In this document: piece by piece, positions 1 through 32,328 of the stretch
Position numbering within the stretch: position 1 is the stretch's first letter
Layout: each line of letters opens with the position of its first letter
Source: a virus
Strand: one strand, 5' to 3'
IMG/VR virus record: IMGVR_UViG_3300006920_000140
Span: 1 to 32,328 of that record
Length of the DNA: 32,328 bases
Made by a program: the position numbers and the translations under genes
The notes under the pieces: model-generated
The model's database searches: none
Seen by the model: the letters and a program-made list of their open reading frames with translations, nothing else
Told to the model about the DNA's origin: nothing

Positions 1-2292
1 AATTTAGAATTTAATTTTAAAAATGGAGATGGTACAACTACAAATTACAAAGATTTTTATGTTAGAGATGGAAAAAATGGTGTAGTTCTACAATTACAAG
101 GAAGTTCTAAAGACGCAACTTTTGCAGGAAATATAAATATAAGTTCGCCAGGAGATTTATATATTAACTCAGGAACTTCTTATAACAATACAGGCTCTAT
201 ATTTTTATCAAATCAAAGGAGTGAAATAAGTTCTGTAATAGTAGATGGAACAGCAAATGGCGATACAGCTTTAAACTTTAAAACAAGAAGAACAGGTAAT
301 ACTGCATCAGCTTTATATATAGATGAATTTAGAAATATTGGTATTCAAACAACTAATCCACAATCACAATTACATATTAATCAAGATGCATCTAATTCTT
401 ATGCTGGATTAAGATTAGAGGGTTCTAATAGAGGTGGAATAATTGAAATGTATAATGGAACATATCCTGTTTCAAAAATACAAACAGACCAAAGTGGAAA
501 TATTGGTATTTATACTTCTGGTGCTTTTGCAAGTTCAACTTTGACTGAAAAATTTGCTATATTAACAAATGGAAGTGTATATAATGGTTTAGCGAGTAAT
601 ACTCATTTTGGTCTAAATGCTTTAAGTAGTGTAACAACAGCAGATGAAAGTACAGCTTTCGGAAACTTTGCTTTGAGGGCTCAACAAAGTGGTAGAAATA
701 CTGCTGTTGGATATCATACTTTACAAGATTTAACTACAGGAAATTATAATACTGTAGTAGGTGGAGAAGCAGGAGAAAATATAACAGTAGGACAATTTAA
801 TGTCGGAATGGGTTCTTTTGCATTAAGAAACGCAACAGATATTAGTAATGTAACTGCAATAGGTTATAAAGCACTTTATGATTTAACAACAGGAGGTAGT
901 AATACAGCAGTTGGTGGAAGTGCAGGAGAAAATTTAACTACAGGAGGTAGCAATACTTTAATAGGGGCTAATGCAGGAGATTCTATGACAGATGGGGATA
1001 GTAATGTTGTAATAGGTAGATTAGCATATCAAGCAGGAAGTAATGATAATAATACTGTTGTAGGTATGCAAGCAGGATATAATGCAAATCAAAGTAATGC
1101 AGTTATTATAGGGTATAGAGCAGGTTGGACTAATAATGGGAGTAGTAATGTTTTTGTTGGTGCTGAATCAGGAAGGAACAATACATCAGGTGATGGAAAT
1201 TGTTTTATTGGAACAGATGCAGGTTATGCTGTAACTACAGGTTTTAATAATTCCTTTGTAGGAATTGGTGCAGGTACATATCAAACAGGAAACTACAATA
1301 CTTCTTTAGGAAGGCAATCAATGTTTGGAGTTGCTAATGCAAGTTCTGGAAGTTATAATACAGGAGTAGGTTATTATGCAGGTTATGGAAACAAAGGAGA
1401 AAATAACACTTGTATAGGTGCTGTTGCAGGAAGGTATATGCAAACAGGAAACAGAAATACTATTTTAGGTTCTCAAGCTGTCGACAATCAAAATGTTACA
1501 GGAGATGATAATTCTGTATTAGGATTTGCAGCAGGTCAAAATATAACATCAGGATATAGCAATACTTTAATAGGTGGTAATGCAGGTAGATTATTACAAA
1601 GTTCTTTTGAAAATACTTATGTAGGGTATCATTCAGGATATAATGCAACAGGCGGAAATTATAATACTGCTTTAGGAGTTTATTCTTTAAGGGAAGCTAC
1701 TTCTGCAGACAGATGTACTGCTATTGGTAGAAGCACTTTAATTAGTAATACTACAGGAGATTTTAATACTGCTTTAGGTATGTCAGCAGGAGAAAGCAAT
1801 ACAAGTGGCTCTAACAATGTATTTTTAGGTTATAATTCTGGAACAAGTCATGTAACAGGCAGTAATACAGTAATAATAGGTAGTACTGCTCAAAGTTCAT
1901 CTACTTCAGCTTCTAATGAAATTACATTAGGAAATTCAAGTATTGGAGCTTTAAGATGTCAAGTTACAAGTATTACTTCATTATCTGATAAACGAGATAA
2001 AACAAATATTAAAGATTCTGATTATGGTTTAAATATAATTAATTCTTTAAGACCTGTTACTTTTGACTGGAACAATAGAGATGAAAGCGAAAACAAAGGA
2101 AAAAAAGATGTTGGTTTTATTGCTCAAGAACTACAAGAAATTGATGATGAGTCTTTAAGATTAGTATATTCAGAAAACCCAGAAAAACTTGAGGCTACTT
2201 ATGGTAGGTTAATTCCTGTAATGGTTAAAGCAATACAAGAACTAACTGCTAAAGTTGAGATGCTAGAAAATAACTGTCAATGTAAAAATTAG
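1..2292 (+). CDS. Tail fibre / adhesin, C-terminal part with S74 chaperone (5' partial)
   Basis: The frame is open from base 1; an ATG at 448 is internal and not a credible start. About residues 200-625 (counted from base 1) carry some 25 tandem units of the type N-T-x-x-G-x-x-A-G, as in beta-helical or trimeric phage fibres and adhesins. The last ~105 residues are a peptidase S74 intramolecular chaperone: Ser-Asp-x-Arg-x-Lys begins at residue 662 (codon 1984-1986), followed by the conserved GFIAQELQ segment and a C-terminal helix. In this family the chaperone drives trimer folding and then cuts itself off just before that Ser. The protein should be the distal, host-binding part of the fibre that begins at 30585. 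The region contains no GATC and few CG dinucleotides, unlike the rest of the genome. Confidence 0.88.
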   Translation, partial: NLEFNFKNGDGTTTNYKDFYVRDGKNGVVLQLQGSSKDATFAGNINISSPGDLYINSGTSYNNTGSIFLSNQRSEISSVIVDGTANGDTALNFKTRRTGNTASALYIDEFRNIGIQTTNPQSQLHINQDASNSYAGLRLEGSNRGGIIEMYNGTYPVSKIQTDQSGNIGIYTSGAFASSTLTEKFAILTNGSVYNGLASNTHFGLNALSSVTTADESTAFGNFALRAQQSGRNTAVGYHTLQDLTTGNYNTVVGGEAGENITVGQFNVGMGSFALRNATDISNVTAIGYKALYDLTTGGSNTAVGGSAGENLTTGGSNTLIGANAGDSMTDGDSNVVIGRLAYQAGSNDNNTVVGMQAGYNANQSNAVIIGYRAGWTNNGSSNVFVGAESGRNNTSGDGNCFIGTDAGYAVTTGFNNSFVGIGAGTYQTGNYNTSLGRQSMFGVANASSGSYNTGVGYYAGYGNKGENNTCIGAVAGRYMQTGNRNTILGSQAVDNQNVTGDDNSVLGFAAGQNITSGYSNTLIGGNAGRLLQSSFENTYVGYHSGYNATGGNYNTALGVYSLREATSADRCTAIGRSTLISNTTGDFNTALGMSAGESNTSGSNNVFLGYNSGTSHVTGSNTVIIGSTAQSSSTSASNEITLGNSSIGALRCQVTSITSLSDKRDKTNIKDSDYGLNIINSLRPVTFDWNNRDESENKGKKDVGFIAQELQEIDDESLRLVYSENPEKLEATYGRLIPVMVKAIQELTAKVEMLENNCQCKN
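604..1890 (+). repeat. Tandem Gly/Asn protein repeats within the fibre
   Basis: About 25 degenerate units of roughly 15-22 codons, each centred on N-T-x-[VIL]-G-x-x-[AS]-G and mostly separated by T-T-G-x-x or T-S-G-x-x. Conservation is at protein level; the DNA copies have diverged. Similar repeats form stacked beta-turns in phage fibres and trimeric adhesins. Repeat number may vary by recombination. Confidence 0.8.
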
Positions 2293-2300
2293 TATATTTG
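2293..2300 (+). promoter_or_regulatory. Possible -7 promoter element before the lysis genes
   Basis: TATATTTG matches the Bacteroidota -7 consensus TAnnTTTG exactly and lies 27 bases before the ATG at 2327, directly after the fibre stop. I find no TTTG at the usual distance upstream, so this is weak evidence. Confidence 0.25.
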
Positions 2301-2326
2301 TCTTATAACTTAAAAAATATAATAAA

Positions 2327-2572
2327 ATGTCAAAAATTAAAGAATCAGAATTAAAGCAATTACAAGAGCAAGAGCAAAAAAAAGGAGCGATCCTTCATGA
2401 TCTTGGATTACTACAAACTCAAATCCACAGCTTAAATCACATGTACGCAGAGCTAATGGTTGAGCAAGACAAATCTAAAAAAGAACTAGAGGAGTCTTAT
2501 GGTAAAATCAACATAGATCTAAAAGACGGTTCTTATGAATTAATCCCAGAAAAAGATGAAGAGAATAAGTAA
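2327..2572 (+). CDS. Small coiled-coil protein of unknown function
   Basis: 81 residues, rich in Glu, Lys and Gln, with a predicted long helix or coiled coil over about residues 5-60 (heptad-like Leu/Ile spacing) and an acidic C-terminus. I do not recognise a family. It is the first gene after the fibre and overlaps the endolysin start by 17 bases, so it is probably cotranslated with the lysis genes. It could be a small structural or lysis-associated accessory protein; the sequence does not decide. Confidence 0.7.
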   Translation: MSKIKESELKQLQEQEQKKGAILHDLGLLQTQIHSLNHMYAELMVEQDKSKKELEESYGKINIDLKDGSYELIPEKDEENK

Positions 2573-3017
2573 ACATATTTCTTACAAGGAAGCAACAGGA
2601 TCTCATTACGCAAAGTCGTATGGTATATCTAATAAACCAAAAGCCGAACATATTAAAAACATGGAACTGGTAGCTGAGAAGGTCTTTGAACCTCTTAGGG
2701 AATGGGTAGGTGCTCCGATTAAAATAAATAGTATGTTTAGATCTCTAAAATTAAATACGGGCATAGGAGGCTCTAAAACGTCTAGCCACATGACAGGAAA
2801 CGCAATAGACATTACGTCTATGGGCGGTAAAACAAATCTTGAGATGTTTCATTATATAAAAGACAACTTAGATTTTGACCAGTTAATATGGGAATACGGA
2901 TCAGAGCCTCGATGGCTTCATGTTTCTTACATAAGCGAAAAGGCTAACAGAAAACAAGTTTTAAAAATTATAAGAAAAGGCATTTATTACACTTATGCTG
3001 ATTGCGATAACTGCTAA
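2556..3017 (+). CDS. Peptidase M15 family endolysin (D-Ala-D-Ala carboxypeptidase-like)
   Basis: 153 residues, the usual size for a single-domain M15A peptidase. The zinc-binding signature is complete: S-x-H-x-x-G-x-A-x-D at residues 76-85 (His78, Asp85) and the second His at 122 in W-L-H-V-S. An Arg in the S-x-F-R-S segment near residue 62 fits the substrate-binding loop of the family. Enzymes of this type cut peptide cross-links in peptidoglycan. There is no signal peptide, so it needs a holin; holin-like genes follow at 3489 and 3644. It could alternatively act at the tail tip during entry, but its position in a lysis block argues for host lysis. Confidence 0.88.
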   Translation: MKRISKHISYKEATGSHYAKSYGISNKPKAEHIKNMELVAEKVFEPLREWVGAPIKINSMFRSLKLNTGIGGSKTSSHMTGNAIDITSMGGKTNLEMFHYIKDNLDFDQLIWEYGSEPRWLHVSYISEKANRKQVLKIIRKGIYYTYADCDNC

Positions 3018-3027
3018 ATAAAACATA

Positions 3028-3492
3028 ATGCCAATACCCAATAAGAAAATAGGAGAGAAACAAAGTGATTTTATGATAAGGTGCGTACCTCAAGTCATGA
3101 GATACCATGATAAGTCTCAAGCAATAGCTATTTGTTACAGAACTTTTCAAGGAAAAATGATCAACCTAGAAACTTATAATGACTATCCTCAAAGTGCCTC
3201 TAATAACGCTAAGAAGGTTTTACGTTGGAGAGATAAACACAAAGGCGAAGTTAAGGGTATGACACAAATTGGATGGACTAGAGCTAATCAATTAGCTAAA
3301 AAAGAGAACATAAGTCGTGAGACGATCGCTAGGATGTCGGCGTTTAAAAGACATCAAAAAAACGCAGAAGTAGGTGCTGAGAACAAAGACACTCCATGGA
3401 AAGACGCAGGTTATGTAGCTTGGTTAGGATGGGGTGGTACGTCAGGCATAAATTGGGCAGCTAAAAAGCTCCAACAAATCGACAAAAAATGA
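3028..3492 (+). CDS. Conserved phage protein of unknown function
   Basis: 154 residues. Two parts can be seen. The N-terminal part (about 1-45) has a Lys-rich start and two cysteines (R-C-V-P and A-I-C-Y). The second part (about 55-150) contains S-A-S-N-N-A, G-W-T-R-A-N-Q-L-A, a basic M-S-A-F-K-R-H segment and a Gly/Trp-rich end. From memory, both parts recur in head and accessory proteins of Bacteroidota phages, sometimes fused to portal or protease genes. No catalytic motif is evident. It lies between endolysin and holin genes and overlaps the next ORF by four bases. A role in lysis or in the virion are both possible. Confidence 0.75.
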   Translation: MPIPNKKIGEKQSDFMIRCVPQVMRYHDKSQAIAICYRTFQGKMINLETYNDYPQSASNNAKKVLRWRDKHKGEVKGMTQIGWTRANQLAKKENISRETIARMSAFKRHQKNAEVGAENKDTPWKDAGYVAWLGWGGTSGINWAAKKLQQIDKK

Positions 3493-3644
3493 AAACAGAT
3501 TACCAAACTTTATTTATTAACGCAAGCACCTTTACAATATCATTGACTAACATAGACGTCGTATTAAAAATCATACTGGTTGGCGTAACCATCGGCTATA
3601 CAATCCACAAATGGATTCTATTAAATAAAAACAATAAAAAATAA
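3489..3644 (+). CDS. Small single-span membrane protein in the lysis block
   Basis: 51 residues. The ATG lies inside the stop of the upstream gene (ATGA) and the stop overlaps the next ATG (TAATG), so coupling on both sides supports it as real. One hydrophobic segment covers about residues 23-45, followed by a Lys/Asn-rich tail. The size and position next to the endolysin and a two-span holin suggest a holin partner, antiholin or spanin-like protein, but there is no family motif. Confidence 0.65.
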   Translation: MKTDYQTLFINASTFTISLTNIDVVLKIILVGVTIGYTIHKWILLNKNNKK

Positions 3645-4081
3645 TGTCTAAAAAGAAGTTCTCAGAAACTAAAGTTGGCAAGTTCTTAATTAAAGCGGGA
3701 TCTGCGATAGGCGAAGCTTTGCCCAAGAGCGGTTATTTAGGCGTTCTAAGAGGCTTAATTACTGACGATAGTAAACTAACTCCTAAAGACAAAGAAACGG
3801 CTTTAAAACTCTTAGATATAGATATTGCTGAAATGCAGGAAATCTCTAAGCGTTGGGATTCTGACATGAAATCAGATAGTTGGCTTTCTAAAAATACAAG
3901 ACCTTTAGCTTTATTGTTTCTTACAATATCTATGGTTTTTTTAATAGTCTTAGACTCTTTAAATATTGATTTTGGAGTTTCTGAGGAATGGATCGATTTA
4001 CTTAAATCTCTTCTTATTACGGTTTATGTAGCTTATTTCGGATCTAGAGGAGTTGAGAAGTTCAAAGCGATCGGCAAGTAG
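3644..4081 (+). CDS. Putative holin
   Basis: 145 residues. An amphipathic N-terminal region (1-80) includes K-L-T-P-K-D-K-E. Two membrane spans follow at about 87-105 and 117-133 with a short acidic loop between, and a basic end (S-R-G-V-E-K-F-K). The W-L-S-K-N-T-R-P-L segment before the first span is typical of the phage / gene transfer agent 3TM holin-like family as I know it. The gene follows the endolysin and a small membrane protein and is closed by a hairpin. It would release the endolysin through the inner membrane. Holin function is inferred from topology, family resemblance and context. Confidence 0.72.
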   Translation: MSKKKFSETKVGKFLIKAGSAIGEALPKSGYLGVLRGLITDDSKLTPKDKETALKLLDIDIAEMQEISKRWDSDMKSDSWLSKNTRPLALLFLTISMVFLIVLDSLNIDFGVSEEWIDLLKSLLITVYVAYFGSRGVEKFKAIGK

Positions 4082-4082
4082 T

Positions 4083-4117
4083 GCGGCATAAGACTGCCGT
4101 TTATATTACTTTTATCT
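4083..4117 (+). terminator. Hairpin after the holin gene
   Basis: CGGCA (4084-4088) pairs with TGCCG (4095-4099) around a six-base loop. A T-rich but interrupted tract follows. It lies immediately after the lysis block, so it is probably a weak intrinsic terminator. The following 110 bases to 4231 are very AT-rich and hold no gene that I can see. Confidence 0.45.
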
Positions 4118-4231
4118 ATATATTTTTAAAAGAATTTTACTAAGAATTTTAGAAAAAATTTAAATTTATTACTTTTTTTTAGAATATCCTAATTTATTAT
4201 TGTACATTTATCTGTTTACCTATAAATATGC

Positions 4232-4621
4232 ATGGCAAAAAAACCTTCCAGAAGCAAAGTTATAAAACAATTAGACGCAGTTTTTAGTCAATATATAAGG
4301 CAAAGAGATGCAGTTAATGAGATAGCCACATGTTTTACTTGCGGTAAACGAGATCACTGGAAAAGACTACAAAACGGACACTTTCAAAGCCGTAAACACT
4401 ATTCAACTAGATGGGATGAGACTAACTGCCAAGTACAATGCGCAGGATGTAATGTATTTAAATACGGAGAGCAGTTTATCTTTGGTCAGAACCTTGACAT
4501 TAAGTATGGCTTAGGAACGTCTAACGATCTATATATAAAAGCTAAAAAAACAGTTAAAATATCTACAGTCGAATTACAGGAGATGATAAAACATTATAAA
4601 AGTTTTGTTGTTACAATGTAA
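4232..4621 (+). CDS. NinG/Rap-like recombination nuclease
   Basis: 129 residues, the short form of the lambda NinG (Rap) family. It shows the C-x-x-C pair at 34-37, the N-G-H-F motif at 48-51, then C-x-x-C (Cys70, Cys73) in a W-D-x-x-N-x-x-x-Q-C context. These form the zinc-bound HNH-like core. Lambda Rap is a structure-specific endonuclease that cuts Holliday junctions and D-loops. Here it heads the recombination region, upstream of an annealing-like protein and SSB, and is followed by its own terminator. A second junction-nuclease candidate is at 7476. Confidence 0.85.
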   Translation: MAKKPSRSKVIKQLDAVFSQYIRQRDAVNEIATCFTCGKRDHWKRLQNGHFQSRKHYSTRWDETNCQVQCAGCNVFKYGEQFIFGQNLDIKYGLGTSNDLYIKAKKTVKISTVELQEMIKHYKSFVVTM

Positions 4622-4654
4622 TACATTATATTTGAGGGTTCTGTTTATTATAAA

Positions 4655-4688
4655 AGAGGAGTGGAAGTGGTTTCTACTCTTTTTTTTT
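4655..4688 (+). terminator. Intrinsic terminator after the NinG-like gene
   Basis: GAGTGGAA (4659-4666) pairs with TTCTACTC (4672-4679) with one G-T wobble and a five-base loop, extended by weaker outer pairs. An unbroken run of T follows (4680-4688). Confidence 0.8.
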
Positions 4689-4696
4689 GTGTTTAA

Positions 4697-4729
4697 TTTG
4701 GTTTTATTAAACTTTTTATATTATATTTA
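4697..4729 (+). promoter_or_regulatory. Early-type promoter P1 (TTTG-N21-TATATTTA)
   Basis: TTTG at 4697-4700 and TATATTTA at 4722-4729, 21 bases apart, close to the Bacteroidota -33/-7 pattern TTTG...TAnnTTTG. It sits between a terminator and the first of several small genes. Related copies with 20-base spacing are at 8259 and 16021, and all three lead to an AGAACA[A/C]ATG start. Confidence 0.6.
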
Positions 4730-4752
4730 CATATCAATCATAAATAGAACAC

Positions 4753-4980
4753 ATGAAAAATCAAAATTTATTAGTAGAAGACAACGTCGAGTCAGTAAAA
4801 AGACGATTAGAGACAACTTTAGGCAATATTAAATTTCAAAAAGGTCAAGTATTTTGGGACGATATAGAAAAACTAGAGCATTGTATTAAGGCTTTAGAGA
4901 ACATTCAAATAGATGATCAAATAGGCAACAAAGAGTTTGACGACTTAGTAAGAATATCAAATTATAATCAAGAATATTAA
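4753..4980 (+). CDS. Small early protein of unknown function
   Basis: 75 residues, charged and mostly helical. A longer-looking overlapping frame from 4605 is rejected because it runs through the terminator and promoter. The start is ATG in ATAGAACACATG, the same leader as three other small genes. I recognise no family. As the first gene after an early-type promoter it may be a host-takeover or regulatory protein, but nothing in the sequence shows what it does. Confidence 0.72.
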   Translation: MKNQNLLVEDNVESVKRRLETTLGNIKFQKGQVFWDDIEKLEHCIKALENIQIDDQIGNKEFDDLVRISNYNQEY

Positions 4981-4997
4981 TTAAAAAAACAGAACAC

Positions 4998-5153
4998 ATG
5001 AAAACAGAATTAGATCAAGTCAAGTCAGAGATCGTTACGTTAGAAGTCCAATTAGCTCACGCAGTATGGTATAAAGACGCATTCTCGCAAATGCAAATAT
5101 ACAAAGAACTAGAAGCTAAGAAATCTTACAAAGACACGCTAGAATGGATGTAA
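4998..5153 (+). CDS. Tiny early helical protein of unknown function
   Basis: 51 residues with a heptad-like N-terminal half (L-x-x-V-x-x-E-I-x-x-L) consistent with a coiled coil. The ATG follows ACAGAACAC, the leader also seen at 4753, 8317 and 16092. The stop overlaps the ATG of the next tiny gene (ATGGATGTAA). No family recognised. Confidence 0.62.
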   Translation: MKTELDQVKSEIVTLEVQLAHAVWYKDAFSQMQIYKELEAKKSYKDTLEWM

Positions 5154-5290
5154 GAATGAACCTATCGCATCAAAGCAAAGACTCTTTATTGCTAGAATAT
5201 AGATACAGAGTCGAAGCCCTACAAAAACATATATCGTTTTTAGAGGCACAAATAGAGAATTTTAATAAACAATTAAATAATATACAATGA
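5144..5290 (+). CDS. Tiny early coiled-coil protein of unknown function
   Basis: 48 residues if it starts at the ATG overlapping the previous stop, or 44 from the in-frame ATG at 5156. The C-terminal half is a clear heptad helix (L-E-x-x-I-x-x-F-x-x-Q-L). Its stop overlaps the next start by ATGA, which supports it as a coupled gene. No family recognised. Confidence 0.58.
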   Translation: MDVRMNLSHQSKDSLLLEYRYRVEALQKHISFLEAQIENFNKQLNNIQ

Positions 5291-5727
5291 ACAGAGACAA
5301 ACTCAAAGCTTTATATCTAAAGTACGAATTAACGGCAGAAGATATATTTACAAAAGACATCGGAAACAGTAGCTTTACAATTATTACTCGACAGGGTATT
5401 GACAAAATTCAAGGCGTAGAACAAATTGATATTCAATACGACGCTATTAAATGCGAATCAAATTTTGCAGTAATAAAAGCAAAAGCTAAAAAGCTATATT
5501 TTGATAAAGGAAACGACGCAGAAATAAAAATCGAAACGTTCGGATCAGCATTAAAAGGCGAGAATTACAAAGACGGAAACTGTAATAGTTGGTACGTCGT
5601 AGAAATGGCAGAGAAAAGAGCCATGAGCAGAGCCGTTTTAAAACTTACAGGCTTTTACGAACTAGGAGTATTCGGCGAGGACGAAGCAGACAATTTTAAG
5701 AAACCAATAACAATCAAAAAACAATAA
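5287..5727 (+). CDS. Putative single-strand annealing / recombination protein
   Basis: 146 residues. The pattern of beta-strands followed by E-M-A-E-K-R-A-M-S-R-A-V (106-117), then L-T-G-F-Y-E and an acidic G-E-D-E-A end, resembles the Rad52/ERF/RecT-type annealing proteins. In those families a similar A-x-x-R-A-x-x-x-A helix precedes acidic residues. An SSB gene follows four bases downstream, the classic partner of a phage annealing protein, and a NinG-like nuclease lies upstream. The similarity is a pattern match only, so annealing activity is inferred from motif plus context. Confidence 0.55.
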   Translation: MNRDKLKALYLKYELTAEDIFTKDIGNSSFTIITRQGIDKIQGVEQIDIQYDAIKCESNFAVIKAKAKKLYFDKGNDAEIKIETFGSALKGENYKDGNCNSWYVVEMAEKRAMSRAVLKLTGFYELGVFGEDEADNFKKPITIKKQ

Positions 5728-5730
5728 AAC

Positions 5731-6072
5731 ATGGGAGCAATTATTAACGCAAGTATCGACATTAAAGCATTACCTAATCACAAATTTCAAGCAGAAAAAG
5801 ACGGCAAGGTATACTATAATTTCACAATCATTTTAAACGATGAGACTAGATTTAAAAACAACGTCTGGATTACAGACAATCAAACACAGGAAGAGAGAGA
5901 AGCCAAAATGCCTAGAAAAACACTAGGAAACGGATCAGTAGTATGGATCGACAACGGCAACGGTAAGAACGTAGATAAAGAGGGTACTATTCAATTAGTA
6001 GTAAAGGAGGCTGCACCGCAAACGGTCAGCTCTAGTACTGTTAAATTGCAAGAAGACGGATTGCCGTTTTAA
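5731..6072 (+). CDS. ssb: Single-stranded DNA-binding protein
   Basis: 113 residues with an alternating beta-strand pattern fitting an OB fold (N-A-S-I-D-I start, Y-Y-N-F-T-I strand, V-x-L-V-V strand). It ends in a flexible Ser/Thr linker and the acidic-hydrophobic tip E-D-G-L-P-F, which corresponds to the SSB tail (D-D-D-I-P-F type) that recruits partner proteins. It lies between the annealing-like gene and the ATPase, with a strong terminator directly after. It is shorter than the usual bacterial SSB, as is common in phages. Confidence 0.78.
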   Translation: MGAIINASIDIKALPNHKFQAEKDGKVYYNFTIILNDETRFKNNVWITDNQTQEEREAKMPRKTLGNGSVVWIDNGNGKNVDKEGTIQLVVKEAAPQTVSSSTVKLQEDGLPF

Positions 6073-6093
6073 AAAACCACCTTTTAATTAATC

Positions 6094-6127
6094 AAAGGGT
6101 ATGGGTTTAATATTCATACCCTTTTTT
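6094..6127 (+). terminator. Intrinsic terminator after ssb
   Basis: GGGTATG (6097-6103) pairs with CATACCC (6115-6121), extended by AAA/TTT, with an 11-base loop and a T6 tract (6122-6127). It separates ssb from the ATPase gene that begins at 6144, for which I see no clear promoter. Confidence 0.85.
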
Positions 6128-6143
6128 ATATCTACAATTTATA

Positions 6144-6989
6144 ATGACCGAGAGAGAAACAGAACACGAGTTATTAATGCAGGTAATACAAGAAGATTGC
6201 CACGTTGATACAACAAAAAGAATAGAATACCCACCCGTCGCATTATCATACGGGATAAAATTAATAAATACAAAGGACGGAGTCAAAGAGTTACCGATAC
6301 CACTAGGCACTTACGGCAATTTATCAGTCGTTACAGCTCCACCTAAAACAAAGAAAACGTTTTTTATATCATTATTAGCGTCAGTTTATTTAAGCGGATC
6401 TAATATATATGGAGGAGACATAAAAGGACATAGAGGCGAAGGTCATTTAATACACTTCGACACAGAACAGGGATTGTGGCATTGTCAAAAAGTATTTAAA
6501 CGATTACACGACATGGACAGAAAGTTAGATAATAAAAAATATCATACCTTTGGTTTACGAGCGATCGGATATAAGCGACGCATCGAGTTTATAGAGTACT
6601 TTTTATCTCGAAATATAGATAAGCCGTCTCTGGTTATTATAGACGGCATAGCGGATCTAGTTAGCGACGTCAATAATCTCGAAGAGTCTAACGCAGTAGT
6701 GCAAAAGTTAATGGAATGGTCGGCAAACTTTAATTGCCATATAATAAACGTCATCCATCAAAACTTCGGATCTACTAAATTAGGCACAGGACATCTAGGG
6801 AGCTTCTTAGAAAAGAAGGCAGAGACAGTAATACAGCTAGAGGCTAATACGGTCAATAAAAACTGGGTTACGGTTTTATGTGGCAGAAGCAGAGGCTACG
6901 CTTTCGAGACATTTAGTTTTCAAGTAAACGACATAGGATTGCCAGTTATAGTTGGCGACATTTACGATCCTTTAAAGAGACATGATTAG
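6144..6989 (+). CDS. RecA-fold (AAA_25-like) ATPase, RepA-like replicative helicase candidate
   Basis: 281 residues. A P-loop lies at 65-72 (A-P-P-K-T-K-K-T), Walker B at 163-167 (L-V-I-I-D), and a sensor-like N-V-I-H-Q-N at 202-207, in the order of RecA/RepA-type hexameric ATPases. The P-loop lacks the usual glycines (Ala for the first, Lys for the one before Lys-Thr). Similar K-x-x-K-T loops occur in ATPases of Bacteroidota mobile elements, so this is probably active. With no other helicase or polymerase visible, it is the best candidate for the phage replication helicase. It overlaps the sigma-like gene by eight bases. Confidence 0.75.
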   Translation: MTERETEHELLMQVIQEDCHVDTTKRIEYPPVALSYGIKLINTKDGVKELPIPLGTYGNLSVVTAPPKTKKTFFISLLASVYLSGSNIYGGDIKGHRGEGHLIHFDTEQGLWHCQKVFKRLHDMDRKLDNKKYHTFGLRAIGYKRRIEFIEYFLSRNIDKPSLVIIDGIADLVSDVNNLEESNAVVQKLMEWSANFNCHIINVIHQNFGSTKLGTGHLGSFLEKKAETVIQLEANTVNKNWVTVLCGRSRGYAFETFSFQVNDIGLPVIVGDIYDPLKRHD

Positions 6990-7479
6990 AGAAAAATTGA
7001 TTTTAATAGCAAAAAAACACGACACATGGGTTGAGATAGTGCAGACTTTCGGTTGCACAAAAAGAATAGCCGAAGACATTACTCAAGAGATGTATATTAA
7101 AATCCAATTACAACTAGAAAAGGGCATTCTAGACATCATGTTTAAAGACGAAATAAATTACTATTACATCTTTAAAACGCTCAAAACATTATTTATAGAC
7201 TTAAAACGTAAGGGCAAGAACGTTCACATAATATCGCTAGATGATCATTTAGAGGAGGACGGAGACGCTAATTACATTTACAACGACGTAGACTATGCTG
7301 AGGCATACGAAAGGGTTACAGACGAGCTTAAAAAAATGCACTGGTACGAACGCAGAGTATTTGAGATAATAAACGGAGGCGAAAAAATAGCAGAATTTTC
7401 AAGGCAATCAAAGATTAGTTACTATGCTCTGTATTTTACATATAAAAAAGTAAAGGACAAACTAAAAAAAGAGCTATGA
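6982..7479 (+). CDS. Sigma-70-family-like RNA polymerase factor
   Basis: 165 residues. Residues 28-41 (K-R-I-A-E-D-I-T-Q-E-M-Y-I-K) match the core-binding helix of sigma region 2. After a charged linker (85-105) the C-terminal ~50 residues have the region-4 arrangement of helices ending in Y-K-K-V-K-D-K-L-K-K. The size is that of ECF-like factors. If functional it would bind host core RNA polymerase and redirect it to phage promoters; the CAAA-N15-CGTTATATA sites before structural genes are the natural candidates. The helix-turn-helix part is diverged, so a DNA-binding regulator of another kind cannot be excluded. Confidence 0.62.
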   Translation: MIREKLILIAKKHDTWVEIVQTFGCTKRIAEDITQEMYIKIQLQLEKGILDIMFKDEINYYYIFKTLKTLFIDLKRKGKNVHIISLDDHLEEDGDANYIYNDVDYAEAYERVTDELKKMHWYERRVFEIINGGEKIAEFSRQSKISYYALYFTYKKVKDKLKKEL

Positions 7480-7901
7480 TCAATTCATTTAAAAGAGATC
7501 TAGAGGCAGGTAAGGTTTACGAGTCTTATGTATTAGATAAAATTAAAAGAAAATATCCAAAGGCTTACATGATCGACGGTTACTGCAAAGAATGGGACAT
7601 ATTCGTTCCCGAATTAAATTGTGGCATTGAGGTTAAGTCTGATCAGAAGAGCTTATACACTAATAATATAGTTATCGAAGTAGAATTTAACAATAAACCA
7701 TCCGCATTAACTACATCTAAAGCTAAGTGGTGGGTTATATATGACGGCAACATATATAATTGGTTTCTAGTAAATAACATTAAGAAATGCATACTACATA
7801 ATAAATTAAAATATGCAACATTTACTGGTAAAGGAGACACAAAATCTAAAAAGGCATATCTAATTAAAAAGGAATTATTATATAAATATAAAACACTATG
7901 A
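7476..7901 (+). CDS. PD-(D/E)XK-fold nuclease
   Basis: 141 residues. After an N-terminal helix with Glu16, Asp41 (W-D-I-F-V-P-E) and Glu52-x-Lys54 (I-E-V-K) form the metal-binding PD-(D/E)XK triad. A Trp-Trp-V-I-Y-D strand follows. The spacing fits phage Holliday-junction resolvases or small recombination nucleases. It overlaps both neighbours by ATGA, so it is coupled with the sigma-like gene. It may resolve branched replication intermediates before packaging. Substrate and biological role are inferred. Confidence 0.68.
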   Translation: MINSFKRDLEAGKVYESYVLDKIKRKYPKAYMIDGYCKEWDIFVPELNCGIEVKSDQKSLYTNNIVIEVEFNNKPSALTTSKAKWWVIYDGNIYNWFLVNNIKKCILHNKLKYATFTGKGDTKSKKAYLIKKELLYKYKTL

Positions 7902-8044
7902 AACTAGGAGACATAATACATTACATAACAAAATACACAGGCATTAAATACTTAGTAGAAACGTATCATGCATTTAAAGGCACGAAATGTAACTGCGACA
8001 AGCGTAGAAAAAAACTAAACAATTTAAAAATAAAAAGATGGTAA
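7898..8044 (+). CDS. Small Cys-containing protein of unknown function
   Basis: 48 residues, from an ATGA start shared with the nuclease stop to a stop that overlaps the next ATG by seven bases. The C-terminal half has C-N-C-D-K-R-R-K-K-L-N-N-L, a Cys-x-Cys followed by a basic helix, which I have seen at the ends of other small phage proteins. It is too short to have been called by length filters. It could bind zinc or nucleic acid; no function can be assigned. Confidence 0.62.
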   Translation: MKLGDIIHYITKYTGIKYLVETYHAFKGTKCNCDKRRKKLNNLKIKRW

Positions 8045-8247
8045 AATTTAAAAAAGTAGATTATGAAGATTGGACAATATTTCGACAAGGAACAAAGGAC
8101 GTTATCAGCTCAACCGAATTTGATTTGGTATGCGACTTACACGCAAAATATCACAAGCATAGTTTTTACAAACCCTGTACCTGCAACCCAAAAATTATCA
8201 ATAGATGGATAGCGGATCTAAACGTAATATGGAATAATGGCAAATAG
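8038..8247 (+). CDS. Small Cys-containing protein of unknown function
   Basis: 69 residues. A central Y-K-P-C-T-C-N-P-K motif and a C-terminal W-I-A-D-L-N helix are visible, a second small protein with a Cys-x-Cys pair directly after another. The pair is the last of this operon; a promoter-like site follows at 8259. No family is recognised. Some similarity in layout (basic region, C-x-C, Asn) to the preceding protein could mean related metal-binding folds. Confidence 0.65.
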   Translation: MVKFKKVDYEDWTIFRQGTKDVISSTEFDLVCDLHAKYHKHSFYKPCTCNPKIINRWIADLNVIWNNGK

Positions 8248-8258
8248 TTATTGAATTT

Positions 8259-8290
8259 TTTGTATTATAACATTTTTTATATTATATTAG
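8259..8290 (+). promoter_or_regulatory. Early-type promoter P2 (TTTG-N20-TATATTAG)
   Basis: TTTG at 8259-8262 and TATATTAG at 8283-8290, 20 bases apart. The inside sequence TATTATAAC directly after TTTG is shared with the copy at 16021. It lies in the only gap of this region, 27 bases before the ATG of the next small gene. Confidence 0.62.
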
Positions 8291-8316
8291 CTACTTAATC
8301 TAAAAAAATAGAACAA

Positions 8317-8514
8317 ATGACAGAACCAACACAAGTTACAATTTCAATGAAAGAGTACGGAACTTTATTAGGCATAGCTATTACAGCTAGATCCTTAACT
8401 AATTATTACAGAGATACCGATACTTTTAAATTTATGGTCGAGCATAACGTAGTGACGTTAGAAAAAAAGCTAGATCATGAAAGCGTTAAGTCTTATGTAG
8501 GAAAAGAATATTAA
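8317..8514 (+). CDS. Small early protein of unknown function
   Basis: 65 residues, helical, neutral to slightly acidic, with no recognised motif. It starts at AATAGAACAAATG, 27 bases after an early-type promoter, and opens the block leading to the 5'-3' exonuclease. The next tiny ORF starts two bases after its stop. Function cannot be inferred. Confidence 0.68.
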   Translation: MTEPTQVTISMKEYGTLLGIAITARSLTNYYRDTDTFKFMVEHNVVTLEKKLDHESVKSYVGKEY

Positions 8515-8516
8515 TA

Positions 8517-8660
8517 ATGACGGCAAAAGAATTACTACATCTAAAAACCACGATCGAAGAGTTAAGAGCAGAAGATCCGCAGATAACGGACATCATTATT
8601 AACTATCAGATAATAGAAGCAAAGCAGAAAAATATTGCAAACATTAAAATAAACAGATGA
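8517..8660 (+). CDS. Tiny helical protein of unknown function
   Basis: 47 residues, amphipathic helix rich in Glu, Ile and Lys. It begins two bases after the previous stop and its stop overlaps the next ATG by ATGA, which supports translation. No family recognised. Confidence 0.6.
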   Translation: MTAKELLHLKTTIEELRAEDPQITDIIINYQIIEAKQKNIANIKINR

Positions 8661-8938
8661 CATCAACAGAACGACTACAGCAAAAAATCACAGAGTTACA
8701 AGGCGATCTGCTAGAAGCTCGAGCAGACAAAAAACACACCTACATTCACGAGACGCACCACCTACAATGTAGCGACGGCGAGATGCATATAGGCTACGGA
8801 GATGACGAATGGCTAGTATATAACACAGATCAATTATTTAAGGATCTGCCTTTTATTATTAATCAAGTAGTAAAAGAAAACGCTAAAATGCAAAAGATGT
8901 ATTTAGATCTAATCAAAACAGAACTAGAGGAGCTATGA
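8657..8938 (+). CDS. Small protein of unknown function
   Basis: 93 residues. An N-terminal coiled-coil-like helix (1-24) is followed by a His/Asp/Gly-rich segment (about 26-55, with H-E-T-H-H and G-Y-G-D-D-E-W) and a C-terminal helix. The His cluster could bind metal, but no known family is recognised. ATGA overlaps on both sides couple it to the upstream tiny gene and to the exonuclease. Confidence 0.66.
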   Translation: MTSTERLQQKITELQGDLLEARADKKHTYIHETHHLQCSDGEMHIGYGDDEWLVYNTDQLFKDLPFIINQVVKENAKMQKMYLDLIKTELEEL

Positions 8939-9648
8939 TATTATTAGTAGATGCCGACAGTTTAGTTTATGCTAGTTGTTGTAAAAAAAGAGAGACGCCA
9001 GACGACACTTACCATCAAACAGATATATCCGAAGCTCGTAATAAATTCGACGAACAGTTTATGGCAATCGTTAATTCGCTAGAAGAGATGTACGAGATTG
9101 AAAAGGTTATAACATTTAACGGATCTAGAGGCAACTTTAGAAAGTACATAGGCGATCAATACAAAGAAAACAGAACTCAGTACGAAAAGCCACCTTTATT
9201 ATTTGAAATGCACGACTACGTTAAGAGTCAATACGACAGTATCGTTGGGTACGGCGTAGAAACAGACGATATGGTAGCTAGGTTTTGGAAAAAATTAAGC
9301 GAAGAGATCGGTCGAAACAACGTAATGATAGTAAGTATAGATAAAGATTACAGACAGTTTCCTTGCCTCTTATATAACTACCATTACAAACATAGAGAGA
9401 TCTACGACATATCAGAAGAACAGGCGATGTACAATTTCTACGAGCAGATGATAGCAGGGGACGCCTCAGATAACGTCAATTACTTTAAAGGTAAAGGCAA
9501 GAGGTTTTGCGAAAAGTATTACGCAGACTGCGAAACAGAGTATCAATACAGAAAACAGCTATACAAACTATTTAAAGAGAAATACAAAAGTAAGGCAAAA
9601 GAGAAGTACTCCGAATGCTATAACCTCCTAAAACTTAGGACAAACTAA
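8935..9648 (+). CDS. 5'-3' exonuclease / flap endonuclease
   Basis: 237 residues of the phage FEN/5' exonuclease family. The metal-binding acids are in their usual places: D-A-D at 6-8, the basic arch region with F-R-K-Y and K-E-N-R (68-80), E-T-D-D at 109-112, D-K-D at 136-138, and G-D-A-S-D-N at 175-180. It would remove RNA primers and flaps or resect DNA ends for annealing-type recombination together with the SSB and the annealing-like protein. The helix-hairpin-helix part is short (K-G-K-G-K-R, 185-190). Confidence 0.86.
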   Translation: MILLVDADSLVYASCCKKRETPDDTYHQTDISEARNKFDEQFMAIVNSLEEMYEIEKVITFNGSRGNFRKYIGDQYKENRTQYEKPPLLFEMHDYVKSQYDSIVGYGVETDDMVARFWKKLSEEIGRNNVMIVSIDKDYRQFPCLLYNYHYKHREIYDISEEQAMYNFYEQMIAGDASDNVNYFKGKGKRFCEKYYADCETEYQYRKQLYKLFKEKYKSKAKEKYSECYNLLKLRTN

Positions 9649-9654
9649 ATAAAC

Positions 9655-10362
9655 ATGAAACAACAAGAAATTAAAAGAACTTTAAACTACAATCTATTTA
9701 CAAAAATTATTGGCAACAGACAACTAGATCCTAAAAACGTTAAAAGAATCAAAGAGTCTGTAGAATCAATCGGATTACAAACACCTATAATGGTAAACTA
9801 TAAGCATGGAATTATAGACGGTCAGCACAGGTTACAAGTCGCTAAAGAATTAGGCATAGCTATTGAGTATTTTGTAGTCAAGAATTTTAAAGAAGAGAAT
9901 ATACATGATTTACAAATTAGTAAAAAGTGGACGGCATTTGATTTTGCACAACGTAACGCTGCGACAGGAAACAAAGAATGCATACAAGCATTAGAAATAT
10001 GTAATGATTGGCATATTGACTCTAAAAAGAAATTTAGTAAAACAAACATTTTAACGCTATTACTAACAGGATTACAAAACAATATTTTAACAAAACTAAA
10101 AGAAAACGATTTTGTGTCAGATACATCTAGGGCTTGTAGAATATATAATTGCATTAAAATATTATCAACTAATAAAAACGAGAAATTTAATTCTTACTCA
10201 GCAAACATAAGCAGGATATTAAAAACATTAGATTATCAGTTTAAAGGACTAGACTATAAAATAATAGAAAAAATAAACAAAAAGCATTACTTAGAACATT
10301 ACTCAAATGCTAAAGATCAAACAAGATACTTAACAGATTTATATAAAAAATATGCTAAATAA
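9655..10362 (+). CDS. ParB-fold (ParB/Srx) protein
   Basis: 235 residues. Residues 1-75 form a ParB N-terminal domain: P-K-N-V-K-R-I-K-E-S, then T-P-I-M-V and the nucleotide-binding motif I-I-D-G-Q-H-R (53-59). The remaining ~160 residues are basic and helical without a recognised motif. Family members bind CTP or ATP, and some cut or clamp DNA. No ParA is nearby, so plasmid-like partition is unlikely. A role in phage replication or host-DNA interference is possible. The next gene overlaps by 11 bases. Confidence 0.75.
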   Translation: MKQQEIKRTLNYNLFTKIIGNRQLDPKNVKRIKESVESIGLQTPIMVNYKHGIIDGQHRLQVAKELGIAIEYFVVKNFKEENIHDLQISKKWTAFDFAQRNAATGNKECIQALEICNDWHIDSKKKFSKTNILTLLLTGLQNNILTKLKENDFVSDTSRACRIYNCIKILSTNKNEKFNSYSANISRILKTLDYQFKGLDYKIIEKINKKHYLEHYSNAKDQTRYLTDLYKKYAK

Positions 10363-10735
10363 TTCAAAACCTATAAACATAGCAGACAAGATCTCTGAGC
10401 TTTCAGGGATCGACGTCTTTGCTAATAACCGAGAGCGCAAAGTTGTTGAGGTTAGAGCCTTACTAACTTACTTGCTAAGAGACAAGCTAAAAATGAGATG
10501 GAAAAATATAGTTCTGTTTTATGACCAAAACGGTAAGAAAATTAATATGGCAAATGTAATGCACAGCTATAAAAAATACCCTTACTATCAACAACAAAAC
10601 TCAGAGCTAATAAACCTACAGAGTCAGTTTGTTTTTGATCCCGATATATCACATGACGAAATTAATCAAATAGACTATCTAGAAAAGAAATGCAAAAGAC
10701 TAGAAAAGAAACTAGAGGAACAACTAAACAAATAA
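10352..10735 (+). CDS. DnaA domain IV-like DNA-binding protein
   Basis: 127 residues. Residues 20-75 resemble the origin-binding domain of DnaA: R-x-x-x-V-V-E-V-R-x-x-x-x-Y-L-L-R, then an N-x-x-N-V-M-H-S-Y-K-K segment where DnaA has its D-H-T-T-V signature. The ATPase domain of DnaA is absent. The C-terminus (105-127) is a coiled coil. It could bind the phage origin or interfere with host initiation. The signature helix is diverged, so the assignment rests on overall spacing. Confidence 0.55.
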   Translation: MLNNSKPINIADKISELSGIDVFANNRERKVVEVRALLTYLLRDKLKMRWKNIVLFYDQNGKKINMANVMHSYKKYPYYQQQNSELINLQSQFVFDPDISHDEINQIDYLEKKCKRLEKKLEEQLNK

Positions 10736-10739
10736 AGAT

Positions 10740-11288
10740 ATGATTGAGAAAGTAAAAATAACAGAAGTCTTTTCTAATCCTACAAACCCGAGGAGCATTA
10801 AAGAGGCAGAATTTAAAAAGCTAGTTAAAAGCATTAAGGATTTTCCAGAAATGTTAAACCTAAGACCTATCGTTGTAAATGCAGAGGGTGGCATTATAGG
10901 TGGCAATATGCGTTATCAAGCCTGTAAAGAGATTGGACTTAAAGAGATCCCAGTAATACGAGCAGAGAACCTAACAGAAGCACAGATAGAGCAATTTATT
11001 ATTAAAGACAACGTCAGTTTTGGCGATTGGGATTGGGACATCCTTGCTAACGATTGGACTTCTAGCGAACTAAACGATTGGGGACTGGGAGTTTGGGAAA
11101 ACAAAATTGAGACTACAGACTTTAAACCCGAGATGTTTCCTGGTCAATCGGATCAAGAAGTTACTGACGCTGATATTCAAAAGGGAGCGGATAACATAGG
11201 AAGCACATTCCAAAAAGGAACAGAAAAAAAATTTATTGAAACTATGTGCCCAGAGTGCGGACACGAATTTAATGTAGCGCAGGAATGA
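10740..11288 (+). CDS. ParB-like domain protein of the methyltransferase-associated type
   Basis: 182 residues. The N-terminal ~75 residues are the ParB-like domain often fused in front of phage DNA methyltransferases: N-P-T-N-P-R, then I-I-G-G-N-M-R-Y-Q-A (52-61). The usual His of G-x-x-H-R is Met here. A D-N-V-S-F-G-D-W-D-W segment follows. The end has one Cys-Pro-x-Cys-Gly-His pair (170-175), half a zinc ribbon. The methyltransferase is encoded separately at 11932, after SpeD and an unknown gene, as if a fusion had been split. It overlaps speD by ATGA. Confidence 0.75.
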   Translation: MIEKVKITEVFSNPTNPRSIKEAEFKKLVKSIKDFPEMLNLRPIVVNAEGGIIGGNMRYQACKEIGLKEIPVIRAENLTEAQIEQFIIKDNVSFGDWDWDILANDWTSSELNDWGLGVWENKIETTDFKPEMFPGQSDQEVTDADIQKGADNIGSTFQKGTEKKFIETMCPECGHEFNVAQE

Positions 11289-11653
11289 GAAACGGAAAAC
11301 ATTTACTTATAGATGCCTACGGATGCAATAGAGATCCTTTAAACGACGAAGATCTTATCAGGAGTATGTTACTAGATATTACAAAACTAATAGGCTTAAA
11401 ACCGCTCTCTGATCCTTTAATCTATGTAGTAGACGAAACCATGATTGACATTAAAAGCATAGGGATTACAGGAGGTATTATATTTATGGAGTCGCATTTT
11501 ACTTTTCATGCGTTTCCAGAGTTAGATTATTTCTCTGCCGACATATACTCTTGTAAGGATTTCGAGCATGGGTCTGTTATTAAATACATCGACAATCTAT
11601 TTACGCCCGAACATTTAAAAGAAACAGTAATACTAAGAGGATCAACGCTATGA
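11285..11653 (+). CDS. speD: S-adenosylmethionine decarboxylase proenzyme
   Basis: 122 residues, the usual size of the short (class 1B) bacterial enzyme. G-K-H-L-L-I-D-A-Y-G-C at the start and M-E-S-H-F-T-F-H-A-F-P-E at 68-79 are characteristic. From family knowledge, self-cleavage occurs between Glu69 and Ser70, Ser70 becomes the pyruvoyl group, and His75 and Cys90 correspond to the conserved processing and catalytic residues. All are present, so the enzyme should be active. It converts S-adenosylmethionine to decarboxylated SAM, the aminopropyl donor for spermidine synthesis. No spermidine synthase is in the window. ATGA overlaps couple it to the ParB-like gene before and the unknown gene after. 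Confidence 0.9.
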   Translation: MRNGKHLLIDAYGCNRDPLNDEDLIRSMLLDITKLIGLKPLSDPLIYVVDETMIDIKSIGITGGIIFMESHFTFHAFPELDYFSADIYSCKDFEHGSVIKYIDNLFTPEHLKETVILRGSTL

Positions 11654-11928
11654 CAAAAGAAGAGATACATTTATTTTTAGAATTAGAAACAACATTCACA
11701 TTCGCTAAGTCTATGGCTAACATTCCGCATAGTTGGATATGCAGAAAATACTATTCGGATTCTGTGTTTTTAAAAGCGATGCAGTATATAAACGATAACG
11801 GATATAAAGAGAAATTTTACAATAAAGAATATACATACTATAATATAGGAGACTATAAATATTGGGTAATGACAGACGAAAAAGGATTTGACGATCCGAC
11901 TGCAATAATTAATCGAGCAAAAATATAA
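11650..11928 (+). CDS. Unknown protein between speD and the methyltransferase
   Basis: 92 residues. The first half is helical (F-L-E-L-E-T-T-F-T-F-A-K). The second half has many Tyr, ending in D-Y-K-Y-W-V-M-T-D-E and I-I-N-R-A-K. I recall small phage proteins with a similar Y-K-Y-W-x-M...I-N-R-A ending next to methyltransferase genes, but know of no function. It overlaps speD by ATGA and lies three bases before the methyltransferase, so it belongs to the same translational unit. Confidence 0.7.
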   Translation: MTKEEIHLFLELETTFTFAKSMANIPHSWICRKYYSDSVFLKAMQYINDNGYKEKFYNKEYTYYNIGDYKYWVMTDEKGFDDPTAIINRAKI

Positions 11929-11931
11929 ATT

Positions 11932-12555
11932 ATGAAAACAATAGAAATCGGAAAACACACAGTATCAAATGAAGATGTGCAAAACGTAGACTTTAACAAA
12001 TTATTAAAAGGATCTAAGGCGCATATACTTTACACAGATCCACCTTGGGGCGATGGCAACATGAAATATTGGTGTACACTAAACAAACGTCATACGGGAC
12101 AGGAAAACGAGGCTATGTCATATAAAAGTCTTATTAAGATAATAAAGAATATGATTAAAAATCATGTTGACGGTTATGTCTTTTTAGAGACAGGAAATAA
12201 ATGGCTAGACGAAACATTAAACGACGTTAAAGATGTTATATATAATGAGAGAGTTTATAACCTTAGATATAAGTCAGGCAGTAAGCTGCTTACAAATCCC
12301 GTAATTGTAGGAACAACGAACCCTAATCTAGTATTGCCTAATTTAGATGCCTTAGAGGGGGCAATAGATGAGGATAGTTTAAAGGTCGCAATTCCTTTAT
12401 TAGCTAAGGAGGGTGCTATTCTGTTAGATCCTACATGCGGTATGGGAAACTCTGCTCGTAGTGCAATACAAAACAAGATGAGGTTTGTAGGAAACGAGTT
12501 TAATTCTAAACGATTGGAAAAAACTATCAACTCTTTAAAAAGAGATAAAAACTAA
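11932..12555 (+). CDS. DNA adenine-N6 or cytosine-N4 methyltransferase
   Basis: 207 residues. Catalytic motif IV (T-D-P-P-W-G, 35-40) comes before the SAM-binding motif I (L-D-P-T-C-G-M-G-N-S, 165-174), the permuted order of beta-class enzymes; N-E-F follows as motif II. The protein is short and the target-recognition part between the motifs (about 45-155) is small. No restriction enzyme is adjacent, so it is probably a solitary methylase protecting phage DNA or changing its regulation. Its specificity cannot be read from sequence. It sits two genes after SpeD, which uses the same cofactor. Confidence 0.82.
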   Translation: MKTIEIGKHTVSNEDVQNVDFNKLLKGSKAHILYTDPPWGDGNMKYWCTLNKRHTGQENEAMSYKSLIKIIKNMIKNHVDGYVFLETGNKWLDETLNDVKDVIYNERVYNLRYKSGSKLLTNPVIVGTTNPNLVLPNLDALEGAIDEDSLKVAIPLLAKEGAILLDPTCGMGNSARSAIQNKMRFVGNEFNSKRLEKTINSLKRDKN

Positions 12556-12577
12556 CATAGAATAACATAAAAATAAC

Positions 12578-13744
12578 ATGAAGGTATACAGTAAAAACAA
12601 TGTACTCGTTGAAGCAGAAAAAAGAATACACAGGCTCTTTGACGATTTCGAGAATGTAGTAGTCGGATTTTCGGGAGGCAAGGACAGTACTGTATGCCTT
12701 AACCTTACATTAAAAATAGCAGAGGAGCGAAACAGACTACCGTTAAAAGTATTATGGGTTGATCAAGAAGCTGAGTGGCAAGGTACGGCTGACTATTGCG
12801 AATCAGTATTTGAAGACAAAAGGATCGAGCCTATGTGGTTTCAAATGCCAATGAAGTGGTTTAATAACGTAAGCTCACATAGTAAATACATTTATATATG
12901 GCAAGACGGAGTTAAGCACATGCGAGAACGCTCAGAGATCTCTATAAAAGAAAACAAGTATTTAGACTTTGGATTTCATGAGCTATTCGAAAAGATTTTT
13001 GCTGTGCATTTTCCTAATCAAAAGTCGTGCTACATTTCGGGTGTTAGAACAGAAGAAAGCCCTAAGAGAATGATGAGCCTTACAAGCTCTTTAACATATA
13101 AAGATATTACATGGGGCAAGAAGCTAAACGAAAGCAAAGGGCATTATACATTTTATCCTATTTATGATTGGAGTTATAGCGACGTCTGGAAATACATCTT
13201 TGATAACAATATAAAATACAACAAGATTTATGATGCCTTATTTACACACGGCGTAAGTGTAAGCGATATGCGGATCTCTAACCTGCATCATGAAACTGCC
13301 ATTCAAAACTTATTATTAATACAGGAGATAGAGCCTAATACATGGAATAGGATCGCTGAACGTATAGACGGAACTAATGCAATCAAACATCTTAAAAGTG
13401 ATGCCTTTAAATGCCCTGCGGATCTGCCGTATATGTTTAAGTCGTGGAAAGAGTACGCATTATACTTAGCAGAAAATCTCGCAAACGACGAGGAGTTTCT
13501 AAAAAAGATGCATAAGAAAATAGAAAAGAATAAAAAGTACATGGTATCGAACAAGGTATATGTGGATTTCTATAAAACGTTAGTTAAAACAGTCCTGTCA
13601 CAAGACTTTGACTTTACTAAGCTCGGCAACTTTCTTACATCGCCGTACTTTAATACAGTAAAGAAATATGCTGACGGAAAACTGACAAGCAAAAACATCG
13701 AGATTAATCGAAAATATGACAAATACGTAAAAGGACTTATATGA
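12578..13744 (+). CDS. PAPS-reductase-like PP-loop protein (IbrA-like, DUF3440 type)
   Basis: 388 residues. The PP-loop S-G-G-K-D-S-T lies at 32-38, and a second family motif, S-G-V-R-T-E-E-S-P-K-R, near residue 160. The C-terminal ~150 residues are an extra helical, Lys-rich domain, as in the DUF3440 group that includes E. coli IbrA. This group is larger than true PAPS reductases and is normally followed by a ParB-like partner, as here (four-base overlap). PP-loop enzymes activate substrates with ATP. Whether this one handles sulphur, a nucleotide or nucleic acid is unknown. Confidence 0.8.
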   Translation: MKVYSKNNVLVEAEKRIHRLFDDFENVVVGFSGGKDSTVCLNLTLKIAEERNRLPLKVLWVDQEAEWQGTADYCESVFEDKRIEPMWFQMPMKWFNNVSSHSKYIYIWQDGVKHMRERSEISIKENKYLDFGFHELFEKIFAVHFPNQKSCYISGVRTEESPKRMMSLTSSLTYKDITWGKKLNESKGHYTFYPIYDWSYSDVWKYIFDNNIKYNKIYDALFTHGVSVSDMRISNLHHETAIQNLLLIQEIEPNTWNRIAERIDGTNAIKHLKSDAFKCPADLPYMFKSWKEYALYLAENLANDEEFLKKMHKKIEKNKKYMVSNKVYVDFYKTLVKTVLSQDFDFTKLGNFLTSPYFNTVKKYADGKLTSKNIEINRKYDKYVKGLI

Positions 13745-14406
13745 AAGCAACTTTAAAAAACCTATTGACTAAAGAGATAAAGGCAGGAGATCAAATTTCT
13801 ATAATAGAAGAGATCAAAGAATTACTGCACAACCTATCGCCATTAAAAGATCAGCCTGTAAACAGGATTAGATGGGTACGGATCGAGGAGGTCTGCCCAA
13901 ACGACTACAACCCTAACTCAGTAGCTAAAAAAGAAATGGGGCTTTTATATACGTCTATTAAGCATGATGGCTATACGCAACCAATCGTAACGATATATGA
14001 CAACGAAAAGAAAATGTATGTTATTATAGACGGGTTTCACAGATACTATACTGCTAAGACTAATGCGGACATCCTAGAACGTAATAAAGGACGTCTGCCG
14101 ATCGTAGTATTGGAAAAGGATATAAACGACCGTATGGCAAGTACGGTACGCCACAATAGAGCAAGAGGTATGCACTCAATAGCAGGAATGTCAAGCATGG
14201 TGTTTACTATGTTAGAGAACGGGTGGAGCGATAAAGAGATCTGCAACGAGTTAGGCATGGGAGTTGAGGAGTTAGTTAAGTTAAAACACATAACAGGATT
14301 CTCTAAGTTATTCGCTGATGCGGAATACAATAAGGCTTGGGAGTCCGCTAATCAAATACGCCTAAAATTAAAACATAAACAAGATGAAAAAACAAAGACA
14401 ATTTAG
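13741..14406 (+). CDS. ParB-like partner of the PP-loop protein (IbrB-like)
   Basis: 221 residues. A leading helical stretch (1-42) precedes a ParB-like domain: V-C-P-N-D-Y-N-P-N-S (51-60), T-Q-P-I-V-T and I-I-D-G-F-H-R-Y (95-102). H-N-R-A-R-G and a helix-turn-helix-like segment around G-W-S-D-K-E-I-C follow. The arrangement and overlap with the upstream PP-loop gene match the IbrA/IbrB pair. ParB-fold partners of this type may bind or hydrolyse nucleotides. The real role in phages is not settled. The following small membrane-protein ORF starts 23 bases before its stop. Confidence 0.78.
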   Translation: MKATLKNLLTKEIKAGDQISIIEEIKELLHNLSPLKDQPVNRIRWVRIEEVCPNDYNPNSVAKKEMGLLYTSIKHDGYTQPIVTIYDNEKKMYVIIDGFHRYYTAKTNADILERNKGRLPIVVLEKDINDRMASTVRHNRARGMHSIAGMSSMVFTMLENGWSDKEICNELGMGVEELVKLKHITGFSKLFADAEYNKAWESANQIRLKLKHKQDEKTKTI

Positions 14407-14506
14407 ATCGAGGCAAGGAAGGTCAGACAAACAATATTCAAGTAGCGTTAAAGCTATACTCGTTGCCTTTATAGCACTAATAATAATAATTTTAACACAA
14501 ATATAA
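14384..14506 (+). CDS. Tiny membrane protein
   Basis: 40 residues. The start overlaps the end of the IbrB-like gene, and its stop shares bases with the next ATG (TAATG). An Arg/Gln/Ser-rich N-terminus (1-22) is followed by one hydrophobic span (23-38) with four successive Ile. No family recognised. The basic cytoplasmic end and single span would fit an inner-membrane superinfection or accessory protein, without further support. Confidence 0.55.
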   Translation: MKKQRQFRSRQGRSDKQYSSSVKAILVAFIALIIIILTQI

Positions 14507-14865
14507 TGGACAAAAGTAGACACATAAAAAAGGAAACACTATTAAAATCACTAGAGCAGAGCTTAGGCGTTGTAACGGTAGCCTGTAGGGAGGCAGGTAT
14601 TCCTAGAAGCACATACTATAAATGGCTAAAAGAAGATTCTGTCTTTGCCGAAGAGGTGCGGGATATTGAGAATGTAGCTTTAGACTTTGCAGAGAGTAAG
14701 CTCCACAATCAAATATCAGCTAACAATACCTCAGCGACTATATTTTACCTAAAGACGAAAGGCAAGAACAGAGGGTATGTAGAACGTCAAGAAATTACAG
14801 GAGCAGAAGGAATGCCTACTAACTTTCAAATCGAGATAATTGGATCAAATAAAGATAAAGACTAA
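14506..14865 (+). CDS. terS: Terminase small subunit
   Basis: 119 residues. An N-terminal helix-turn-helix (about 10-42) with V-A-C-R-E-A-G-I-P-R-S-T-Y-Y-K-W-L is typical of small terminases of the phBC6A51 type. It is followed by an oligomerisation-like helix and K-T-K-G-K-N-R-G-Y near 88-96, also common to the family. It would bind the packaging site and load the large subunit, whose gene overlaps its end by 26 bases. Confidence 0.84.
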   Translation: MDKSRHIKKETLLKSLEQSLGVVTVACREAGIPRSTYYKWLKEDSVFAEEVRDIENVALDFAESKLHNQISANNTSATIFYLKTKGKNRGYVERQEITGAEGMPTNFQIEIIGSNKDKD

Positions 14866-16003
14866 TATCGTATATGATCACTTATTAATCTCTGACAAAA
14901 AGATTATAGTTGAGCAAGGCGGTACTAGGTCAGGTAAAACATATAACATAATACTTTGGATTATTTTCGAGTATTGCACTAATAATAAAAATAAGGTTAT
15001 TACTGTATGCCGTAAATCGTTTCCTAGCTTACGTGCTACTGTTTTAAGAGACTTTATGAGCATATTAGAAGGTCATAACCTTTACAGTGAAAAGTATCAT
15101 AATAAATCTAATTCTGAATATTATCTGTTCGGAAACTTAATCGAGTTTATATCGCTTGATCAACCGCAAAAGATTAGAGGACGTAAAAGAGATCTGCTTT
15201 TTATTAATGAAGGCAACGAGTTATTTTGGGAGGATTGGCAACAGCTAGTTTTTAGAACACAAGAGCGTATTGTTATTGACTTTAATCCGTCAGACGAGTA
15301 TCATTGGATATACGACAAGGTACTGCCTAGAGACGACTGCGCTTTCTTTAAGACTACATACTTAGATAATCCTTTTGTCGAGGAGTCAATAAAAAAAGAG
15401 ATCGAGCTTCTTAAAGATACTGACGAACAGTACTGGCAGATATACGGATTAGGCGAAAGGGCTGCAAGTCGAAGCACCGTATTTAGATACGCTGAGGTTT
15501 CACATATTCCAGAAGACGCAGACCTAGTAGCATACGGAATGGACTTTGGCTTTTCTAATGATCCTAGTACGCTTGTTTCAGTTTATACTAAAGACATAAA
15601 CCTATATGTAAAAGAGCATTTATATAGAACCGCTATGACGACTACTGACATACATAAATTCCTGTTAAGCGAGAAGCTAGAGAACAAACCTATATACGCC
15701 GATAGTGCAGAGCCTAGACTTATTGAGGAGCTAAGACGCATGGGACATAACATTTTTCCAAGCCTAAAAGGTAAAGACTCTGTTAATGCAGGAATAGATC
15801 TATTAAAACGATACAAGATAAATATACTGTCAACGTCTAGTAATGCTATATCAGAGTTTAGAAACTATAAGTGGAAAGAAGACAAGACTGGTGCTTTACT
15901 AAATACGCCTGTAGATGACAACAATCATATAATCGATCCCTGTCGCTATGCTACATATTCGATACTGTCCAAGCCTAGATTCGGGACTTATGCTATTAAT
16001 TAA
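14840..16003 (+). CDS. terL: Terminase large subunit
   Basis: 387 residues. The ATPase has Walker A at 27-34 (G-G-T-R-S-G-K-T) and Walker B L-L-F-I-N-E with the catalytic Glu124. The nuclease has Asp235 in G-M-D-F-G-F, Asp288 in A-D-S-A and Asp366 in H-I-I-D-P. These are the marks of the Terminase_3 group. The best start is a TTG at 14840: no in-frame ATG lies between it and the conserved region, and Walker A begins only 26 codons in. The overlap with terS supports coupling. It cuts concatemers and drives DNA into the prohead through the portal encoded at 27862. Confidence 0.93.
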   Translation: MDQIKIKTNIVYDHLLISDKKIIVEQGGTRSGKTYNIILWIIFEYCTNNKNKVITVCRKSFPSLRATVLRDFMSILEGHNLYSEKYHNKSNSEYYLFGNLIEFISLDQPQKIRGRKRDLLFINEGNELFWEDWQQLVFRTQERIVIDFNPSDEYHWIYDKVLPRDDCAFFKTTYLDNPFVEESIKKEIELLKDTDEQYWQIYGLGERAASRSTVFRYAEVSHIPEDADLVAYGMDFGFSNDPSTLVSVYTKDINLYVKEHLYRTAMTTTDIHKFLLSEKLENKPIYADSAEPRLIEELRRMGHNIFPSLKGKDSVNAGIDLLKRYKINILSTSSNAISEFRNYKWKEDKTGALLNTPVDDNNHIIDPCRYATYSILSKPRFGTYAIN

Positions 16004-16020
16004 AAATAGTTATGAAATTA

Positions 16021-16052
16021 TTTGTATTATAACTTTATTGGTTATATATTAG
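16021..16052 (+). promoter_or_regulatory. Early-type promoter P3 (TTTG-N20-TATATTAG)
   Basis: TTTG at 16021-16024 and TATATTAG at 16045-16052, 20 bases apart, sharing TTTGTATTATAAC and TATATTAGC with the site at 8259. It follows terL and lies 39 bases before the first of four tiny genes. Confidence 0.62.
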
Positions 16053-16091
16053 CAGTATATTACTAATTAAGGTAGTATAAAAACAGAACAA

Positions 16092-16238
16092 ATGGAATTA
16101 GCATTACAATTATTAAAAGACGATTACGACAGATTATCTAGAGCAATATCTCAAGGAGACGAAACAGGTATTTACACAGCCAAATTAGAAAAGACTAGAG
16201 AAGCAATAAGAGTAGTAAAACAATTAATAAATAAATAG
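16092..16238 (+). CDS. Tiny helical protein of unknown function
   Basis: 48 residues, predicted as one or two amphipathic helices (L-L-K-D-D-Y-D-R-L and K-L-E-K-T-R-E-A-I). It starts at ACAGAACAAATG after promoter P3 and ends three bases before the next gene. No family recognised. Confidence 0.62.
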   Translation: MELALQLLKDDYDRLSRAISQGDETGIYTAKLEKTREAIRVVKQLINK

Positions 16239-16241
16239 AAC

Positions 16242-16427
16242 ATGAGAACATCATTAGACAAGTACAAGCAAAATTTATCGATTAGAGGAAACCAAGTATG
16301 GAGCTATACAACGCACGTAGCAACCATAGACGGCAACGATCTTTACCAACTAGGATATTGGTCGCAGACTACACAGAAACACATTAACTATGTGGCAGAT
16401 CAATTAGATTTAATTTTACATAGATAA
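16242..16427 (+). CDS. Conserved small phage protein of unknown function
   Basis: 61 residues. V-W-S-Y-T-T-H-V-A-T-I-D, then G-Y-W-S-Q-T-T-Q-K-H-I-N-Y-V-A: this pattern (strand, strand, T-T-x-K-H-I-N helix) recurs in small proteins of many phages as I remember it, with no known function. It follows the tiny gene under promoter P3 with a three-base gap. Confidence 0.72.
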   Translation: MRTSLDKYKQNLSIRGNQVWSYTTHVATIDGNDLYQLGYWSQTTQKHINYVADQLDLILHR

Positions 16428-16428
16428 C

Positions 16429-16551
16429 ATGAAAAACAGTAGAGCAGCCAAATTAGGCAGACAGTTTAAGAAACTACAGAACATAATGCTAGTAATAATA
16501 CCAGGCTATTTTATTGGCAGAATATTAATCAGTATAATTTTTAACATATAA
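16429..16551 (+). CDS. Tiny membrane protein
   Basis: 40 residues. A basic N-terminus (R-A-A-K-L-G-R-Q-F-K-K-L) is followed by a hydrophobic span at about 19-40. It starts one base after the previous stop. No family recognised. Like the tiny protein at 14384 it has a basic cytoplasmic end and a single span. Confidence 0.55.
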   Translation: MKNSRAAKLGRQFKKLQNIMLVIIPGYFIGRILISIIFNI

Positions 16552-16554
16552 ACC

Positions 16555-16683
16555 ATGAGCAGATTCTTTGATTACGATACACCGCCAGAAGAACCCGAAT
16601 ACAGTTGTTCGCACTGCGAAAAGCCGTTATACGAAAACAAGCACTATTGCAGTAATAGTTGCTTCGAAGCAGACATGATGTAA
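16555..16683 (+). CDS. Tiny zinc-ribbon protein
   Basis: 42 residues. C-S-H-C and C-S-N-S-C-F form a Cys4 zinc-ribbon-like pair of knuckles at about 18-21 and 33-38, after an acidic Pro/Glu-rich start. It is the last gene before a strong terminator. Phage zinc ribbons of this size can bind nucleic acid or host polymerase; nothing here tells which. Confidence 0.62.
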   Translation: MSRFFDYDTPPEEPEYSCSHCEKPLYENKHYCSNSCFEADMM

Positions 16684-16737
16684 AGTACCAGTAGAGGCAA
16701 AAGGTCTAGACGTAGATCATAATATTAATTACATCAC

Positions 16738-16767
16738 AAGGGGGGCATACCATAGCCCCTCTTTTTT
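16738..16767 (+). terminator. Intrinsic terminator before the late region
   Basis: GGGGC (16742-16746) pairs with GCCCC (16755-16759), extended by outer G-T, G-C and A-T pairs, with an eight-base loop and then T6. It isolates the early-type small genes from the tail genes. Confidence 0.85.
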
Positions 16768-16783
16768 AATTGAAACATTAACA

Positions 16784-16811
16784 CAAAGTTTATCAAAAAA
16801 AACGTTATATA
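16784..16811 (+). promoter_or_regulatory. Late-type promoter L1 (CAAA-N15-CGTTATATA)
   Basis: CAAA starts at 16784 and CGTTATATA at 16803, 19 bases apart start to start; ATG follows at 16815. Identical spacing occurs at 24253, 25053 and 27389, each just before a structural gene. It directly follows a terminator, where a promoter is needed. Confidence 0.66.
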
Positions 16812-16814
16812 TAT

Positions 16815-17465
16815 ATGAAGATCAATATTAAAATACCGACATCGCTTAAAGAAATTACTTTAAGACAGTATAAAAAATACTTGAAAATTCAAGACACAGT
16901 AAAAGATCCTAGATTTTTAAATGCTAAAATGATTGAGATCCTGTGTAATGTCAGACTAGAGGATGTAATGCTTTTAAAGCTCTCAGACTCGCAGGAGATA
17001 GTTTCGATACTGTCTAACCTATTTGACAAAAAACCCGCTCTAGTGACTCGCTTTAATCTTAACAAGGTAGATTATGGCTTTCATCCCGAACTAGACGAAA
17101 TGACGCTTGGCGAATACATAGACCTAGATACCTTTATTGGAGATTGGGACAATATGGAAAAGGCTATGAATGTTTTATATAGACCTGTCGTTGTCAAGTT
17201 AAAAGACCGTTACAATATAGAAGAGTACAGACTAGGGACAGAAGGTGTTTTATTAGATATGCCGATGGACGCAGTTATGTCATCAATTTTTTTTTTCTGG
17301 AATTTAGGACTCGAATTATCGAAAACTATGACGAACTCTTTGGACAGCAAGGAGGCAGAGATCTTGACGCAGTATCTCAATTCTCAAAAAAGTGGGGTTG
17401 GTATCAATCACTTTATGGACTCGCTACAGGGGACATTACAAGAATTGAAAATATCACTAAATTAA
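16815..17465 (+). CDS. Putative tail assembly chaperone (frame-0 product)
   Basis: 216 residues. The body has a T-L-R-Q-Y-K-K-Y-L start, D-Y-G-F-H-P-E-L-D-E-M-T-L-G-E-Y-I-D-L (about 75-93), A-M-N-V-L-Y-R-P-V (about 115-123) and a Phe-rich segment at 158-160. I recognise the overall pattern from tail-gene clusters of Bacteroidota phages. I call it a chaperone because the end of the gene is also open in the -1 frame and a T10 run offers a slip site, as in the lambda G/GT type. The tape measure lies five genes on. It follows late promoter L1. Confidence 0.6.
   Translation: MKINIKIPTSLKEITLRQYKKYLKIQDTVKDPRFLNAKMIEILCNVRLEDVMLLKLSDSQEIVSILSNLFDKKPALVTRFNLNKVDYGFHPELDEMTLGEYIDLDTFIGDWDNMEKAMNVLYRPVVVKLKDRYNIEEYRLGTEGVLLDMPMDAVMSSIFFFWNLGLELSKTMTNSLDSKEAEILTQYLNSQKSGVGINHFMDSLQGTLQELKISLN
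17287..17297 (+). other. Probable -1 ribosomal frameshift site (T10 run)
   Basis: Ten T followed by C. Frame 0 reads F-F-F-W here; slipping back one base gives F-F-F-L and enters a frame open to 17551. The run is a perfect X-XXY-YYZ type slip site. I did not find an obvious stimulatory structure by eye. Confidence 0.6.
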
Positions 17466-17551
17466 AGATGCATGAATGCTTTATGATGCTATCGTTTATG
17501 AAAGACAAAAACGAACTCGAAGCAAAACAAATTAAAAAGAAGTTTAAATAA
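17288..17551 (+). CDS. C-terminal extension in the -1 frame (GT-like product)
   Basis: This frame has no stop from 17183 to 17548 and ends in TAATG shared with the next gene. After the slip it encodes about 87 residues, including S-K-K-W-G-W-Y-Q-S-L-Y-G-L-A, T-G-D-I and L-K-M-H-E-C-F-M-M-L-S-F, an amphipathic, protein-like sequence. It would fuse to the first ~160 residues of the frame-0 product, giving about 245 residues. It also explains the otherwise empty 85 bases after 17465. The stretch 17288-17465 would be coding in two frames. Confidence 0.6.
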   Translation, partial: FFFLEFRTRIIENYDELFGQQGGRDLDAVSQFSKKWGWYQSLYGLATGDITRIENITKLKMHECFMMLSFMKDKNELEAKQIKKKFK

Positions 17552-18021
17552 TGGCAAATCAAGGTGTTAGAGGTTTTTTCCAATTAACGGAAACCATAAA
17601 AGCAGAGTTACTAAAAGACGTAAATATTAACACAGTAACTACTGGCGATATTACAGACGTAAATTTAAACAAGCAAGACATCTTTCCATTAGGACATATC
17701 ATTATAGATAGCGTAACAGACGAGGAGCAAGTGCTGAGGTTTAATATGACGATCCTAGCATGTGACATAGTTAATCAATCTAAAGATCTAACGGTCGACA
17801 GGTTTACAGGAAATAACGATGTTCAAGATATTCTAAATACGCAACTAGCAGTCCTAAACAGGCTGACGCAGAGATTAAGGATGGGCACTTTATATACTGA
17901 TATGTATCAGCTAGATGGTACGCCTACCTTAACACCTTTCTATGATCGTTTCGAGAATCAGTTAGCGGGATGGTCAGCTAGTATTACAGTATTAATCTAT
18001 AACGACATATATATCTGCTAA
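17551..18021 (+). CDS. Tail completion / terminator-like protein
   Basis: 156 residues. Mixed alpha/beta with F-F-Q-L-T-E-T-I-K, N-T-V-T-T-G-D-I, I-F-P-L-G-H-I-I-I, Q-D-I-L-N-T-Q-L-A-V-L-N-R-L and an end F-E-N-Q-L-A-G-W-S-A-S. I have seen this pattern in the tail-completion position of flavobacterial phages. Size and neighbours (a gp10-like neck protein next, start shared with its stop) fit a tail terminator. The start overlaps the -1 frame stop. Identification rests on context and remembered pattern. Confidence 0.58.
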   Translation: MANQGVRGFFQLTETIKAELLKDVNINTVTTGDITDVNLNKQDIFPLGHIIIDSVTDEEQVLRFNMTILACDIVNQSKDLTVDRFTGNNDVQDILNTQLAVLNRLTQRLRMGTLYTDMYQLDGTPTLTPFYDRFENQLAGWSASITVLIYNDIYIC

Positions 18022-18554
18022 TGGATTTTACAAACTTAGAAGAGGTCTTAAATAAATACGCAAAGTACGTTGTACAACAAGCCAAGTCTAATCTAGCAAA
18101 AGACGGCAAAGGCTCAGGCGTATTATACGAGTCAGTTAAATATACCTTAGAAAAAGAAGCAGACCTGTTTCTACTAGACTTTCTAATGGAGGACTACGGA
18201 ATATATGTCGATGAAGGAGTTAAGGGCGCAAACCCGTCTCTAATTAAGGGTGGTATTCAGAAAGCTCCTATAAGCAAGTTTAAATACACGAACAAAATGC
18301 CTCCAATGCAAATATTAGCTAATTGGGCAAAGAGTAAAAACATAAGGTTTCGAAACGCTAAAGGGCAATACGCAAAAGGTAGCAATAGAAGTATGGGGTT
18401 TGTATTACAGAAGAGCATATTCGCTCAAGGATTAAAACCGAATTACTTTTTTACAAAGCCTTTTAATAAAGGAATAAAAACACTAAGCCCAGAACTTGCT
18501 GAATCATTCATTTTAGATATTGAAGACGCAATAATACTAGGACAAAAAAGATAA
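18021..18554 (+). CDS. Neck / head-tail joining protein (HK97 gp10-like)
   Basis: 177 residues. Helical N-terminus, a G-S-G-V-L-Y-E-S-V-K-Y segment and a strand with D-Y-G-I-Y-V-D-E-G-V-K-G, then a Lys/Gly-rich insert and P-N-Y-F-F-T-K-P-F. The S-G-x-L-x-x-S and Y-x-x-x-V-D-E-G spacing is that of gp10-like head-tail proteins. It shares its start with the previous stop and precedes the large tail genes. Confidence 0.62.
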   Translation: MDFTNLEEVLNKYAKYVVQQAKSNLAKDGKGSGVLYESVKYTLEKEADLFLLDFLMEDYGIYVDEGVKGANPSLIKGGIQKAPISKFKYTNKMPPMQILANWAKSKNIRFRNAKGQYAKGSNRSMGFVLQKSIFAQGLKPNYFFTKPFNKGIKTLSPELAESFILDIEDAIILGQKR

Positions 18555-18557
18555 ACT

Positions 18558-19565
18558 ATGCCAACAAATTACGCACTAAGAACTCCGTTATATGCCAAAG
18601 CACAAAGCTCAGGATCAGCAACAGCCTCAGCTAAATTATTAGTTATAGTAAACTCTGTTACTGTTTACACGGTAGTCAAAGAGGCAACACAAAACGTAGA
18701 TGTTATATTTGAAGTTGGCGAATTATTACGGGATTATCTAGATATTATATTGACAACCCCTCCTCAAAAAATAAGCTTTGTAACTAACATACAATTTTTT
18801 AATCAACCTAATGCAGAAGGAACAGCTCAAGGTTCGCCTATACAAACAATATCAGGAGACGGATGGGAGGCTTATTCTGTTTTTACTGACGGGACAAACA
18901 GCGTTATTCCTTTTAGTAACAGAACCAGACCGACATGGCTATTAGCAAAGTCATATCCAAATACCTCAGCGACTCTAAATGACGATTATTATATATATGT
19001 ACCAATAGGAAAAACAGGATCTGTGAGTTGGGTATCTTATACAGGGACGGTTGCTAATGCCCTTTATAATAGTACACAAACAACCCTTACACCTACAGGC
19101 GGAATACAGCTAAATATAGTTAGAGTAGACTGCACAAAGTATGGTGTTGGAAACAAGATTACTTTTATAAATAGATACGGTGTTATGCAGGATCTTTGGT
19201 TTTTCTTAAAAAAATCAGACTCAATATCTAGATCAAACGAAAACTATCAGTCAAACACCCTTACAGCTACTGCAACTTATTCCGATACTAACGCACCTAA
19301 AAAGCTGTTTAATACTCAGGCAAAACAAACTAGAACATTGTCAAGCGGTTACTATCCCGAATGGGCAAACGAATACTTTGAGCAACTACTATTAAGCGAG
19401 TATGTATGGCTTACAAGAGATGTGCCATGGAGCGGTCAAACCGAGTCGATTCCTGTAATAGTTAAAACATCAAACATATCATTTAAAACGTCAGTAAACG
19501 ATCGGTTAATAGAATATACCATGGAATTTGAGGACGCTTTTGATTACATAAACAACGTAAGATAA
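18558..19565 (+). CDS. Tail structural protein of unknown role
   Basis: 335 residues, rich in Ser, Thr, Asn and aromatic residues and predicted mainly beta. Ends with R-L-I-E-Y-T-M-E-F-E-D-A-F-D-Y-I-N. It lies between the neck gene and the large tail-tip-like gene, touching both (three-base and zero-base gaps), so a distal-tail or baseplate component is likely. I recognise no catalytic or named domain. Confidence 0.55.
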   Translation: MPTNYALRTPLYAKAQSSGSATASAKLLVIVNSVTVYTVVKEATQNVDVIFEVGELLRDYLDIILTTPPQKISFVTNIQFFNQPNAEGTAQGSPIQTISGDGWEAYSVFTDGTNSVIPFSNRTRPTWLLAKSYPNTSATLNDDYYIYVPIGKTGSVSWVSYTGTVANALYNSTQTTLTPTGGIQLNIVRVDCTKYGVGNKITFINRYGVMQDLWFFLKKSDSISRSNENYQSNTLTATATYSDTNAPKKLFNTQAKQTRTLSSGYYPEWANEYFEQLLLSEYVWLTRDVPWSGQTESIPVIVKTSNISFKTSVNDRLIEYTMEFEDAFDYINNVR

Positions 19566-21962
19566 ATGCAAGAATTACAGCTATACATAGAAGGTCAAAG
19601 GATAGAGCTTTTTAAAGACGAATCAGTTTCTATTACTCAGACTATTCAGAATGTAAAAGATATTGCAAAGATATTTACTTCATTTACAAAGACCTTTTCT
19701 GTACCTGCTACTAAAACCAATAATAAGATTTTTAAGCATTATTACAACTATAACATTGTAGACGGTTTTGATGCAAGGATTAAAAAAAACGGTATTATTG
19801 AGCTTAATTTTTTACCATACAAAACAGGTCGAATAAAGCTAGAAGGGGTTGATCTTAAAAACAACTTAGCGCATACATATAGAATTACGTTCTTTGGAAA
19901 TACAGTAGAATTGCCTGATATTTTAGGGGATGACAAACTAGGATCATTATTCTTTGCCAGTAGCGATTATACGCAGACTTATAATCAACAAACTATTAAA
20001 GCGTTCTTTGCATCTCAACAAGGAAACGGTAAATTAATTGTTCCTTTTATAACGCATACTCAAAGGCTGTTTTATAACTCTTCTACTACAAACGTTGATA
20101 ATCTACATTATAATTCAAGCTCTCAGCAAGGGGTTTATTATGATCAGTTAAAATTCGCTTTAAGACTATATGAGATAATACTAGAAATTGAAACGAAATA
20201 TACTACTGCAAACGGTTATGCAAATAATATAGTTTTCTCAAGAGATTTCTTTAGCACTAGTAATCCAGAATTCTATAACCTCTATATGTGGTTGCATCGT
20301 AAGAGCGGTTATGTTCAAGCACCTCAGCAGATTGTAAACTATACTACTTCGACATCGGGTTGGTCGCCTCAAGGAATAGATAATATTATTACTAGCTTTA
20401 ATACTATTGTAGTTCCTGCATCTGCAATTACAAACCCAAACGCTATAATTGACAATCAACTACTCGTAACGCCAGTATCAGGAAATTCGCAAGAATATCA
20501 AGTACAAGTAAGAGAATCAGGAAACGTTATATTTACATCTACTGCTCAGACAGGAACGACGAACATAAGCCTACAGTATTTTGTTCCAAACGGAGTTTAT
20601 ACAGTAACTATCTTACACACTACACAGGTTAATTTCTCAGGTATCTCTTGGTTTTTTGAAGGCTTTACTAGAAATACGGGACAAGCTCCTGTAGGTTGGA
20701 CAAAGACAGTAACTATAGGTGCTTTTAATGCTGTTACGGAATTTGATTTTATCGTTGCTGAGCAGATCCCTGACGTTAGTATAATGTCGTTTCTTACTGG
20801 TCTTTTCAAGATGTTTAATTTAGTCGCTTATGTAGACGATGAGGGGACAATAGTAGTTAGACCTTTAGACGGGGCAGCGGGGGTTGATTACAGTTACTAT
20901 ACTTCTGCCGACATTAACGGAAACGATGCGCCAGTAAATTATAATATATCAGAATATGTTGATGTAACCAAAAGTCAAGTAAACGTAGCCCTGCCTTACA
21001 AGGAAATTATATATAGATATGAAGGGACTGGAACGTTTTTAGCTAAACAGTTTCAACAGCTAGACGGTCGAGCTTGGGGATCTTTGCCCTATATAGGAGG
21101 CACGAATAGTGACGGAACAGGCGGGATTAATTATAACGCATCGACTAAATTATATGAAGTTAAAGTTCCTTTTGAGCACATGCAATATGAGAGACTTTTA
21201 AACGGAAGCAACGGAGCTTTAATAGATCCAATGTGGGGATGGTCTGTAAACGAAAACGCTCAATCTTATATAGGTAAGCCTTTGATTTTTTATGCGACTT
21301 TAAAAACGAACGGCACGCCTATTAGCTATCAAACATCGACAACGGGAACTGGCAAGGTTTCTGTCAACGCTTACTGGATTCCTAGTAACAGTCTTTATTT
21401 AGATGCTACTCAAGGTACTCAAAACATAAACTTTGCATTTGAACAAAACGAGTATCAACAATCTCAGAACTTTAACGACACCTTATTTGCCGATTATCAT
21501 AGTCAGTATATAATAGATGTATTTAATAGAAGCCGAAGGATTACTAAAGTGTCAGCTATTTTGCCATTAAAGATTTTATTTAATTTTAAACTTAATGACA
21601 CGTTTACAATAAACAGCAGAAATTATATAATTAATTCTATAACGACAAACCTGCAAAACGGTAAAAGCGAAATGGAGCTGTTAAATAAAGTCAGTAATTA
21701 TTCGCTATCAATACAGAACATAACGTATCAAGGTACAGGAGGAGGCATACTATGGTATAGATCCTCTATTGGTATTGCTCCTAATTTAAGCGTTGGAGAC
21801 TATGTATATACAAACAAAGAGCTTACAACAACACCTAGTTCTGGAAGCTATACACAAGCAGGATCTGCAGAAAACAGCACATTTTGTTCTGCAGGTTATC
21901 AAGGATTAATAGTTGTAGACTCAAACGGAAAAATAACAAGCAAAATTTGCGGACAACCATGA
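19566..21962 (+). CDS. Large tail-tip / baseplate structural protein
   Basis: 798 residues. The N-terminal ~130 residues (S-F-T-K-T-F-S-V-P-A-T-K-x-N-N-K-I-F-K-H, then F-L-P-Y-K-T-G-R-I-K-L-E-G-V) are a pattern I associate with tail proteins of Bacteroidota phages. The middle is beta-rich. The last ~60 residues form a separate Ser/Thr/Gly-rich module with F-C-S-A-G-Y and a final Cys. It is probably part of the tail tip or hub. The next tiny gene starts at its ATGA. Confidence 0.62.
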   Translation: MQELQLYIEGQRIELFKDESVSITQTIQNVKDIAKIFTSFTKTFSVPATKTNNKIFKHYYNYNIVDGFDARIKKNGIIELNFLPYKTGRIKLEGVDLKNNLAHTYRITFFGNTVELPDILGDDKLGSLFFASSDYTQTYNQQTIKAFFASQQGNGKLIVPFITHTQRLFYNSSTTNVDNLHYNSSSQQGVYYDQLKFALRLYEIILEIETKYTTANGYANNIVFSRDFFSTSNPEFYNLYMWLHRKSGYVQAPQQIVNYTTSTSGWSPQGIDNIITSFNTIVVPASAITNPNAIIDNQLLVTPVSGNSQEYQVQVRESGNVIFTSTAQTGTTNISLQYFVPNGVYTVTILHTTQVNFSGISWFFEGFTRNTGQAPVGWTKTVTIGAFNAVTEFDFIVAEQIPDVSIMSFLTGLFKMFNLVAYVDDEGTIVVRPLDGAAGVDYSYYTSADINGNDAPVNYNISEYVDVTKSQVNVALPYKEIIYRYEGTGTFLAKQFQQLDGRAWGSLPYIGGTNSDGTGGINYNASTKLYEVKVPFEHMQYERLLNGSNGALIDPMWGWSVNENAQSYIGKPLIFYATLKTNGTPISYQTSTTGTGKVSVNAYWIPSNSLYLDATQGTQNINFAFEQNEYQQSQNFNDTLFADYHSQYIIDVFNRSRRITKVSAILPLKILFNFKLNDTFTINSRNYIINSITTNLQNGKSEMELLNKVSNYSLSIQNITYQGTGGGILWYRSSIGIAPNLSVGDYVYTNKELTTTPSSGSYTQAGSAENSTFCSAGYQGLIVVDSNGKITSKICGQP

Positions 21963-22099
21963 TAAAAAATATAATCGAATTACTACAATTCTCAAAAGGA
22001 GAGACAGAGAACATACGAATTGCACAAGGAAAATACGCCTTACCTAAAGACTTTAAGTCAGGATTTAAACTTATTAAAAAAACAATACTATGGAAGTAA
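21959..22099 (+). CDS. Tiny protein before the tape measure
   Basis: 46 residues, basic and helical, starting at the ATGA overlap with the preceding gene. A longer in-frame start at 21884 would lie deep inside that gene and is less likely. The stop overlaps the tape-measure start by ten bases (ATGGAAGTAA). It may help tail assembly; no family recognised. Confidence 0.6.
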   Translation: MIKNIIELLQFSKGETENIRIAQGKYALPKDFKSGFKLIKKTILWK

Positions 22100-24252
22100 A
22101 AGAATATAGTTTAAAGGTATCTACTGAACAGGCGCAAAAGAACGTTGAAGATCTTAACGAAAATTTAAAGATCCAAGAGGACTTGCTTTTTGACTTAGAA
22201 AAGGAATTAAGAGGATATGAAAAGGAGCTAAAGAAAACATCTAAAACAGACTTAGCTGCAAGGAAAGCGTTAAATGATCAAATAGCTAAAACTAAAGAAC
22301 AGCTAGGAGACGAAAGACAGGGTTTAAAAGAGCTAAACAAAGAGCGTAAAAAAGCTAATGAGGAGTTAAAAGAAGCAGAAGAAAACGCTGCAGATTACGG
22401 TGGTGTTATCGGTATGGTAGATCAAAAGACTGGCGGTCTTATATCAGGCATACAAGGCATGACGAAGTCAATAGGCGGTGCTACGAAAGGTTTTAATCTT
22501 ATGAAGATTGCCATTATCGGAACAGGTATTGGTGCTTTACTAATTGCTTTAACGTCATTAAGTGCAGCCTTTACATCGTCAGAAGAAGGGCAGAATAAGT
22601 GGAATAAAATAATGGGCATATTAGGTGCTACTGTTTCTGTGTTTACAGACAGACTAGCGTCATTAGGAAACTTTTTAATTAGTGTTTTTGAAAATCCTAA
22701 ACAAGCACTCATCGACTTTAAAGATGCATTCGTCGAAAATATAACCAATAGAATTTCTAGTGCTATTGATACATTAGGCTTTTTAGGTAGTGCTATTAAA
22801 AAGGTGTTTAGTGGCGATTTTTCTGGAGCTATGGAAGATGCAAAGTCAGCAGGTACTTCTTACATAGACACCATGACAGGCGTAAAAGATACTATCGGAA
22901 AAGTATCAAGCTCTGTTAAAGAATTAACAACAGAGATAATAAAAGAAGGTAAGGCTGCAGGAAAAATAGCAGATCAAAGAGCAGCGGCAGATAAGCTAGA
23001 CAGAAAGCTAATAACAGACAGAGCAGAGGCAAATAGAAAACGAGCAGAGTTATTAGAAAAGTCTGTAAACAAAGAGAAGTTTACGACGCAAGAAAGAATC
23101 GCATTTCTAAAAGAAGCAAGCGAATTAGAAGATCAAATAACACAGCAAGAAATTAAAGCTGCTCAACTAAGATTAAACGCAAAACAAGCAGAAAACGCAT
23201 TAGGAGACTCTACAAAAGAGGATCTAGAAGAGGAGGCTAATTTAAAAGCTAATTTAATTAATCTAGAAACAGCTAGGTTAATGAAACAAAGAGAAGTTAC
23301 AGGGCAGATTATAGCCTTTAATGCCGAAGCTATTGCAGCCGACAAAGCAAAATCAGACGAAGAGATAGCGAACGCAAAAGCGGTGCAAGACTTTAAAGAC
23401 TCTTTAAGAATAAAAGACAAAGAAAATAAGTTTGCAGAAATAGAGGCAGAAAAAGAAGCAAGGATTTTAGCATTAGAAGATCTTAAATTATCAGAGACTG
23501 AAAAACAGCAAATGATCTTAGATGTCGAACAGGCATTTAAAGAAAAAAAGAAAATAATAGAAGAGGAGGAGGCAGAGGCATTAGCTGTTGAAAAGGAGGC
23601 GTTTTTAGAGGCTCAACTAGGCGAAGAGGAGTTAGCACTAGAGAAGCAAAGACAAATGGCTTTAGACGAGCTTACAAGGTTCGGTGCGACACAAGAAGAG
23701 ATGGCTGCTATAAATGCTAAATACGATGCATTAGAAACAGAGCAAGACGAAATCAAAAGAAATGCTGAAATTAGTATGGCTCAACAAACCTTTGCAAGTA
23801 TCGCTAATTTATTAGGCGAAAATTCAAAGGCAGGAAAAGCAGCCGCAATAGCCTCAGCGTTAATAAATACATATCAAGGTATAACGGCAGAACTAGCAAC
23901 TAAAACAGCGACTCCTTGGGGTATTGCTTTAAAAATAGCGAACATAGCAACGGTCGCATCTATCGGTTTTAAGTCTGTAAAGGACATCATGAAGACAAAG
24001 CCAAAAGCTTCTGGAGGTGGAGGCACACCGTCATCGCCATCATATTCGGCAAGATCAGGATCAGAGCCTGTACCGCCTATGGCTTCTGTTCCACCCGCTT
24101 TTAATACAGTAGGTGCAGGAGATACGAGTCAGTTAGCAGACGCTATCGGAGGACAGAGTCAGCAACCAATACAAACTTATGTAGTAGCAAATGACGTAAC
24201 TACTGCACAGAGTTTAGAGCGCAATATAGTGTCGGGTGCTACAATAGATTAA
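22090..24252 (+). CDS. Tape measure protein
   Basis: 720 residues. Coiled coil at 15-103, a hydrophobic Gly/Ile/Ala segment at 139-161, a middle part, then a very long charged helix (about 270-560, rich in Glu, Lys and Ala). A second hydrophobic region near 585-630 (K-A-A-A-I-A-S-A-L-I-N-T-Y-Q-G) is typical of tape-measure C-termini, followed by a Ser/Gly/Pro-rich linker. Its length would set a tail on the order of 100 nm if the usual ~1.5 angstrom per residue holds. Followed directly by late promoter L2. Confidence 0.85.
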   Translation: MEVKEYSLKVSTEQAQKNVEDLNENLKIQEDLLFDLEKELRGYEKELKKTSKTDLAARKALNDQIAKTKEQLGDERQGLKELNKERKKANEELKEAEENAADYGGVIGMVDQKTGGLISGIQGMTKSIGGATKGFNLMKIAIIGTGIGALLIALTSLSAAFTSSEEGQNKWNKIMGILGATVSVFTDRLASLGNFLISVFENPKQALIDFKDAFVENITNRISSAIDTLGFLGSAIKKVFSGDFSGAMEDAKSAGTSYIDTMTGVKDTIGKVSSSVKELTTEIIKEGKAAGKIADQRAAADKLDRKLITDRAEANRKRAELLEKSVNKEKFTTQERIAFLKEASELEDQITQQEIKAAQLRLNAKQAENALGDSTKEDLEEEANLKANLINLETARLMKQREVTGQIIAFNAEAIAADKAKSDEEIANAKAVQDFKDSLRIKDKENKFAEIEAEKEARILALEDLKLSETEKQQMILDVEQAFKEKKKIIEEEEAEALAVEKEAFLEAQLGEEELALEKQRQMALDELTRFGATQEEMAAINAKYDALETEQDEIKRNAEISMAQQTFASIANLLGENSKAGKAAAIASALINTYQGITAELATKTATPWGIALKIANIATVASIGFKSVKDIMKTKPKASGGGGTPSSPSYSARSGSEPVPPMASVPPAFNTVGAGDTSQLADAIGGQSQQPIQTYVVANDVTTAQSLERNIVSGATID

Positions 24253-24280
24253 CAAATTTTAACTTTAAACACGTTATATA
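24253..24280 (+). promoter_or_regulatory. Late-type promoter L2 (CAAA-N15-CGTTATATA)
   Basis: CAAA starts at 24253, in the first base after the tape-measure stop, and CGTTATATA at 24272; ATG at 24284. It lies in a 31-base gap and has the same 19-base spacing as L1, L3 and L4. Confidence 0.66.
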
Positions 24281-24283
24281 TAT

Positions 24284-24892
24284 ATGAGAATAGTAGAACT
24301 AATACTTGACGAAGAGCAAGAAGAAGGTGGAATCGAAGCGATCTCGATCGTAGAAAGCCCTGCAATAGAGTCTGATTTCGTGGCTTTAAATAATCAAGAG
24401 ATTAAACTAGCGGAAATTGACAAGGATAAAAGAATTTTATTAGGTGCTTTATTGATACCTAATAAACCAATATACAGAAAAGGGGATGAAGGCGAGTACT
24501 ACATTTTCTTTTCTAAAGACACAATAGTAAAAGCATCACAAATGTACCTGCGAAACGGGTATCAAAACAGTACGACTCTTGAACACGATCAGGCATTGAA
24601 GGGCTTGACGTTAGTCGAGAGTTGGATTGTTGAAGACAAGGTACAGGACAAATCTAGAAAGTATGGATTAGATGTCCCTGTAGGTACTTGGATGGGTGCT
24701 GTAAAAGTAAACAATGATGAAATATGGAATGAATATGTTAAAACTGATAAAGTCAAAGGTTTCTCTATTGAAGGCTATTTTGCTGACAAAATGGAACGCC
24801 CTAAAGAAAAGATCAAAGAGGATATGTCAAAAGACGAAATAATCCTAAACAAAATAATAAACATTTTAACTACTGAGGATGCAAAGAAATAA
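24284..24892 (+). CDS. XkdF-like prohead protease
   Basis: 202 residues. E-A-I-S-I-V-E-S-P-A-I-E-S-D-F-V-A-L near the start, then L-L-I-P-N-K-P-I-Y-R, Y-I-F-F-S-K-D-T, T-T-L-E-H-D, L-V-E-S-W-I-V-E-D and K-G-F-S-I-E-G-Y-F match the XkdF family. In related prohead proteases the conserved His (here in L-E-H-D) and Ser (in E-S-W) are catalytic. It is upstream of a scaffold-like and the major capsid gene, as expected for a maturation protease. The short Cys-rich gene at 24879 starts inside its last codons. Confidence 0.78.
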   Translation: MRIVELILDEEQEEGGIEAISIVESPAIESDFVALNNQEIKLAEIDKDKRILLGALLIPNKPIYRKGDEGEYYIFFSKDTIVKASQMYLRNGYQNSTTLEHDQALKGLTLVESWIVEDKVQDKSRKYGLDVPVGTWMGAVKVNNDEIWNEYVKTDKVKGFSIEGYFADKMERPKEKIKEDMSKDEIILNKIINILTTEDAKK

Positions 24893-25043
24893 GAAAGGGA
24901 ATCAAGCTATTTTTATACCTAGCAGAACATCGCCTACTAATAGTGGCAGGGCTTGTTTATGTTGGGATGAGAATACTTATTCTAGATCTTGTTGTGATGG
25001 CTCTGTAAGGGCTCAAGGCATCGGAGTTATAACAAGAACCTGA
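24879..25043 (+). CDS. Short Cys-rich phage protein
   Basis: 54 residues in the +1 frame relative to the protease, overlapping it by 14 bases. The C-terminal half, A-C-L-C-W-D-E-N-T-Y-S-R-S-C-C-D-G-S then A-Q-G-I-G, has four cysteines and a Gly-rich end. I recall similar C-L-C...C-C-D-G-S...Q-G-I-G sequences in other Bacteroidota phages. It fills a 194-base gap that would otherwise look empty. It could be a capsid decoration or metal-binding protein; unknown. Confidence 0.68.
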   Translation: MQRNKKGNQAIFIPSRTSPTNSGRACLCWDENTYSRSCCDGSVRAQGIGVITRT

Positions 25044-25052
25044 GTAAAAATA

Positions 25053-25080
25053 CAAATTTTAATTTTTTAACCGTTATATA
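25053..25080 (+). promoter_or_regulatory. Late-type promoter L3 (CAAA-N15-CGTTATATA)
   Basis: CAAA starts at 25053 and CGTTATATA at 25072; ATG at 25087. It shares the extended ACAAATTTTAA block with L2 and serves the scaffold and major-capsid genes. Confidence 0.66.
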
Positions 25081-25086
25081 TATAAT

Positions 25087-25713
25087 ATGAAATCAACTGA
25101 AATGATCAATCAAATTAAGACGCTTTTAAACATCGAGGTAAAACTTGAAGAGACGAAGCTAGAAAATGGCACTATAGTAAGTGCTGAATCCTTTGAAAAG
25201 GGAAAAGAAATCTTTATCGTTACAGACGATGAGAAAGTAGCAATGCCTGTCGGCGAGTATTTACTTGAAGATGGAAGGTTAGTCGTTGTATCCGAAGAGG
25301 GTATGATCGGAGACGTTAGAGAAGTCTCTGACGAAGTTCCACAAAAAGAATCTAAAGACGGCGAAGAGATTACAGAAGATCTTGAAAAGGAAGAGGACGA
25401 TTTAGGAGATGACAAGAAAGACAAAAAAGAAGACATGGGCTATGTTACAAAAGAAGAGCTTTCTTCTGCAATAGGAGAGATTAAAGCTACTATTGACGAA
25501 ATTAAAGAAATGATGCAGCCTAAAGAAGAGGATTTGTCAGAAGAGTCTAACACTCTTAAAAGCAGAACAGTTAAAGAAGAGTTTTCTGAAGCTGCAGCTA
25601 AGCCAATCAAACATAATCCAGAATCTGAAACAGCTCAAAAAACAAGAGTAGAATTTGGAAAAGGTAAATTTTCAACAACACTAGACAGAGTATTAAATAA
25701 ATTAAATAAATAA
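25087..25713 (+). CDS. Scaffold-like protein
   Basis: 208 residues. An N-terminal beta-rich domain (about 15-85, including V-A-M-P-V-G-E-Y-L-L-E-D-G) is followed by a strongly acidic stretch (95-120), a coiled coil (about 118-145) and a basic C-terminus (about 185-208). Acidic middle, helix and basic end immediately before the major capsid gene are the usual marks of a scaffolding protein. The basic end would bind the capsid subunit. No sequence family named with certainty. Confidence 0.68.
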   Translation: MKSTEMINQIKTLLNIEVKLEETKLENGTIVSAESFEKGKEIFIVTDDEKVAMPVGEYLLEDGRLVVVSEEGMIGDVREVSDEVPQKESKDGEEITEDLEKEEDDLGDDKKDKKEDMGYVTKEELSSAIGEIKATIDEIKEMMQPKEEDLSEESNTLKSRTVKEEFSEAAAKPIKHNPESETAQKTRVEFGKGKFSTTLDRVLNKLNK

Positions 25714-25716
25714 AAT

Positions 25717-26697
25717 ATGAGCAATCTAAAAAACGTACAATTAGCAACTGCGGTTAATATCACTACAACTTATGCGGGGGAATTCGCAGGAGAGTATATA
25801 GCAGCGGCATTATTATCTGCATCAACTATTGACGATGGAAGTTTAACAGTAAAAGCGAATATCGCTTACAAAGAGGTAATCAAGAAACTAGCAACAGGGG
25901 CATTAGTAACTGCTGCAGGATGTGACTTTGTACCTAACTCTTCTGTAACACTTACAGAGAGAATTATCCAACCAGTTGAATTGCAAGTAAATTTACAGTT
26001 ATGTAAGTATGACTTTGTGAACGATTGGGAAGCACAACAAATGGGTTACGGTCTAGGTCAAACTTTACCACCTAAATTCTCTGACTTTATGATTGCTCAT
26101 GTAGCAGCAGAAGTTGCACAAAATACAGAGTTCTGTATATGGCAAGGAGATACTGCAGCGGCAACTAACAACTCTTTCGACGGTTTCGAAAAACTAATTG
26201 CAGCTAGTGCAGCGGCAGGAGATATTCCAGCAGGTCAGCAAGTTGCGGCAGTAGCAGGAGGATTAAATGCAGGAAATATTATTGCAGAACTATCTAAAGT
26301 AGTTGACGCAATACCTTCTAGCCTTTATGGAAAAGAAGATTTATTTATGTATGTCGGATCTGCTGCAGCTAAATTCTATGTTCAAGCATTAGGAGGATTT
26401 GCAGCTAACGGATTAGGGGCAAATGGTGTAAACGCACAAGGTACTCAATGGTGGAACAACGGATCTTTAACTGTAAACGGTGTTAAGATATTTGTTTGTC
26501 CAGGAATGAGTGCTAACAAAATGTATGCAGCTCAACGTAGCAACCTATATTTTGGAACTGGAATTTTAAACGACACGAATGTTGTTAAGGTTTTAGATAT
26601 GGCAGATTTAGACGCTTCAAACAACGTTAGAATGGTAATGAGATTTACATCTGCTGTTCAGTTTGGCATCGCTTCTGACTTGGTAGAATACGCTTAA
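25717..26697 (+). CDS. Major capsid protein
   Basis: 326 residues, rich in Ala, Gly and Asn. Its place after protease and scaffold genes, its size, and the terminator directly after it fit the main head subunit. Recognisable parts include E-F-C-I-W-Q-G-D near 138, F-D-G-F-E-K, S-L-Y-G-K-E-D-L-F-M-Y-V-G and a C-terminal R-M-V-M-R-F-T-S-A-V-Q-F-G-I. The fold is probably HK97-like, inferred from length and phage type, not seen directly. Confidence 0.82.
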   Translation: MSNLKNVQLATAVNITTTYAGEFAGEYIAAALLSASTIDDGSLTVKANIAYKEVIKKLATGALVTAAGCDFVPNSSVTLTERIIQPVELQVNLQLCKYDFVNDWEAQQMGYGLGQTLPPKFSDFMIAHVAAEVAQNTEFCIWQGDTAAATNNSFDGFEKLIAASAAAGDIPAGQQVAAVAGGLNAGNIIAELSKVVDAIPSSLYGKEDLFMYVGSAAAKFYVQALGGFAANGLGANGVNAQGTQWWNNGSLTVNGVKIFVCPGMSANKMYAAQRSNLYFGTGILNDTNVVKVLDMADLDASNNVRMVMRFTSAVQFGIASDLVEYA

Positions 26698-26720
26698 AAT
26701 AATTAACTAATCAAATTTAA

Positions 26721-26747
26721 AGGGGTAGGTTCTGCCTACCCTTTTTT
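26721..26747 (+). terminator. Intrinsic terminator after the capsid gene
   Basis: GGGTAGG (26723-26729) pairs with CCTACCC (26735-26741), five-base loop, then T6. No late-type promoter motif is seen between it and the next ATG at 26770, so that gene may depend on read-through. Confidence 0.87.
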
Positions 26748-26769
26748 ATTTAAAATAATATAAAATAAT

Positions 26770-27318
26770 ATGGCTTGTACATTAAATACTGGACGTAAAG
26801 TCCCATGTAAAAGTGCCTTTGGAGGCATAAAAACTGTGTTTATGGCTGACTTCGGAGACATTACTGGGTTAACTATTGACGCTACTACTAAAGAGGTTAC
26901 TGCATTAGCAGGATCGCCAACTTGGTATCAGTATGATGTAAAAGGAAACTCATCTTTAGAAACGACAGTAACGTCATCTAGAGAAAATGGGACAACTTTT
27001 TATACTCAGACATTAAATTTAACGCTTACTTTCTTAGACGCACAGACTCAAGCAGAGCTACAAACAGTAGCTGTAGCAAGACCTTACGTTGTCGTTGAGG
27101 ATTACTACGGAAACAGTTTCCTATGTGGATTTGAAAACGGAATGGAATTAACGGGCGGTACTGTAGTAACAGGAGCTGCGGCAGGAGATCTGTCAGGCTT
27201 TACGATTACTATGGAAGGCATGGAAGAGAGAGCACCGTACTTTTTAACTACGGCTGTAACATCTTCGGCAGCACAAATAGATCCTACTTTGACTGCACCT
27301 CCAGTACCAGGATCATAA
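26770..27318 (+). CDS. Tail tube-like (major tail) protein
   Basis: 182 residues. N-terminal C-x-x-x-x-G-R-K-V-P-C-K, then G-G-I-K-T-V-F, S-S-L-E-T-T-V-T-S-S-R-E-N-G-T-T-F-Y-T-Q and T-G-A-A-A-G-D-L-S-G-F-T-I-T-M-E-G-M-E: a beta-sandwich-like pattern close to tail tube proteins. It is flanked by two strong terminators, as expected for a highly expressed single gene. A capsid-associated protein is the main alternative. Confidence 0.66.
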   Translation: MACTLNTGRKVPCKSAFGGIKTVFMADFGDITGLTIDATTKEVTALAGSPTWYQYDVKGNSSLETTVTSSRENGTTFYTQTLNLTLTFLDAQTQAELQTVAVARPYVVVEDYYGNSFLCGFENGMELTGGTVVTGAAAGDLSGFTITMEGMEERAPYFLTTAVTSSAAQIDPTLTAPPVPGS

Positions 27319-27343
27319 TAATTAGTTTTTTGGTTATAAAATT

Positions 27344-27372
27344 AAGCACTCTTTACGGGGTGCTTTTTTTTT
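27344..27372 (+). terminator. Intrinsic terminator after the tail tube-like gene
   Basis: AAGCACTC (27344-27351) pairs with GGGTGCTT (27358-27365) with one G-T wobble and a six-base loop, then an unbroken T run to 27372. Confidence 0.85.
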
Positions 27373-27388
27373 GTTATGGCTAATTTAA

Positions 27389-27416
27389 CAAAATCAGTCT
27401 TTTTTTACGTTATATA
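27389..27416 (+). promoter_or_regulatory. Late-type promoter L4 (CAAA-N15-CGTTATATA)
   Basis: CAAA starts at 27389 and CGTTATATA at 27408, with ATG at 27422. It follows a terminator directly and opens the portal-connector-fibre operon. Same 19-base spacing as the other three. Confidence 0.66.
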
Positions 27417-27421
27417 AGTGT

Positions 27422-27865
27422 ATGATAATCTTAACAACATCCGCATCAGCTCAAGAATTAAAAGTTATTCCAAGAGAATACGCTGACTCATATACAATGA
27501 CTGTTCGTGATGACAGTACTAACGTAATTAAGAGCTACGATATTACGACGGCAGGGAACGCAGTAGCGACAGTAGGAAACTACCTGACTTTTAACGCTAC
27601 GTTTAATCCTGTTTTAGTTGAAAATCATTTCTTTGATCTAAGACTATTTATTGATTATAATTTTTGGAATACTAATTATAGTTTATGGGAATTATATGAC
27701 GTTAAATGGAACACCGACGACGGTCAAGTAGTAGATATTTTTAATGACAAGATATTCTGCACAGATCAAGACATCGATCAGTTAAATCAAAACGACTATT
27801 ACAAATTAAACAAAGACCAATTCACTTTTTACAACGGCTTTGATAACACTTATACAGTTAGATGA
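27422..27865 (+). CDS. Structural protein of unknown role before the portal
   Basis: 147 residues, beta-rich with many Tyr, Phe and Asp. I-I-L-T-T-S-A-S-A-Q-E-L-K-V-I-P-R-E at the start looks at first like a signal peptide. It lacks a basic N-terminus, and such a beginning is common to a family of phage structural proteins as I remember them, so I do not call it secreted. It overlaps the portal by ATGA. Confidence 0.58.
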   Translation: MIILTTSASAQELKVIPREYADSYTMTVRDDSTNVIKSYDITTAGNAVATVGNYLTFNATFNPVLVENHFFDLRLFIDYNFWNTNYSLWELYDVKWNTDDGQVVDIFNDKIFCTDQDIDQLNQNDYYKLNKDQFTFYNGFDNTYTVR

Positions 27866-29985
27866 AAAAAACAAGATTAAGAAACGATAAAGGACAGTTT
27901 AAAAAAGAGTCTAAAGCGTCAAAAGTATCAGAGTTTGGTTTTGTAAACCTCAGCACCTATACGAGTCCAGAGATTAAAGAGGTAAACGGCGAAGAGTGGA
28001 TCGAATACGGAGCAGATAACAACTATTTTCAATACTTAATCGACAGATATAACGGCAGTCCTACTAATAACGCTGCAATAAACGGCATTAGCCAAGCGAT
28101 CTACGGCAAAGGGCTTAACGCTACCGATGCAAATAGAAAGCCTAATGAGTACGCTCAGATGATCTCTCTGTTTAAGAAGGATGTCGTTAGAAAACTATGC
28201 TACGATCTAAAGTTAATGGGACAATGTGCCGTACAGGTAATATATGCTAAGGGCAGAAAGAAAATAGCACAGCTAGAACACATGCCAATAGAGACTTTAA
28301 GAGCAGAAAAGTGTAATGACGACGGCGATATACCTGCGTATTACTATTTTAAAGACTGGGCTAACATTAAAAGAAGCGATACGCCTCTTAGAATACCCGC
28401 ATACGGTATGTCAAAAGAGGATATTGAGATATACTACATTAAACCTTACAAGTCTGGTTTTTACTATTACTCTCCTGTCGATTATCAAGGAGGTTTACAG
28501 TACGCTGAACTAGAAGAGGAGGTTTCTAACTATCATTTAAACAACATAATGAATGGATTAGCTCCTAGTATGTTGATTAACTTTAATAATGGTACACCGA
28601 ACCAAGAAGAACGTGCTTTAATCGAAGGAAAAATTGCGAGAAAATTCTCAGGATCTAGTAATGCAGGTAAATTTATCCTTGCTTTTAACGATAATAAAGA
28701 AAGCTCGGCAGATATTCAGCCAGTTCAATTAAGCGACGCACATAATCAGTATCAATTCTTATCAGAAGAAGCACAGTCTAAGATTCAAGTAGCTCATAGA
28801 GTTGTTTCGCCTTTTTTATTAGGTATTAGAACCAGTACAGGTTTTTCAAGTAATGCAGACGAAATTAAGACGGCATCTTTATTAATGGACAATACCGTTA
28901 TAAGACCGTTTCAAGAGCTTTTAATCGACTGCTTTGATAATATACTTTCTTACAACGAGATTAGTTTAAATCTATACTTTACGACATTACAGCCTTTAGA
29001 ATTTACAGAGATCGACAGCTCGATACAAGACAAAGAAGACATAGAAGAGGAGACAGGAGTCGAAATGGAGCGTTTTAGTCTTAAAAAAATAGACGGAAAA
29101 CAAGCATACAAAACAAAAGAAGAGGCTATTGCTAAAGCAGAAGCTGACGGTTGCGGAGGTTATCATGAACACGAGGTTGAGGGCGTAGTATATTACATGC
29201 CTTGCGAAAATCATGATGACGCTGTTGATTTAAAAGCTCCATGTTGGGATGGTTACGAGCAATACGGAACTAAAATGAAGGACGGAAAAGAAGTCCCTAA
29301 CTGTATTCCTGTAAAAGCCTGTAATCATGAAAAGCTATCAAGCGACAACGTTAAAATAGTCTTAGGATCTCTAGGAAAGACAGGCGTAAAAATGGATGAC
29401 AACTGGGAGGTTGTAGACGAATTAGACGAAGAGTCAGAATACAGTAATGAGGATTGGGCAAGTTTCTTAATAAAGGAAAAGCCAGAAACTACATTATCAA
29501 AGATTAAAAAGATTGTAGGGTTAAACAAAGACTATGTTCCATCTAAAAACAGCGGATCTGCATATAGTGATCTAGATTCTAAAAACGGATTATACAAGAT
29601 TAGATATAAATATGCACGAGGCATGAGTAAATCAGGTAAGTCTAGAGACTTCTGTACGCAAATGATGGAGATGAGCAATAAAGGTATTGTGTGGCGTATT
29701 GAAGATATTGACAAAGCGAGTTATTTTGACGATGTAAACGTAGAATTTAGACATAAGCCTAGCATGGATTATAACATCTTTGAATTAAAAGGCGGTGTAT
29801 TCTGTCAACACAAATGGGTGCGTGTATTATATAGGCTAGAAAGCCAAACAGAGGTATCTAAGAACTTAGGCAACTACAAAAAGACTAGAACTATCCCGAA
29901 ATCTTATTTGCGTTCGCCTAGAGGCTCTAAAAAGGCAGGAATAGCAACAGACAGACAAGCAGGAAGAGGAGTATATCCTAAATAA
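27862..29985 (+). CDS. Portal protein with long C-terminal extension
   Basis: 707 residues, well above the usual 400-500. About 25-400 is the portal core: Y-G-A-D-N-N-Y-F-Q-Y-L, N-A-A-I-N-G-I, an L-M-G-Q-C-A-V-Q-V-I-Y strand and F-S-S-N-A-D-E-I-K-T-A-S-L-L. The rest is accessory. A Cys/Gly segment with D-G-C-G-G-Y-H-E-H is followed by C-W-D-G-Y-E-Q-Y-G-T-K-M-K-D-G-K and V-P-N-C-I-P (about 455-482). A domain at about 575-665 has R-D-F-C-T-Q-M-M, F-E-L-K-G-G-V-F-C-Q-H-K-W-V-R-V and a basic tail. Those C-terminal pieces occur elsewhere in protease or morphogenesis proteins as I recall. The portal is the DNA channel and terminase dock. Confidence 0.82.
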   Translation: MKKTRLRNDKGQFKKESKASKVSEFGFVNLSTYTSPEIKEVNGEEWIEYGADNNYFQYLIDRYNGSPTNNAAINGISQAIYGKGLNATDANRKPNEYAQMISLFKKDVVRKLCYDLKLMGQCAVQVIYAKGRKKIAQLEHMPIETLRAEKCNDDGDIPAYYYFKDWANIKRSDTPLRIPAYGMSKEDIEIYYIKPYKSGFYYYSPVDYQGGLQYAELEEEVSNYHLNNIMNGLAPSMLINFNNGTPNQEERALIEGKIARKFSGSSNAGKFILAFNDNKESSADIQPVQLSDAHNQYQFLSEEAQSKIQVAHRVVSPFLLGIRTSTGFSSNADEIKTASLLMDNTVIRPFQELLIDCFDNILSYNEISLNLYFTTLQPLEFTEIDSSIQDKEDIEEETGVEMERFSLKKIDGKQAYKTKEEAIAKAEADGCGGYHEHEVEGVVYYMPCENHDDAVDLKAPCWDGYEQYGTKMKDGKEVPNCIPVKACNHEKLSSDNVKIVLGSLGKTGVKMDDNWEVVDELDEESEYSNEDWASFLIKEKPETTLSKIKKIVGLNKDYVPSKNSGSAYSDLDSKNGLYKIRYKYARGMSKSGKSRDFCTQMMEMSNKGIVWRIEDIDKASYFDDVNVEFRHKPSMDYNIFELKGGVFCQHKWVRVLYRLESQTEVSKNLGNYKKTRTIPKSYLRSPRGSKKAGIATDRQAGRGVYPK

Positions 29986-29993
29986 CATAAATT

Positions 29994-30500
29994 ATGGCAA
30001 CAGTATTATTTATAAATAGAACAGATCTTGTAAGAAATTCGATTATTGACGGAAACGTTGATACTGACAAATATATTCAGTTTATTAAACTGGCTCAAGA
30101 GATCCATATTCAAAACTACATGGGTACAAAGATGTACGAAGGTCTAACTGCAGCCATGCCTAATATTGATCAACCCGCAAACGCTAGATGGAAAAATCTA
30201 TTAGATGATTACATCGTTTCTATGCTTATTTGGTTTGCTCAAGTTGATTATATTCCTTTTGCTAGTTATCAAATACGCAACGGAGGTATGTTTAAACACC
30301 GATCCGAGAACGCAGAGACGGTTTCTAAAGAAGAGGTGGATTATCTAGTTGAAAAAGCTAGAACTAACGCTGAATGGTATTCTAGGAGGTTTATTGATTA
30401 CATGAGTTTTAATCAGACTTTATTTCCTGAGTACACTAGCAACACAAATGACGATATATATCCGTCTTACGACGCAACATTTAATGGTTGGGTTCTATGA
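29994..30500 (+). CDS. Head-tail connector-like protein
   Basis: 168 residues, mostly helical: V-D-T-D-K-Y-I-Q-F-I-K-L-A-Q-E-I-H-I-Q, then G-T-K-M-Y-E-G-L, W-K-N-L-L-D-D-Y and S-V-x-K-E-E-V-like E-T-V-S-K-E-E-V. The layout (bundle of helices with a T-x-M-Y-x-x-L turn) is that of connector proteins that sit under the portal. It lies eight bases after the portal gene and overlaps a small basic ORF by ATGA. Confidence 0.65.
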   Translation: MATVLFINRTDLVRNSIIDGNVDTDKYIQFIKLAQEIHIQNYMGTKMYEGLTAAMPNIDQPANARWKNLLDDYIVSMLIWFAQVDYIPFASYQIRNGGMFKHRSENAETVSKEEVDYLVEKARTNAEWYSRRFIDYMSFNQTLFPEYTSNTNDDIYPSYDATFNGWVL

Positions 30501-30601
30501 CATATAAGATAAAAAAGGAAAACATTAAGAAATTAAAGATCTTCTTAAAAAAGGTCAAAAATAACAAAACAAAAAAAGAAAAGAATGGCAACTCTATTTA
30601 A
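30497..30601 (+). CDS. Tiny Lys-rich ORF between connector and fibre
   Basis: 34 residues, 16 of them Lys. It starts at ATGA on the connector stop and runs 17 bases into the fibre gene. The tight overlaps favour translation, but such a Lys/Asn composition arises easily in AT-rich DNA, so it may only serve translational coupling. Confidence 0.4.
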   Translation: MTYKIKKENIKKLKIFLKKVKNNKTKKEKNGNSI

Positions 30602-32328
30602 CACTAAAATATCTCAAACCTACGAGGGTCTGATTAAGACGTTTGATAATGCAGCAATTACTGCGACGCTAAAAGAGCTTACAGACGGATCTGGAAACCA
30701 GTCGGGTTTATACATGAATACGGCAGGGGATTTTAAAGTAACGAATATTTTAGAATGGGGATCGCTTAAAGATACAGGCACAGGAGTTACAATAACTCGT
30801 TTCGTAACTTCTACTGACGGCATAGAGAATTTTGATAATAACACGTCTCTGCCTACATCGGCTGCCGTAAAACTATACGTTGATTCTAAATTTGCTACGT
30901 CAGACACTTTAGAAGAAGTTTTATCATTTGGCAATACAACAGGTGCAACCAATATAGTTATACAAAAAAGCATACAGTTACCAACAACAACTACAAACAA
31001 TGGAACACCTACAGATGTTGGTGTAATATCATTTGGTGGAACTTTTAGTAATGGAAATAGAATATTCAATGATGCTACAGGTGGTAATTTAAGAATACAG
31101 GGAACTGACAATTTATCTTTATTTGCTCCAAATCATAAAATTTCAAATGTTAATGGTAGTTTAATTACAGCAGGAGATACTGGAGTAAAATTGTTTTATC
31201 AAAATTCACAAAAATTACAAACAACAACATCAGGAATAGATGTTACTGGTAATCTTGTAGTAAGTGGAACTATAACAGGTTCAGGTGGTTCATTCTTGCC
31301 ACTTGCAGGGGGTACAATGAGTGGTAATATTGTTTTAAACGATAATGTTAAATCTATTTATGGTACTTCTTCTGATGGTCTTGAAATATATCACGATGGT
31401 TCAAATAGCTATATAGCTGATACTGGAACAGGAACATTAAATCTACGTGGAAGTACGCAAGTTCTTATATCAGGAGCAAATGGAGAAGTAGGAGTTCAAT
31501 ATGTAGAAAATGCAGGTGTTAATTTAAGACATAATAACATACAAAAACTTGGAACAAGTAGCGCAGGAGTAGATGTTACAGGTACTTTATCTACTACATC
31601 AAATGTAACAGTAGGAGCAAATGCAACTTTTATAGATAATGGAAAAGCCTTATTTGGTGCAGGGTCTGACTTAGAAATATACCACGATGGTTCTCATAAT
31701 TATTTTAAAGGAGCACCTAATTTATATATACAAACTAATGGAGCATTTAATGTAGAAACAGTTTCAGAAGTAGATATGATAAAAGCCACAGCAGGAAGTG
31801 GTGTAGAACTTTATTTTGCAGGAAATAAAAAACTAGAAACACTTACAGATGGTGCAAAGGTTACAGGTAATTTAGAAGTAACAGGCACAATTACAGGTAG
31901 TGGTGGCTCGTTCTTACCATTAGCAGGTGGAACTATGACAGGCAATACTATCCATAATGATAATGTAAAGTCTATTTACGGAACATCTAGTGATGGGTTA
32001 GAAGTTTATCACGATGGTTCTCATTCATACCTAAAAGATACAGGAACAGGAGATTTAAAAATTTCATCTAATACTGTAAGAATAGAATCCGATGGTGCTG
32101 AGAATATGATTATTGCTAGTGCTAATGGAGCAGTAAATCTTTATTACAATAACAATCAAAAAATAGCAACTACAAACACAGGTATAGCAGTAACAGGAAA
32201 TGCATCATTATCAACAGGGTTTTCTATTGTAGATGACCAATATGGTAAATTTGGAAATAATGATGATTTAATTATAGGACACGGAGGTTCTAGCCTTATA
32301 AGAAGTTTATCAGGAGATTTATACATTG
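30585..32328 (+). CDS. Tail fibre, N-terminal part (3' partial)
   Basis: 581 codons and still open at the window end. Residues 1-110 look like the virion-attachment part (M-A-T-L-F-N-T-K-I-S-Q-T-Y-E-G-L-I-K). From about residue 115 the style changes to modules with I-D-V-T-G-N, G-S-F-L-P-L-A-G-G-T-M-x-G-N and G-L-E-[IV]-Y-H-D-G-S, common in marine phage fibres. One such module is duplicated 618 bases apart. The last GATC is at 30760, and the rest has the composition of 1-2292. The C-terminal half is most likely the frame at 1-2292. Confidence 0.86.
   Translation, partial: MATLFNTKISQTYEGLIKTFDNAAITATLKELTDGSGNQSGLYMNTAGDFKVTNILEWGSLKDTGTGVTITRFVTSTDGIENFDNNTSLPTSAAVKLYVDSKFATSDTLEEVLSFGNTTGATNIVIQKSIQLPTTTTNNGTPTDVGVISFGGTFSNGNRIFNDATGGNLRIQGTDNLSLFAPNHKISNVNGSLITAGDTGVKLFYQNSQKLQTTTSGIDVTGNLVVSGTITGSGGSFLPLAGGTMSGNIVLNDNVKSIYGTSSDGLEIYHDGSNSYIADTGTGTLNLRGSTQVLISGANGEVGVQYVENAGVNLRHNNIQKLGTSSAGVDVTGTLSTTSNVTVGANATFIDNGKALFGAGSDLEIYHDGSHNYFKGAPNLYIQTNGAFNVETVSEVDMIKATAGSGVELYFAGNKKLETLTDGAKVTGNLEVTGTITGSGGSFLPLAGGTMTGNTIHNDNVKSIYGTSSDGLEVYHDGSHSYLKDTGTGDLKISSNTVRIESDGAENMIIASANGAVNLYYNNNQKIATTNTGIAVTGNASLSTGFSIVDDQYGKFGNNDDLIIGHGGSSLIRSLSGDLYI
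31271..32030 (+). repeat. In-frame duplicated fibre module (618-base spacing)
   Basis: Two copies, near 31271-31410 and 31889-32030, encode almost the same protein: T-G-S-G-G-S-F-L-P-L-A-G-G-T-M-[ST]-G-N followed by N-D-N-V-K-S-I-Y-G-T-S-S-D-G-L-E. Many differences between the DNA copies are at third codon positions, so the duplication is old or under protein-level selection. Confidence 0.8.

Follow-up and report, generated by a model that had tools for sequence, protein, structure and literature searches.

A gene cassette upstream of the terminase genes

The window analyzed here is a stretch of 32,328 nucleotides of viral DNA (IMG/VR record IMGVR_UViG_3300006920_000140), in which a gene for a SpeD-type decarboxylase lies within a compact block of six genes. 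The block and its neighbors are as follows:

9655..10362, + strand: third ParB-like gene, upstream (phrog_12305, 1.6e-17); missing from some relatives, its cassette membership being uncertain
10740..11288, + strand: ParB-A, a ParB_N-domain protein immediately 5' of speD (PF02195, 2.7e-8; phrog_498/620)
11285..11653, + strand: speD, a class 1b SpeD-type pyruvoyl decarboxylase of 122 aa (PF02675, 3e-22)
11650..11928, + strand: u92, an uncharacterized 92-aa domain without a family match; a near-constant cassette member
11932..12555, + strand: slot methyltransferase, of beta-class N6/N4 amino-methyltransferase fold in its model, with DPPW and DPTCGMGN
12578..13744, + strand: PP-loop ATP pyrophosphatase of the PAPS-reductase/DUF3440 type, with SGGKDST (PF01507, 5e-19; PF11922, 9e-8; phrog_2302, 8.7e-81)
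13741..14406, + strand: ParB-B, the ParB/Srx-like partner of the PP-loop protein (phrog_2159, 2.8e-70)
14506..16003, + strand: terminase small and large subunits, 3' of the cassette, given as context only (PF04466, 4.8e-23; phrog_309)

The six open reading frames of the block had been listed in a preliminary description of this DNA; all are present, with profile matches in agreement for ParB-A, SpeD, the PP-loop protein, and ParB-B. The tight packing that it reported is also borne out, with 4-nt ATGA overlaps at 11285 and 11650 (read in the DNA) and at 13741 (from the coordinates) and gaps of 3 bases between u92 and the methyltransferase gene and 22 bases between the latter and the PP-loop gene. 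The further ParB-like gene and the terminase genes that flank the block were absent from that description.

The PP-loop protein is classed as DndC/BrxP-like by PADLOC and scores 37.9 bits against the DndC equivalog model, below the cut-off of 290.4; an invariant Cys was sought in its alignment as a possible mark of sulfur chemistry, but no column is Cys in 95% or more of the rows, and one is Cys in 67 of 74. The slot methyltransferase is recognized weakly by sequence (PF01555, 5e-4), but its model aligns with MboIIA, M.BceJIV, and M1.HpyAVI at Z scores of 18-19, and DPPW precedes motif I in the alignment, as in beta-class amino DNA methyltransferases; the protein is smaller than these solved relatives. 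Among the window proteins scanned, there was no gene of the base hydroxymethylase type. The u92 domain had no match in Pfam, PHROG, NCBIfam, or PADLOC, and its AF2 model (pLDDT 90) gave no usable match in the PDB (Foldseek best E 0.3; VIA-align best Z 4.8). A tblastn search of cultured phages found neither u92 nor the slot methyltransferase.

The decarboxylase and its likely product

The window SpeD scores 79.4 bits against AdoMet_dc (PF02675, cut-off 25) and narrowly misses the NCBIfam equivalog TIGR03330 (72.2 bits, cut-off 75.65). Ser70, His75, and Cys90 (S63, H68, and C83 of Thermotoga maritima) are intact and invariant in all aligned relatives, in line with the full set of processing residues noted earlier, and speD is under purifying selection (pN/pS 0.14-0.28). 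These residues do not by themselves fix the substrate, since some phage SpeD homologs decarboxylate arginine or ornithine instead (PMC9992855, PMC10407285). The window enzyme carries the gamma-Pro (HAFPE, with Pro71 of T. maritima taken as the gamma-Pro) that has been reported to discriminate AdoMetDC from ADC (PMC10407285), whereas types B and C of the cassette enzymes lack it. This criterion is not absolute, since phiN3 is a proven AdoMetDC without gamma-Pro. The window type also retains Glu62, Pro71, and Glu72 (T. maritima numbering), as does the SpeD of the Flavobacteriaceae phage P2559S of Croceibacter, a proven AdoMetDC (PMC9992855).

The tree, on the other hand, separates the window SpeD from the canonical AdoMetDC clade (split 99/98, with long branches) and groups it with a phage clade that contains the pelagiphage enzymes; a fuller tree, again with long branches, puts it weakly (94/79) on the same side as phiN3. 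Type B cassette enzymes share with pelagiphages both TSH and the missing gamma-Pro. Four residues, Gln, Thr, Phe, and Tyr, are diagnostic of ornithine decarboxylase in SpeDC-type enzymes; in our alignment, type B has TSH with YSC or YTC and the window type has ESH. The residues of the window SpeD look AdoMetDC-like, yet some phage enzymes of its clade have altered substrates; its product may be decarboxylated SAM, agmatine, or putrescine, the first being the most likely. A pattern search of bacterial genomes found no close relatives of this SpeD.

The preliminary description had noted the lack of a spermidine synthase, and a search of the record agrees; none was found in any of the 26 SpeD-bearing phage records (the window and 25 others), some of which may be fragments. 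The host family is likely Flavobacteriaceae, where SpeD is present in 9 of 149 genomes and absent from the other 140, and strong SpeE matches occur almost only in genomes with SpeD.

Recurrence of the cassette and its exchangeable slot

Related viral contigs share a conserved order of ParB, speD, u92, a variable slot, the PP-loop ATPase, and a second ParB. It is found again in ~20 other contigs, where it is under purifying selection, and is thus not due to chance. ParB-A is conserved beside speD in relatives. Among the 23 contigs with close SpeD relatives, u92 lies immediately 3' of speD in 19; in one more (L023; SpeD 59%, PP-loop 41%) the u92 domain is immediately 5' of SpeD, another (L004) ends at speD, and two (L019 and L021) have no cassette. 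The scattering of speD without these neighbors, named beforehand as what would refute a link, is therefore seen in two close relatives and not in the rest. In both of these (~90 kb), speD lies near ribonucleotide reductase without a PP-loop gene, and pelagiphages likewise carry speD near ribonucleotide reductase. In a set of 100 contigs selected by their PP-loop or methyltransferase gene, SpeD is present in 12, each time within the cassette. It is optional, occurring in 22 of 83 PP-loop/u92 cassettes with enough upstream sequence, a set enriched for relatives of the window. Of 120 distinct cassettes, 105 have ParB-B as the gene immediately 3' of the PP-loop ATPase.

Cassette enzymes fall into at least four separated groups in the SpeD tree (A, B1, B2, and C), B2 being nearer the pelagiphage enzymes than B1, and these groups occupy different positions within the PP-loop/ParB cassette. 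For example, type B SpeD is immediately 5' of the PP-loop gene in L081, L114, L115, L127, and L128; further cassette SpeDs are found in L248, L256-258, L269, L273, L278, L279, and L282-284. SpeD and u92 are fused in four distinct proteins, three in the order SpeD-u92 (L256/L258, L273, and L284, with ~60% mutual identity; u92 4e-31 to 3e-34, SpeD 1e-27 or better) and one in the order u92-SpeD (L248; u92 5e-11, SpeD 1e-32). In other relatives, u92 is also fused to class I SAM methyltransferases with a weak match to a tRNA methyltransferase PHROG. The recurrence in at least four SpeD groups, the u92 fusions in both orders, and the absence of an adjoining spermidine synthase together make a functional tie between speD and the cassette well supported.

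A tie specifically to the methyltransferase is not supported. Cassettes vary in their methyltransferase but not in their PP-loop gene, the methyltransferase slot being filled in relatives by glycosyltransferase-like (glucosyltransferase-like), acetyltransferase-like (GNAT), or oxygenase-like genes. The enzymes of the slot (DNA-methyltransferase fold, glucosyltransferase-like, and GNAT) are of the group-transfer kind. Six close relatives (L003, L005, L012, L014, L024, and L023, with the slot of L012 assigned by homology to L014) keep SpeD with a glycosyltransferase-like slot gene and no N6/N4 methyltransferase, which leaves no obvious user of decarboxylated SAM there. The presence of SpeD does not follow that of the methyltransferase (Fisher p=0.43), and the exclusive coupling of the two was rejected; the constant partners of SpeD are u92 and the PP-loop/ParB pair. 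The proposal that speD belongs with the cassette is thus supported, and its specific coupling to the methyltransferase, as proposed, is not.

The exchangeability of the methyltransferase had been missed in the preliminary description. Six residues (D41, D80, T87, T129, N173, and F190) at first seemed typical of SpeD-cassette methyltransferases, but no such signature is claimed because later SpeD-linked examples (L256, L273, L279, and L284) have Tyr at the T87 site. A clade of SpeD-linked methyltransferases received support of 78/81, and alternative trees were not rejected.

Possible roles and comparison with known systems

In marine phages, SpeD, an enzyme whose normal role is polyamine synthesis, is built into a DNA-modification-like cassette and at times fused with it, which suggests that it probably supplies an amine building block to the cassette rather than host polyamines. 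Our favored, still tentative reading, to which we give a probability of about 0.45, is that speD is part of a modular modification cassette of the phage and makes an amine-bearing donor for it, not for host spermidine synthesis. The core would consist of u92, the PP-loop ATPase, and ParB-like proteins, just 5' of the terminase genes. The pyruvoyl decarboxylase would form a small amine-bearing donor consumed by the cassette, most likely decarboxylated SAM with its aminopropyl group in the window and agmatine or putrescine for type B enzymes. The cassette would then transfer this group to an acceptor, most likely the DNA of the phage itself prior to packaging, and the modified DNA may be hidden from host nucleases. 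We infer that SpeD is catalytically active and what its substrate is, and likewise the cassette as consumer, DNA as target, and the protective effect. It is doubtful that the slot methyltransferase homolog itself uses decarboxylated SAM to place an aminopropyl group on a base in phage DNA; if so, DNA would gain a previously unknown type of modification, and decarboxylated SAM a role beyond the making of polyamines. In the open-access journal literature searched, no link of SpeD with ParB/PAPS-reductase genes or aminopropylated DNA is described.

An ordinary auxiliary metabolic role, in which SpeD raises polyamines for replication or packaging and sits in the cassette simply because it is co-transcribed, seems somewhat unlikely. 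In its favor, no polyamine gene is commoner in phages than speD (PMC9992855), speD lies near ribonucleotide reductase in pelagiphages and in the two relatives without a PP-loop gene, and the cassette adjoins the terminase genes. Recruitment of at least four SpeD groups to one cassette type, fusions with u92 in both orders, confinement of SpeD to the cassette in all 12 SpeD-bearing contigs of the set of 100, and the lack of spermidine synthase in the phage records and of SpeD in most likely-host-family genomes all argue otherwise. It is also rather unlikely that the window lineage has a SpeDA/SpeDC-type enzyme making agmatine or putrescine, with the PP-loop ATPase activating a base carbonyl for substitution by the amine, as in tRNA lysidine synthesis. 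The branching of the window SpeD with the pelagiphage-containing clade, the pelagiphage-like features of type B, and the constancy of the PP-loop gene where the methyltransferase varies are consistent with this chemistry, as are the reports of arginine decarboxylase activity for SpeD of pelagiphage HTVC201P and of ornithine decarboxylase activity for other phage homologs (PMC9992855). It is opposed by the Glu62, Pro71, and Glu72 shared with the P2559S AdoMetDC, the Pro being the reported discriminator (PMC10407285), and by the fact that most PP-loop cassettes lack SpeD, so that their core reaction is independent of its product.

PP-loop enzymes frequently act on tRNA, and the amine from SpeD could be destined for tRNA, protein, or a surface glycan. 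The weak tRNA methyltransferase match of u92-fused methyltransferases points that way, and neither the glycosyltransferase-like nor the GNAT genes of the slot are DNA-specific; however, the DNA amino-methyltransferase fold in the slot, the DndC/BrxP-like PP-loop protein, the ParB-like partners, and the place beside the terminase genes make a target other than DNA improbable. SAM-destroying anti-restriction enzymes are known from other phages, and SpeD, if an AdoMetDC, uses up SAM. That it lowers the SAM pool and so blunts SAM-dependent host restriction, as had been proposed, is nevertheless highly improbable: the cassette's own methyltransferase ought to depend on SAM, type B enzymes resemble arginine or ornithine decarboxylases, turnover is slow in the phage homologs whose substrates have changed (kcat under 1 per second; PMC9992855), and the u92 fusion would be left unexplained.

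Phage speD is read as a metabolic booster. Since a whole group of phage SpeDs is tied to the cassette by repeated recruitment and by fusion, at least part of this annotation is probably wrong, and the cassette is a specific instance where an amine derived from SAM or from an amino acid may be placed on DNA. The uncharacterized u92 domain and the PP-loop/ParB pair thereby gain testable partners. Published phage SpeD, SpeDA, and SpeDC enzymes are of the same family and size, with the same processing residues and mostly without spermidine synthase; the accessible parts of those reports read them as polyamine auxiliary genes and hold no cassette link or fusion partner (PMC9992855, PMC10407285). 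The cassette also resembles the IbrA/IbrB and DndC/DndB pairs, in which a PP-loop PAPS-reductase-type protein (DUF3440) stands beside a ParB/Srx-like protein; it differs from Dnd in its low DndC score, and no further Dnd protein was seen in the cassette. We know of no established function for IbrAB. P2559S differs from the window in that its SpeD falls in the canonical AdoMetDC clade and neither u92 nor a PP-loop gene is annotated alongside, but its speD likewise overlaps a neighbor, gp66, which reads as a ParB-like and methyltransferase fusion, and the enzyme has the ESH...FPE motif. A further parallel is CmoA-CmoX-CmoY (carboxymethylcytosine). In Synechococcus phage S-B43, CmoA makes carboxy-SAM for the methyltransferase homolog CmoX (PMC12783734). 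CmoA is a carboxy-SAM synthase and CmoX a cytosine-C5 methyltransferase, unlike the pyruvoyl decarboxylase and beta-class N6/N4 slot enzyme of the cassette, and no PP-loop/u92 core is seen in the accessible account; profile searches of the cassette proteins gave no CmoA-like match, and the slot enzyme is not of the C5-cytosine type. CmoA nonetheless remakes SAM as a small enzyme paired with a methyltransferase homolog that uses the product on DNA, as SpeD and the slot enzyme of the cassette might do, and CmoX neighborhoods, like the cassette, hold ParB-domain genes (PMC12783734).

Layout of the locus and its likely host

The preliminary description's six-gene layout was borne out, with all six ORFs at the following places. 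Families were assigned by profile matches and, for the methyltransferase, also by fold.

10740-11288, ParB_N protein (ParB-A)
11285-11653, AdoMet_dc protein (SpeD)
11650-11928, 92-residue protein with no Pfam, PHROG or NCBIfam match (u92)
11932-12555, beta-class amino-methyltransferase, in the exchangeable slot between the u92 and PP-loop genes
12578-13744, PAPS-reductase-type PP-loop protein
13741-14406, ParB-like protein (ParB-B)

ATGA overlaps occur at 11285, 11650 and 13741, the remaining junctions are gaps of 3 and 22 bases, and terminase genes come directly after the block. Elsewhere in this virus record of 32,328 bases, for which no end repeat was found, a gene between two ParB-like genes (10352-10735) is kept in relatives and weakly matches the DnaA C-terminal HTH (PF08299, 0.003); TerL (14840-16003), called from a TTG start, overlaps a terS-like gene by 26 bases; and 30501-32328 has few coding-strand ORFs, with two short minus-strand ORFs close to the record end. 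Because the portal protein is closest, among cultured relatives, to that of Nonlabens phages P12024S/L (40%), the host is likely a member of the Flavobacteriaceae.

Association of SpeD with a variable cassette

SpeD is very probably functionally coupled to the cassette (probability about 0.9). Searches with SpeD returned 23 contigs (identity 59-100%; one, L004, is cut at speD), and the co-occurrence expected among relatives held for u92, which adjoins speD in 20/23, directly 3' in 19 and as a domain directly 5' in L023, but failed in L019 and L021, where speD adjoins ribonucleotide reductase, the cassette is absent from the locus and no PP-loop gene was found in the records. Pelagiphage speD genes (L139, L143, L144) also lie near ribonucleotide reductase, a second recurrent neighbourhood. 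The speD, u92, methyltransferase and PP-loop genes are under purifying selection (pN/pS 0.05-0.33). SpeD and u92 form a single protein in L256/L257/L258, L273 and L284, and are fused in reverse order in L248; since L256, L273 and L284 are pairwise only ~60% identical, one assembly error does not account for the fusions. Other contigs encode u92 joined to a class I SAM methyltransferase, so its best-defined fusion partners are such an enzyme or SpeD. Such methyltransferase-like fusions occur in eight cassettes without SpeD (L100, L105, L106, L110, L129, L130, L133, L134), and in L023, L278 and L282 u92 lies at the C-terminal end of another, different domain.

Three slot contents were seen in close relatives: the methyltransferase of the window, another small methyltransferase plus a glycosyltransferase-like gene, or a glycosyltransferase-like gene alone, with an additional GNAT-like gene in one contig (L016); the wider set includes methyltransferases and glycosyltransferase-like, GNAT-like and oxygenase/cupin-like proteins. 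ORFs of ~167 residues just 5' of the PP-loop gene recur in L093, L110, L112, L113, L116, L118 and L120 (HTDPRYPRYxWHLIL...DTHSPHQL; cupin/2OG-oxygenase-like by eye, Pfam matches weak). ParB-B lies directly 3' of the PP-loop gene for 105/120 distinct PP-loop proteins, and where >2.3 kb upstream was available (n=83) u92 was present in 69 and SpeD in 22. Since the searches that built this set began with window sequences, these fractions are not population estimates. Together, u92, the PP-loop protein and ParB-B make up a near-constant core, SpeD being one among several optional enzymes.

SpeD has been recruited into the cassette more than once. Type B SpeD (TTSHIVLHTW), unlike the window's, lies directly 5' of the PP-loop gene in five further contigs, a methyltransferase-seeded search turned up additional SpeD-bearing cassettes, and a PF02675 scan of 100 contigs found SpeD in 12, every copy inside a cassette. 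Cassette SpeDs form at least four groups on a tree with some long branches and moderate supports, pelagiphage enzymes falling between B1 and B2; its T. maritima sequence matches the PDB alignment over residues 5-107. Outside the PP-loop cassette, within 42666-44307 of Croceibacter phage P2559S (L140), the proven AdoMetDC gene overlaps gp66, which looks like an N-terminal ParB-like part joined to a C-terminal methyltransferase part, forming another ParB-methyltransferase-speD neighbourhood.

SpeD product and its use

Ser, His and Cys align intact across all SpeD types, and the window type shares Glu62, Pro71 and Glu72 (T. maritima numbering) with enzymes proven to be AdoMetDCs. The Pro that reportedly distinguishes AdoMetDC (PMC10407285) is missing from types B and C, all cassette SpeDs fall outside the canonical AdoMetDC clade (99/98), and they are placed near phage enzymes of a kind including arginine and ornithine decarboxylases, activities that phage SpeD homologues can have (PMC9992855). 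Decarboxylated SAM as the window enzyme's product may thus be given roughly even odds.

SpeD could merely supply polyamines. The reported lack of spermidine synthase was confirmed in the window and extends to 25 other SpeD-bearing phage records, although these may be fragments. SpeD is present in 9/149 Flavobacteriaceae genomes, and strong spermidine-synthase matches are almost all in those; 51 more have weaker PF01564 matches, perhaps to unrelated proteins. Should the host belong to the Flavobacteriaceae, it would usually offer no enzyme that uses decarboxylated SAM. These points, and the SpeD-u92 fusion, which points to product use within the cassette, argue against polyamine supply.

We favor a scheme in which SpeD would make an amine-bearing donor that the cassette would use on phage DNA. 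Its steps carry different weight, as judged rather than computed: the cassette probably modifies nucleic acid, phage DNA is a somewhat better than even candidate for the target, and use of decarboxylated SAM by the slot methyltransferase as an aminopropyl donor is unlikely. The amine-donor scheme is weakened by six SpeD cassettes without an N6/N4 methyltransferase; it is favored by the fusion partners of u92, by the modeled methyltransferase fold, that of DNA N6-adenine methyltransferases (Z 18-19), and by a phage precedent in which a SAM-remodeling enzyme feeds a DNA-modifying methyltransferase homolog with ParB-domain genes nearby (PMC12783734).
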